Source: Pezizomycotina sp. ARF18 (taxonomy: Eukaryota > Ascomycota). Taken from it: a DNA stretch of 64,000 bases. This document shows, in pieces, positions 1-64,000 of the stretch. The DNA is taken from positions 1-64,000 of the forward strand of contig AZLU01000013.1 in NCBI GenBank assembly GCA_002224055.1. The letters are read 5' to 3'. Position numbers and translations under genes: made by a program. Positions within the stretch are counted from its first letter, which is position 1, and each line of letters opens with the position of its first letter. Below the pieces are notes generated by a model. That model made no database searches. It had not been told where the DNA came from and was given only the letters and a program-made list of their open reading frames with translations.

Positions 1-2013
1 GATATCTATCCATGCTTTGATTGTCCAGATGGAAATATAGATACCGAAAGGTATATAGTGTTTTTAAGATTGGTACGTTATGTCCACCAATATCCGTCTT
101 CCGGGTGTCTCCTGCCAATAAGATATTAGATTCAACAAAGACGCTCTTGTTCAAATAAAAACAATATGGGCTGGAGTTAAGGCTGTGGATGAATATTGTG
201 AGTACGTTAACGCTCGAAACTACAAGTACTTTACGGAATACATACAGAAGTAGAATATACAGAGACCAATGATAACGTGCCAGGGCAATATTCGGCTGCA
301 TGCCAGCGCACTATTCTAAGATCATTTGAACTATTGCAACGATATATGAGAAGTCGTTTACAATTGAATGGGAGTAGCTGCACTTTGATTTACATACCGC
401 CCTATTCGGTTCGATTCCTGATAAGAATCTAGTGTATCAATGTTGATAATGCTGAATGGTACCACTGAGCGCATACGCTGGCACCGTTTCGAAACTATTC
501 CGGCTTCTAGAACGGTAAAAGTGTTGGCATTGTCCGAAGATGAAAATATTATCATGTTTCTGCTCCTTATCAAGACGATATTGAGAGAGACGCTCTTGGT
601 CGGGCGGACTATATACTATCCTGTGACTGATATCTCGAGCGTCTCTCTATTCAGCAAGAAGAAAAAGCATCTATATCTACAATCATAATTATAATAATAT
701 ATATATGTGCAATCTTCTAAATAGATCTCTGTCATCCTCTCTTCTACCGTTTGGCGGGAATGGAGGAATCCAGATCTCTCTATATCCCTTTGTATCCTGA
801 GTGTCCTAATACAATTCAAAGTAATGTGACAGGTACATATACATATATATATATAAACTTTACCATCAATGAGTGACCGTAGATGCCTGTGTCTCGATAT
901 CTAGAGCTATACCGTGGTTCTCCAAAATAAAATGTTAGAACTTGATGACCTGGATATAACTAAATATCATCTACATACGTACACGGTATACAAATACATC
1001 AATCTAGACAAAGTTACCTTTTAGAGAAAAAAACCGTCTCGTTCAATGTAGCACGGTTGTTTTACTTGTCATGTTCTCTACCAGTAGTCCTTTCTCCAAA
1101 TACACACTGTTAGGCATTTATCTACCACTCCTCCCTCTTCTTGACCGTAATTGTAGAAATCTTTGATCTAACTAATAATTACAACAAGTTACGCTCGGGT
1201 TTTAGGGCACTCTTTCAGCTGATATCATGATAGCTAGCATACTATATAGAGGGTTACTTTACTATCTCCTCGTAGATTTCGGGTACTGTCATTGCTTGGA
1301 CAAGATACATGATAATCAAAACTACCCATTAGACAAAAAGATAACCAGGAAACTCGTCTCTGCAGTCGATTAAATCGCACAGGTTCCGCAAGAAAATTAG
1401 AAGCTTAGCATAAAGGCTCCCCCGGACATACATTGGAGTTTATATATATATATATATATATCGTTTTTCAAACCATATGTGTAACTAGTGTACGAAGCTA
1501 CAACATAAGCGGTGGGGAAGCATGCACTGAGGGAAAGTCGTAAATTACTTGTGTAGCTTATAGATGAGATAACCGTACAAAGGGGAGGAAAGAAAATCTC
1601 GACATCGCGTATAAAACCGATGCACGGCGAAGACAATGATTCAAGAGGGTTGGACCTCTTGGATGTGAAAGGGAAAAAATTAGCCCGTGCATTAGGCGGA
1701 CTATTATTCTATTAGGTATTAGAGGTGGATATCTATGAAGGTATAGAAAAAACGCAATGTAATCCTCTTACAACGAGGGGGAAAAAAGGCTCCTCGCACG
1801 GAAGAGGGAAATATATACAAAAAGAATCGAAACTACTTCTACATGGTACGCTTCTGTATGACAATGGTCTCTAGAAACAAGCATGATTCCTAGGCACATG
1901 CAATCATCTACTATCCCCTTCGAATAATTTTAATGTAAATGGTGGTAAGAAGAAGCGGGTGCACAATTATAGAATGTGTGCATTTAATGACTGAAGTGGA
2001 GAGGTAACTCGTA
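1..2013. other. Intergenic, no gene recognised
   Basis: No protein family is recognisable here on either strand. Open frames are short and lack conserved motifs. The stretch is AT-rich, with a (TA)n microsatellite at about 1439-1461 and other TA-rich patches near 700 and 850. Confidence 0.5.
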
Positions 2014-3736
2014 TTAAGGTGCAGAAGGTGCAGAGGATGCGGAAGCTTCTGCTTCTGGTTGCGGCTTGACAACTTGTTTGCCCCATTCTTTTCTAGCGAG
2101 TTGAATCTCCTCTATGAGCTTGCTTGCAAAAAAGCCGGCGTCAACCGGGATAACGGGCAGAAACATAATGGTGCTTCGGATCGACGTGTGCAAAAGGACT
2201 TTTGTGGGATGAACAAGTTAGTATCTGAGCTATAAGTAAAGTAATAGTATGGAAGATTGCACAATTATGGTAACTTACGCTAAAGTCTTTGGACCAGAGT
2301 AAAATAGGTGTGGACCTTCCAGCTCCTTCGTAACGTCGGCTTGAGTAGTCTTCTTAGGACCGAAGCTTTTGTACATTCCTCTGATCCCGTACGCGAGTGC
2401 TAGCGTTGTGCCCACACTCTCCATCCACGTTGGCACAGACGTCGTTTCTACATTGTAAAGGACGGATACTGGTCCCGTCGGCATCGACCGTCTCTTGTAG
2501 CCGAAAGATTTGCGTGAAAGCGAAGGCCGGGTTTAGCTTCAGGATCCGAACAAGGTCTAGCTTTCTTTTTTTCTTCGATAATCGACAAGCTCCGTGGTAA
2601 TCGGAGCTTCTGTGTTTTCTGGGGCTGATTCTTCCGCAGTTCCGCGGCGGACACGGTTGCGGATCGTTGAGAACCTTTTGCGTGAGTCCGTTGAACGATA
2701 GCCGTTTCGTATTGACAAGATTCGAGCTTCTCCGCCTAATAAGCTTCCTCCGAGGTGGTTGATCTATAGTTGCTGTCGCTTCGGGTGTTGCTTGTGATGC
2801 TTCTTTCGTAGTTCCTTCTTCGATGCGGCTGGCGCTGATGGCGCCGCAGCAGGTTGTACCTCAACCACTCGTGTCACGTTTCCTTCGTTTCCTTCGAGAG
2901 GTTCGGACTTTTCTTCGGCTCCGGCTCCGCTCGATGTAGATCTCGAAGCTTCTCAATCTCGGGCGCGCTAGTCGTGCTTCGATTGCTGGAGCTCGTACTA
3001 CTCTGCTGAAGGTCTTTCAACGAGCTGGGGTCGCATTTCGCTCCTGCAAGCACCAAAACACCCCTCCAATTGCCCCAATAACCTTTCTGGGACCCTGGTG
3101 GTTCTTCAAACCATCCTCGTGGAGCTTTCAGAACCTCCTGAGGTAAGAAGTCTTCGTCAGATGCCGTAGACTTCCGTTTGAACCTTAAATCGAACGTTCG
3201 TGCTCTCGGCGGTGCAACGCGTAGCCTCTTCGTCAGAGGGAAGTAGGACCGCACGAGATTCTGGAGAGTTTTCGAGTCTGTATACTGGCTAATTGTCTTG
3301 TTGAAGACACCCGGGAAGATGACAGCGTCGTAAGGCTGCACCGAGAAACCTGGCTGACCCCAGGCGTGTGGTGCAAGGTACTCATCAGTACCGACCATTT
3401 CGTAAAACAAATCTATTTCCCATTTGCTCCGGCCCTAAATTTCTCCAAAAGGATTTTTAGTTAGCGTTTGTATATTTAGATCAGAAGATTATCTTCAAGA
3501 AACTCATTGGCTAACAAAACACAGTATCTTACCATTGCTGACGAAACCAACTTCTCTCTAGAAAGCGTTGCTCTGCCTTTGCAACTTGGCCATATTCGTC
3601 GCAAACTCGACAGTATAGCCCTGATCGCGAAGCGCTTCCATGGCTTCGCGACCGAAGTTGGGTCAACTCCTTTGTTCGGAAGGATAATTAGAATCCTTGG
3701 GATAGGTAGGTCCATGTCGTCCCCTATAGATGACAT
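2014..3736 (-). CDS. DJ-1/ThiJ/PfpI-like protein, frame-disrupted
   Basis: The reading begins at an ATG at 3736 with a beta-strand segment, IPRILIILPNKGVDPT. It continues in another frame with EALRDQGYTVEFAT, and then with YDAVIFPGVFNKTISQY. This order matches the fungal DJ-1/PfpI (class I glutamine amidotransferase-like) fold. Downstream pieces fit the C-terminal part of the same family: VPTWMESVGTTLALAYGIRG, then DAGFFASKLIEEIQLARKEW. The protein ends with an Ala/Ser/Pro tail and a stop at 2014. The nucleophile elbow, usually I-C-H-G, is not visible; the aligned stretch reads NWRGVLVLAGAK. About 60-100 low-complexity residues rich in Ser, Lys and Glu lie between the two halves. Several frame changes occur, consistent with the window-wide indels. 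Exons are not fixed, and the function (glyoxalase, chaperone or other) cannot be assigned. Confidence 0.6.
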
Positions 3737-4581
3737 CGTGGTGCTTGAACGCGGTATGATCGTTCAAAGGTAATAAATAGAGTTTGCGATCCTTATTCCA
3801 GGAAGATCTCCAATGGAGAATTGGAATTCTATTCCACCGAAGCTTCGAGGGGTTTTCGAACCAATTAAAAAGGGTTGAGAACCTGTGTCGGCGGGTAATT
3901 AAGGTAACGAGGAAGATATATTGTAAATAGTCGCACGTTTGCGGCTTGGATCCAGGAAAAAAACTGACGTCAAAAAAAAAAAAAAAAAAAAATACAATAC
4001 AATACAATAAAATAAAATAAAATAACTAAAAAGAACCCCTGTGACTTTAGATATAAAATATGTCAACGAAGTTTGTCCTGCCAATAGGATAAAATGAAAG
4101 TAAAAGGTAGAAAGGCTTTGCGCAAAGAAAAAAGCCAAAGTGCACCTGAAAGATGCACGAATATATCATAAATAAATAAATAAAATCAACGGGAAGAAAG
4201 TCGAAGGGATACTATACTGTTGACAACATTGAGGCGTTAAAAATACAAGAGGAGGGATCGGAGGGCAAGGTTTTTGATTGTTTACGATCTTTTTTCGTCC
4301 GTACCTGGTTTGTCTAATCGCTTTCTTTCTTTCCTCCGATAAGGCAATCCTAGGTAGCACCTTCTATTTTTGCGGTGTAAACAGGAAATTTGTCTCCTGA
4401 GACTGGTCCAATAAATGACTCGAAGAAATGAGCGAGTTCAATGCGCGACTTGTATATTCTCGAAGGCGTTCCTGAACGATCTTTGCGACGTGAACTTTTC
4501 GCTGTAATTTTGTTTAATTTTTTTTCCCTTTTCTTCTACGTTAGGATTAGAAGAGATGAAAATTGCCAAAGCCAAAGCCAA

Positions 4582-4616
<35 letters not shown>

Positions 4617-6529
4617 AAAAGAAGGGTTCCGCCGCAGTTGGCCAGCTTGAGCAACGAAAATTTTTTATTTTTGGATGTTCACAAGAGTGAGGTTTCAAGA
4701 AAGCAAAGAAAGAAGAAAGAACTTACCGAGTGACTTGTTCTGATTGCTATTCACGCGGCACACCAGTTTGCTCTTGTACACCACTTTTTTATTTTCTTTT
4801 CTCTTCTTCCTCTCAGGTGTCTTTCAAGGGATCGATGAAGGCCGGCGGCTTTATTCCTGTTGTTGCTATTAAACAGGGAGGCGAATAAATAAACACTCGG
4901 GCAGGGACGGTTGTCGTTGATATTATTTATATTCAAGAGGACTGGAGATGGAGAGAGAGAAAGAGAGACCGAGAGCTCTTCTTATTTTCGTTGTATTTCG
5001 CTCTTCGTTGTCGTAACTTCGTTGTTTCGTTTTCGTCCTCTTTCAACACGATCCAGAGTTCAGAACAAAAACATTCCCAAATTCATTCAATTAATTTTAC
5101 CCCAGGTTTCCCTCGTCTGCTTTATATGATTTCCAGTTGAAGGGACAGGTAAATCGCCTATCTTATTACTGCTTTCTTCCTTTCCCCCCCTTCGCCTTTT
5201 TTGTGGGTTTGGGTGCGTGCGCGCGTAACCACTGGGCAGGTGTCGGGACCGACGCACATGGTGGAGCTTCCTTCATGCAAGGTTCTTTCTAATAAATGTC
5301 GGCTGTATGACGGATCTACCGTTTCCCAATAGATGAGGAGGAGGAACCGTTTTTTTACAAGAAATCCACCAATCCCAAGCTTCCGTATGACATGGGGAAA
5401 TGTAATCATTCAAAAGCAAAAGAAAAATCCTCCCGGTACGTACCTTCGGAAGCGGACGGGTTTTGAAAAGAAAAAGACAATATTAGACCGAGATATTATT
5501 ATTAGGCAGATCGCTTTTGATTTGTAGTCTTCTCTAGATCTGGTTGGGGTTGACTGTCGAGGGGTTAATAATCATGCCTATTATTTCCTGTAGGTTCGGG
5601 CCTGGGGCCTAGGCGAATAGGAGGAAACGAAAAAAGAAATGAGTGGTGGAAAAAGCTTAGAGCCGTCTCCGATGGTATGCAGGTCGGTACTTGGTCATCC
5701 CGAGCCGAGTCGCGCTAAATTTGTAGTGAGAGTATTGTATTGTACCAGACAGAAAAATAATCACGAGATACCGAGCCTTAAAAATAAGAAAGGCGAAGGG
5801 GAAAAAATTACTTGACTGGTCACCTAAAACTTTAGCGAGCAATTTGACGAGATCGTGCGTAGGTCATCTGCTGGAGGACGAGTAGATGACTTGTAAGGTA
5901 AGGCGAGCTTACTTATATAATTCATTATTACACGAAATTATTTCGTAGTAGACAGCTTCGAAGTAGCGTCTAGAGCATTCGAGAACGTGTGTAACTCCAG
6001 TTAAGTTATTTTAATGATTATTTTTTGAATCCAAAGAGGCCGGATTTCCTTGTACCTGCATGCTGGCATTAAGGATAAAAGGCTTGTGATAAACATATTA
6101 TATCTTTTCGATAAGAGATCTGATTAGTAGAGCATCTCTTTTGCGAATGAGAGATAATAATATAGTTTCTCTCTCTGATTGTTTCACATTTGAGAATAAA
6201 TAAGAAGCCCAATTCTTGGGCCGATATTCCATTACGCTGTCCGTCGGCCAAGCCGAAAACAACTTATTGGAGAAAAAAAGTTGTATGAAAATAAATGGTA
6301 GACTGAGAGGTCCAAGAAGCGTCACAATGTCTTAAGTTTGCTTCAAGATCTCCGTTTTTGAACCATATATCAAGCTCAACTAATACATGAGCTATATCGC
6401 CTGTACCTTACTGTTCCACCGGAAACTCATGACGTTTAGAAGTACATTTGGCTCGTGAAGGCAGCGAAGATTCGAGTATTCGGAATGGTATGAAATAGAC
6501 TACCAGATTATCTGCCACTCCACACGAAC
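3737..6529. other. Intergenic, homopolymer-rich
   Basis: No gene is recognised. The stretch holds poly-A runs at about 3972-3992 (21 A) and 4585-4614 (30 A), an AATAC/AATAA-type repeat just after 3992, and GA-rich simple sequence near 4950. Open frames here are low-complexity. Confidence 0.5.
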
Positions 6530-7465
6530 TCACCACGGATGAGCTTGCAATACGCCACCGCGGCTCGCGTCGGTATTACGACTCCTCCTCCTCCACCTCC
6601 ACTCCTCCTCTGCACTTGGCCAACTGTCGACCGCAGGATACCCTGAGGGCGCTTTGTAACCTTTGCCGCCTGTGATTTTCAAAAGGGTAAAGGCGTTTGT
6701 CAGCACTGCTATCCTCTAAATGCGAAAAATCCCGTAGTCCGTACATAAGGACGATAATACCCCCCTTTAACGCTCTCGACGACTACATTCCTGTCCACCT
6801 CTACCACGGCCGCCACCCTGGACAATCTCAGCAAGCACCTGGTGCAGCGTCTCAAAGTTGAATATAAGGTCTAGCTCGCAGACGTCTTCGAATATTTGAT
6901 TCAGACACTCGACGAAGACCTGTATCAAGTCTAGCAGACCGAGCTCGCTCTCCAGGTCGTCTGCTATGACAATGAAGTACAATGTCGCATAATGCCGGTA
7001 TATAATCCGCGTTGGTACGTCGGTGGTGGAAGGCAGGGCAAGGTTGGATGTCTTGCGGAGAAGCGGCGGAAGAGGGAGGAAGTTACATGCCGAGGCTGGG
7101 CGGTTGGACACGAGAGCGAAGATTTCGGAGAGGAGACGCTGCTGGAGGTTCACATCCTGAGGGAAGTTGTAAAAAGATCGTATCAGCAAAGACTAAAAAG
7201 ACGTATTTGCCTCCGTAGAGAGGTACATGGTATCTGTTGATGGGCTTACTATCTGAGAATAGAACTTTGTCAACCTCGGTTGTCCGTTATTATTGAAGAC
7301 CAGGACAGCGTTGATCCTATATCAACACACAAGCAGGATGTTAGTCAGTCCTTGGAGTGCCTCCAAAATAAAAATAGAAAGCAATAATACATTAAATAAA
7401 TAGATATTGCTTTCAATCGATAAATATCATCCGTTCAGCTGCTGGTTGCTATTATTATCTTACAT
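6530..7465 (-). CDS. APS3: AP-3 complex sigma (small) subunit
   Basis: This is the small sigma chain of the AP-3 adaptor, which acts in cargo sorting from Golgi/endosomes to the vacuole. The pieces follow the sigma-adaptin order: INAVLVFNNNGQPRLTKFYS, then LLSEIFALVSNRP, FLPLPPLL, IIYRHYATLYFIVI, LDLIQVFVECLNQIFEDVC and ELDLIFNFETLHQVLAEIV. The start codon is split by an intron: exon 1 ends with AT at 7464 and exon 2 begins with G at 7317 (intron 7463-7318). A second intron ends at 7157, giving an exon from 7156. After LAEIVQGG the family's V-V-E-T-like end is found one frame over as VVEVDRNVVVESVK, which implies a one-base indel near 6825. A last exon from about 6669 to a stop at 6530 is tentative. 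The gene is divergent from eL42. Identity is secure; the C-terminus is not. Confidence 0.88.
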
Positions 7466-7916
7466 ATTGGCTTCGGAGGTTTCCAGAATGACATGATCGT
7501 TTGGTGCCCTGTTTAGCTCGCTCGGATTGCGTTTCGTAACTGCAAGCTTTGACCTAAGATAGATTTCTTGGATTTACTGGGCAAAGGCTAAAGCCGATCG
7601 ACATCGACATGGGGGGGGTAGGAAAAGGCTTGGCAGGTCTGGAGGGCTTTTTGCCCTAAAGTTGCTGTGGCGTGTGTGGCTGTGAGTGGCTTTATATATA
7701 TATATATTTTTAAACTCCCACACAAAAAATCAAAAAAAACGCAGTCAACTGCTGCTACAGCAAAGCAAAGATTCACCCCCCCAAGCAATTTTCCCAATAT
7801 CGAAACACCTCAATCATCGACGGCCCAGAAATTACATCGAAGACGACGTAACCCCCTTTCGATATCTCGATACACCCCCTCGATCGTCAAACTTAAACAC
7901 TCAGTAATCCTTCAAA
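7466..7916. promoter_or_regulatory. Bidirectional promoter region between AP-3 sigma and eL42
   Basis: This spacer of about 450 bp separates two head-to-head genes and must hold the promoters and 5' leaders of both. It has a TA/T-rich element at 7693-7712, a poly-A-rich stretch at 7725-7740, and C-rich pyrimidine runs just upstream of the eL42 start. No specific transcription-factor site can be assigned. Confidence 0.5.
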
Positions 7917-8766
7917 ATGGTAAGAACTTCGAATCTCGTGCGATATTTCCTTTTGGGTTCACGTGTATAGCTGGTGGAGAGATGGCGAACTGGGCGATGG
8001 ATTCAAGGTCGACATCTTCATGGGTGTTTTCTTTTCTGGGGAAATGCTCGGATTATTTCGAAACTGGTTCCTATCATAGAGCACGGGAGCTTGCCTACAA
8101 ACTGTTCTAGTCGACGTTGGGAGATAATGGAGAGATGGAAATTTGCTTTCGAGAGTGGACTTGATATGGGCCGCCGAAATACGTTGAATATTCTCCATAC
8201 AGGAGCTAATTGGAGCATGGCGATGTCATCTAGGTTAACGTCCCCAACCCGCAAGACTTACTGCAAGGGCAAGACCTGCAGGAAACACACCCAACACAAG
8301 GTCACCCAGTACAAGGCTGGCAAGGTACTCAGAAAACCACTTTCCAAACCATAACCGATCAAAAAAAAATAGTTCAACATATAATCAACATTGGATAGGA
8401 ACGAGGCGTTTGCTGATACAGGAGTTTGGTATATTGTTTTATAGGCTTCTCTTTTCGCCCAGGGAAAGAGACGTTACGACCGAAAGCAGTCCGGTTACGG
8501 AGTCAGACCAAGCCCGTGTTCCACAAGAAGGCGAAGACCACGAAGAAGATCGTCCTGAGATTAGAATGCACGAACTGCAAGACGAAAGAACCAGCTGGCC
8601 CTCAAGCGATGCAAGCACTTCGAGCTGGGGTACGAAAACACTCTCCAACGTTTCACTGGATTGCTCACCCTATCTTTCTGTCAGCGAGAACGACTGCTAA
8701 CTATTGTTCTTTTTCCCCCTCTCTAGTGGTGACAAGAAGACAAAGGGTGCCGCACTTGTTTTCTAA
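7917..8766 (+). CDS. RPL42: 60S ribosomal protein eL42 (former L44/L36a)
   Basis: eL42 is a zinc-binding large-subunit protein near the tRNA E-site. The ATG at 7917-7919 is followed at once by intron 1 (7920-8233, 314 nt). Exon 2 (8234-8324) gives VNVP then [18 protein letters not shown]. Exon 3 (8445-8629) gives [39 protein letters not shown] and the CTNC zinc pair. Exon 4 (8727-8766) ends [12 protein letters not shown]-stop. The expected length of about 106 residues is met. Three indels break the frame: two bases are missing after VNVP (about 8248), one G is missing in the GGA-GGT run (about 8502), and one A is extra in AAGACGAAAG (about 8586). Since the protein is essential, these are probably sequence errors. 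The Pro in TKPVFHK (yeast Pro56 position) is kept, the form linked to cycloheximide sensitivity. Confidence 0.95.
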
Positions 8767-9325
8767 ACCCATTCGCTTTTGTGCTATTTACTTGTCTTGT
8801 CCTTACGTGTTCTATTATCTCTTTTTAAACTGGGGTTTCTGGGTCTTTTGTTCTCATTTTCCTACTTACATACATCTTTTCTTAGCCTTTGGGTGTATTC
8901 ATCTTCTTCCTTTTATCTCCTTTAAATTCCAAGCATTTTGTTATTATAATAATAATAATGGTTTTTCGGTTTTTCTTTTCGTAAACCGGGTTTCTGACGA
9001 CGCTACTACAAATATACTCACATTTCTCGTCGCATTCTGCGGCAATTCACACAACATTCCTTAAATTTAAGTTTCAACTGCAGGCGAAAATAGGGGAAAT
9101 AAAGCAAATAATCAACGATACACTGTTGTCAAAGGTCGACATCTTCAAGCGAGCTCGAATTGTAAAGTTATACGTTCAGCGAAACGAATAATGGATATCT
9201 TGCAAGCATGAAACCAAAAGATCGATTAAAGTACACGCCACGTCATTTGTTCTCGCTTGCGCCCTCGTAGACACGCTGAGCACAAGGCAACACGCCTTCC
9301 GTAAAACTCTAAGACAATAATTACC

Positions 9326-9362
<37 letters not shown>

Positions 9363-9400
9363 AAAAAGAGAAAGAAGCTCTGGATAAATAAACGCCTCGC
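8767..9400. other. Convergent 3' region between eL42 and 2H phosphoesterase
   Basis: This holds T-rich 3' untranslated-like sequence after eL42 and then a 35-A tract. No further gene is seen. Confidence 0.5.
9327..9361. repeat. Poly-A tract, 35 bases
   Basis: This uninterrupted run of 35 A is the longest homopolymer noticed in the window. It lies just beyond the 3' end of the minus-strand 2H phosphoesterase gene. No coding element sits beside it that would make it a retroposon tail. Confidence 0.9.
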
Positions 9401-10784
9401 TCAAAATCCCTTCCCAAGCGCTTCGGTCTGGCCACCACGTACCAAAGTCTCCCTGATCTGAAATCCAGACCTTGCTCTTCCCCGATAATCCACTCCGTCC
9501 TGGACCGTCGTAAGTGTCGAGCCACTCATTGATCTCGTCCAGCTTTTGAACCATCTCTCGATCTTGGATTTCCCAATGACCTTGATGGGCACGCTCTTCG
9601 TGATATCCGCTTGGGAAGAAGCCGTGAGAACATTGCTTGAATTGGCTTCCAGGTCATTGGTAACGTGTCTTCCGTCGTGATGAACCTGGCGATGGTAATA
9701 TGCGCCGATGGGACGGTGTATCGACTGTCTATCGCCGCTCCCGCCTTCCTCGTCATATCGAAGACGTCGCGCCGGAGATGCTGGTAGGTATAGCTGTAGT
9801 CGTGATGATCATTCTGAGCATCGTCGTCCTTGGGCCCAGACGCCGGGATGAATGAAATCGCACAGGCCGATCCGTCGAAGGAGAGTATTGGCTTGACGAG
9901 CTTAGCGCGATGCTTGTAGGTGTGGTTTACTATCGTGTTCATAGACTTATGACCGAGAGTTTGGATAAGGTTTGCTACCACATCCGGCGTCTGCGAGTGG
10001 GTAACTTCCAAGACGGTCATGTGTAGGTTGGGGGGAGGCATGAGCCAGAGGTCTTAAGGTTTTCGTCATGTTAGTTTCGCCGAAGGAGTATAAGAAAATT
10101 TGTATATTTATATTCAATATAAATTGATATAGAATAAGAATGCGAAGTTGTGGATACATACTCGGTGCGATGGCTCTCAGCCTCCCCTGGACCTGCGCAA
10201 CAAGGTTACGAACGGGGAGCGGAGGCCGAGCCCAGAGGACAAGACAGTTCCTATGATCAATGGTCCCGTCGCGTAGGACGTGGGAACGGAGGAGTAGCTG
10301 ATCTAACTTTATCGGGGTGGGGTCTGTGAGAAGTTTCGTCCGGCATTGGGAATTTCTAGTTCGTCGATGGGTATCGTATGCTTCGCTAATTGCTGTCTGG
10401 TGGTTGAACCGAAAAAAAAAAGACGATATCAGCTTACCCTATAAAAGTTCTTTACGACAGGGGAGGCAAGCGAGGGTAACACCCATAAAAAAAGAAGGGG
10501 GGCAAAAGACACACGTCATTAAAACAGACATGGAAAAGAAAAAAAAATATTAATTACTTAAGTACTCAAGTCAAAACTGCTGGAACCTACCGACTCGTTG
10601 TCGCAATTAATATCATAACGTTGTATGGGTTGGTCAGCTCATCTGGAAGCTTGGTCGTTGCATCTTGAGCTTTGGCCTTTATTGGTGTTGACGTCCCTGA
10701 CAAATCGACAAAAGTGTTCAGAGAATCTGGTAGGGGAAAGATATCAGAACTAGGGGGCGGAACGGCGACCATGGCTGGCGACAT
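9401..10784 (-). CDS. 2H phosphoesterase (fungal RNA ligase/cyclic nucleotide phosphodiesterase-like)
   Basis: Two HxTx motifs define the 2H fold: NLHMTVLEV at about 10000-10030 and SAHITIARFI near 9670. They stand about 115 residues apart, as in the fungal family of this name. An upstream exon (about 10310-10170) reads DGTIDHRNCLVLWARPPLPV and joins through a GTATGT intron to APNLWLMPPPNLHM. A probable first exon starts at 10784 and contains LTNPYNVMI. The C-terminal part changes frame after FITTEDTLPM. It continues as DEINEWLDTYDGPG, WIIGEEQGLDFRSGRLWY and LGKGF-stop, the usual fungal ending. At least two indels are needed. Related enzymes act on 2',5' or cyclic phosphate bonds; the substrate here is unknown. 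Both catalytic histidines and threonines are present. Confidence in the family is high, and in the first exon moderate. Confidence 0.82.
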
Positions 10785-12917
10785 AACGAGTAAGGAGCGG
10801 ACTTTAAAGGATTTGTTGTCTGTTCAAAATAAAAAGAGAAAGAGATTTTGTAAAAATGATTGGCTGAATTGAAATTTGAAGAAGGAACGATCGAAGGAAC
10901 CACCTAGTAGCAGCTTATGAAGGAGCTGGTTTTTGCTTAAAGAAAGGAGAATAAGTACTAGTAGGATTAAGGACTAATTTCCTGTCCTTGGGGTAAGGCG
11001 TTCCTTTTAAAAGGATCTCTCCATTCTCTCGAATAAGTATTTCTATTATACAATATATAATACAATTACTTACCTAAGTAGTCCTGCCACCCGCTATCAG
11101 TTGACTGCAAATTGGTCCTAACATTATTACTGCACGTATCTATAAGCGGGTTCTTTCCTTTTACTCCATCAAGCAGAGGGGACGAAAGGGGGGGATTTGA
11201 GGTATTTGGGCGGCGTATCTCAGTGAGGGAGCAAGTACTTATCCAATAATATATATATATATATTTTTTTTGGGGGGGGGGGATTCTGTTGCTATTGTGG
11301 GTATCAAATAAGGGTTGTGGTGACGTTGCACTCAGCTTCCGAAACGCCAGCGATTTGCGCGGCGGGAAGAAGTGAGAAACGACATTAGATACGAAGCGAG
11401 AAGCTAATAGAGAAGACCCCTCACAGGGTTTTGCGATAGACGGTCTTGACGGTGTAAATGTATATGTAGACCTTGAATAATAGCAACAATGATAACGGCG
11501 GTATTGAACCGGCAAAAAAGTCAATTGATACAGCGCAGTTATAAATGGTGTTATAGGCAGTGAAATTTTTGTTGTCTTAAGTCTTAAGAATTGCCGGAGA
11601 GTGTCGCCGCGGTCCGGCAGATCAGTCTTTTCGTTTTGAAATGGTGCCCAATCATATATACTCGTGCCACTGGGATAAACGTCGATGCATGCTATATATT
11701 TTCTTATTTAGAACTTCTTTCCTTTACAGTGCGTTCCAGAATCGAAAATTGGTCTTTGAGGATTGGAGGGCACGAGGGCACTATATCTTGGTTTCGTTAA
11801 TCGATATAGTAATAGAAACCATCATTGGCTGACCTTTTGCAGTCCACAAAAAAAAATATGGGTCTTTTGCCGTATACAGGAGGCAGCTCCAGATTTCAAT
11901 CTTAGCCTAAATCGGGTTATGATTTTCGCTTGCTCGGTACCCGCTTGGGGGATCCCTATTTGCTGATAGAGGTTTGCTCTTGCTTTTCCTGGTCGGTCAG
12001 GGCCGGGGGTTCGAAGAATCTAAAAGTTAGACCTGCTATTTCTTCCGGTACCTGCGCAACGGTTACGGGGTCAAAAGGCTGTCACTACTAATTCATTATC
12101 TCTGCCAATCCCACCCATGTTTGAGAAAAGGTCACAAAGAGAAAGGGCAGGAAATGGCAATTGCTGCGAAACGTGCTCTACTGGCGCTGTTAGTTTCCGA
12201 AATGTCAGGCAGCGCTTTTGCCATGGGTGAATTAGTAAAAACATTCGGTTCCAAGTTGTTTCCTTTACCTTGAATAGAAAAGTGCTTCAATAAATACCAA
12301 GAGAAACCATACGGGTTATTTGTAAAAATGATAGCGGATTTATCCGGGGTAGAGAACAAGGCTTCAGGATGTGGAGAATGATATCAGTAAAATAGCGAGG
12401 CACCCGTTGGCCGCGATCCCTAATATTCGTCTTTTTTTTTTTTTTTTTCTTTTTTTTTTTCTTTTTTTTTTTGTTAGCCTTTCTATTGCCCGCCACTAGA
12501 TTTTCATTTTCCGGCGCCTTATCTCTCCCCCGCTATATTAACGTTACTTACTATTATTATTGATTATTTGTATCGAAACCTTAAAAAAAAAAAAAAAAAA
12601 GAAGAAAAAAAAGTGCTATCTCCTTTCACTTCCCTTTTTTTTTTTTTTTTTGGCTAAACAACACGACAAGCCGCACCTTCCTTGTCACCACAGTCTTTTC
12701 TACCTGAAATCATTCCCTCTTTCTGTTTCAATTCCTATTTCTTATTCTTGATTCTCAATTTTCGATATTTTACGATACGTAATCCTTTCTCTTCGGGCCA
12801 CCCTGGGATCTTATCGGAAATAGAAGGGGCAATTGGCTGGTTCGCTTCGGGGTCCCTTTTTTACCTTTTTATCCTCTACTTCAATCCAATCGTTTACCTT
12901 TTTGCCTCAACACGGCA
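10785..12917. other. Intergenic, no gene recognised
   Basis: This is spacer with a T8-G10 homopolymer junction near 11262-11281, T-rich runs at 12430-12470, a poly-A at about 12583-12600 and a poly-T near 12637-12651. Pyrimidine-rich sequence precedes the gene at 12918. One open frame (11066-11524, minus) is compositionally simple and lacks family motifs. Confidence 0.5.
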
Positions 12918-14798
12918 ATGGCGAAAAATAACCCTCCGCAAGCAACGGTCCACTCGGCGCACCACTTGAGCAAATTCCTCAAAGTGCAACCTCCACAATT
13001 GGATGACCTCTCGAAACTTCCCGCGGAATGGAAACCGACTTGCAATAACGGGCTCCTAACCATTCATCTTGAGAAGGGGTTTCCCGAAAAGTTCGACGAA
13101 ATTCTTGAAAAATTGAACCCTTGGGTCGGCACTATGGGGTGGTCAGAGCGAGAACGGGCTACGAGGGGTCGGCGCCAGATACCTGAGGCCATCTGAACTC
13201 CCACAGTCTCAAGCCGCCGAACAATCCGCCGGCGAAAGCCGCCGAGGAAAAGGCAGAAAAGGGTTCTAAAAGTCTGCCGCGAAGGCTGAAATATTGTGCA
13301 ACACGGTTGCCCAGAAGTCGGCATCCACAAACAATCGGTCTTCCTGTCTCTAAATGTGCAACTGCAACAAGAAAAAATTTGCCCAATCCGGCCGCCGAAA
13401 ACATCAACAGGGATTCGTGTTATTTCAAAGTTCTGAGCGCCCACAGCCAACGTACCGGCACAGGTCTGGCTGGACACCTATGGGTCAAAGAGTTGAAGGA
13501 GCATGTTGTGATGAGAAGAGGCATTTTACAGAAGAGAGCAGTATAGAAACTCATGCCGGTCTAAACTGAACAATGGCGAAACTCTGGTAGTCGACACCAA
13601 TCGCGACGACAAGAACAAAAGCCAGCTTAGTGAGGGAAGCATTAAATATTCATTTAATTACGAAACAGAGAACAACACATCCACCGAACCAATTTTGCTG
13701 TAAATAAAAGAGAAACTATGGGTGATGCGCATCGTTCTCACGATGATGGGGAGACCAGAAAGCTTGTGGCAGAACAGAATATGAATGGCGCCAATTCCGA
13801 AATGCCGGCTACGAGGAATATGGCAGAAAAAGATTACTTGAAAAGAGTGGAAGGTAGTGTAACAGGCGAAACTGTTATATATTCCAACGATAACGAAGGT
13901 TAGTCGGACATATTGATCGATTTTCTCCTTGAACCGGTTTTTTCTCCCCACTTAATTATTGATCCCCTTGAATGGCGTCATCTGACAGTATCTCGTTTTA
14001 GCCCTCCATTGCTCGTGATTTCTTCAATCTTTCCAGTTATTGGCCTCGAAAATTTCAAAACAATAAGCTTCTTGAGACCGAAACCTCGTTTCCGGAATTC
14101 AGACTCCATACTTCTATCTCGGTACCGAAGGCGCAACATTTGCCGTTACCTTGAAGACTATGTCGCTTAACTCACTTAGCTACCTGCACGTTGGCGCATC
14201 GAAGAATTGGGTTTTTGTCTGCCGGACGATGCTGTGAAACTCCGAGGAGTTATTCAAAAGCTATACTGGCCTGCCCTTGAAGTGCTCACAGTCCGTTCGA
14301 CATGGGATGGTTTACTTTCCTACTACTCTCTTGAACGCTGCTGGGATCCGGTATGTTGAGGTCGAGCAATTTCCCGGAGAATCTGATCATCACTTGGCCA
14401 TCGGGTACACCAAGGGTGGAACTCGGGGTGCAATATTGCCGAGGCTTGCGGTTATGCTACTGGACGAATATGGCCGGACATGATGGCTCCGCTTGCCGGA
14501 ATTGGCGAATCCGAAGCGACGAAGCTCGCTAAAACTGCCGGTGGAGGCGCCACGCAAAGGCGGACGTCGGACTAAGTCGAATAAAAATGTGGCAAGGGTC
14601 GAGGCAAGAACGTTGATACTGAAGTCTTCGTTGAACCAGATATTACTGGAGAGGATGCCACCCCGATTCTCTACCATAAATGCTGGGCTGGTACAAGAGG
14701 AGGAAAGAAAAATCGGGTGCGGGACGCAACCTGCACCAGCTGTCTTCCTGGGATTCGGTGAAAATTTCAGGAAACGCAAAGCCCCTTTGGAAATCTAA
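12918..14798 (+). CDS. Hypothetical protein, frame-disrupted
   Basis: I do not recognise the family. The reading from ATG 12918 looks coding: an amphipathic start (HHLSKFLKVQPPQLDDLSKL), then LLTIHLEKGFPEKFDEILEK. After a frame change come WSENGLRGVGARYLRPSEL and a Lys/Ala/Glu-rich stretch. Later pieces in several frames also look like protein: NGETLVVDTNRDDKNKS and YSFNYETENNTS near 13570-13700, then DDAVKLRGVIQKLYWPALEV and WDGLLSYYSLERCWDP near 14220-14350. The last is HHLAIGYTKGGTRGAILPRL, followed by a basic region ending at 14798. These could be one gene with several indels and introns, or two neighbouring genes. No catalytic motif or membrane segment is clear. Confidence 0.4.
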
Positions 14799-16043
14799 TC
14801 GGCGGCAGTGATCCGCCCTTTTATTGCAATCCTACTTTGAAATTTGATTGGTGTACATGATTTTCACTTTCCATTCCGCGCTTCTTTTTTACTTTCTTTT
14901 TCCCGATGATAACACTCCACACTAGTCACCTCTCCAGAACTCATATACTCTCACCTCACCATTTATTCCGCATTCTACATCATGCTTCATCTCCTGCAAC
15001 ACTTCACCACTGTATATTGTATTAGCTAGGAACGTTTATTTAACTTCCATGTTCGTTTAAAAATGCTTTCCAATTGTTTTTCCATTTGTTTTTTCCATAT
15101 CCGTATCTTTAGTATGTTTAATAGCCGGGCGGTTCCTGTTTCACGCACACACATACACTTTTCTCCTTTTTTATCCCTGGAAGCAAGAGGAAAGAATTTC
15201 TCTCTCTACTCTACAAAACACTTCGTTTATGACCCTTTCATCATCATCTGTACATATCACACCTTGACCGACGAATCTTACAGGGCGGAATGCTTCTTGT
15301 TTGTAGAAGTTCTGGAATCATATCGGTTTTTCTTCTTCTAAGACAACAAAAGCCATTGGCTTTAACCTGTTGAAGTTTTTTGTTATAAATTTCTCTTCCT
15401 TGTATGTATATGCTTGTATGTATATATATATATATTAAGGTACCACATGGCCTTTCTAGTCGACAAAAAGCCTCTAGACGTCGACGTGCGTAATAATATA
15501 AAATACACGGTCCGTTAAGCAGATACTTTTTTGAAACAGCCCCAAAGGAATAGGTATACCGAACGCCTTTGATAATTCAAATGTGAACTATTTTCCTCTC
15601 TTTTTTTTCACGAAAAAATAAAAATAAAATGCAAGAAACGAAAGAAAGCAAGCAAGGACTACTAGCCATGCGCCGGATATATGTAAAGTACCGTTTATAG
15701 AAGAAAGGGAGGGGGGGGCAGCGGATAGGAATGAGCCTTCTAATTGATTGGGGGGGAAAGAAAGGGGGGGGGGGGTTGAACAAAAAAAAAAAAAAAAGAA
15801 AACAAGGTCGGCGGGATTGAGGGATAATGATATTTTAGAAACAAGTAGGACAGGGCAGGACGCCTATCTAAAAGAAAACAAACAAAGTGAAGACGAGAAA
15901 ACGGATGGCGTTATTAATTCAAACAGTCTCTGAAAATTTTCTGCTTGAAGAGAGGATCCAAGAATATTTCATAATCATAGTCGGAGGGGATCGTAGATCA
16001 GAGGGGATCGTAAAGGGAAGAATTGATGAGAGGAGTGCCCTAT
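14799..16043. other. Intergenic, G-run-rich patch
   Basis: No gene is seen. A purine-rich patch at 15705-15800 has four G runs, including runs of 8, 9 and 12, and then 15 A. A short (TA)n lies near 15421-15435. Confidence 0.5.
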
Positions 16044-16752
16044 CTAGCTAGTTTTGAGAGTACCGTTTGTTTGTCTTATGGTTCTGATGGAGAATAGCGT
16101 GAATGCCGTCCAAGCGTTTGTTGATTCTTGCTTCAGAAGCAACAATTTCAGCTTTGAGCCTTGCTCCATATTGACCTGGTGCAGAAGGTCCTCTCTCAAT
16201 AGCCTTCGACTCCTCCCTAAGCGCGATTCCGTGGCGCCCAATTCCCCGAGACGCAATTCTGTGTCGCGTAGGTCGCCTGGGACTCGATTCTTACTCTTGT
16301 CAACGTGACCCCACACGACTCCAGCTGCAGCGATGATAAGACTCGCAAGGGATACTGCTAGTGCGACATCTCGTTCCTGAAGTAGAGCCGCCATTAGATC
16401 GAACAAGCCTTGCGTGGGTTCGTCACCGTCAGCATTGAGCAGATCGGCCTCGCCGCTATCGGTACCGAGTAGCTTTTCATTGCTACGGCGCTCCTCTGAC
16501 CCGGCCCGAGAAAAACCCAATGCAGCTGTAAATGTGGTCCAGATACTTTGCTCCTTGGCGCAGCCCTGCAACTGAAGGGAGTGACGGTCTCTTGTCAGGG
16601 CGAAATCTAGGGGTGAAATCGCGGATGGAGATGGGGATATGCAAAATCGGCCTCTCGTTGATGAAATCACGGCGTAGCTGGAAGATCGATTCGCATACTC
16701 CCCGTGGACTCTTCGTGCGTCCGGAAGTTCCTGTTCTCGTGAATAACAGCAT
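16044..16752 (-). CDS. Hypothetical protein with one predicted membrane segment
   Basis: I do not recognise the family. The main open part (about 16670-16044) encodes an acidic central region (LLGTDSGEADLLNADGDEP). Next comes the only hydrophobic stretch, ALAVSLASLIIAAAGVVWGH, then a charged helix-prone C-terminus with ELRLGELGATESRLGRSRRL and a possible coiled coil. A preceding open segment in another frame (up to 16752) may be its N-terminus, joined by an indel or intron. The layout suggests a tail-proximal anchored protein with a cytosolic coiled-coil end, but this is inference from composition only. Confidence 0.4.
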
Positions 16753-18133
16753 GCTTAAGCTTCATGATCTCGATAGCGTCATGGTGGCAGGAGTCCTTGC
16801 TGTTGGTCGGAGCTCATAGTTTTTGTTGTTCAGACGGAGCTTGATGTCCAGGCGGCCGCAGGGTATTCTGGTAAGCCTACCTGGAACCATACGGAGCAAA
16901 ATCCCGCGCGGACCAACAGGCGAGCAGCACCTCACATACTGACATGGGTGAAAGCATCCAATTCGAAAAAGAATAGATAGAGAAGAGAAGAGAACGAAAA
17001 CAGATAAAAAGGAGAGAGAGAGAATGAATTTAAGGAAGACCTTGGGAGTTATATCGGGTTCTTTGTAAGTTCGGTCTAGTATATATTGTTTTCTTATAAT
17101 ATATAACAAGCCTGTAATGCAGGGGCTTCTGTGATGAGAATATGGAAGTATGGTGGTGGAGGGAAGAAAAAAGGGAAAAGGGGAAAAAGGAATGACAGAA
17201 AACTCGGCTAAGGTTACTTAAGTAAGCAGCCATTCAAAAAAAAAAAAAAAAAAAAAACCCAAATATGAATTAAATTAGGAAAAGCTATTTCATAAACCGC
17301 AGGGTAAAAGTTATTTTTTTTTTTCGCTTACCCTTCTTTTTCAAAAATGACCACTTTGGGGGAGTTTCTATGATCTTGGCGTCAACAGCATAAGCATGCT
17401 CTTGCTATGTGGTACCTACCTAGATCTACAACATGCTCGTGCTATATTGGCATGAGATTTCAGCAACATCATGTTGGCGCTATACAGTAGTCTCACACTA
17501 TTGACACGCTGTTGCTGGGATGAGGAATTTAGAGCACAGGATTGATATTAAGGTTTGCTATCAAAAAATACGAAAAAAACACTTGTGAAAGGGCCTGGGG
17601 TACTACACAGAATCTATTTTAGGCGACCAATTAATATTGTTTAAAAAAAAAAAAAAAAAAAAAACCTTTAATCTACACGCCGCTTTACCTATAATAGCGA
17701 GACCTATCTTTTCCATAAGCCGATTGTGTATACTTAAAAAGTAAGGAGAAGAGAAATAAAATAATATTATATATTATCTACGGAGGTTATTACTATAAAT
17801 TATTTCAGACCCATTGAAAAGGCGGGTTATAATAATTCTTAAGGGTGTAAATGCATAGTAGAGGGACATATAGAGGGTGGTGTGGTGATGCCCTCTACAA
17901 TCTATCATATTCATTAAAAGGACAAGGGCAGATGAAAAGAACCATAAAGGATATATATTATATATATAAGTATATCTTTTCAAGAAAGGTTGGTCCTCCA
18001 AAGCGAATACGCGTAGCTAGCCAAATCTGCATCGTTAAGGATGATGTCGCCTTGGCCTTGGACCGGACGTTCCAGCATGCATTTGTCAAAACCCAATACC
18101 AATGGCGCTCCCGCAATCTCGAACGTTATTTGG
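16753..18133. other. Intergenic with poly-A tracts and a degenerate repeat
   Basis: No gene is recognised. Poly-A runs lie at about 17236-17257 and 17643-17663. A weak repeat with roughly 37-bp period lies between them (listed separately). TA-rich sequence occupies 17760-17980. Confidence 0.5.
17395..17520. repeat. Degenerate short repeat, about 37-bp period
   Basis: Four related cores of the type CATGCTCTTGCTAT start at about 17395, 17432, 17470 and 17505. They are CATGCTCTTGCTAT, CATGCTCGTGCTAT, CATGTTGGCGCTAT and CACGCTGTTGCTGG. Spacing is 35-38 bp and the sequence between cores is not conserved. It could be an old minisatellite or chance. Confidence 0.35.
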
Positions 18134-19062
18134 TTAATTGTAGTAATAGACGAACCAACGGTGGGGTGCGAATTTGCTGGAATCTGTGATATTCGGATTT
18201 GCTGAAGACAGGTTGGCTTCTGAGACACCCTTGTAGTTCCAGATAGCTCCCACCTCTCTATAATAAGCTCCTTCTGTAGCTCTCGGACCGAAACGAGGAC
18301 GACGATATGGACGTCGCCGCCATAATTTAGTAGTCACCATTTAGCGTCCTCGCGCAACTCAGCAAGTGATTCGCTCTCTCCTGCTTCAATTACTAGCGTT
18401 GGGCGATCTGATTTCCTTGGCCTTTTTAAACCAGGCCGAAAGGCGGTGTTGCCTTCCTTGCTGCGTCTCCTACTATCCCACCCGTCTGGAGATACCGTGT
18501 CGAGCCTGTGTCAACAAATCGTCCTTGGTTATACACGGCATGTTCCGTAACGCCTCTTCTATATCCCTTCCTAGTCGCCGGTGGCCGCCTCGTGAAGGGG
18601 GCCAGGGAGCTTCACAATACCCGCACGGAGGGCCTCGTCGTAAGCCCACCTTACTTGTAAAGAATCGTGCACTTCAGAACTCAAGACTTGAAATTGATCC
18701 CACGCCAAGTTCGTTATGAAAATATATTGCACCGAGCTCTCTCCCCTCAGATATGAGTCCCAACGCGTATTTATTTTCAGGGTAAGGTCAGCGACTGAGG
18801 TATACGGCAACAAGACGTTACTGCTCGACGCCGAGGAGCCTTTCACACGTTGTTGAAGCTGGAGTGCGAAGGAGTCAAGGGCAGGAGGTTCACCATTACC
18901 CAGAGAGGGCGAGCGTGAGGAGGAGCACGACGACACAGAGGTGGGGTTTGAGGCGGAGGAATCGCCCGCGGATGTGACTGATGTAGAAGGAGTACCGGTC
19001 GAGTTCGTACTCTGTCGGCGGAAAAAGCTGGTCCCTATTTCACCTCCATACAAAGATGCCAT
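18134..19062 (-). CDS. Hypothetical Ser/Thr-rich protein
   Basis: I do not recognise the family. An ATG at 19062 opens MASLYGGEIGTSFFRRQS, followed by a long Ser/Thr/Pro-rich disordered region. A folded-looking part follows: LDSFALQLQQRV, SVADLTLKINTRWDSY, YIFITNLAWDQFQVLSSEVH and LQVRWAYDEALRAGIVKLPG. Between 18570 and 18134 the frame changes. A last segment, TEGAYYREVGAIWNYKGVSE, may be the C-terminus or a separate small gene. The first segment ends in a stop at 18571, after which an intron or indel must intervene if it is one gene. Confidence 0.4.
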
Positions 19063-19259
19063 TGTCGAGCTTGTAATTGGGATAGCCCGCGGTGGCCTCG
19101 AATAGGCGGACCGTGGACAGGACGCGGGTTGCGTGATAGACGGTGGGGCGTGATGACGGAGTAGGTGATAAAGTGGGTGGATGCTTTAATTAAGTAATAG
19201 TATACCAGTCAGATTAAAACAAGCTTGAAAGGGATAAAAAAAAGAATAGAGGGCTTATA

Positions 19260-19578
19260 CTAGCGAAATGCTCTTCCTTGCTTAACCTCGAATACCGTCC
19301 CGTATTTGAAGTTCCGGATGCAGACGTCGGCCTTCAGGGTGTTACGCTCTCGCCGTAGGCGTGTCGAAGGTCGAGGCGACGGCGGATCATCACTTGCTGA
19401 ATGCGTCCAGCTTGATGAGGTTCCAGACCTTGCTCGGCTGCGTGGGGACGACGGCGGAGGGGGATGTTTGTAGACTTCGTGACAAGGTGTGAAGCGAAAA
19501 CTGCGGCGGACTACCGGAAGAGGAGAGGAGCAGCGAGAGAATTGTATGAGAGGGGGAAAAAAATTGAGGAGGTGGCAA
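19260..19578 (-). CDS. Hypothetical small protein, possibly mitochondrial
   Basis: The family is not recognised. The N-terminal part (19578-19390) is Ser/Pro-rich with Arg and no acidic residues until KLDAFSK, resembling a mitochondrial presequence (SLHTLSRSLQTSPSAVVP). After a stop or intron at about 19390 it continues with RNTLKADVCIRNFKYGTVFE, which looks like folded coding sequence, and ends at about 19260. It might belong with the gene at 18134-19062 as its 5' part. The call rests on composition only. Confidence 0.3.
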
Positions 19579-19958
19579 GTTTGCCTTTTATGATGACAAA
19601 AAAAAAATTTTTTTTTTTGGGGCGAATTGGGAGGAGTGTGTTGTTGTATAGTGTGTTGAAAGGTGTGATGGAAGGAGGCCGATGTTTGGGGAAAGGTAGC
19701 CTCGATTCAGGAATCAAGAGAAAACTTAGCTTCAAATCCGACTATAATTTGAAAAAAAAATACGAGTATTAAGGGCGAGGTGGTGACCAAGGGCAAGGTT
19801 AGTCACGAATAAAAAGCAAATCATACAGTTTCAATCCCGATCTCAGGATTACTTATTTCCTGTAAAAAAAGACAAGGGAAAAAGGGGTTTTTTTTTTTGA
19901 ACACCTTTTTTTGGGGACCACTTAGGAAATTGTAATTAAGCACAAATTACAGTAATAC

Positions 19959-19989
<31 letters not shown>

Positions 19990-21137
19990 GTATTTTGGTA
20001 TTGATATTGACCAAAAAGAATAAAACCCGAATCAGGAAAGGACCATTTCCTGAACCGTAAAAAAAGAAGGTCCTAAAAAAAATTTTTTTTTCTTGGCTTG
20101 GAAACTGCTCTCCGTATCGACGTCGTCGGAAATTACCCAAATTGGTGATTAATTAAATTACTATATACCCATTATCCGTATCCGAGTAAACAACGCGTCT
20201 CCCCCGAGTACTTTTACACCAAAATGTGGACAATTTTCTACGCGTCCCCTCGACAAATATCTAGATATATATTATTAATAATTAAGAAAGTCTCAATGGG
20301 CAAGATCTAATAAAAAACATTTATTTATACTTAGATATATAATTTTTTTTTTTTCGCGTCGTCGATATCTGTATAGCTCATCTGTACAGAGATTTCTTAG
20401 ATAATCTACAGGTACCTAGCTATAAATATATATATACTACTTCGCCCTCCTTTTCTGTCAGTATGCAACTACATTGTATCGTCAGGCACCCGTATTTTGT
20501 GTATTATAGATTTCTCCTTTTCCAACTCGTTGCGAGCATCGCTAGACCTATTCGGACCGTTTTCAGCCTCGAACTTCAAATCTCCATTTCAAGCATCTGT
20601 ACGAGTATCTTCAACGGTTCGTCACGAGTTTGGTGGCACAGCATTGCACTAGTCACGAGTTTCTCCGCAACCGACTCGAAGGCTTTTACAATATACCAAC
20701 GGTCCCTTTTCTTTTCTCTCTTTTATTTGTATTATAATCGAATACCTCTATGATTCGGTGAGTGTCTTATGTCAATATCCCAACACCGTAATTCTAACAA
20801 CCCCTCTCCAATGAATTCCGAATTTCTTCAAACTTTCCCAATGTCTTTAGTTATGTGTCCATTTCTTTGGAAGCAATGTGGTTTAACTTAATTGGAATTC
20901 ATATATAGCTATGTTATGTACTGACTAAGTGGTTAAACGCCTGTTCATCGTTTTTCTACTTGAGAAAGAAAGCTAATGTTCTTCTTTCTATATCAGGGAT
21001 TATATTTTGACACAAGCTGTTTTTGTTCGCATAGCCAAAGATAAGCCACTGTTTCTGAGCTGTAGGCAGTTCTAGTCAACCGCAGGGGAAATAACCAAAG
21101 AGCTTCACAGCTTTATTTAGCTTCTAAATCCTCGAAA
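19579..21137. other. Intergenic, AT-rich
   Basis: No gene is recognised. The stretch holds a 26-T tract at 19964-19989, several 8-12 base A or T runs, and TA-rich sequence at 20260-20450. The final 100 bp before 21138 may be the 5' leader of the DNMT5-like gene. Confidence 0.5.
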
Positions 21138-24100
21138 ATGTTGAGACGAATAAGCTCTCCTGTATCCGTGCAGATAATTCGCTGCTCAGCAACTCGTCAA
21201 CAGGCTCGGACAGTGAAGATGAGGGTCAACGCCCAAGCCACACTGCCACCGCTTCGTCCTAAGAAGGTCTTTGAGGAAGCGAGTGTTATGCGCAAGCCCT
21301 CAGAGCTCTATTTTGCTTGTTCGTCCGAAGACGGCCTCGAAGACTCCGCAGACAGCAATGATGAGGTTGAATGGAATATGTCTCCACTAACACTGCCGAT
21401 GGTCAACAACGGCGCGGGCTGTTTATCGATCGAGTTGAAGGTAAGAGAACTTTGCGTATTCTCCTCATATTGCTTCACTATTGGATAATTACTATAATAT
21501 CATATTCTTTTTTTTCCCTTCCAAGTAGCTAAACAACACTAAATATATTTAATTATCATTAATTCTTCGATTACTTTCAATATGAAAAACAAAAAAGCCA
21601 AAGAAAAAATAAATAATTAATTTAAATATATAACCAAATACTTAAGTAACTAACACTTACTATTGGCCAAATAAAACAAATAGTTAGTGAACAGTCATTA
21701 TTAAATTATTGTTGTTCGTTTATTATTATTTTTAAATCTATTCATTTATTTTATTTATTCATTTATTATTATGATGATTATTATTTTTAAAAAAAAATAA
21801 ATCCCACAAAAATATTTAAAAAAAAATATCACACTCAGAATACTTCGTATATTTATTTATTTTTCACTATAATACTTGAACATCATTTTTTTTTTTTTTG
21901 CCCTTCTCTCTTTACCATGTTAAAACTATTCCATAAAGGATTTCTACAATCAACCGATTTCTTCATTTACCCTCTAACAATACCTTATTTCTAGTCTTCG
22001 CCAGTGGAAAATCTATCAACACTAAAAAACCTCCTACCTTGTCGACACTATCAGACCCATCGAAAGCAACGACTACCATAATAATTGACCGTTAAATGCT
22101 TTCAGGATTCTAGCGGAGGCTTCGAGGAAACAAGTGCAAACAAACATATTAGTGAAAGAGAAGAAGAAGAATCGACAAACGAATTCAGGAAGGAATTCCC
22201 AAGGAAGCCAATTGGAAAATTCTAAAGTAAAGTCAGAAAACATGCCGCCGATTGGAAGAATGTTAGGAGGGGGCTTCGGGCACGCTATTGGTGGCGTGAA
22301 CGACCCACTCAGAGAAGCGGTTCTTTTGTAATAGACGGGGCCGTGATGAGCAGCATCAAGCACCAGCGTCTGCTGCTTCTGAAAGCGAGTTCGACCTAAC
22401 CGAATCTTCGAGCGAAGAAATATCAGAGCCGGAGAGTGAAGAGATATCAGAGCCGGAGAGTGAGGAAGATGCCCCATACACCGGTTCAGAAAAGGAGAAC
22501 CGCGCTTCAAAGTCGAGACAAAAGGCCAAAAAGCCGGCAGCGGCCTACGCAGCAGAGAAAACCAAAAGCGAGAACAGGAGCTGTTGCTGAGAATAAAGTC
22601 GACGCGCCGATTGGGGCCGACAGAAATTTTGGAACCCGCCAACGGATTCGGATCTGCCTCCCTTGTACAAATCACCGACATCTTTACGGATATAGTTACC
22701 AGGACTCCAGAACTACAGGACCTTGCCAAACATTTGAATGGGCGAAAGTTGCGTTTGGCGACGATGTGCTCCGGCACGGAGAGTCCGTTGCTCGCTCTCA
22801 ATATGATTACCCATGCTATGAAGGAGCAATTCGACGTTTCATTCGAGATCGACCACCTTTTTCTCCTGCGAGATCGTCCCGTTCAAACAAGCATATATTG
22901 AACGCAATTTCAAGCCAAAGCTACTTTTCAGAGATATTCGGGAACTTGGAACGATGAAGCGTAAGTAGAGAATTATGCTCGATCTCTTAGTTTAATCGAC
23001 CTCTTTGCCTATTTTAGCGTGTTTCCATACTAGACGTTAACTAATATGACTGTGAACACACAAGGACTACCTGCTACGGCGCTCGAGTACCAGTACCAGG
23101 AGATTGCGATTTATTAGTCGCTGGTACTTCATGTGTCGACTACTCCGGTCTAAACAACAGCAAGAAGTCAATTACCGCCGGTGGTGAGTCTGGCGCCACA
23201 TTTTTCTCCATGATGAAATGGGTCAACAAACATCGCCCGAGAATCGTAATCGTGGAGAATGTCAGCAGCGCCCCTGGCCAAGAATGACTGCCGAGTTCAG
23301 AAACGCTGGCTATAAGTCAGAATTCTGCCGTTTCGACACCAAAGACTACTACATCCCGCACACGAGGAACCGTGGGTATTTGATTGCAATTAAATCGGAT
23401 TCTTCGAAGGTGACCGACCAGTGGATCAAGAAAGTGCAGAGCATGAAGCGACCAGCGTCCTGCACTTTGAGAGTTTCCTTTTTAGACCGCGATGACCCAA
23501 GAGCGTATGAGGCGTTTCAAAGGCTAGCGAATCGAACGACAGGAATAATCCCCCGTGGGACGCTTGCCAGATCAGACACGAGCGTGAGCGCCACAAATAC
23601 CAGCTTGGATCCCACCGACCTCTTTTGGGCGGGCAAGATGGTGCAAAGATGACACCCCCTAGCAATTTCATGTGTCATGGGTGGCTAAGCAGCCTGACCG
23701 CGTTGCCGATGCGATTGAAATCATGTACTTACGGAATGCCTTGGCAACGTTGACTCCTGTTATAAAACGTAAGTGCAAATTTATATTCATCCCACCCCCA
23801 CCCTTTTATTTCTCTCTACAAAACCAGTGCCAAGTATCTCAGCTAACATTACTCCTTACCTGTATAACAGCCAAATGTGGAACCTCTCCAAAATGTGGAC
23901 AGGAATATCGAAGGCTCAAGGTCTGGCATTTCTAGTTGCCTCACACCAACTGGTATTCCGTTCGTCACGACCCGCGGTGGGCCGTGCTGGGGTTGAAGCT
24001 CTTTCCCTGCAGGGACTTCCTGTCGAAACAGTTGCTGCTCACCCGGGAAACCGACTCCCAATTAATGGACCTTGCTGGAAACGCGATGAGTAGTACCGTG

Positions 24101-27100
24101 GTCGGCACATGTATTATTGCCGGTCTTCTCTCAGGAATCGACAGCTTGCCAAAAGGCGAATCTACCGCAATGGTCGGAGACGACGAAATTTCCGAGGATG
24201 TAGCAAATCACATTATCGGCGCCGAAGGACTTACACCTTCCCCTCTGGATCTCGGGTCACAATTCGCGTCGTTCAACTTGCTGGAGCTCCTTGAACAGGC
24301 TCGGCGTAGTGCCAGTCTCTGCGAATGCGAGGGAAGGACCAATCTCGTCCCTGCAAAAATTTTCAGGTGCAAGGATTGCGATTCCGTCGTTTGTGCTAAC
24401 TGACCTCAGAAGAAATTCGCCGGACTTGGATCTCTTGGCTGTATGGCGCTACTAAGGCGTTCGAATCCGAGTTACGTTTCAGAACTTTGAAGCGCGGTCG
24501 CCAGTGGACAGCATGTTACGAAGCTCCGTGCGCGCGCCTCGAGCTTTCTCTGGACCCCGCTCTGCCGGAGTGCGTCTCTTCTACATTGTACCACTGCTAG
24601 AGCCTGCAAAGAGCCCTCTTCGAGGCTGTTCGCTCGACCAGTTGCCCGTATGAGAATCGGACAACTGTTAGACAATGATAACCTGGTTTCTGGCTCATGG
24701 CGTTTGCCTACCGGTAACTGTCAACATCGATCTTCACATTAAAGGCCATGGTCCTCAAAATTCCTTCTTGGAAAAACTCACTCGGACTGGAAATGTACAA
24801 CGAGGAAATGGTCTGGTCCAAATTGGAGATAACCATGCCTGACACGGAAAAAGCAGATTCTTCGACGAACAACTACAAGGCATGTGGTCACTCCTACCAA
24901 AATGTGGTACTGCTTGCCGTGCCTTGCACCGGAAGGATAACGACACTCAAGGATCGAAGCCCTTGTTCCTCTTCTACGACCCTACTAAAGCCTCGGACCC
25001 AGGTCTCGATTCCTTTGTTGTATCGACGGACTGCAGGCGATAAGGTTCCAGAGTTGCGTCTCACAATTGCACAGATGGAGCCTTCTTGGAGTCCATCGAA
25101 TTCGGATGGTGTCGAGAAGGTAATTTGCAGCAGCAATGGCCTTTGGACGAGACTTACCTGCGCCAAGTTCGACCTATCCGTTCGTGGCAATGAACAATCC
25201 ATGACCGCCTTTGCTGGACCAAAAAGATTTCTGCACAGCATCACACCTGTCGCGAGGCCCCCGTTTTCTTCCTTGGACGAGACTTACCTGCGCCAAGTTC
25301 GACTATCCGTTCGTGCAGATGAAACAATCCATGCCGCCTTTGCTGGACCAGAAAAGATTTCTGCACAGCATCACACTGTCGCGAGCCCCCGTTTTCTTCC
25401 TGTCAGGCGATAAATTCTAACGTGTCAAAGTTGTTTCGAGCGACTGGGCCGAAGTCGAGCCAACGCAGGAGCGGAAGTTTCGCCTCTCTTTCTTGGCTGA
25501 CCGAGAGAACCAAGTCAATGGCACCATCCAGCGACTGGGCTGAGGTCCCTCAAGAATCTCTCGGTACTCACGATTGCCAACCTGTGCACCTACGCCTCCA
25601 CCCTTCGATGGCGTGAGACGCGCCAAAAATACGTACCTGTGGAAGACCCCGAAAAGGCAGCACCATACGAAGATCCTTGAAGAGCAGACCTAGCCCATGG
25701 ATGTCACAGGTTAGGCTGGTGAACGATAGATTGCTAGAGCTCCAGATAGATTAAACCTGACCACTCTTTGCCATCGAGCAATCAGCGCGCTCAGCGGACC
25801 AGCGAAACAGGTGTGTGGAAAATCGAGACGAATTACGTTCCGCGCGGTGGATTTGAACCTGGAGTCCTTCCAGCTGCACAGCAATAAAGACGATAAGCCA
25901 GCACAGCAGCCTCCGAACTTTAGGCTCTCACTCAGAAGGAACAGCTTCGGTCTTTGAGCTGGATGGTGAACAGGAATCAGGAAGCATTAGCCCATTCCAG
26001 GAGGAAGAAGATTGAAGCAGTTCACGAGCATATGTTATGGCGAGTCGCTGTTGAAAGTTTCGTGAGACCATATCCCGGAGGCATCTTGGCTGACGAAGTC
26101 GGTTTATGGCAAGACAGCTACTACACTCGGGTTGTTTTGACCATCAGCAAGGGCAGTATCAAACTCCGCCTGATAGTAAAGGGCGTATTCCCGTCAAGGC
26201 GACCCTTGTTATCGTCCCGGCTCATCTGACAAACCAATGGAGAGCCGAAGTGAGCAAATTTCTAGGAGATAGGAAGTACAAAGTTCTAGTGATCAAGACC
26301 GTTGGTGATCTGAACAAGCTTTCGATCAAGAATATCATGGACGCAGATCTAATTATCATGAGTTCAAGCTGTTTCAAGACCATACGTACCTAAAAACCTT
26401 GCGGCTTTGGCGGCAGCGTCGACGTACCCAACTGTATGACGGCGGTATGACCATTGGATTAGCGAACATTGGCGAAACTAGTCAATCAGACGCAGAGGCT
26501 GCAGCTGAAGGGCCACCGCGGTACTCACGGCCATTCGGTCTTTAGAAATCAACCCTCAAAAGACGAGGGTTGTCTCGGGGGAGTCCAAGAGGTTGGGGGT
26601 GCTGAATTATGGCAGCAATAAGCGCCAAACGCGCCAGCAACGCCCCACAAAATCTCGGAAACGTAAAGGATTAGATGACGACGATCAGACGACGACTCGG
26701 TACCGCTGCAAAGGGCAAAGCCTAAGGCAAGACGCGACAACGACCTATGGAATCTCGGCATGAAGGTAGTCCGAGACGATTGGACCCAAATCGCTCACCA
26801 CCTATCGAGAGTTTTACTTCAACCGTGTCGTCGTCGACGAGTTTACCTACAATTTCGACGACCCGAAGATCCAGACGAGTATTGTCAAGCTAGAGTCAAC
26901 GTACAAGTGGGTTCTCTCAGGTACCCCGCCTCTCGCGGACTTTGCAGATGTGAAAAACATTGCCCAGTACCTTGGTATCAACCTCGGGATTCACCACGAC
27001 TCAAATACCGGAAGCTTGGTACCGCATCTACTGATCGAAGTCTCGTCGAAGCTTTCCAATTCTTGAGATAAGAAGACCCCAACGTGCACGAAAATCGCCA

Positions 27101-28784
27101 TCAGGTTGCCCAACGCTTCTTGGACAAATTCATGCGGCAAAATACCCCAGAGTTTGCCGAAATTAAATGCGAAGAGCACCTATTCCATTTAATCTTCCAG
27201 CAGCAGAAATGGCGATTTATCTCGAACTTGATCATCACCTTGCATCTATCGGCGTGTTCTCGCGTCGCGTTCATAAGAAAGCTGGGTCTGACAAAATTGA
27301 TCGCCTTCACGAAGTTATAGGCGAAAGCTCTCCGCGGAGGAGGCACTGATGAAGAGATGCTCTCATTTCGATCTTCTCAAAATGTCTATTGATGATAGGA
27401 ATGGAAAGACTACGAACGCCTGTGAGGCTGTGTTTCAAGCGACGTCAAAAACAACTCGAAGAATAAGAAGAAATTTTCCAGGAGCTTCCAAACTTTACCA
27501 CATGCGCGACGAATACCTGAGAATCTCGGAGGTTTACGACGATGTACCCAACCTGGAACCCTGAATGCATTCCTCGCACGTCAAAGAGAAGCCATTCATG
27601 ATCCCGAAATATCACCTATCTACCATGACATCATCCGCAAGGCGGAGGACCCCAACGTCGTGCGAAGTACAATGACGATTCGGTTAAAGAAGAAAACCCA
27701 GATACACCGAGACCCAAAAAGAAGGCTAGAGTTGTTAAAGATGGCGACGAGGAAGATGACGATGGCGATCGGCAAATGCGCGACGTTATTAGGAGACGAC
27801 GGCAACACCCGGGACCAGGTCTTCGAGCTATTTGAGAAAATAAGCGCAATCACTCTCACCAGTTGCAACTCAGCAAAGAACTTCTCGCCAGGTGCAGATC
27901 ACTCCGTTATTTCGAGTGCATCAAAGATCTTCAAGCGCCAAATGCCACGAAAATGATAGTCCAATGTCCCAACTGCAACAAGGCCACACCATTTGAACAA
28001 CTAGCAATGACATCAATGCGGTCACAAGGCTGTGAGGAATGTGTCCGTCTTTGCGGCCGAAAAGAAGCATGCGTCGCCGAAAGATGGATTTCCTCTATCC
28101 CAAGGGAGACCGATGTAGTTGTATTGAAAGATCTGAGGTTAGATGATCAGGTATCTAGCCAGAAGGCTGCAAGACCATGCCGTATGGTCGAAAGATGCAC
28201 GAAGTGGTTGATCTTATCAAGTAAATTTATCTCCATATCACTACTTCTTCTTCCCCTTCCCTTTCCCTATATACTATAGTTTGAACCATTCCTAACAGTT
28301 CTATTCTTCTTCAGAAACAAAATCCCGGACGACGAAAGTTGTTCTCTTTGTTCAGTTCCCGGACCTTTTGGAAAAGTCGAAGGGGTTCTTCGGCAAAGTG
28401 GCATCTCAACTCAAAGGCTGAAAGGTTCTAAAAGTCAGACAGCTCGCCTTCTCGACGTTCCAAATAAATACGGGCCGAGTAGGATACCGGATCTTACTCC
28501 TCGAGCCACTTACCGAAGCGCAAGCGGTGCGAACATCACAAACGCGAACCACGTTATCTTCCTATCGCCCCTCTTGACGCCCACCAGCGACATCTATACA
28601 GCCTCCGAAACTCAAGCGATTTGGACGAGTGCGTCGCTTTGGACAGAAGAAAACAGTCCATGTTCATCGTTTTATAGCACTCGATACTATCGACATAACC
28701 ACATACAAAGAGCGAACTGGCAAGACGTCTCTTGAATATTATTATTCTCTACCTTTCCAGGATGTATATTGTTCATTTATTTAA
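21138..28784 (+). CDS. DNMT5: DNMT5-like cytosine methyltransferase / SNF2 ATPase, frame-disrupted
   Basis: DNMT5 enzymes couple an SNF2 ATPase to a C5-cytosine methyltransferase for maintenance CpG methylation. Motifs appear in the right order. The acidic N-terminus has two ISEPESEE repeats. Methyltransferase motif I is LRLATMCSGTESPLLALN (about 22750), followed by SCEIVPFKQAYIERNFKP. Motif IV is GTSCVDYSGLN with the catalytic Cys (about 23125). Motif VI is IVIVENV (about 23250), then DTKDYYIPHTRNRGYLIAI. Motifs IX-X give LALxGLP-like LSLQGLPVE and LMDLAGNAMSSTVVG (about 24065). A zinc cluster, CECEG..CKDCDSVVC, follows at about 24320. The SNF2 part has Walker A ILADEVGLGKTATTLGLF (about 26085, one extra T), VVVDEFT (about 26833), WVLSGTPP, then GANITNANHVIFLSPL and YTASETQAIGRVRRFGQ (about 28530-28650). 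A CPNCNKAT...CEEC cluster lies near 27965. Many one-base indels break the frame; all catalytic motifs survive. The stop is at 28784. The start at 21138 is a best guess. Confidence 0.88.
21441..22105 (+). other. Long AT-rich intron within the DNMT5-like gene
   Basis: The donor is AAG|GTAAGA at 21441 and the acceptor TTCAG at 22105. Joining them keeps the frame, SIELK to DSSGGFEETSANK. At 665 nt it is several times the other introns and very AT-rich (21500-21900, with TTATT/AATAAA repeats and a poly-T near 21887). An element insertion is possible, but no ends or coding parts are visible. Confidence 0.55.
25143..25400. repeat. Tandem duplication, two copies of about 130 bp, inside the DNMT5-like gene
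   Basis: Copy 1 is 25143-25272 and copy 2 is 25273-25400, both starting TTGGACGAGACTTACCTGCG and ending GTTTTCTTCC. Differences are almost all single-base gains or losses: GACCTATCC/GACTATCC, CATGACCGCC/CATGCCGCC, GGACCAAAAAG/GGACCAGAAAAG and CACACCTGTC/CACACTGTC. Copy 2 reads as protein in one frame (FDYPFVQMKQSM, then VFFLSGDKF). This looks like the same stretch entered twice with read errors. Confidence 0.9.
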
Positions 28785-29633
28785 CTTAACCCTTGTATAG
28801 CGATTACTTATATTATATTCAGTGCATTTGTTTTTTTTTTTTCTTTCTCTAATGTTCATTCTTTTCATGTTCAAACATATTATTCCACTCATGTATACTA
28901 ATTAGTTTCTCAGCGATCTTCACTTACGTTCCTAGCCCTGTTTTCTCAGCATATCTTCTTCAAATTTCCCAATATACACACAAGCATTCTTTTTCGGCGT
29001 TTACCCTATTTCTTCATTTCATTTTGCTCATTTTCGTCATTTTCATTACACATAACCATCATGTGAAGCGAAAGCATCAGTTCCCCGTACCTGCAACATC
29101 TACAATTTTGTAGCGTGACACTTCCTATTTTACTGTAAAATGCAGTGATAGTCGTCCAAATGTTTTATATCCTCCTTTACTAAGTGTTCCTTATATGTCT
29201 CTACATTGATTGTGTAAATGTTTCATTAGCGAGTAATGCGTGAAAATTTTTGTCAGACCGTATTTTTTTTTTTTCCACAAGTGCCTTCTGTATTAACCGC
29301 CAGAAATTATACACCACCTACCGAGGAGTACGTTTGGCTAAATCTATCTGTCGCACTTATCCATTATGTATATTTGTACTAAGCGTATATCGGAGTATCA
29401 CTACAATTTGGGGTTCTCGTACATAGTATATCTTCGTCCAAGGCCCTTGTCAAGGAAATTATTCGCCTTTTCTCCTTCAATGTATACTTTATAGCAATTC
29501 AAAAAATACTGAGGAAATTAAATGGCAAGAATTGAAAGCCAAATCGCAAGCGTTTAAAAAAAAAACACGGAGATAAGAAACCAAACACGCCAAAAGGTAA
29601 GTATATACACGCATAACTCATGCTGATGCCCAT
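28785..29633. other. Convergent 3' region between DNMT5-like and P450 genes
   Basis: T-rich 3' flanking sequence with poly-T near 28829 and 29265. No gene is recognised. Confidence 0.5.
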
Positions 29634-31620
29634 TTACGCCACACTCCTTCCCTTTGGAACCCAACGCAGCGTGATCTCCTCCGAGGCTTCATGGTGATTA
29701 TCGCCGTTGACCTGTGCAGCACGTCGTCGACGTATTCTGTCTTCCTGTGGTATGCTAACCTTTCTGCCTCAACTTCACCAAACCTGGCGATGTCTTCCTT
29801 AATACCCATCCTTTCCTGCCCTTACTTGCTGCTGACACTTCATTTCATTTTTTTCATTTTTTCCAGTGCACTCGTCCTTAATTTCCGTTGTATATATCTA
29901 ATTCGACCCGTGTCACGGAATAAGATGCTACGACGCTGCGAACTCCACCAGAGAAACCCTTACCGAGGCAAGCTCTGCGCCTTCCGAGAACGGGAAGAAG
30001 CACCCTTTGGTGTTTGAATACCTAGCGCTTAGATTTGTTGATGTGCACGTTCTCCGGTGTAGCTCCTTCCTCTTCATAGTACTCTCAGATTTATTATACT
30101 GCTTTACTGTTATCAACAATCCACCGCGATGGTTGTAGACGGATGCATCGGGGCCCCAGACTTCGACGCTCGGTTGACGTTTACGACGTCCATCGATACA
30201 TTCGTTCCCGGTGTAATAGGAACTCCATGCCGTCAGAGGTGACGAGCTTCTGGGCGGACATCTTTCTGTGCGCTCGCTTGAACATCTTGCAAGGAGGGAA
30301 CATACGCAGCGTCTCGTTCAGGAGCGCGCGCCTTCCGCAAAATTGTCGAAATCTTCGGTACGCCACTGCGAAATTGGTTTCGATCCGAAGCTCCTTTCGA
30401 CGCTTGCTGTAATTCTACGATGAGGTGCGGGTTCTGCGCTAGCTTTATCATGGTGTAGCTTATGGTGTGGCGGTGGTTTCGTGGCCAGCGATGAGCATTA
30501 TCTATTTTATATTTCAACATCAGTGACTCGGAAAAAAAAAAAAAAAAAAAAAAAAAACTTCAAAATTGTGAATATTCGTTTTTATTAGAGAATAGCGTAC
30601 GAAATGTTTCCGAAGATTTCCTGTTCGGATAGTAATTCTGTCCGCCCTCATAGGATGCACGGATGATTTGCTGACGAGATTCGCCTCGCATTCGCCTTCA
30701 TTTGCATCTTGATTTCTCGCCCGCGATCATGTCGCTCATGTAGCTCCTGAATTCAACAAAACCGTCGTATATTGTGTTAAACGCTTCGATGGTGCGTTCT
30801 TCAATCCAATGTGGGATGACCAGGATCGGAATGATACTATGTTCACAATCGCCATGGTAGTATCGAATCAGACTTGTGCGGCAGCTTCCATATGCCATTC
30901 GTGCCCTCGTCTGCCTTGCTCTTTTCCGATTTTGGGAAGGGTTCGTGGAACCACCGCTGCGCGTGACCGCCAGGAGGCCAGTGCATTTCAATTCCGAATC
31001 CAGCTCGGCTTATTATGAATAATGCCAGTCGCTCCGTGTCCATATTGAGTGTCGATATTGGCAGCCAAGCTCTGTTTGCTCGGTCCATGCCTTAAGCAAG
31101 ACCGGTGTTAGTTGAGGTTTTCTCGCCATACAAGACTATATTGGAAAAAAAAAAAAAAAAAAACATAATCAATAAATTATCGCATTAGCATGACCGTTAA
31201 ATTAAGTTGTACTAGACACAAGAAGTAAACATTCACACATACCCATCATTCTTAGAATTGAACGGCGGCCCTACAATCCTACGATGCATGTATCAGCCGT
31301 GTCGCCTTCCGTGCTAACGACATTCTGGCCATATATGCAATGGCGCCGTATTCATCTAGCGGTTTCACAAATTCGTTCTCTTAGAGAACACGTCCGCAGT
31401 AATTCTAGTATCTCTCGTCATAAGAATATGGCCTTTCCAGGTGCGACGATGAGATACGACTTGGCGCCTTCGGGATACATTTTGCTATCGAGTTGTTCGA
31501 GAAAACGCTCAAGCTCATGTGCTTGAATAGACTGACCCCGTTGTGCATCGGCTGTAGAGACGGTGGCAGACGCTTGTTGATAGCATTAGTAGCGTAGAGA
31601 AGCGCGTTGTGTTAGACCAT
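29634..31620 (-). CDS. Cytochrome P450 monooxygenase, frame-disrupted
   Basis: The pieces match a fungal P450 in order. An N-terminal part near 31500-31300 reads SYLIVAPGKAIFLTRDT, ADVFSKRTNFVKPLDEYG and NVVSTEGDT. TERLALFIISRAGFGIEMHW follows near 31060. The I-helix region is around HTISYTMIKLAQNPHL (about 30450), and the K-helix ExxR motif is NETLRMFPPC (about 30330). The heme loop reads FSEG-RRACLGKGFS (about 29975), giving FxxGxRxCxG with the ligand Cys after one indel. The end, EEITLRWVPKGRSVA, closes with a stop at 29634 and is typical of the family. Introns contain poly-A runs at about 30532-30556 and 31144-31162. The first exon with the membrane anchor was not found. No reductase, synthase or transporter lies beside it, so it is not part of a visible metabolite cluster. 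The substrate is unknown. Confidence 0.85.
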
Positions 31621-34600
31621 GGATGAAACGGTACGGTTACTAAAAAGTCAAAGTCAAAATTCCCATGGTTAGCCCGAAGATTGTCCCAATAATGACCTTT
31701 TCGTCATTGCCTCAATGGAGCAGTTGTGTGTGTTGCCGAAGCAATCGGAAGGATATTCTCAAAAACTTGAAACCGCGCAAATGCTCCACCATGGAAAAAG
31801 AACTCTACAAAGATATATTTGGCCCTTACCATACGGTAAACCAGTGCTTTTCGCAAGCCTGACGGCGCCTAAATGTTGTTATAAGATAGATAGTTTCCAT
31901 GCGATTGAAGCAATTATGCCGAAAAGCACCAGCTGAGATATCGTGAATCGCATATTTTCGTAAAATCTGGTCGCAGCATTAATTTCTGAAATTTCTTGAC
32001 GGAATGGCTCCTACTTCGAGGGAAATTTTGTCAAACACAACCGTAAATATGGGCGAATGTCTAAATCGAGCAAGTATTCTATGTCAATTGACAATTCGCG
32101 ATTAAAGATACAGAAGTTGAGAAAAAGAGGGATTGAGAATAAGATAATAGTTAAAAAGCAGAAGATAATGAATGACTGGAATGCAACAGAAAAAGAGAAC
32201 AGCAGGATGCTAAAAATATATAACGAACTATAAGACCATCAGAAATCAGGGGACGCGAGTATATACTTAATATATAAATCTATAAAAGATATTGCACTTG
32301 CAGCAGAATTGTGAAAAGTGTTGTGGTTGGTGCAACTGTCAACGTTTGAAAGAGATAGATGGAGACAGTCCCTGACTTATTCTGAACACACCACAGGAAA
32401 CGAGGGATATTTGAGGTCTCCCTTTTTACCTAATAGTTATAATAAATAAAAATATAAAACTATAGTTAAATACTTATGTATAAATAACATATAAACCATA
32501 CAAAGAAGGAGAAAGACTTTTTCCAAGCTGACGATGAGGACATTGTCGCATTTTATAAGAAATATATACCTTGCTTTCTACCTTCATAGACGAGAAGCCG
32601 CGATGATGGACAACCACTTGATCGCCTCGGGAAAGCTTCTAACTTTCTTTTTTTGTGGACAGCGCAAGGGGTGGGGCAACCCGGTATACTTTCGCCTCGC
32701 CACAGTGTTGCATTCGGTTCCATTTCGTCTTCTTTATCTCTCTTCCCTGGATAGAGCCTTAAGCGAAAGCTCCACAAACTGTTAAGCCGCTTTTTCTAAG
32801 ACACTGGCGGCAAGCCAATGCAGCGCAACAGCGGTCCGGAACCAAACAGCCTTCTTCTTTCGAAAACTATAGCTGGTCAAAGTTTTTCGGATACTGAGCT
32901 ATCCGTGAGGAATAGTGGGGAAAACAGACGCAGTGAGAAAGCGAAATCAGGAAAAAGCCAAAAGAAAAAAAAAGCAGGGGTTCGCAGGGCATGTGCACAT
33001 GCAATAGCGAAATTAGATGTTTCCCTTTGTTCGGAAGAGGCAATCTCCGAGAAGGCATACGGAGAGAACGCCTAATAAGAGCAGGATGCGTCGAATATCT
33101 TCTGGGAAGATGCCCAAAACATGCGCTCAAGTGCCCCAATAACTGCTCGTCTGCAACGAATATCATATACATCGAGATTGTTGCTCCAAAATGACACAAA
33201 AATACGAATGCCATCTGCATGGAATGGAGAAGGGTGAATAAGGGCTCTCCGAGATAGTGCAATGACATAGAAATGAGATAGATACTAGCAATTGCAATAT
33301 CCGTTCGATTGCTGCCTTCTTACCCTCCACCTAATTCGTGTCACCAAAAAACGGTTTCCTGACTGGTTTTGCCTAAAAAATACGAATGCCATCTGCATGG
33401 AATGGAGAAAGGGTGAATAAGGGCTCTCCGAGATAGTGGCAATGACAATAGAAATGAGATAGATACTAGCAATTGCAATATCCGTTCGATTGCTGCCTTC
33501 TTACCCTCACACCTAATTCGTGTCACCAAAAACGGTTTCCTGACTGGTTTGCCTAAAAAGAAAGGAGCAATGGTAATAGAGGTTGGTCACACGCATCATT
33601 TCATGAACCATAAGCTAAAAAGTAAAGCAAGACGCAGAACCGTTTGCACTCATAGCTTCCAAGGGCCGTTTTTTTTTCGAGTTGGATCCCATGCAGCTTC
33701 TAGTTTTTTTTTTTTTTTTCCCACCAAGCACGCAGCTGTTGTTGGTGTTGTTTGGGTGTTTGGTAATCAACGGGGATCGCAAATACGCCTGACGATCGGT
33801 AGATCGATGTTTGGTTTTCTGCCCACTTGGCGAGCCTTGACGATCCCCGATCCCATATCAGGAGCTCGTGCTACCTTAGGGCCGAAAAGCTTGTCTATTT
33901 GGAACTGGTCTTGAAGTTACTGTTTAGATGAACGCAATTGATTAGCTTTGCAATTACTACAGATATGCTCTTATTGCTCGATATGGTTGAAGGGAAAAAG
34001 CTTAAGGATTAGGCTAACTACTCGGGTATAACGGGCAACGAACATTCCGAAACATTGCAAGCTCGACTTTGGACAGATACTAGTAGTCCGCTTCCACATG
34101 AGAGAAGCAAAGGAGTGAAAAGAAAAAGCAACAGAGGAAGGACGACAACTATGCATGAGGAATTTATATTTTTCATGGCCTGTTTAAATTAAAATCTTGA
34201 AGTGCGCCGATATACGCCGTGGTTCCGTAAGTAAATTGTAGATATCTTTCAAGAAGAATACTATTATTATTATTTATTTATTTATTTATTTTATTATTTA
34301 TTTATTATTTGTTTATTTATTTATTTATTTCAAGTTTTTCGATAATATATATGAATGGATTATATCGATATATCTCGAGGATACGACCTGCGCTACTGCT
34401 TTTAAAGTACTTGTAAGGAGACTAAATTCACGATCGGTGAGAAAACAATATGAGTGATAGAATAAACAAATGAAATAAAATAAATAAATAAATAATTAAA
34501 ATTGACAAATGAAATAAAATAAAATATAATACAATACAATGACTACCGATTCAAGATTACCTAGCTAGAACTTCAAAACAAAACAAATTGTCAATGCTTT

Positions 34601-34981
34601 TCCCTCCTTCGAAATATATAAACGATTCAGTACTGAGACAAAAAGACTAAGTATGAAAGGCTTGAAATGATAGACGGAAGGGTTTATAAGGGAATACAGT
34701 AACGGAAACAAGTTTTTGAAGCAGATAAATAACAAACCCCAAATCATCATCATCGTAGACCGTCATAACTAACTAACTGAATATCCAACGGATAGTATAC
34801 GGAGGGCTGGTGTAATACTCCACCCGCCAACAGGACATGGGTGTATCGCCGGAGAAGAGGGGCAAAAATATTAGACTTCTTCCGTGGGAGAGCGAGACAG
34901 CCCTCCTCTGCTCGTCCTCATCGTCCTCATCTTCTTCGCCATCTCGCCCACGTCAAAGATGTTCAACTCAATTCTTCCTCA
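31621..34981. other. Intergenic, contains a tandem duplication
   Basis: No gene is recognised on either strand. Features are the duplicated segment at 33201-33558 (listed separately), a poly-T near 33704, and an ATTT-type microsatellite at about 34261-34330. Sequence before 31621 may include the missing P450 N-terminus. Confidence 0.45.
33201..33558. repeat. Tandem duplication, two copies of about 180 bp
   Basis: Copy 1 is 33201-33378 and copy 2 is 33379-33558, both starting AATACGAATGCCATCTGCAT. They differ by single-base indels: GAGAAGGG/GAGAAAGGG, GTGCAATGACATAG/GTGGCAATGACAATAG, CCCTCCACC/CCCTCACACC, CACCAAAAAACGG/CACCAAAAACGG and GGTTTTGCC/GGTTTGCC. I saw no clear substitution. It lies in noncoding sequence and resembles the duplication at 25143. 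Confidence 0.9.
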
Positions 34982-37900
34982 TCACGACACTTCGTCCACG
35001 TTACCCTCGTTGGCCGATAGATCAGTTAGTCGGCCCACTTCGCTCGATATCAAACCTCTAGGCGACCAGTTCTGATTTTGGGTTAGGTTCTCATTGCGCA
35101 GGCGAGGCGCGAACCTACGGACGTATTGATTTCCAATCGGGTAAGATCCTGGCCGGGAGGAAGAGAGCTGAGAGAGCCTCCAGTGAGCAGGGCTCCTGGC
35201 TCTTGGTGTCGGAGCCGAATGGAAGGTGTTGTAGCCCCTGGTCGAGGTGTGCCTATTAGACAACATCCGCTCCGCCGTCTTCCTCTTCTTCGAAGACTTC
35301 GTTGCGCAACGGGACTCGTCGTTATAGAAGCACCGTAGTTGCCCTCCGCAGAGGTGGAGTGAGCGTTACTTGCTGCTTTGGCCTGTTACAACCTCGGGGA
35401 AACTCTCCCTCTTATATGTGGAGCACTTTGAAAGGACGACGCCGGGTTGACGCCTTTGATGTTGCTGTTCGTCTCTGAGAAGTAGTTGCCGCCGAGAAGG
35501 CTGCTGCCGCAAAACTCGGGATTGTCTTCCGAGCTATCTACGGAAAGAGGGCCGTCAAGGTCATCGAAGTCCCAGTAAGGTTCCGCAAATGCCGCTGCTT
35601 CCCACCGGCTATGTATTGGAGCTGCCGCTTTGCTTGCCGCAGAGGCCGCCTCGATTGAAGAAGCCTCAAATATCTCGGAAGCTTTTTCACATCGTCCAAC
35701 CACCGCCCAGCTCACCGGTGCCGTTGAGGCCAAACGCGAAAGGCATCTCGACGAAACCCGGCGGACTCTCTTCCTCGGCTTGAAGATTACCGGTACGCCT
35801 TCTCCGGAGAGTCCCCATCAACGAAGCTCTGCGTACTTGCAACTGAAGAAGCCCGCCTTCGCAGGCTTGGGGCGCTACCGAAGCACGGGATGACATCTGC
35901 GTGTAATCACTCACATCATCCCAGCTTCCGGGCCCGGAGAAAGAGCCAGTCCAGCAATTCGTAATCCACAATCTGTGGGTCGGCCACTTCTTAGGTCGCC
36001 TGATCTGCTGTTCCGAGGGCCGAGGACTGCTGCCGGACGCTGGCAAGGTACGTGATTGCGTTGTTCCTAATTCTAAACCCGCCGGTGCGGAACTCGGAGG
36101 TTGGGATGGCTGAGGGGGAATAACTCGGTGGCGCAAGTGCGCTTGAGGAAGTCTGCCTTCCAGAAGCCTCTTTCCATCTCCGCCCCACGTAGGAACCGGA
36201 GGTTCGATTGCTTCGGTGCCTTCCTGAGTGGTGACCACTCGTACGAAACGTTTAGGGAGTGCAGGCTTTGAGAATCTTGAAGCGTTCGGAACAAACCACC
36301 GAAGTTCTTCCGAATGGCCCTTTCAACGTCTCTGGCCTCGCCGCCGACTACCTCCACGGTCTTGATCAAGCCTCTAGAGCATAGGCGGCGCCAGGCTTTG
36401 CTGCCAGTATGCAAAGCTCGTGGAGCGTGCGATTTCAACGCTAAACTACCATCCTGGCGTTTCCAAGCGGCCCACGTAGACGGCGGCAAGACTACTATCT
36501 CTATCACCCAGGGTCGAGTTGTAGTTGGAGGCGCGAGGTCTTCCAGAACCGATATACGAGCATTTAGAGATGTCAATTGTGTGACAGATTGGACAGCAGC
36601 CGTTCGGCGTGTACGATAAGACAGAGTCGCCAGAACCGTTCGAAGCGAAGGATGTACAAGTAGAGGTAGTAAAAGAAGTTCGGGTAGTGGTGGTTACTTG
36701 CTTGACGCAAGTTTTCGGGGTTGGATCGGCGGTATTCTTATCTTGGGGCGATTTGCTCTTGATTTTTGTGGTTTGGTATAAAGCTCACTTTCTTCTGCTT
36801 CAGTTCCTTTTTGTTTCCGGCGACGCTTACCCTCCCGTTTACTATGTTTTGAATAGTGGCTTTCGCTCCGATCATGATGGTCGACACCGTCTTCCTGGAC
36901 CGTTTGCCGAGGCTACTGGAGGACCCATCTTTGTGCCGCGAGAAGCTTTCTGCCACGCCGTCGATCTTATCTTCCACGTGAACCATTCTCCTTCCATGTC
37001 CATCACTTTATCTTCTGCGAGTTCGGCTTTATTCGCGGTATCCTCTAAAGCGTCCTCGAGAGCTTCAAATTTCTCTTTCAACACCTGTAACTGTGACCTA
37101 AGCGACATGTCAGAAGGTTCCAGCTTGGGTGGAGGTATGCTGGAGAACATGAGCCATTCGAAATTGCAGACTTGGCGATGAAGGTGTTATTGCAGGTGGT
37201 CGGTTAAGTGCTGGAGGGCTGGAAGGCGGTGGTGGCGCTAGTGGCGGTGGTCGAAGGCCCGACGAAACTTGGCCACTGGAACTGCTTTTTGTGGTGTCGC
37301 CTGCGGCGGGGAATCCGACTGAACTTGCGACCTAGACCGTTCTAGGCACTGTAAGAGGTCCTTAGTAGCGCTTCCGCGGCCATAGCAAACCGCGTGACTT
37401 CTTCCGAGACGTGGCTTTCAGGACTTAAGACCTCGGCCAAAATGCGTGGCGCGGTAGGCGATGGGGACACCTGTATCTGGTTCGAGTTCTGGCGCTGCTG
37501 GAGATATGGCGGAGGAGCGACATTGAGATCTCGTTGAGAGTTCTCAAGGCACCATTGCTCGCTGGCTAAGGCTAAAATACAGCTGAGGATTGGTCACTAA
37601 GGTGAGTCAATAACGGTCGGAGTTCCCGATACAGCATCATGGAGGATGAGCGGCGCCATCCGATTAAGCTGTTGATGCTCTTGTGGCGGCGGTGGTGGCT
37701 GGATGGTTTTCAAATGAGGTGATTGTTCGAGTTCTTGAAGTTGATGATGGTGTGCTTGGTGCGGCGAGTAGTACTGAGGCGCAACGGTATTTGACACGAA
37801 TTTGCCGCTGTTGAACCGCGCGCTGGAGGGGCTGCTGGTGTGGTTATTGTTGCTGATACTGATATTTGGTTGTAGTGTTGACCCGGAGTGAAAGATATGT

Positions 37901-38651
37901 TTGTCGCTACTTCGGTAATAGAGGACGAGGGCACTGGCGATGGAGCCGTAATTCCGTTTTTGCAGTGTGCCGTCACTGGTTTGGTGACCCGTGCCATCTT
38001 TTGTACCACCAAATCTATTATACCTGTCGTCTTGTTGTTCATAGTTGCGGTTCGCCCATAATCTCGGTTTTGCATAGCCCTAAAGCTCAGCCCTAAGCCA
38101 TCCCTCGAGAAGGCGGCGCCAGGACCTAGGCCATAGCATGCCATTCTGGGTGAGTAGCGGCAGCATTGAGTCCCTCCTCTTGTCTTTCGAGAGCAGCTCG
38201 GTCATCGAAGGTTTTTGAAAGGTTTACGAGGGCGTTATGATCTTGGTGCTTTGGCGGAGTCTGGAATCTCGATTCGCCCGGGTACTTTTGTCTATCCGAT
38301 GGTCCTCATCACGGAAGGAGTGGAAACACTGGTGGTGTCCACATACACATAGGCCTTGCTGTGGACGGGAAATTTTGCTGGCTTTTTTGCTTTCGCATTG
38401 CTTGACGATTTCGTTTCGCTGGCATTCCTGCTTCCGTCTTTGCCTCCTTCAGCGTTTCTATCTGGGTCGGATGTAGAAGTGGTCGATGAGGTAGATACAA
38501 GAGCAAATGTTTGTTCTTGGGCCACTCCTTCGTCTAACCAGAACGTCTGGCATCCGCAGTGCGTATTATAATCGGTTGTTTTTACGTTGAGATTTCTGTA
38601 GTTACACCGACCCGTCGGCAGGGGCCGGAATGAAGCCATCCTTTGTGGCAC
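34982..38651 (-). CDS. Large hypothetical fungal protein with coiled coil and low-complexity ends
   Basis: I do not recognise a named family. Minus-strand pieces run from about 38651 to 34982. A Cys-containing N-terminal stretch (THCGCQTFWLDEG) is followed by a Ser/Thr/Lys-rich part. Next is a Gln/Pro/His-rich region (QAHHHQLQELEQSPH), then a strong coiled coil near 37110-36990 (LRSQLQVLKEKFEALEDALE). A second helix with ISVLEDLAPP leads into a folded-looking domain: RPWVIEIVVLP, KRQDGSLALKSH, GLIKTVEVVGGEARDVERAI, KNFGGLFRTLQ and SNLRFLRGAEMERGFWKADF. The C-terminal part is acidic, then Arg/Ser-rich, stopping near 34982. This layout resembles a widespread but uncharacterised Pezizomycotina protein; that is recollection, not a search. 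Several frame changes occur, and it might be two genes. Confidence 0.5.
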
Positions 38652-41600
38652 CGAGGGGAAGGAATGTTATCCAATGAATAACAGGCCCGTTGGAAAAGTA
38701 AATGGTATCGTATCACTTTCGCGCCAGATTTCACCGAAGATTCGACATGCGAACTGGAGGAAATTTTCGCCGTTGAGAATAGAAAATTTTCCTTGGAAAT
38801 TTTTAAGATTAAACGGAACAGAGGGCGAGCGGACGCTTGGGATATATATATTACATATATATAATGCTAGGTATTATCTGAAGCGATAACTAATTATCAG
38901 TCTTCAAGGCGCCTTATCGTTCTTCGGTCGCGGGTTGTCACGAATTAACACGAAATGATGGGCGAAAACGCGTCGTCCTCACTTACATCGTCTACCGATG
39001 ACTCCACAACAAATTCCAGCCGTTCGAAGAACTTCGTGATGTAGGTGATGGTGGGCCGAAAAAATAATTTCCAATAAGCTCGGCGAGAGATCTTTTTCCG
39101 TACTGGAGAATGGAACGAAATGTTGACGATCAGCACCGCATGACGAATTTGGTCTTGTGGGACGATCGAACTGGAGGATATATTTCGTTGGCGAAAGGGA
39201 TGAGGAACTCTGCGAAGCAAGGGGTAAATAATAAAAACAGCCAAGCGGACTTCAATCTTTCTCTCTTTTTTCCTGCTTTCTTTTTATCTTCCTTCCTAAA
39301 TAATAGATATAATGAGATTGATCCTAAGTTGACTACGAGCGTTTTAGTTGTGCAATCGCGCAAAAGATTCGATAAGTAAAAGATGGTGTTTTGCTCACCT
39401 CTTCGCCGTCTTTCTCGATCACGCGAGAAAAAGCTTGAATCTTCCACGAAACAATACAAAACCTCTAACCCCCATAGAAATAAAACGTCCTGGATGGAAT
39501 GAGAGGACGATAGATCGAGGCGGATACATCAGGAATATATTTTGGATTTTATTACTACTGTCGATTTCCTCCCTTCACGCTGCCAGCCTTTTCTTTCCCA
39601 CGAATTTGCTAATGACAGGCAAGGCGGATGAAATGAAGGTGCAAAACAAATTATTCAAGGAAAAAAGGAAAATAATAATGATAATAAAAGGAGCGTTAAT
39701 AAAAACAGGGCACCCAGGTCTTATCGGATGGTAACTATGGCCACCACACCGGTCCGGGTGGGCGGTACTCGATCCCCGAAACCCAAGAGGCTCAATTGGA
39801 TATCAAGGGGAACTGGGAAAGTGGAGCACCTGCAGACCCCACTGGCAGGGCCAAAAAAAGAAAAAAGAAACAAACAAACCTCTTGACCGTTTATTCTTTC
39901 TACTCTTCCTGGTGGTTATTATTTAAACGAAGAATATACTTCAGCAAAAGTACCGCATAGCGGAAAAAGCTACCGCGACACCAGGCTCTCGAGCAATCTG
40001 CGAAAATAGACCCCACTAGTATGATAGCTCGGTCCATATTCCCTGGTGAATTGAGCTATTCCCCTGTGCAAAGGTCAAGGAAGAAAAGTTCGATAAAAAT
40101 ACCTAGCTCCCGAATGCTGATGTCAATTCCCTTTGGGAGAAAAAAAAAAAAAGTATTCATCGCAATACTAGTATAGAGAGTGTTTCTTTCGCTGATATAT
40201 CTACGAGGCAGGTATCGATACCTATCTTAGCGCTGGAGGTATATAAACTGAGAGGGCCTAGTCACAGGTATCAGCTCTCTCCGGTATAGTACCGTATAGA
40301 CATGGACAAGAAGTCGCCAGAACTTGCTTCTTCCGAGAACAAACAATTCCGCCTCAAAATCTTCGACTCCCATGAAGTGCATGAGAGCACCAACAGAACA
40401 AACCGTTCCCCACCCCTTCTGAATATCGCGTGATCACGTGTGTGCAGAACTCCGGCTGCTGAGAAGAAAGTAGTTCTTGGTGATTTTGTTATGTGAGAAC
40501 TTAATGTGAGTAAAATAGATCGCGGAAACATCGCTGAGATTTTACTAAGGCTAAGGTCCAGTAAACGATGACATATACTGATCACGACGGAAGACATTCT
40601 TCCAATGAGGTTTTCATCTGGGAGATCTATAAACCGCTCGGCCAATGAATACATGCATTATACTCTACCGTATGATTGATCAATTGAACGAAAAATAAAT
40701 AATAAATAAATGGCATCCCTCAGACCGCGTATTTACTATTGGCTATTTGAACAGCGAACGAGTTGGTGCGAGAGCTCGCATTTACCCGGCTGTAACGTTG
40801 GGAGACAAACCCCACGGGGTCACCTACTAAGTCCGAGGAACAAAAGGGCAATCTAGATGCAGGGAGGAGCAAAATAAATAACCGCAAGATAGGCTTTTCT
40901 TTTTAATTATTTTACATACCCACTCTCACCAGAGCAGAGCAGGAGAGAGGTAAGCTACAGTTGACCCTATAAAGAATATACCTGCCACATCGGCATACAA
41001 GCACTACTAACTGTTGGCAATACCCTGTAAAACAAAGTGTACGACCTTTCATTCCGAAGATTTCGGAGACGATCTGTGCGTACAGAAAGTATAGGAGGTT
41101 AGAATAATACTAGATCAGTGACGACCAAGTTAGGAGAAGGAGGAAAAAAGATAAGGTATATACTTTTACGTGAAGCTGGGAAGAGGGCACAGAGATGAAA
41201 AAATGTTCCCCTCATTTTGTCATAATATACTCTTGGGTGTATCTCTTTTTAGAGGAAGTTTAGACAGTAAAATACTTGGCAGTGGTCTAATTTATCTGCT
41301 TTTGAAAGTGAGCAGATAGCAGTGATAGAATACTAGCAGTTGTAATAGATCGTGATCCTTTTTACTCTCCGCTTAAAAAGGTGAACGACGCCCACATTCC
41401 TTTTGGCTATCGCCCGAATATAATCCACCTCCACAGTACATACGTTTCCTATATTATATATATATATATATATATAAGTAGCTGACTCTATATATTGCAA
41501 CCGCATCGCGTCCCAGTTTAACTTAACTCTGTGAGAGAAGGTCCCAGTGGATGAAACTTGCCAATCGAGGCAATCCATATTTTATTTATTATTTTTATTA

Positions 41601-41663
41601 TTATTTTATTATTATTTTATTATTATTATTATTATTCATATTTGTGTTATATAATGTTATTAC

Positions 41664-41694
<31 letters not shown>

Positions 41695-41810
41695 AAACCC
41701 CTTTCTACAACTCTATTAATAAGATCCATTTCTTTGAATATCATCTACATGAGTATTATTACAGTAGTTAAATTTTTATGTCGATAGAAGTATTTTATCA
41801 TTGAAACATT

Positions 41811-41884
41811 TTCCCTTTCCTTTCCTTTCTTTCCTTTCCTTTCCTTTCCTTTCCTTTCCTTTCCTTTTCTTTTCTTTTCTTTTT
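41811..41884. repeat. (TTTCC)n / (TTTTC)n microsatellite
   Basis: A pyrimidine-only tract on the plus strand of TTTCC units grading into TTTTC units at its 3' end. Such homopurine-homopyrimidine tracts can form triplex DNA. Confidence 0.9.
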
Positions 41885-41929
41885 AATCAAGCTTCCCTCT
41901 CATCTTTAATAATTAATAATAGTAATAAT

Positions 41930-41975
41930 AATATAAATATAAATATAAATATAAATATAAATATAAATATAAATA
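41930..41975. repeat. (ATAAAT)n microsatellite
   Basis: About seven near-perfect ATAAAT hexamers, preceded by AAT-type repeats. Confidence 0.9.
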
Positions 41976-42624
41976 TCTTAACCTCAATCTGTCCCTTCGA
42001 ACACAAATTTATTAAAAGAAACCTTTTCGAAAGAACCCCCGTTTCAAAGAAAGAAACAACCTTGACAGAATTGCTCAACTGACATGGATGGGTCTGATAT
42101 ATGAAAGCTTTAAGTTTACCGGGTATTCATTTTTGTTTGTTTAATGTTTCCCTTCACCCTCTGCAGGTTACCGATATAATCGCTCACCATTTCCCCCTCC
42201 TCTTTTCTTCTTGTCTTCGATATGTTGTTACTTGGTTGAAACGGTCACACGAGAGGTCAATTTTTATTCATTTATTTTCTTTTTCCTAAAATATATATAA
42301 TTCTGGTGGGTTTAGTTTTTGAAGGCGGTGGTGACTCTATACTTAGCAGCAGGCTTACAAGGCTTTGGAGCCTCCCTTCCCCTCAAGCGACAAAGACAAT
42401 TCTCTTTTTCCCTAGAAGTGCAGGCAACACACTAGACACGACTGGATAAGAAAGAACAACAAGCAGAGACCATATTATTGCCCATCTTCAGCTAGGAAGG
42501 GCCCGAGTTCTCGACAAGCTACTATCTTACTATATCTTTCTCGGACGATTAAACTAAACGGCTTCTTTTCTTCTCCCCCGCAAAAAATAATTTGATCTTA
42601 TCTGATGGAAGTCGGATGTCCGCG

Positions 42625-45443
42625 ATGGAGGTAATAAACCTGACGGCGGACGGGTCGACTTCGCCTTCTCACGACTTAACCCCTGAAGAATGGGAATTCC
42701 TTATTAAGGATGGGATACTAAGTAACCGGGTCTGGCTAGGTCGGTGAATACGAAGCCCGCAGTAAAAGAGGAACGATTTTCGGTGCCACCCTCCGCTCCT
42801 GCTTCGCCGCCCGCCCAAAAACCTCCGTCCTTCCACGAAATCTTGGACCAGGTTCTGGAGATTTTCCCCGACGTGCGGCTCGACCACGTACGCGCTCTTT
42901 TCCAATCATTCGATGTTGGGGAGCTCAAAGCGCCGAGTTCATAATCGGTACTCTGGCGGAAAATGCAGATTATCCAAGGGAGGAAGCTCAGAACGAAAGG
43001 AAGAGGAAGCGGTCCGAGAGCGAGGAGTCGAATAAGAGAGCTCAATCGAAAAGCCGGTATACCGCAGCGGACAGAGAACCTCCGACGGACGTATACGTCA
43101 AAGCTTGGTAAATTTTATTTATTTTTCTTTTCTTTTTTTTCCTACTTGATTATGCATCTTCACTGAATTTCCGTCATGAGATTGAAGCTAATAGAAAGGT
43201 CCATATTGTTCATTATAAACCAGTATCCAGATGTTAAATAACGAATTCGACCAGCTTCATCAAGCATGGTTAAAGGAAATACTAAAGGATAACGGAAATT
43301 TCCTATATCCCACCTACAGTGTTGCAGCAAAGCGGCCCGCCGATCCGGAATTCCCAAAAATGAGGCGCCGCCGGGTACACTATCATGGTCTCCTTGATAG
43401 AGATCCTGCCGGTATGGACCAAAAAAAAAAAAAAAAAAAAAAGAGGAGAGACGCGTTTCAAATAGATATTCATAAGTGGACGCAGCTAACATTTATGATA
43501 TTTCCCCTGTATTCAGTCAAGACAGCATTACAGGCAGAGCTGGACTCTGCCAAAGCCGATTTCGAAAAAGCTGAGCAGAAAACCCGAGTTTGAACGCGAG
43601 GCTGCCCTTGCAGCTCAACGTCTAGAGGAAGCTGAGGAAGCTGCGGGAGATATCGCCGAGTGTCAATGCTGCTTTGGCGATTATGCCTTCAGCAAGCTCA
43701 CCCAATGCAACGACGGCCACCTTTTCTGTCTTGATTGCTGTCGCCGGTACTCTGAGAATGAGGTTGGAGAAGGGCGGTACAAGCTTGTCTGTATGGATTC
43801 TTCAGGGTGCAAGGCTGGCTTCTCAATAGCAGAAATCAATAAATTCTGCGAAACAAAAACACTAGAGGCACTGATGCGACTGGAACAGGCGGACAGCCTC
43901 AGAATTGCCGGCGAAAACGATCCGAACCTTGTGCACTGTCCGTTTTGCGACTTTGCCGCCATCTGTGTTTCAGTTGAAATAGACAAGATTTTTCGTTGCC
44001 AAAATCCTCCTTGTATGGAAACTTCCTGCAGGCTTTGTCAGGAGAAATCTCACATTCCCAAAACTTGTGAAGAACACAAGAAGGAAAATAAGCTGAGCAT
44101 GAGGAGAGGAGTCGAGGAGGCTATGACGGAAGCCCTGATGAGGAGATGCGGAAAGTGTAACACACCTTACGTAAAGGAATCGGGCTGCAATAAAGTGTCA
44201 GTATCCCTTCTTTAAAGATCCGGTTCGATAATATTCGCCCGTTTGACTGACTAGCTTTCTCGAAGGCCTTGCTCAAGATGTAACACAGTCAATTGGTAAG
44301 ATCCCTATATAAATGTTTGGTTTCCTCCGTGTCCTTTTTGATATATATGTTGCTGTCTGCCGGACTCTCTAACAATCTCATAGTTATATCTGCCGAAAAG
44401 TTATCACAGATTATTCTCACTTCAACGATGCTAGTAGAGGAGGCAAAGTCGGCCAGTGCCCCCTGTTCGATCAAAACAGTAAGTCTAAAAACGCCCGTAT
44501 ACGTTCTTTATGCGTAAACTCTTTATTTGAGACTATATATAGCTCTATATAGTTATACAACACTCAATACGCCTAATCACTCATACCTTGATTGTTTCTT
44601 TTTGAATCTCTAGCCGATCAACTGCACGAAAACGAGGTGCTTGCTGCGGAAAAAGCGACTATTCAGAAGATACTTGTTGAAAACCCCGCTCTAGCAGAGG
44701 ACGACCTGAAGATCAAGCTTCGGCAGCATTAGAAGCGGAGGAAAACCGGCGACGAGCTGCCCGAGTCATAAACCCAGTCGCTAATCCTATTGTAAATCCG
44801 CCCGCTTACCCCGCGCTTAACCCTATTATTAATCCGCCACCACGCCAGCAGCCCGCGGGTTATCGTGGGGTTCAGGCCGTGGGAAACTTGATTGGCCGGC
44901 GACGAGCTCGCCCCGTTGTTGCGCAGCCCCAGTTCCTCCCCGCAGCCTCCCGCTCCCGCTCCCGTCCCAGTCCCCATGCCTGCTCTTCCCGCCATGCCCG
45001 CCAATCTTCCCTTCAACCAACCCTTCAATCCCATTCCCTTAGCGTTTCAGCAAGCTCGAGACTTTCTAGGAGCTCGGATTCCAGCTCAGCATATAACACA
45101 CCCACCTGTTCCTCGGCAGCCGCAGCCGTTACCACGGCACCCACCCCAACACCAGCGGCCACATCCGCCGCCGCAGGAAGCATGGCAATTCAAAGACATG
45201 GCTCCAGACCTCAATGCCGCCGTGCAAGCAATGATGAACCAACACCAACAACAAATGCAGCGACTACAGGCTCACCAACAGCAGATGCAACAAATTCAAC
45301 AGCAACAACTACTACTACAGCACCAGCAACAGTTTCAGCATAATGTGCAGCCGCAACCATTACCTTATAGATTCCAGCCAGCACGACCACCACCGCCTCA
45401 GCATCAAGCACATAACCAGCCGCGGCGGCGTTACGGGCAATAG
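42625..45443 (+). CDS. RBR-type E3 ubiquitin ligase, RNF216-like
   Basis: A RING1-IBR-RING2 protein passes ubiquitin through a catalytic Cys in RING2. The start MEVINLTADGSTSPSHDL at 42625 precedes LEIFPDVRLDHVRALFQSFD, resembling the N-terminal region of RNF216-like ligases. RING1 is ECQCCFGDYAFSKLTQC...HLFCLDCC (about 43660-43745). The IBR is LVHCPFCDFAAI...CQNPPCMETSCRLC (about 43930-44040). RING2 is RRCGKCNTPYVKESGCNKV, then across introns PCSRCNTVN and CYICRKVI (about 44142-44410). The C-X-Y-I-C arrangement after a short CSRC loop favours RNF216/TRIAD3 over parkin or ARIH. An NP-rich linker (INPVANPIVNPPAYPALNP) and a Pro/Gln-rich tail (QMQRLQAHQQQMQQIQQQQ) follow, ending at 45443. One intron near 43414-43520 contains 21 A. 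At least three indels shift the frame. No target is inferable. Confidence 0.85.
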
Positions 45444-47043
45444 CTGCGTTATCCGAAATACGAAGGCGATGTTTTTTTTAGTCGCCGTAGCTTGCAATAT
45501 ATTCTTATTTGACGCCGCCAGGGAGGGGAACATGACGGAGTTTTCTATCATTTTTTTTTCCTGTTCTTTTAGCTGTTGTATTTTGTTTATTTCATTCTTC
45601 TCTCAACCCAACAAGCCCTCCTTCAGTCTTCCAGCTCTAGCTATTACCAATACATTTGTAGTCTTTTGTCTCTCTTTTCCCAGAGAAGAGGGCAAGGGTT
45701 GAAAAGGGAATTTCTGTCCTTCTTTTTCTTTCGTAGCCTTCGTGTCTTTTTTTAAGCCTAAGGAGTTTTTTGGCGTTAAGGGGGCACATTACTTTTTACC
45801 ATTATTACTTCATTTCTTTCTTATTAATATTTTTCCTTTCGTTGCAAACGCATTTCACCTGGAGTTCACCGTAGTAAAGTGGTATTTTATGAAGAAGGGA
45901 GATGGGGGGAGTTTCAATTCTATCACGGATTACGTTTTTCTTCCCTTCGCATTCTCTCATATCGTCGTCGTTTCTATATATATTTCTACCTTACTTCAGC
46001 TTTTGTTGAGAGTGGCTTTCTGTACAACAGGGTTAGAAAGTCAAGCAATATTAGGTATTATTCAAGGTCGACAGAAAACAGTATCCTTCAAATCTTCATT
46101 TTTCCATTCCTGTAGATCGTACTTCTATTTCCTACATAAAACGGAGGTTTTACATACGCCAAAATATATATGGATGGAAATTTTTTGGCATCGCGAGAAG
46201 TCTTATTGCGGATATATCCATAGTTGCACCTCTAAGCGTATAAGTTATATAACCTGCATTAGTGCTTTTCTAGAATTCCAAAGGCTTTCCTTTTCGAAAT
46301 TTCGATGTCAACTTGTCAGTATGTAGTTCAAATTGCAACTAAAGAGATCAATCTACTTCAATTCATTGAACAAAATCAAAACAAATTCTTTTACACTTTG
46401 AAAACTCACGCTTACCTGCACCATAGCTCGCAATTGCGGTCCCTGAAGTATAATTTCATATATGATAATAATAGACATAAAAATTTAGTTACTAAAGATT
46501 ACTTTTATGTCGATAATTGAGGAATAGGTGGCTGCGAGAGTATAAGAAGAAACACCTATAATACCACCTTTCTTCCTTGATCGTAGAAAGAAAAATCTCA
46601 AAAAAAAGATCTGTATGTGAAAGCTATATCTAAAGAACGTACGAAACTAAGAGAAGGAAAATGTAGATGGAAAAAAAGGAATGTAGATAATCTATATGTG
46701 ATGAAACAACTCCAAATAATGACACCTCACGGTGTGTTTAGAAGAAATATATCAAGTCAAGAAAATCAACTCCAACAAAAGCTTCTGTAATCCTCCCCCC
46801 AAAAAAAAACCGGTATATATATAAATACAACCCGCCGACCAATTTAAATATGCAAGTGAACCTCTGATAAACTACTCCCCAACAGGCTAACATAACAAAA
46901 ATCAAGCAAAAATAAGGACAAAAGACGAAAAAGTATTGGTATAAAAGAAATGGTAGGTAAGCTTAATCACACAAAAGAAGCCGTGTTTAGGTATACACCC
47001 GCTTTTTAGGTATACACCGGCTTTCTATCCCCGCGGCCGAACT
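45444..47043. other. Intergenic, AT-rich 3' region
   Basis: T-rich sequence follows the RBR gene. A 194-codon plus-strand open frame (45742-46326) is Phe/Ser/Tyr-rich, as translation of AT-rich noncoding DNA would be, and shows no motif. A 19-bp direct repeat lies at 46986-47023. Confidence 0.5.
46986..47023. repeat. 19-bp tandem direct repeat, two copies
   Basis: TTTAGGTATACACCCGCTT is followed directly by TTTAGGTATACACCGGCTT. One substitution separates them, unlike the indel-only duplications elsewhere. It lies just beyond the 3' end of the Vps62-like gene. Confidence 0.75.
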
Positions 47044-48816
47044 TCATGACGAAGGCGCTGACGACCATTCAACGATAGCCCAACAGACGAGGTACCAATC
47101 GAGACCACCGAGAGCCCACCACGGTACCTCCACGCCGCCGTCGAGCGGATCCATCTCCCACGCCCACTTCTTCCTGCCCTTGCGCAGCCTCGTCAGGATG
47201 AAGCACTCGTCGTCGCTCTGGCAGACGGACTTGCGCAGGAGGTTCTTCCACCGAGGTCCCATGGCCCGGAAGAATAGTGGTGCTCGCTGAGCAATATGTA
47301 CTGCCGCGGGTCGGACGCCGGGTACCACTTGTCCCCCATCGTCCGTCAAAGTAGAACCACTCCGTCTCCGCGTCCGGCGTGTCGTCTGCGGCGAGGAGCA
47401 TGTGGTTCGTCGCGTTGTACGAGTACATACGGCTGTTCAAGGTGAGGTCCCAGGTCGGACCGTTATCCGTAAAGTCTGCCAGTAATCCAAGGGTACGATA
47501 TACTCCTGCTTTCCGGGTGTGGCGTACATCGCGTGCGTGCCTGTCGCGGAGTATATGACCGGCCGCTTCCCGACTTTGCTCAGCGCATCCCACCGGTACG
47601 CATCGCCGCCGTATGCTGGCTTAGGAATATCCACTTCGGCTCCCCGTTCACGAACCGTACCATGCTGTGCTCCCAGTCGCCGACGTGGTTACCGAACCGG
47701 ACGTTGAAGACCATGTTGCCCAAGTTGTAGCTGTAGAAATAGAACCAGAATGCGTCCACGATGCCCTCACCTTTGTCGATCCATATCAAGGTTCCGGGGC
47801 GTCGCAGTAGCCTGTCGTCGTGTTCGGTATGTTATGCCGAGCCGAGAGCCACTTGGGTATTCCTCCACATTGTCTTCTGAGGTAGTATATACGAATGGAG
47901 CGTACTCGTTGAGCTGGGTGATGTCGTCCAAATTAGTCCGGCCTTCGGTGACGCGGGTATAGTTGCTGGTCGGCATCGTATGTTCAAGACTAAAAAAACA
48001 GGTTGGAGTCAGAAAAAATGTTCTTTACCGCACCTGTGGGTAGTTTAGGACAACTTACTGGTAAGCAATATCGCCAGGCCAGTACATTTCTCGAGAATAC
48101 AAGTGAACCAGTGGAGCTGCGCAAACATTAGCATTTCGTTCTCATTCTCATTAAGTTAGTTTAATGAAGAGGTCCGTACCGTATTCAAGGATATACGAAG
48201 GAACTGGTCCGCTGGTCCCTCCCATTTCTTCCTTTAGGCGTTGGCGCTCTTTGATCCTTTCTTTCTCATTATCCCAACTAATCTTTTTATTCTTACTAGG
48301 GCCATCGAGGTTGCCTTCCTCCGCGTCATCGTTTGGCGGTAAAACTCCTTCGCCGTCCTGTACTAACAGCCCGCCATTCCTTCTGCTTTCGGCATAGCCC
48401 TTTACAACATCCTCATACAAAGCTCCCGGCCCGTAAGGCACAGTTTTCTGGCCGTTGGGTCCTATTATACCGTTCCACTTTGACTTTTTGATTTTTGTTG
48501 ACGAGGAAGATTGGGAAACCGAGGGCGCGCTCCAATAGTTGTGGTGCAGTAGACCGCCCAAGCCCGCGAAGAGACCGTAAAAGACTGTTGAGGCGATGTT
48601 TGTTAGGGCCGACGGCTCATGATCTAATATGGTTCCAGCGGCGGCTGTGGCGGCGGCGAGAACGGTTGCGTTTACGAGAGAAGAGCCGATTGTCGAGTTA
48701 ATGGAAGAAAAGTCATCAAGGAGTGATATCGAGGGAGGCGCCACTGGAAAAAACATTAGTTTCAATGTACATTTTTGCGGAAAGCGTTTAAGACTCGAGG
48801 CACTCACTGTCTGCAA
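47044..48816 (-). CDS. Vps62/DUF946-family protein with extended N-terminus
   Basis: The core matches the fungal Vps62 (DUF946) family, whose yeast founder was linked to vacuolar protein sorting; the biochemical role is unknown. Pieces in order: PVPSYILEY with APLVHLYSREMYWPGDIAY (about 48200-48065), LDDITQLNEYAPFVYTTSED (about 47920), MIWIDKGEGIVDAFWFYFYS, FGNHVGDWEHSMVRFVNGEP (about 47650), then KRPVIYSATGTHAMYATPG, ADFTDNGPTWDLTLNSRMYS and EWFYFDGRWG. The end is near 47044. The His/Asp motif GNHVGDWEH is intact. The N-terminal 200 residues are unusual: an Ala/Gly/Val-rich hydrophobic stretch (LVNATVLAAATAAAGTILDH and VFYGLFAGLGGLLHHN), then an acidic, Lys-rich linker. The first segment could be a membrane hairpin. 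The core needs at least two frame changes plus an intron at about 48060-47977. Confidence 0.8.
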
Positions 48817-50980
48817 TTATTTCAAGTTAAGAGTAAAGGAAACCCAAAGCTCGACCGAACCAAAGAAGATTAGATTTGTCTCCTCAAAGCGCAACTGATA
48901 TTATGATTGCCGATAAATCCCCATCCATCCAACCAAACACACTGCCTATCGATAGAAGCACCAGCACCAGTTCCGAGAATGCTATGCCGAAAGCTGTGTC
49001 GTACTGTCCATGTGAAAGGAATAAAAACCAGGCACTTCAGAAAAAAGGTACCAGCCCTCTACCTTCCCTCTTCCACCGGATTAAAATAAGACTAAAAGGT
49101 TCGACCGAGGCGAACTGAAAAAGCGGCCGACAGAAAGATAGCGCCAATCGTGTAAAGGAGCCCGCAGTCGTATTACCGTACAAAAATACACCTAGAAGCT
49201 CGTACAAAAAACCGTTTGTATTTGGTGGATGTCACGAATGGGCAGAGTTGGCCTAAATCCCGTACAACGTAGAGAAGACTGGTCGCTAGAATATTCAATG
49301 GATATATAAATAAAAGGAGCGGGAGGATGATGGAAGAAAGACACAAAATAAAGAGGAGAAAAGATTGCGCCTTTTATTCGCTATTTGCTGGTCCGGATAT
49401 TCCGGTAACCCTTTTTTTCTCTTTAGTGTGAGCCAGTGTCGCTCGCTCTCTTTTGCCCTTTAAAAAGAGCCCTTTTTTTTTTTTTTTTTCTGCCCAAAAG
49501 GTAGATCCCTCCTCGCCACTAAAATAGAAATGGAAGGAACAGAAAAGAGAAACTGGGAAACACTTTGATAAGAGAGAGACGAATGAAGAGGTTGGTTGAT
49601 ATTTTATATAATTATAAAGGAATTAAAAGATTAAGATAAAATGAAAGCAAGAGATGAAAAAAAAAAAAAAAAAAAAAAAGCCCTTCTTGAGCGGAGAAAA
49701 TTAAAGTTGAACTCAAAAGGATTTTTGTATGCAAAACGAGGCTGTTAATAGTTATTGCTACTAAGCTTTTATTGGCTTTTCCCGGAGATGCGTGACAACT
49801 CACACAAGACCCCCAGAATCCCCCTTTGTCTGGGACATCAAAATCAGGGGGACACGAAGGGGGAACAGGATAACCATGTAGCGCCAAATAACCTCTCCCT
49901 AAAAAAGGATATTATCATTTTGTATCAGGTACCTTCGATGGTAACCGTATCGCTACTGCAGGGCACTGTAGATAATACTTTGTGCACATCTTACGAGAGA
50001 TCTTTCGGACACCAAAAAAAAAAAAAACAAAAAAAAAAAAAAAAAAGTACCCTTGACCTTGAACAGCCTCTATTTGCGGCAATAAAAAATAATATAAGAA
50101 AACTGAGAGAGAATCTACGAACTATAGGGTATATCTTTTGAAAGAGAAAAAGGATAAAGGAAATATACTTCTGTCCTGACGATGCAGCTCTACCTCTAAA
50201 TCTAAAATCTCAATCAAAATTCTCCAGGCGAGCTCCACAGAGATTCGAATTCCATGTGGGGGGAGAACCAAAACGGTAACTGCTGCCTCTTTTGGGGGTC
50301 AGTGGTCACTTCTTACCCGCACTGTCCCCGTGATACCCACAAAGCCCACGCCTCCCCCCCTCGGGGAGCTAATGCCAGCTTGCGTCCAAAAACAGGTCCG
50401 TCGTTCTTTTCTTTCCTTCTTTTTTTTTTTTTTTTTTTTTTTTTTGTTTTGGGTTTGAGTAGTTGTCCCAGAGGTTACTCATACGTTCGGAACGTCTCGG
50501 CACGGTTTATTATCAACCGGGTAGAAATCGATTGGACAATTCCAATTTCTATGAAGCGGAGCAGTATTTATTCAGCGGCTAAAGAGAGAGAGCACTTCTT
50601 CTAGCTTTATGCTCGCCTGGAGCGAAATCTATGTACCCTATTGTTCTCAAGCGGGTGACAAGAAAACATTATTGGATGTCTCCAGTGTCTTTAGCTCATC
50701 AACTCATAAAGATTCGTTAAAAGTTGTTATTGTTAGGCTTTTCATTTACGTCAATATATATATATGCATTTGTACATTGTTACAAAACGCAGCACAGACG
50801 GCTACTTGGAAAGGAAGAAAAAAGGTGATGATATAAAAACATGTATATATTAGTCACGATATAAACAACAACCCTGTCTTATTCACCGGTTTTATATTCT
50901 TAAAACAATAAGTAAGCGGCAAAGGGAAAATTATATAACGCTTATTACCAAAGAAAACGATGGGAAAAAAAAAAAGTTAT
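48817..50980. other. Intergenic, homopolymer-rich
   Basis: No gene is recognised. Poly-T near 49470-49489 and 50422-50445; poly-A near 49659-49679 and 50016-50046. Part of 48817-48900 may be the 5' leader or an extra exon of the Vps62-like gene. Confidence 0.5.
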
Positions 50981-52334
50981 TTATAGATCCGCCCTCGTAA
51001 CGTCCGGTCCCGTCCACATCTTGCTCGTCAGCGACGTCAACCCTTTGCTATTCTCGCAGCTCGCCCTCCCGCTCAGCGGCCAGGTTTCGGTACACCCTTC
51101 TGCGCGCCCGGCGTGGTTCCCGTTATTACCGTCGTGTTGACCGGGATGTCCGGGTTCGCCTTGGCGTAGTCGCTGAGGGCGTCCAGGACGGGTATGAGGG
51201 TTTCGGGGGTGAGGTCTTCGTAGTAGTCGTCGTTGATTTGTACCATGGGGCCTGTAGGATCCCAGATCGTAAGCTTTCTTTATCACTTCGGCAAGGTGTA
51301 GAAGGGGAAGCGTAAGAAGTTTAACTTACCGTTGACGCAGGCGCCGAGGCATTCCACTTCGCTCAGCGTGAATATACCGTCTCCGTAGTGTGGCCAGGCG
51401 TCAGTCCGAGATGCGTCTTCATCGTCTCCATGATAGAATCCGAGTTGCAGAGCATGCAAGGGGTCTAGAGAATCAAAAGCAGGAAGCATATGTTAGCTTA
51501 TATTAGATATTGTCTTCTGTAGTTCCGTTATTTCTTTAGTATTGAGGCATCTGACTTACAGTCGTGCACACCTGAAGGTGGAATTTCCCGACTGGCCACC
51601 TGTTATACATCGTGTAGAACGTCGCAACCTCTGTGAGAAAAGAAACAGCGGACTAGATATTAGCAAGAAGCTTCCACCCTCGTTCCTCTTCCAAAATTGT
51701 AAGTTCGAGATCGTACCGTAAACCCTCATAGGCGGTATCTCCAGTATCCTAGCCACCTCGTTCATGACGCTGATACTCGCGAAGCCGTGCTGGCGCTGAC
51801 CCAGGTCGAGAACCGGCATGACCGCCGCCTTCTTGTACTGCGGCGGGTACCGCTTCAGGATCTCGGTGATCAGCTTTTCATTCTCGGCTGTAAACTTGAA
51901 CGGGATCGAAGGGTTGTTGTCTGGTGTATTCCGGTGCTGTGAAAAGTCAAAAAGGAAAATTAGGCCACATGTTAGCCATCAGTTCTGGCCACTCAATTGC
52001 GTAGTGTTCTTTTTGAGATAGATTTCCCAGCTAGATGCCAAGCCAATTCGACGGAGAGAGTTCGAGCATCTGCTGATATGGAAGTTTCTTGCTGCGAACA
52101 TTGATGCTCCGAAACGCATTGAGGCCCTTAGCAAGCAATTCGGAAAGGGGAGGAACGTACGACAGCGAGTGCGTCACTCCTCTTTGGAGTACACGTCGAA
52201 AACGCTCGCAGGTTGTTATTTGTTCTCGTCGAGCTTGATAACCTGGACGGATTTGCTGCGGTCCTCGTGAATTGTCCACCAACCGCCCTCCGTAGAACTA
52301 CTGATACGGATTGCGATATCGTAGATGACGCCAT
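50981..52334 (-). CDS. nuo-24: NADH:ubiquinone oxidoreductase 24 kDa subunit (NDUFV2)
   Basis: This matrix-arm subunit of complex I carries the N1a [2Fe-2S] cluster. Exons: 52334-52161 (Ser/Arg-rich mitochondrial presequence, ending KRSDALAV), 51936-51717 ([45 protein letters not shown]), 51630-51560 ([24 protein letters not shown]), 51464-51330 ([31 protein letters not shown]) and 51251-50981 ([39 protein letters not shown], ending VTRADL). The four cluster cysteines are the ones in VCTT-TPC and ECLGAC. Splice joins are in frame throughout. Two one-base G losses break the reading: one after PGHTTE (about 51395) and one before PLSGRASC (about 51080). An intact enzyme in the organism is expected. 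Assignment is very secure. Confidence 0.95.
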
Positions 52335-53424
52335 AGTACCGGGGGGGAGGATGAAGTAGGCGCGGGAAATAGTATCGTGGGTAATAGCAGTGCCTTTTTA
52401 TGTTTGTATGCTTCCCGCTATTTTTATCGAATTTGATTTTTTGTTAGCGACAGGTTTTAAGCGAGTGCCTGCAAGAGTAAAAAATCAACGGCTTGTGATT
52501 GGAGGGTCACCGGCCGGGACTTTGTGGGCCGAAATTTCCCCTTTTATGCTTTAATTGCACGCTTTTATACCACTCGCTGAGCATCCAAGGGTGGTACAGA
52601 CTTTAAGTAATGCTTAGTCACGATAACCCAGCCATCTTGCATTCAGTTACTCTATAGTATACAAAAAAACTAGATATATTTTGTTACTTATCAGGTTCGA
52701 ATCCAATATGAAATATTACAGTTGGGTGGCTGCATCCTATTAGGTATTATTAGTGTTCACTATGGCGCTCTTATTACCGGAGTGGCATTTTGGCTTCACA
52801 GCGATGCTCACAATACTGAAGTATTCCTATATATATCTGGGTAAGTTCCGCGGCTCCTAATTGCTCCTTGTATAACCTGAACGCATAAAGAGTTCCGAAT
52901 CAAGTTAGCTCAAGGCCAAGTTGTTTCCGAGCTTATTGTTTCTCGTAGAAACGATAACCAACGTTGTGTGCCATAGTATCGTTGCAAGAAACGATCCATG
53001 ATGGATTTGCTGCTAGATAAATGTCTTAATCTGAAAGTAATATTGTACCGGTGCCAATCAGCTGGCGCCGGAAATTCATTATCCATTACATGAGCGTGAT
53101 AGGAAGCGAGTGTAACCCAGGCTCTACGGTATATCCTATGAGAAGCTAAAGCAAGGTACTACACTTACACAACGTGAACAAAAGAACCGTAGTCGGTGCA
53201 GCTGACTACTAAGCAGCTTAAGAATGGATCCTATTCTGTAGATTGTACGTTCGTAGCTTAAATATCTGAGTTTTGTGACGTTTGCAGTATGCACAGGTAC
53301 GTTTCACACCTTTGGTTGTAAACCAGTTAGGATCCTCTAGTGCTCACGGCTGCACTGATACACATCACATCCTGAGTTTATATTCTTAGGTGAGTAGCAA
53401 GATCAACGAGTGCCATATTCCTTC

Positions 53425-53460
<36 letters not shown>

Positions 53461-54623
53461 ACAGATCAATGATAATGGGGTTTTCTCATCAACTTCGGAA
53501 TCTCATATCAGCTTTAGCGATTACAATTAGGTGGTACAAATGATTCCATCACTAGATCCTATAGAGCATCGTCCAACATATAGGAGTTGCGCAGGATTTA
53601 GGCTGAATTGATCAACGTACGTGGTTATACCACCCCCCGGCTTTTACTCTTGTAGGAGAAGGCGGAGGGTATTAGGTAAACATTAGAGGACAGTCGGTTA
53701 TGCTGCGGCGAGGAACGTTTCACTTGCTTGATACAAAAATTTTGACCTCCAATGGCACATAATGATAAAATAGGCTCTACAATTGTTTATCGAGAGAGAT
53801 TCCGTTCGTCATTCTGGTAATCTTCTCGGCTGTGTTACCGTGATAAAGAGCGAACCTTCGTGCGAGAGGATGCTTGAAAGGCTGAAGCTAGGCGAAGAGC
53901 GGGCAGTACTTTTTGCTTTTTTCTTCTTTCTTTGTATTTTGTATACAAAAGTGAAAAAAGTCATCTACAGCACGGACTTATAATATTTCCTTAAACGGGA
54001 AATATTGGTAATTTCTTGGCCAGGTTTCTTGGGACTTTAACTAGGCAGGTCACATGCATTACTGGGCAAACTGAGACTTTGAGAATTGGACCAATTAAAT
54101 TGCACTTTCGGCTTAGGTGGTCCATTCAGACAAGAGACTTCAGAAGAGGGCCTTTGGAAATTTTTTTTTTTTTTTTTTTTTTCTTTCTTTCTTCCCTCTT
54201 TCCCTCTTTTTCTTGTCTTCCCACCCTTTCTCTTTCATCCCTCTTTTTTTTTTCTTTCTTTGTCTCACCAAAGCAAATTGCATAAAAGGAATCCAGAACC
54301 TTCTTTCTCCTCACTCTTATTAACTCCTGAAAAGTCGTCTTCATAATCAACATCATCATCGCCATCAAATATTCCTACATATCAGATATAATATATAAGC
54401 TTAGAAACAAAGGATCTCTTCGAAAAGCAATTTCCAAGACCGTTACTAATTCAAACTCCACCAACTTCCACTTCCACTTCTCCTTTTTTATAATTGGCTG
54501 AGAACTTCTCATTCAGCGTCCCTTTAAAACCAACTTTCTTCTTCAAATTTTCAACAACCCTCCCCTTCAAAACAGAACCCCAATACCATCTTTCAAAATA
54601 GATCAATCACAGAGCCAATAACA
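52335..54623. other. Intergenic, no gene recognised
   Basis: Spacer with a 31-A tract (53429-53459), a poly-T at about 54161-54181 and a pyrimidine-rich zone (54181-54260). The 54270-54623 part is probably the 5' leader of the antizyme gene. Open frames are low-complexity. Confidence 0.5.
53429..53459. repeat. Poly-A tract, 31 bases
   Basis: An uninterrupted run of 31 A in noncoding sequence; no flanking duplication or retroposon body was seen. Confidence 0.9.
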
Positions 54624-55646
54624 ATGTCGAATATCATGATGTCGAGTAATAGTAGTAGTAGTAATAATTACCACGCCATGAGCAGCATGTCCGCCACCGT
54701 CCAGACCCGTGCTCCGTCCTCGCCTCCTGCTACACCTCCGATGTCTCCTCTACGGTTTTCCGTTCTTTCCATTATTCCTCTACCCGGGCGGAAGGCAAGT
54801 CCCTGAAATCCGGTTTCTTCAGAAGTCTCTTTTCAAAAATCTAGAAATTTTTCGAATTACTAATACTTCTCCTTTCAATTTTAGGGGCACAGTGGCGGGG
54901 TGACGCCCCTTCGGTCAAACTTAATCCCACATCGTCCCTGAGCGGGAGGAAGGCCCGTCAGGGACAGTGGGCGTCGAGCGCCATTCAGAAAAAAGTCAAC
55001 AGCTTGCTTTGCTCCAAGCTAGCGCTTTTACTGGGACTGGCAACCCCAGGTTTGAAATGGATGGACTCGCCGATAAGCAGCAACAGCAACGACAATAATG
55101 GCAATGGTACGAACAACACTAACAACAACAACGGCAACACTACTATTACTACCACCAAGGGCAATGACAATGACGGCAATATTTCCACCTCAATTCTTCT
55201 GCAAGTTTCCGCCGACGGCGGGGTCCAGTGCCTCCAAAATGGCACGACAAGTAACACCTCTGGGGCTAAGATCCTGGAGTACCTCGAGGTGTACGACTAC
55301 ATCGGCGGGGCCTCTTTCAGGGGCCTCGTCGCCGAGAAGAAGCTGAGCACCGGCGACCACGAAAAGTCCCTGTTCCTCTTTTTCGAGGAAGGGGTCCGCG
55401 CTACGGAGTTGAAGCAAGGCTTGTTGCGCTGATCGATCTCGCAACGGAATGCTTCGACTGTCAGAACCTCGTTGTCTGCCTGGACCGGGAGCTGGACGGG
55501 CTGAACTCGCTCGTCCACGACTTGGGCTGGGTCGGATTCGAGCTCTATACCCTCAAGCACTGGTCGGACGAAAGCCACAAGCGCGCTGCGGAGGCCGAAC
55601 AAGACTATACCTCCGAAAGTGGCTCTTCCTGGGCATGGAGCTGTAG
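54624..55646 (+). CDS. OAZ: Ornithine decarboxylase antizyme, with candidate +1 frameshift
   Basis: Antizyme binds ornithine decarboxylase and sends it to the proteasome; its synthesis needs a polyamine-stimulated +1 frameshift. ORF1 starts at 54624 (Ser/Asn-rich, then APSSPPATPPMSP). An intron ends at TTTTAG (54884) with branch-like CTAATAC 20 nt before. The main frame reads DAPSVKLNPTSSLSG, a linker, an Asn/Thr repeat, EVYDYIGGASFRGLVAEKK and SLFLFFEEGVRATELKQGL. It continues in another frame as LIDLATECFDCQNLVVCLDR, LVHDLGWVGFELYTLKHW and KWLFLGMEL-stop at 55646. This order matches fungal antizymes closely. Two ordinary indels (about 55424 and 55619) are separate from the programmed shift. 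The donor is uncertain: AAG|GCAAGT at 54795 (GC-AG), a weak GT at 54755, or one at 54799. Confidence 0.85.
54898..54906 (+). promoter_or_regulatory. Candidate +1 ribosomal frameshift site of antizyme
   Basis: The UGA at 54901-54903 stands in GGG-UGA-C. Skipping one base gives GAC GCC CCU, Asp-Ala-Pro, which opens the main antizyme frame. Animal antizymes likewise resume with Asp-Val-Pro after their UGA. A second candidate, CCC-UGA at 54936-54941, is in frame with ORF1 if the GC-AG intron is used. Its +1 frame, however, ends after about 50 codons, so it is less likely. The nearby G run makes an indel possible. Confidence 0.55.
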
Positions 55647-56613
55647 ATGTTTTCTTATTGTTACTGCAAAAGAAAGAAGAATTGTGCATTCTATTTTTAA
55701 TTTTTTATACCTGATGGTCATTCTTTTTTTTTCTTGTGTGTATTTCTGTCAATGTCGTTCAACAAAAAAGAAACCCTTCCCCTGTTTTCATCTATGGCTA
55801 TTTATTTTACGTTTGTATCCTTAGCAACTGCAGTTTTCTATTGTGGTTTCATTGTAGGGGAATGATTTAAGCAGCTTCTCCTAATTTTTAATAATGATTT
55901 ATCCTGTTCTTATTTCCAAGAAATATATTTATATATATATTGGTCTTCGTTATTTTGGTTTCATGATTGTCTTTCCGCTTCTCCTCATCCCCTACACTCC
56001 AGCTAACCTTCCCTGCTACCTTATTTTTTCTCATACATCCATTCGTCTTTTGCTTCCGCGAAACACTCACGTCGGTTATTATCTGAGCGTTGAACTTTGG
56101 TTCTATGAATTCTGGGATATCCTTCGATCGTTTGATCCTGTTCGGTTGTGATAACGTAGTGCTTTGTCATTTTTTTTTTTTTTTTTTTTGCTCTTATTCC
56201 AAAAGTTGCGAAGTAGTATACCAATCTCGCGAGCAGAATATGTTCTTTCCACTATCTCAATATAAGTTTTACTCGACGATTTGCAATTTTGATATGACCA
56301 ATTACTTGACCGAATGCTACTGTGAGTCGGATATCGTTATCCGACGCTTATGATGGATCAGCGAATAATAAAAGTTACAGGCGTTATTTTGATATATAGA
56401 ATCAAAAACGACCATGATATTCGAATTCTGACCACTAAAATTTGGCTTGATGTAAAGAACTAGTTCTTCTTACATGACTAAGTCTTCTCATTGCTATGGG
56501 CCGATGCGGGGTGGAAGTCTTTCAATATAGAAAATAACAGCTGCCAAGTCAATTTTTTCTTACTCTTTTCTTTTTCGTTCCGAAGGCTGTTTTCCGTGAC
56601 CCGAATTCCTGGG

Positions 56614-56645
<32 letters not shown>

Positions 56646-57949
56646 CGTTTCTGCTTCGGGGGATGCTGGATAAGCTAGCAGCGTCAGCAGGGTCCTTTGT
56701 GCAGCAGCAACAGTATTAATTTCTTGCTAGCTAGTCTCGGGCGGAGGAACGAAGAGCAAAAAGCAAACTGCAGTGTGCATTTGTGAGCCTGGAGAATGGC
56801 CGTCTAAAAAACACCAATTATCTTATTGCTTTACCTTGAAAAAGAGAGTGGATCAAAAAAGAAAAAAGACTTGGAAGAAAAGTGGAGAACCTTTTTTGAC
56901 AAATTGGTGATTGATCGATAAACCCTTTCGATGATGCAAATAGTAAGAAAAAGGCAATAGCGAATAACCTAACTTCCCCGGTTCCCTTGGAGGGGGTGTC
57001 ATGTGCAATATCGGGTGAGGAGTAGAATGTAGGTAGGATGAGGAGATCACCCTACCCACCTTCTCTCTCACACACTCCCTTGACGAAAATAATATCAACA
57101 AAAGAACGTATGTATATATGTCTGTATGTATGTATGTATGTATGTATGTATGTATGTATGTATGGATGTACCATTTTTACCTTCGGACGGAGCACCCTCT
57201 AAGTATTATACACGAGGACAACTCTTTTTATTAATAAATATAGTGGCTCCCCCTTGCCCTTGTGAGCGAATAGGAAAAGCTTCTGATATATATATATATT
57301 TATTTTTATTATTATTTTAATATTACTTATTGTCAGCTTGTCTTTTTTCTTCTTGTTGTCGTTTCTCCAAAAAAAAAAAAAAAAAAAAAAAACCCTTCTT
57401 TCCCCCTCTTTTTATTTTTGTTTTCTTCCACCGTGATGGTTTTCTAGTTAAAAAGCGATTGAAAAGGAGGAGTTGAAGAAAAAAAGGTACCAGCTAAAGA
57501 AATGCAAGCCCATTATTCCCTTTTTGTTTTTCGTTCGTTGTCTTAGTCGATTCTTTCTTTCTTTCTTTCTTTTTTGCTCTTGTTTTTTTACTGGTCCAGT
57601 TTCCTCCCTTCCCCTTCTTTTTGGAGCTCGCTCATGGGGACCGACTTCGGCTAATTGCCATCCGTTCTTCAAGCGGGAAATAGCGAGAGAGAAGCAGAGA
57701 GAGGGAGAAAGAATTTACCCTTGATAAGCTGCCTTTCATCCACCCCAGGTTTTTACTCTCGTTTTTATCTTTTACGAAAAAATCCTTGATTTCCTTATCG
57801 GAATCTCGTATCGTATCTATCGTGGGTCGGGCTCTTTCCTTGGGTCCTCGAAAGAATACAAAAAACGACTATTATTCTTTCTTTCCTTTTTGGCGTCGAA
57901 AACACGCAGTAGTCCATACCTTGGTACCTAAATATTTTCCGGAAACGCC
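55647..57949. other. Intergenic, homopolymer-rich
   Basis: No gene is recognised. Poly-T at about 56171-56189 and 56616-56645 (30 T), poly-A at about 57369-57391, and the TATG repeat listed below. The last 200 bp may be the leader of the Yippee-like gene. Confidence 0.5.
57124..57164. repeat. (TATG)n microsatellite
   Basis: About ten TATG units in a row, noncoding. Confidence 0.9.
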
Positions 57950-59365
57950 ATGAATTTTCCACGCTTCCTCCTCCCTTCTTTACCGCTCTGGAAGCTCGTC
58001 GAAGCGAGCAAGAGTCTAGACAACGCTAGGAACGTCAACGACAATCACGACAGCCGTAACGGCGCGGATCTGGACGCTTCCACGCCGAGATTTTCCTTCG
58101 ATTCAGACCGCAGCGTCGGTAGCGCTAGCGGGCCGAGGACGACGTGCTATCCAATTCCGGCGAAAGCGAGTACTACACCACCGAAGACGACTACGAAGGA
58201 GGATTTCAAGGTTACGACGATGACGAAGTAGAGGACGAAGAAGAAGAGGCAGAAGACGATGATGAAGTAGAAGGAGAATACTACGATGGCGATTCGGGGA
58301 GCGAAGCGGCTGGTTCCGCCTCGGGTTTCGTAGGTGTCGGACCCGTTACGATTTATCATGGGCCTGCCGGTAGCTCCGTAGCTTCAGGGTCGGCTCCGTC
58401 GAGCTACAACTCAGCCAATGACATCGAGATTGGCGTCGGAGAGCGCCGCCAGAGCTCTGGGAGCAGCAGGCGGCGCGGGAAGAGGGCTGCTACGGCGTTA
58501 AATAACGCAGTCCACGCCCACGAAGAACTCGGAAAGGGCCCTGAGGGTGTTCGGATCGGTATTAGGAGGTCAAATACGGATAGATCGCAAAGGCAGAGGA
58601 GTAGCGTAGACGGGTGCCTCGTAGCTACCGTCAGCACGCTCAAGTGCCACAGGTGCCAGACGGACTTGTGCTTTTCGTCTTCGATAATATCTAAAGGTAA
58701 TTACAGACCTCATACTATACTATATATATATCTTCGTTTGATATATTTGATAAAGTGAATTGAGAGAAATTCGAGCTAATACCAACCCCAACAATTATTC
58801 AGGCTTCACTGGTCGTCACGGACGTGCCTACCTCGTCTCATCTCTCCTCCCATCCAACATCCTCCACAGCAAACCTACCTCCCGTACTTTACAGACCGGT
58901 CCGCACACTGTAGCCGATATATCCTGCATCGTCTGCGGATCCAACTTAGGTTGGAAATACCTCGCCGCCGAAGACCGCTCGCAGCGTTACAAAGTTGGGA
59001 AATACATCCTCGAAACCGGAAAAGTCATCCGCTCCAACCACTGGGAGAAGCACGGCGGCATGCACGAGGACGAGATGCGGGATAGGGACAGGAAAGGTTG
59101 GGAACTCGGCTGGGAAGAGGGTGTCGGCGGTGGTATGTTCGATGATGACAGCAACAAGGCGGGAAGTGGAGTCGACGCAAGGAGGATTGAGGTTGACTCG
59201 GAGGACGAGGACGAGCTGGAGGAGTTCTTCTCGGGGCGTGGGATCCTAATAAAGTTGCCAGGAGGAGAGAGAAGAGGAAGAGTAGGGCGGCGGTTGTTGT
59301 GTGAAAGAATTCGACCGCTTTTCGACATCAATCTCCTAGTAGGAAAACAATTACGGAAATCCTAA
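57950..59365 (+). CDS. Yippee-like zinc-binding protein with long acidic N-terminal extension
   Basis: The C-terminal half is a Yippee domain, a small beta fold binding one zinc through two CxxC pairs. The first pair is KCHRCQTDLC (about 58640), the second CIVCGSNLGWKY (about 58930). Between them are FTGRHGRAYLVSS and TGPHTVADIS; RYKVGKYILETGKVIRSNHW follows. An intron (58697-58802, GTAATT...CAG) splices SKG-FTG in frame. Canonical Yippee proteins are about 100-150 residues. Here about 220 residues precede the domain, including a strongly acidic run (DDDEVEDEEEEAEDDDEVEG) and a basic patch (RRRGKRAATALNN). An acidic tail (DSEDEDELEEFFSGRG) follows. One base is lost near 58133. Longer Yippee proteins are common in filamentous fungi. 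The biological role is unknown; relatives include Mis18 and cereblon folds. Confidence 0.85.
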
Positions 59366-60591
59366 GGCTTCTAATTGTCAAGGAAGATTATCATGATATT
59401 TGGAGAACGCGGCACTTGGTTTTTATTTTTAAGGGATTTACGGTGGTGTTTTTGCTTTCAACTTGTTATTATTTCTCATATACTTCACCGCTCAACGACG
59501 AAACGACCGTGGGGATAAATATTCTTTTATATATGCATACTCATTTCGGGATGTGGCTTTATTGCTTTTGCACAGTTTTTCATGCCTACTTTCAGCGTTG
59601 CGATATGTTTATTTTTCATATAGAAGAGATATATCATCATGTTTTACATAAATTTGTTCTTCTTTCATTGCGACACTTTTAAGTCGGCCGTCAATTTCAA
59701 CATGACAGTTTGTAAATATATATTGCACCGATTTGAATTATGTAGTAAATTTAGACGTAAACTCTCACTTATCAATCCTCACTCGAAACCAGTTTTGTCG
59801 AATCTCGTCTTCGATCCAGATGTATATGCACATAGCAGCTATTGAGCGTGAGTAGCTCATTTATTGAGCGTCTCGAATACATCGGTTGTATAAGCTCTAT
59901 CGTTGAGGTGCGAACCTTGTTGCTCTTTAGTATTGAAGCCTTTTTTTTTAGCCACGGTATTATCTAGAAAATCGTTTCTCGAAATCGTTATGTTTATGCT
60001 CCCTGATCTCCTTGTATTCTGAAATATACCTCATACCTCCGCGCTCAGCAGGGATACTTTTACACTTGGACTAAACTGGTATATCCTGGCTAGGTTATTT
60101 AGCACGATCAAGGATCCTTGTATCATGCACGTGTGGGTCTAAATTTGTTTGTGTAACGTATATTGGACATGGTAATCTTACGAATCCGGCGCAGCTTATA
60201 TAGTATCTTACATGAGCTTAGAATCCGTTCATAAACGCCATCGAGGCAAAGAAAAAAAAAAAGAAAATTGCTGATACTCTTTGATTATTATTGCAGTAAC
60301 TACATACAAGCTACATTTACCAAGAACGTCTCTCCTTGCACGTAGATTAATGTATAACAATATTGATAACCTGCCCTGTATGATAAAATGAACCCGTTGA
60401 GAAGAAAAATCCGTTCCGTGATTACTGCATAGTAGAAGAGAAAAGAAAAAATCCAAATAGTCGCGAAGAAATAACTTGTGTACAATAAGGAAAATTAACC
60501 CGCAGAGCGAACCGATTAACTCTTCATGCAATATTCCATGCGCCCCACCTTTTTTCCAATATAATTTCGGTAAGTATATAGCATAATATAA
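59366..60591. other. Convergent 3' region between Yippee-like and NASP genes
   Basis: AT-rich sequence without recognisable genes. Open frames (for example 59416-59682 plus, 60229-60531 minus) are Phe/Tyr/Leu-rich and motif-free. Confidence 0.5.
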
Positions 60592-62166
60592 TCATGCCGT
60601 AGAAGCCTGCTCCTCCTCCTCGGTCGTGACCCTCGCCTTTTTGCTAGTTGGCTCGGCCGCCGAGGTCATTTCGGTATCTGGCTTCTCTTCCGCCTCGGGC
60701 TCATCTTCGGCCTTTCTCTTCGAACCGGCGGCACCACCGTTAGTTGCGGAAGCCGACGAAGAAGCCTCCGGTGCCTTATCTTTCTTCCTGACCATGCCGC
60801 TGAGATCCTTAGCGCCGCTGATCGCCTGCTCGAGCTGCTTTTTCGCCTCGGCGGGGTTCTTGCCTATTAGCGAGCCGAGGAGGCCGCCGAGGATCTCCTG
60901 GTCTCCCATGTCAACCTGCTGCGGGTCCATCGTCAGATCGCGAAGCCTTTGCTCTAGTTCCTTAACTAGCTCCTTGGCTTCCGTCAGCGATTTTTCCGCG
61001 CGGTCGCGGGTTTACCATTAACGGTGTCGCCTTCGGTATCAACTAGCGCCTTCTCCTCGAGCGCGATGCGCTTCTTGCAGCTGTCGATCGCCGCCCTCAT
61101 GTGGTCCGCCGACTTCTCCCTTCCCTTCTTCTGATCTTCCTCTGAAACCTCAGCCTCAGCCTCGCCCTCGCCGCCGCCCTGGGAAGCGAATTCCAACGCT
61201 AGCGAGAGCTTGTAGTGCGCTTCGGATATCAGGGTCGATTCCGGCTGGTATATTCCTCCTTCAGCCGCAGGGATTCCGAGAGGTCTTCGACGGCCTGCTT
61301 GAAGGATTCGGACTCCAGCGAGACTTCACCGAGGAGGTCGTACACGTCGGAGAGGCTCTCTTTAATCTTGCGCAGTTCGTCCTTATCCTCGGGAGGAGTT
61401 TCCAGGCGCTTGTTGAACTGGATCCTGGCGAGGTCGAGAATTTCCCAAGCGAGAGTAAAATCGTCCTGCTCCTCTTCCCCCTCCTCACCTTCGCCTTCAC
61501 CTCCTTCTTCGTCACCTTCGTCCTCCTCATCACCTTCTTCCGTGAAGTTTTCGTCGCCGGAGAAGTGGAAGTCCTTCTTCATCTTCGGTTCCAGGCTCGA
61601 ATCACCGCCAGCAGCGACGGCAGCCTTACTGCTCCCACACCACCGTCATCTTTCTCCTTCCCTTTTCCTTTCTGCTTTTCCTTCCCAGCGGCTCCAGCCT
61701 CGTCGACCACGCCGCCGCGAGGACGTCGCTCTTCTGGACGCCGCACTGGAACAGGGCGCGGCCGTAGAGGTACAGCACGTCGGCATTGAGCGGGTTATTC
61801 TCGCCGTTCATCTTCCCCTGGGATCTCGGCAGCCTCGGCGTAGAGTTCGGCGGCCTCGGCATAGTTCTTTAGGGCGTACTGCTTCGTCGCTTTCGATAGG
61901 AGGGTTTCCAGCTGCTTCTTGTTGTCCGACGGCGTTTGGGCTTCCTTGCGTCGTCACCACCTTCTGCGGTAGTAGTAGTAGCAGCAGTAGCAGCAGCAGC
62001 GGCATCGGCGCGGCAGCATCAGAGGTTATCGCATCCTCAGTGGTTTTTAGGGCCTCCTCGGTAGCATCAGTAGCAGTAGCGGCGGCGGCGGTGGTGGCAG
62101 TGGTTTCTTCGGCTACCGTTTCAGCAGGGGCATCTGCACGGGGGTGTCCTCTACTGCGGCGGACAT
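60592..62166 (-). CDS. NASP: NASP/Sim3/Hif1-type histone chaperone (SHNi-TPR)
   Basis: NASP-family chaperones bind histone H3 (H3-H4) through TPR repeats interrupted by an acidic loop. The start MSAAVEDTP at 62166 is followed, one frame over, by an Ala/Thr/Glu-rich leader (APAETVAEETTATTAA). TPR1 is YALKNYAEAAELYAEAAE (about 61880) with NADVLYLYGRALFQCGVQKS. A Lys-rich linker and an acidic loop, rich in Glu and Gly (EEGDEEDEGDEEGGEG), lie at about 61540-61480. Then come TLAWEILDLARIQFNKR, SLSDVYDLLGEVSLESESFK and ISEAHYKLSLALEFASQ-like repeats. A coiled segment (LTEAKELVKELEQRLRDL) and a basic, nuclear-signal-like C-terminus (SKRKAED, SKKARVTTEEEEQ) end at 60592. A CAG/CTA-type triplet repeat near 61970-62001 lies inside the coding region. 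At least four indels are needed. Assignment is secure. Confidence 0.9.
61970..62001. repeat. Triplet repeat (AGT/AGC) within NASP coding region
   Basis: About ten AGT or AGC units on the plus strand; in one minus-strand frame they read as a poly-Leu run. In the frame expected for the protein they lie in the Ala/Thr-rich leader, so a length error here probably causes one of the frame changes. Confidence 0.8.
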
Positions 62167-62479
62167 CTGATTCTTGTTTTTTTTTTTTTGGTGTGTGGAA
62201 CTTTGAAAAAGAGAGTTGGGTCAATTGAGATTGAACGAGAGATAGAAGGAACACTAAAGAGGGATAGAACGAAAGGATTGAGGCGAATACGCTTGGTCAA
62301 TTGATAGGATGATGGAGATGGAGGAGGGATGAGCAGATGGCTCTAATTAAATATATAAAGAGAGATTTACCTTGGTATACCTAGTAGACCTAAGTAGACG
62401 AAGTAGTAGACCGAAGTAGTAGTAGTAGTAGCAGTAGCAGTAGTGGCGCCTTGTTATTTTTATTTTTATTTTATTTTTA

Positions 62480-62511
<32 letters not shown>

Positions 62512-62895
62512 GGCTTTTTGGACTTTTTGTCGTTGCGTTGGGTGATGCGAGGTGGAGAAATTAAATAAAACTACGGCTTATAGTGCCCGAAAGGGTTAAC
62601 TGATTGAAGGGCAAGAAAAAAAGTAGCACCAAGGGGAAAAAGAAAGGAGACGCGTCGACCCACTCCACTCCTACTGCTGTAACACAAAGTACTTACTTAC
62701 TTCTATAGCTCGAAGGCAGAAACAAAGGGAAATCTATCTACACTTGTGACAAACAAGCAGAACAAAGGGGGGGGTGGATAAAAGAGAGAACAAACAAGAA
62801 TCGGGATATTACTATCCTTTCGTATTATCAAGCACCCTTGTTCTTTCTTTCTTTCTTTTTTTAATTACAGAAGAAAAGCAGAACAAACAAAAATC
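62167..62895. promoter_or_regulatory. Divergent intergenic region with microsatellites
   Basis: The region lies head-to-head between NASP and the gene starting at 62896, so it should hold both promoters. It contains an AGT/AGC repeat (62414-62444) and a long (TTTTA)n tract (62455-62510). Neither is a known promoter motif. Confidence 0.45.
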
Positions 62896-64000
62896 ATGGA
62901 AGACGACATGGAAGCTAGTAGCCCAGGGAGCGCCGATGGGGAGATATCGACGGCAGCATCGCAATGCACCGCCCATCATCACGCACTGAGAACAGATTCC
63001 AACGAAAGTGGCATCAGCGTGCAGCTCGGGAGAAGCTCAAGGGCATGACGCTAAAGGACACTCCCCGAAAACAGCACCGATATTCGCACGACCTGCGAAC
63101 AGGCGGCCCACACGACCTCCAATTCCACAATCTCATCGCCTCCACCGTCCTCGGACCGTTTCGAAACGCTACACTCGTCGCAAATACCCGGATAAGAACC
63201 CAGATAAATGCTGGCGTCCGACTGCCGGCGCAGGAGCTGCTGCTCTGCGGCTGCTGCCAGTGCACCCAAGATATTAGCCGTGGAGATACCAGTTTTCCTC
63301 GTTGCGACCGTTACTTTTTCGGGTATTTACGAAGAAACATAATTGACTCTCAAGTCTGATCCCTATCCCTTACTATCTCTTTCGTCGGGCGGAAGTGCGG
63401 GGCGGAGGCGGAACAACGGCTCGGGGAGAAGCTCCTGGAAAGATTGCGAGGGCGTGGAAGAGGAACGAAGGACCGTCGGGTATACTCGTCGACGGCGGTG
63501 AGGCGCTCAAGTCGGTACTACGGAGCTTGATATACCCGCTGGAGCTACGGCGAAGGTTAATATCATGTTACAGAGAGGGGAGCTTCGATTTCGCGGCCGT
63601 TGCGGAGGCGTACGGGAGCTGGAGCGAATGAATTGGAGACTCGCAGGTGGCGGCGTCTCAACCTACGGAGGCCGAATTACTAGCTGGAAAATCGGAGTCA
63701 TTAGACGACGTAGATCCTAGGGACTACCTTAAAATTGTCGATGCTTTCACTCAACAAAGTTTCACTACAATTCCGCCAGAAGCAGTTGAACGGTTCGTCA
63801 ACGGTTCGTCAAATTACTATGTTTATCAATATGATTTCCAAATACGTATCTTTATGTGAAGCTTACGAACAAAAATCGCATCGAAGTCCAGCTCAGCGAA
63901 GCCCTCCCTGTTTCCAGGTCCACTAGCAAAATCACAAGTTTTCCACCGCGTATAACCTCCTCTACCACCGCCTCCTCCGGAACCCTTCCTTCCAACCTCC
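62896..64000 (+). CDS. Hypothetical protein(s), running to or past the window edge
   Basis: The family is not recognised. ATG 62896 opens MEDDMEASSPGSADGEISTA, an acidic Ser-rich start. Frame changes give THDLQFHNLIASTVL-like and NATLVANTRIRTQINAGVRL stretches, then CGCCQC, a possible metal site. A Gly/Arg-rich part leads to a clean segment, GGEALKSVLRSLIYPLELRR and LISCYREGSFDFAAVAEAYG, at about 63490-63630, which ends in a stop. From about 63647 a further segment, ESLDDVDPRDYLKIVDAF, suggests another exon or a second gene cut by the window end. The folded-looking LYPLELRRRL helix region is the best anchor for a search. Confidence 0.35.

Follow-up and report, generated by a model that had tools for sequence, protein, structure and literature searches.

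Does this locus encode a DNMT5-type methyltransferase-ATPase, as the original prediction proposed, and is the gene intact in the fungus even though its reading frame is broken in the assembly? We analyzed the whole 64-kb stretch of DNA (hereafter, the window) together with the rest of the genome. The reading that we put at roughly 85% is that the locus holds the only DNMT5 gene of a filamentous ascomycete, seen through an assembly rich in indel errors, and that its protein probably works like Cryptococcus Dnmt5. The DIM-2-like and RID-like genes, RIP, and the small number of introns suggest the assignment to a filamentous ascomycete.

Identity of the gene

Three frames of the locus, with stops written as X in each, were searched by phmmer. 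Cryptococcus neoformans Dnmt5 (CnDnmt5; PDB 7r76_A) was the only match at E ≤ 0.001, with E-values of 1.6e-54, 2.8e-44, and 2.1e-56, and the pieces from all three frames were colinear with it, which bore out the comparison with DNMT5 proteins suggested earlier. Overall, 607 of 1412 aligned codons (43%) were identical to CnDnmt5. Frameshift-aware scores of the three methyltransferase blocks were 300, 442, and 330, against 24–50 for nine shuffled references, and chance motif matches were thereby ruled out. Among PDB proteins, Dnmt5 was the best match of the fragment containing motif IV (E = 2.9e-24); DNMT1 came second at 6.7e-05, a preference for Dnmt5 of approximately 19 orders of magnitude. 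PF00145 exceeded the profile cut-off in two fragments of the gene. Sequence comparison therefore firmly supports the DNMT5 identity.

Motifs and domain organization

The plus strand from approximately 22671 to 28784 carries, colinearly, methyltransferase motifs, a zinc cluster, an SNF2 ATPase, and a RING-like insert. The motifs are located as follows, with numbers (I, IV, VI, VIII, X, and those of SNF2) that we take to be the conventional ones:

22764-22781 (+): motif I
23123-23146 (+): motif IV (GTSCVDYS)
23252-23263 (+): motif VI (VENV)
23335-23364 (+): motif VIII
24077-24088 (+): motif X (GNAM)
24320-24379 (+): CECEG/CKDC zinc cluster
26089-26119 (+): Walker A region (SNF2 motif I), ADEVG and GKTA in different frames
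26836-26847 (+): DEFT (SNF2 motif II)
26914-26931 (+): LSGTPP (SNF2 motif III)
27965-28042 (+): second Cys cluster
28623-28646 (+): GRVRRFGQ (SNF2 motif VI)

Methyltransferase motifs I, IV, VI, VIII, and X occurred in the predicted order on the plus strand. The GTSC form of motif IV, named beforehand as a DNMT5 trait, was common to the present gene and CnDnmt5 among PDB proteins, versus PPCQ in DNMT1; a DNMT5-specific serine replacing a phenylalanine has been reported at a site labeled there as motif IV (PMC9998398). Two further statements held in part. SNF2 motifs I, II, III, and VI were present, but the supposedly full engine has its Walker A halves split by a frame break. The first zinc cluster precedes the SNF2 region as stated, whereas the second is RING-like and lies between two SNF2 parts. 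This insert showed a moderate match to CnDnmt5 (34% identity and Cys pairs, residues about 2003–2119).

CnDnmt5 has the same succession of methyltransferase, zinc cluster, SNF2, RING-like insert, and second SNF2 part, but also an N-terminal chromodomain, which was not detected in the present gene: five chromodomain matches were found genome-wide and none on contig C13, where a frame-broken domain could escape detection. The V. dahliae Dnmt5 is described as having no N-terminal chromodomain (PMC8091789), and this domain is not a defining feature of ascomycete DNMT5 members.

The CnDnmt5 structures (PDB 7r76, 7r77, 7r78, and 7t02) were deposited as 'DNA repair protein Rad8'. Rad8 likewise combines SNF2 with a RING motif (PMC7862722), and on the strength of that layout the locus might comprise two genes, one for a methyltransferase and, next to it, an unrelated one of the Rad5/HLTF SNF2-RING type. 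We regard this as highly improbable: the region 24427-25727 matched the middle region of CnDnmt5 (residues 877–1304) over its whole length, which in the main refutes the two-gene arrangement, and the SNF2 fragment ranked Dnmt5 (7r76_A, E = 1.3e-14) before Rad5 (0.0081) among PDB proteins. Rad5/Rad8-type proteins share SNF2 and RING with the present gene but have no methyltransferase in front; a protein of this type was rejected, as both the methyltransferase and the colinear middle region are present.

Gene structure

The single DNMT5 gene was delimited block by block, with identities to CnDnmt5:

21138..21441 (+): first exon of the original prediction; GC 52%, coding-like, without shown homology, membership uncertain
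22105..22670 (+): low-complexity acidic N-terminal stretch by composition, upstream of the methyltransferase
22671..22950 (+): methyltransferase block with motif I; 92 codons, 63% identical
22961..23064 (+): probable intron, end approximate; GTAAGT at 22961, 36% GC in 22971-23064, homology again from 23069
23069..23687 (+): methyltransferase block with motifs IV, VI, and VIII; 202 codons, 47% identical; PF00145
23769..23870 (+): probable intron; GTAAGT...CAG, branch-like motif at 23843
23889..24394 (+): C-terminal part of the methyltransferase with motif X and Cys-rich zinc cluster; 164 codons, 47% identical
24427..25727 (+): middle region from methyltransferase to ATPase; 396 codons, 36% identical, 12 frame breaks
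25143..25401 (+): 130-bp tandem duplication (TRF period 130), a feature absent from the original prediction
25751..26297 (+): first SNF2 part with split Walker A; 170 codons, 46% identical
26212..26413 (+): SNF2 stretch with a partial copy on C144 (87% identity to C144:98361-98564)
26812..27447 (+): SNF2 block with DEFT and LSGTPP; 203 codons, 43% identical, one aligned stop; fragment match to 7r76_A at E = 1.3e-14
27845..28159 (+): RING-like Cys cluster within the SNF2 region; 103 codons, 34% identical (CnDnmt5 residues 2007–2117)
28370..28784 (+): second SNF2 part with GRVRRFGQ, to the stop codon; alignment to 28621, then end of the open reading frame

Homology begins at 22671, corresponding to Dnmt5 residue 292, and is preceded by an AT-rich stretch (21442-22104, 663 bp, 24.7% GC; 48.7% in 22105-22970). 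A gene start at 21138 is therefore unsupported and must be considered a guess. The acidic stretch contains a 24-bp repeat at 22410-22467.

Frame breaks in the gene and in the assembly

Frame breaks were counted by frameshift-aware alignment with a penalty of -14, and counts were also made at -20 and -9. At -14, simulated intact genes showed 0 breaks in 6246 bp. The four DNMT5 blocks with the best conservation carried 8 breaks over 2041 bp. Taken together, the eight blocks carried 25 over 4456 bp (5.6/kb); the whole gene had 22 breaks at -20 and 34 at -9. One mtHsp70 gene, treated identically, had 7 breaks in 1681 bp, or 4.2/kb at all three penalties, so that the break density of the conserved DNMT5 blocks is about that of this one gene. 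Between the matched pieces of six conserved genes, each on its own contig (five HSP70 homologues and one RNA polymerase subunit, picked for at least three pieces), the frame changed 28 times over 10,255 bp, with some of the changes spanning introns; this count omits HSP70 matches on C44 (two) and C10 (one), one overlapping match on C70, and polymerase matches on C82, C236, and C257. Within the window, the eL42 ribosomal gene changes frame twice inside one exon, its pieces alternating between two frames, and the longest stop-to-stop frame is 341 aa.

Alternatively, the breaks and the stop could be real mutations of a decaying DNMT5 pseudogene, in a genome methylated by another enzyme alone. With 12 breaks in 1301 bp (9.2/kb), the middle block was roughly twice as dense in breaks as mtHsp70; one in-frame stop fell within the conserved SNF2 block of 203 codons and one or two in the middle block, compared with none in the 555 codons of mtHsp70; long open frames occur elsewhere in the assembly (733 aa on C216 and 879 aa on C257, the latter holding the omitted polymerase match); and loss of Dnmt5 is reported as common in some ascomycete classes (PMC12543289). 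Against decay, the best conserved blocks were broken no more often than mtHsp70, the catalytic motifs were kept, and codon identity to a distant relative remained at the level given above. The two copies of the tandem duplication differed by indels only (126 matches, 0 mismatches, and 8 gap columns), and the duplication is most likely an assembly artefact. Moreover, CpA/TpG was not depleted in the gene (o/e 1.01), which indicates that it was not mutated by RIP. We consider a pseudogene distinctly unlikely.

The breaks look mostly like noise of an assembly presumably built from unpolished long reads. As other conserved genes of the assembly are broken alike, the DNMT5 gene is, judged from these alignments, most likely an ordinary one that is whole in the living organism, where it would be expressed from an unbroken frame as an active enzyme. 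The earlier view of the indels as noise in a probably functional gene is thus supported by the mtHsp70 rate, the substitution-free duplication, and eL42; the break excess of the middle block, the SNF2 stop, and the long open frames elsewhere keep it short of proof.

Copy number and neighboring sequences

Genome-wide, PF00145 gave five matches, one of them in the DNMT5 gene; C51 carries three of the others and C16 the fifth. The genome accordingly has one DNMT5 methyltransferase domain. A second full gene was rejected, as a DNA search with 22401-28735 returned only itself and a 204-bp stretch of C144, and PF00145 revealed none further. That stretch (C144:98361-98564) is a second copy, of approximately 0.2 kb, of part of the SNF2 region; a search of the surrounding 19 kb of C144 did not recover the remainder of the gene, and the three adjoining frames had no Pfam match at E ≤ 0.1.

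Among the 16 listed window frames of at least 200 aa, 10 had no Pfam match at E ≤ 0.001, one was eL42, and two overlapped DNMT5, which accounts for 13 of the 16. No Rfam family reached its gathering score in the window.

Methylation and RIP context

The genome also encodes a BAH-methyltransferase (DIM-2-like), a RID-like gene, and an SRA gene on C216. A search for a CDCA7-type zinc finger (PF10497) gave no match along with a search warning that makes the absence uninformative. The CpG o/e of the window was 1.06, showing no genic methylation footprint, and CpG depletion was dropped as a sign of methylation.

Repeats in the genome carry near-saturated RIP. In five RIP-mutated stretches (on C350, C144, C258, C163, and C111, the last four being copies of one repeat family), CpA made up 2.4–5.2% of C contexts versus 24.8% in the window. 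Pairwise comparison of the four copies gave 761 mismatches; 734 were of the C/T type, 370 of these at CpG versus 174 at CpT, in a count that includes columns of related copies more than once; 22 of 82 CpG columns were retained in all four. One could imagine that RIP and DNMT5 share out the repeats: RIP would remove almost all CpA, so that CpG would be left as the common symmetric site, DNMT5, perhaps with the SRA protein, would maintain methylation at these CpGs, and deamination would erode CpG to TpA copy by copy. We hold this to be rather unlikely. Neither the C/T differences at CpG nor the partial copy on C144 proves methylation, the same pattern could come from the site preference of RIP itself, and the methylating enzyme at repeats could be DIM-2.

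Predicted function

By analogy with Cryptococcus Dnmt5, the SNF2 motor would bind hemimethylated CpG DNA, ATP hydrolysis would then open the C5-methyltransferase, and the motif-IV cysteine would methylate the new strand, with the outcome that CpG marks on repeats would outlast replication. CnDnmt5 is assisted by a CpG-methylation reader of the SRA-domain type; such a protein and HP1 may be the helpers here. The present genome differs from C. neoformans in having DIM-2-like and RID-like genes besides DNMT5. With these present, DNMT5 probably plays a secondary part in methylation, as it does in Verticillium dahliae, a fungus with a similar Dim2/Rid/Dnmt5 complement that we liken to ours by gene set and not by sequence. 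The expectation of robust CpG maintenance was too simple, since in V. dahliae Dnmt5 contributes little methylation according to PMC8091789. In Zymoseptoria, compared here by description and not by sequence, Dnmt5 and Rid stand beside Dim2 in a RIP fungus (PMC8016269); in Z. tritici strains, Dim2 itself is inactivated.

Possibly, an intact DNMT5 has a main job other than methylation, such as ATP-dependent chromatin or repair work, a tentative view that overlaps our preferred explanation and differs solely in the job of the enzyme. Deletion of V. dahliae Dnmt5 hardly altered methylation, and the authors of that study raise other DNA-associated roles as a speculation (PMC8091789); the presence of the DIM-2-like and RID-like genes and the undetected chromodomain point the same way. 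Conversely, a purely structural role would have no need of the catalytic motifs, yet the methyltransferase retains them, and an SRA-domain gene is present.

Implications

The description of DNMT5 as patchy across ascomycetes needs care: most ascomycetes are reported to encode both Dim2 and Dnmt5, and DIM-2, RID, and DNMT5 form the commonest ascomycete set (PMC8091789). The present gene adds one more ascomycete with this set. In practice, a gene should be declared dead from frame breaks in assemblies of this kind only after comparison with other conserved genes. A 2026 review lists a UHRF1-like adaptor working with DNMT5 outside Cryptococcus as unknown (PMC13297926), and our side findings could make such a partnership testable.

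Homology and extent of the DNMT5 gene

Homology searches were performed on the window, which is the start of contig C13 in a genome assembly of 46.4 Mb in 408 contigs. The motifs that the original prediction had listed for a DNMT5-like methyltransferase-ATPase were all present, on the + strand and in the claimed order. Three frames from 22401–22403 to about 28800, with stops read as X, were used as phmmer queries; Cryptococcus neoformans Dnmt5 (PDB ID: 7r76_A) was the sole sequence at E ≤ 0.001 for each, and the matched pieces of the three frames interleaved along this reference. Frameshift-aware alignment to eight reference blocks gave 607 identical codons out of 1412 (43%), ranging from 63% in the motif I block of the methyltransferase to 34% in the RING-like block, and the three methyltransferase blocks scored 300, 442, and 330 versus 24–50 for nine shuffled references. 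Comparison of motif fragments with PDB proteins, the check proposed for the DNMT5 identity, again placed Dnmt5 first: an 80-aa fragment around GTSCVDYSGLNN matched it at E = 2.9e-24 (DNMT1, 6.7e-05 or worse) and the DEFT/LSGTPP fragment at E = 1.3e-14 (Rad5, 0.0081). Because the stretch joining the methyltransferase and ATPase parts (24427–25727) also aligned to Dnmt5, the methyltransferase and the SNF2 ATPase are, judging from the alignment, one fused gene.

The predicted start at 21138 was unsupported, as homology began only at 22671 and positions 21442–22104 had a GC content of 24.7%. This 663-bp AT-rich stretch represents a long first intron or else belongs to the promoter side of the gene. 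None of the five chromodomain matches in the genome was on C13, although a frame-broken domain could escape detection.

Frame breaks

Break rates were compared by one alignment method at a frameshift penalty of −14, also run at −9 and −20. The four best conserved DNMT5 blocks contained 8 breaks in 2041 bp (3.9/kb), and the mitochondrial Hsp70 gene on C49, a single-gene comparison named by its best PDB matches, contained 7 in 1681 bp (4.2/kb); simulated intact genes, the control for these blocks, had 0 in 6246 bp. Mitochondrial Hsp70 is essential in yeast. At −9, the counts were 11 for the four blocks, 2 in 6216 bp for the control, and still 7 for mitochondrial Hsp70. Two features of the window bear on assembly error:

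25143–25401, inside the DNMT5 middle block: 130-bp tandem duplication; copies with 126 matching columns, 0 mismatches, and 8 gap columns
about 8250–8770, + strand: gene for ribosomal protein eL42 (Pfam match, Ribosomal_L44); frame-broken

The indel-only differences between the duplicated copies look like read errors, and the Dnmt5 reference fitted, by eye, only one copy. The duplication also gives a direct measure of assembly error at this locus. Within roughly 150 bp of a single eL42 exon, the frame changed twice. In six conserved genes, each on its own contig, 28 frame changes separated matched pieces over 10,255 bp, some of these changes falling across introns; the six are the HSP70 and polymerase loci that split into at least three pieces, and other loci were excluded. 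Given the rate resembling that of mitochondrial Hsp70, the substitution-free duplication, and the broken eL42 and six conserved genes, we consider the DNMT5 breaks mostly not real, which largely upholds the earlier view of the indels as noise.

A pseudogene with real frame breaks is improbable, yet we assign it a small probability rather than none because of an excess of breaks in the middle block, in-frame stops, long open frames elsewhere, and a broken Walker A. The four less conserved blocks had 17 breaks in 2415 bp at −14 and 14 at −20, versus 0 in 4872 bp and 0 in 4734 bp, respectively, for simulated intact counterparts; of these breaks, 12 and 11 were in the duplication-bearing middle block. 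Over the whole gene, 25 breaks were counted in 4456 bp (5.6/kb) at −14, 22 at −20, and 34 at −9. The alignment placed one in-frame stop in a conserved SNF2 block; the middle block had one as well (two at −20), versus 0 in 555 codons of mitochondrial Hsp70. Walker A contained one break. Open frames reached 733 aa on C216 and 879 aa on C257. The latter, unusually long for this assembly, encloses an RNA polymerase domain match (C257:16366–17040), and contig C257 may be of foreign origin or more cleanly assembled.

An isolated 204-bp partial copy on another contig (C144:98361–98564) was 87% identical to window positions 26212–26413 in the SNF2 stretch. Among 55 shared codons, 10 of the 17 differing ones were silent and 7 residue-changing (dN about 0.06, dS 0.40–0.59); on this small sample, the copy appears more constrained than expected of a neutral fragment. 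No remaining DNMT5 parts were found within 19 kb around it, and it may stem from duplication of a fragment, be what is left of a paralogue, or reflect misassembly.

RIP and possible methylation footprints

CpG depletion was found neither in the window (o/e 1.06) nor in the DNMT5 gene (1.06). Extreme RIP was detected in 2 of 17 sampled sources, C144:90800–92049 and C350:1–3650, where CpA accounted for 2.8% and 2.4% of C contexts versus 24.8% in the window, and CpG per kb was 55 and 40 versus 53. RIP is thus near-saturated in both stretches, and CpG is about as dense there as in the window. Besides these, the filter caught two stretches on C380 and another on C13 past the window; all three were just AT-rich (5–15% GC).

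The C144 stretch is one member of a transposon-like repeat family with 21 genome matches including itself, many partial. In this copy and three near full-length ones (C258, C163, and C111), CpA was 2.8–5.2% of C contexts, and 734 of 761 pairwise mismatches were of C/T type, distributed over CpG (370), CpT (174), CpC (109), and CpA (81). Differences at CpG were mostly CpG versus TpA. The concentration of C/T mismatches at CpG indicates that loss of CpG is ongoing where hardly any CpA remains, a pattern that would fit decay of methylated CpG and equally a secondary preference of RIP, and that does not separate DNMT5 from DIM-2 as the source. PMC12543289 remarks on weaker RIP in two RIP fungi presumed to encode Dnmt5; the strong footprint here departs from that remark.

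Predicted methylation machinery

In the DNMT5 family, the SNF2 ATPase is switched on by hemimethylated CpG and in turn opens the methyltransferase (PMC13297926, PMC7862722). The motifs required for this ATPase-gated mechanism were found here, with Walker A cut in the assembly. By family knowledge, the protein would be gated in this way.

Genome-wide, the methyltransferase profile PF00145 gave five matches: three on C51, one in the DNMT5 gene, and one on C16. The C51 gene carries a methyltransferase above cut-off and two BAH-like matches below the Pfam cut-off (27.8 bits, E = 2.5e-6; 13.9 bits, E = 0.051); we called it DIM-2-like, a DNMT1-type enzyme being possible. The C16 gene is presumably RID-like, judged from its sequence. 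A further candidate was located on C216:

C216:17044–17527, − strand: SRA-domain gene; SRA above cut-off, first half in the 733-aa open frame

It has a long, low-complexity N-terminal part. In UHRF1, the SRA domain recognizes hemimethylated CpG, and the C216 gene is possibly a UHRF1-like partner.

Dim2, Rid, and Dnmt5 are reported to form the commonest ascomycete combination, the bulk of methylation in V. dahliae is due to Dim2 (PMC8091789), and Dnmt5 has been lost in most Sordariomycetes (PMC12543289). In view of this common set and the reported losses, the presence of DNMT5 in this fungus is ordinary.
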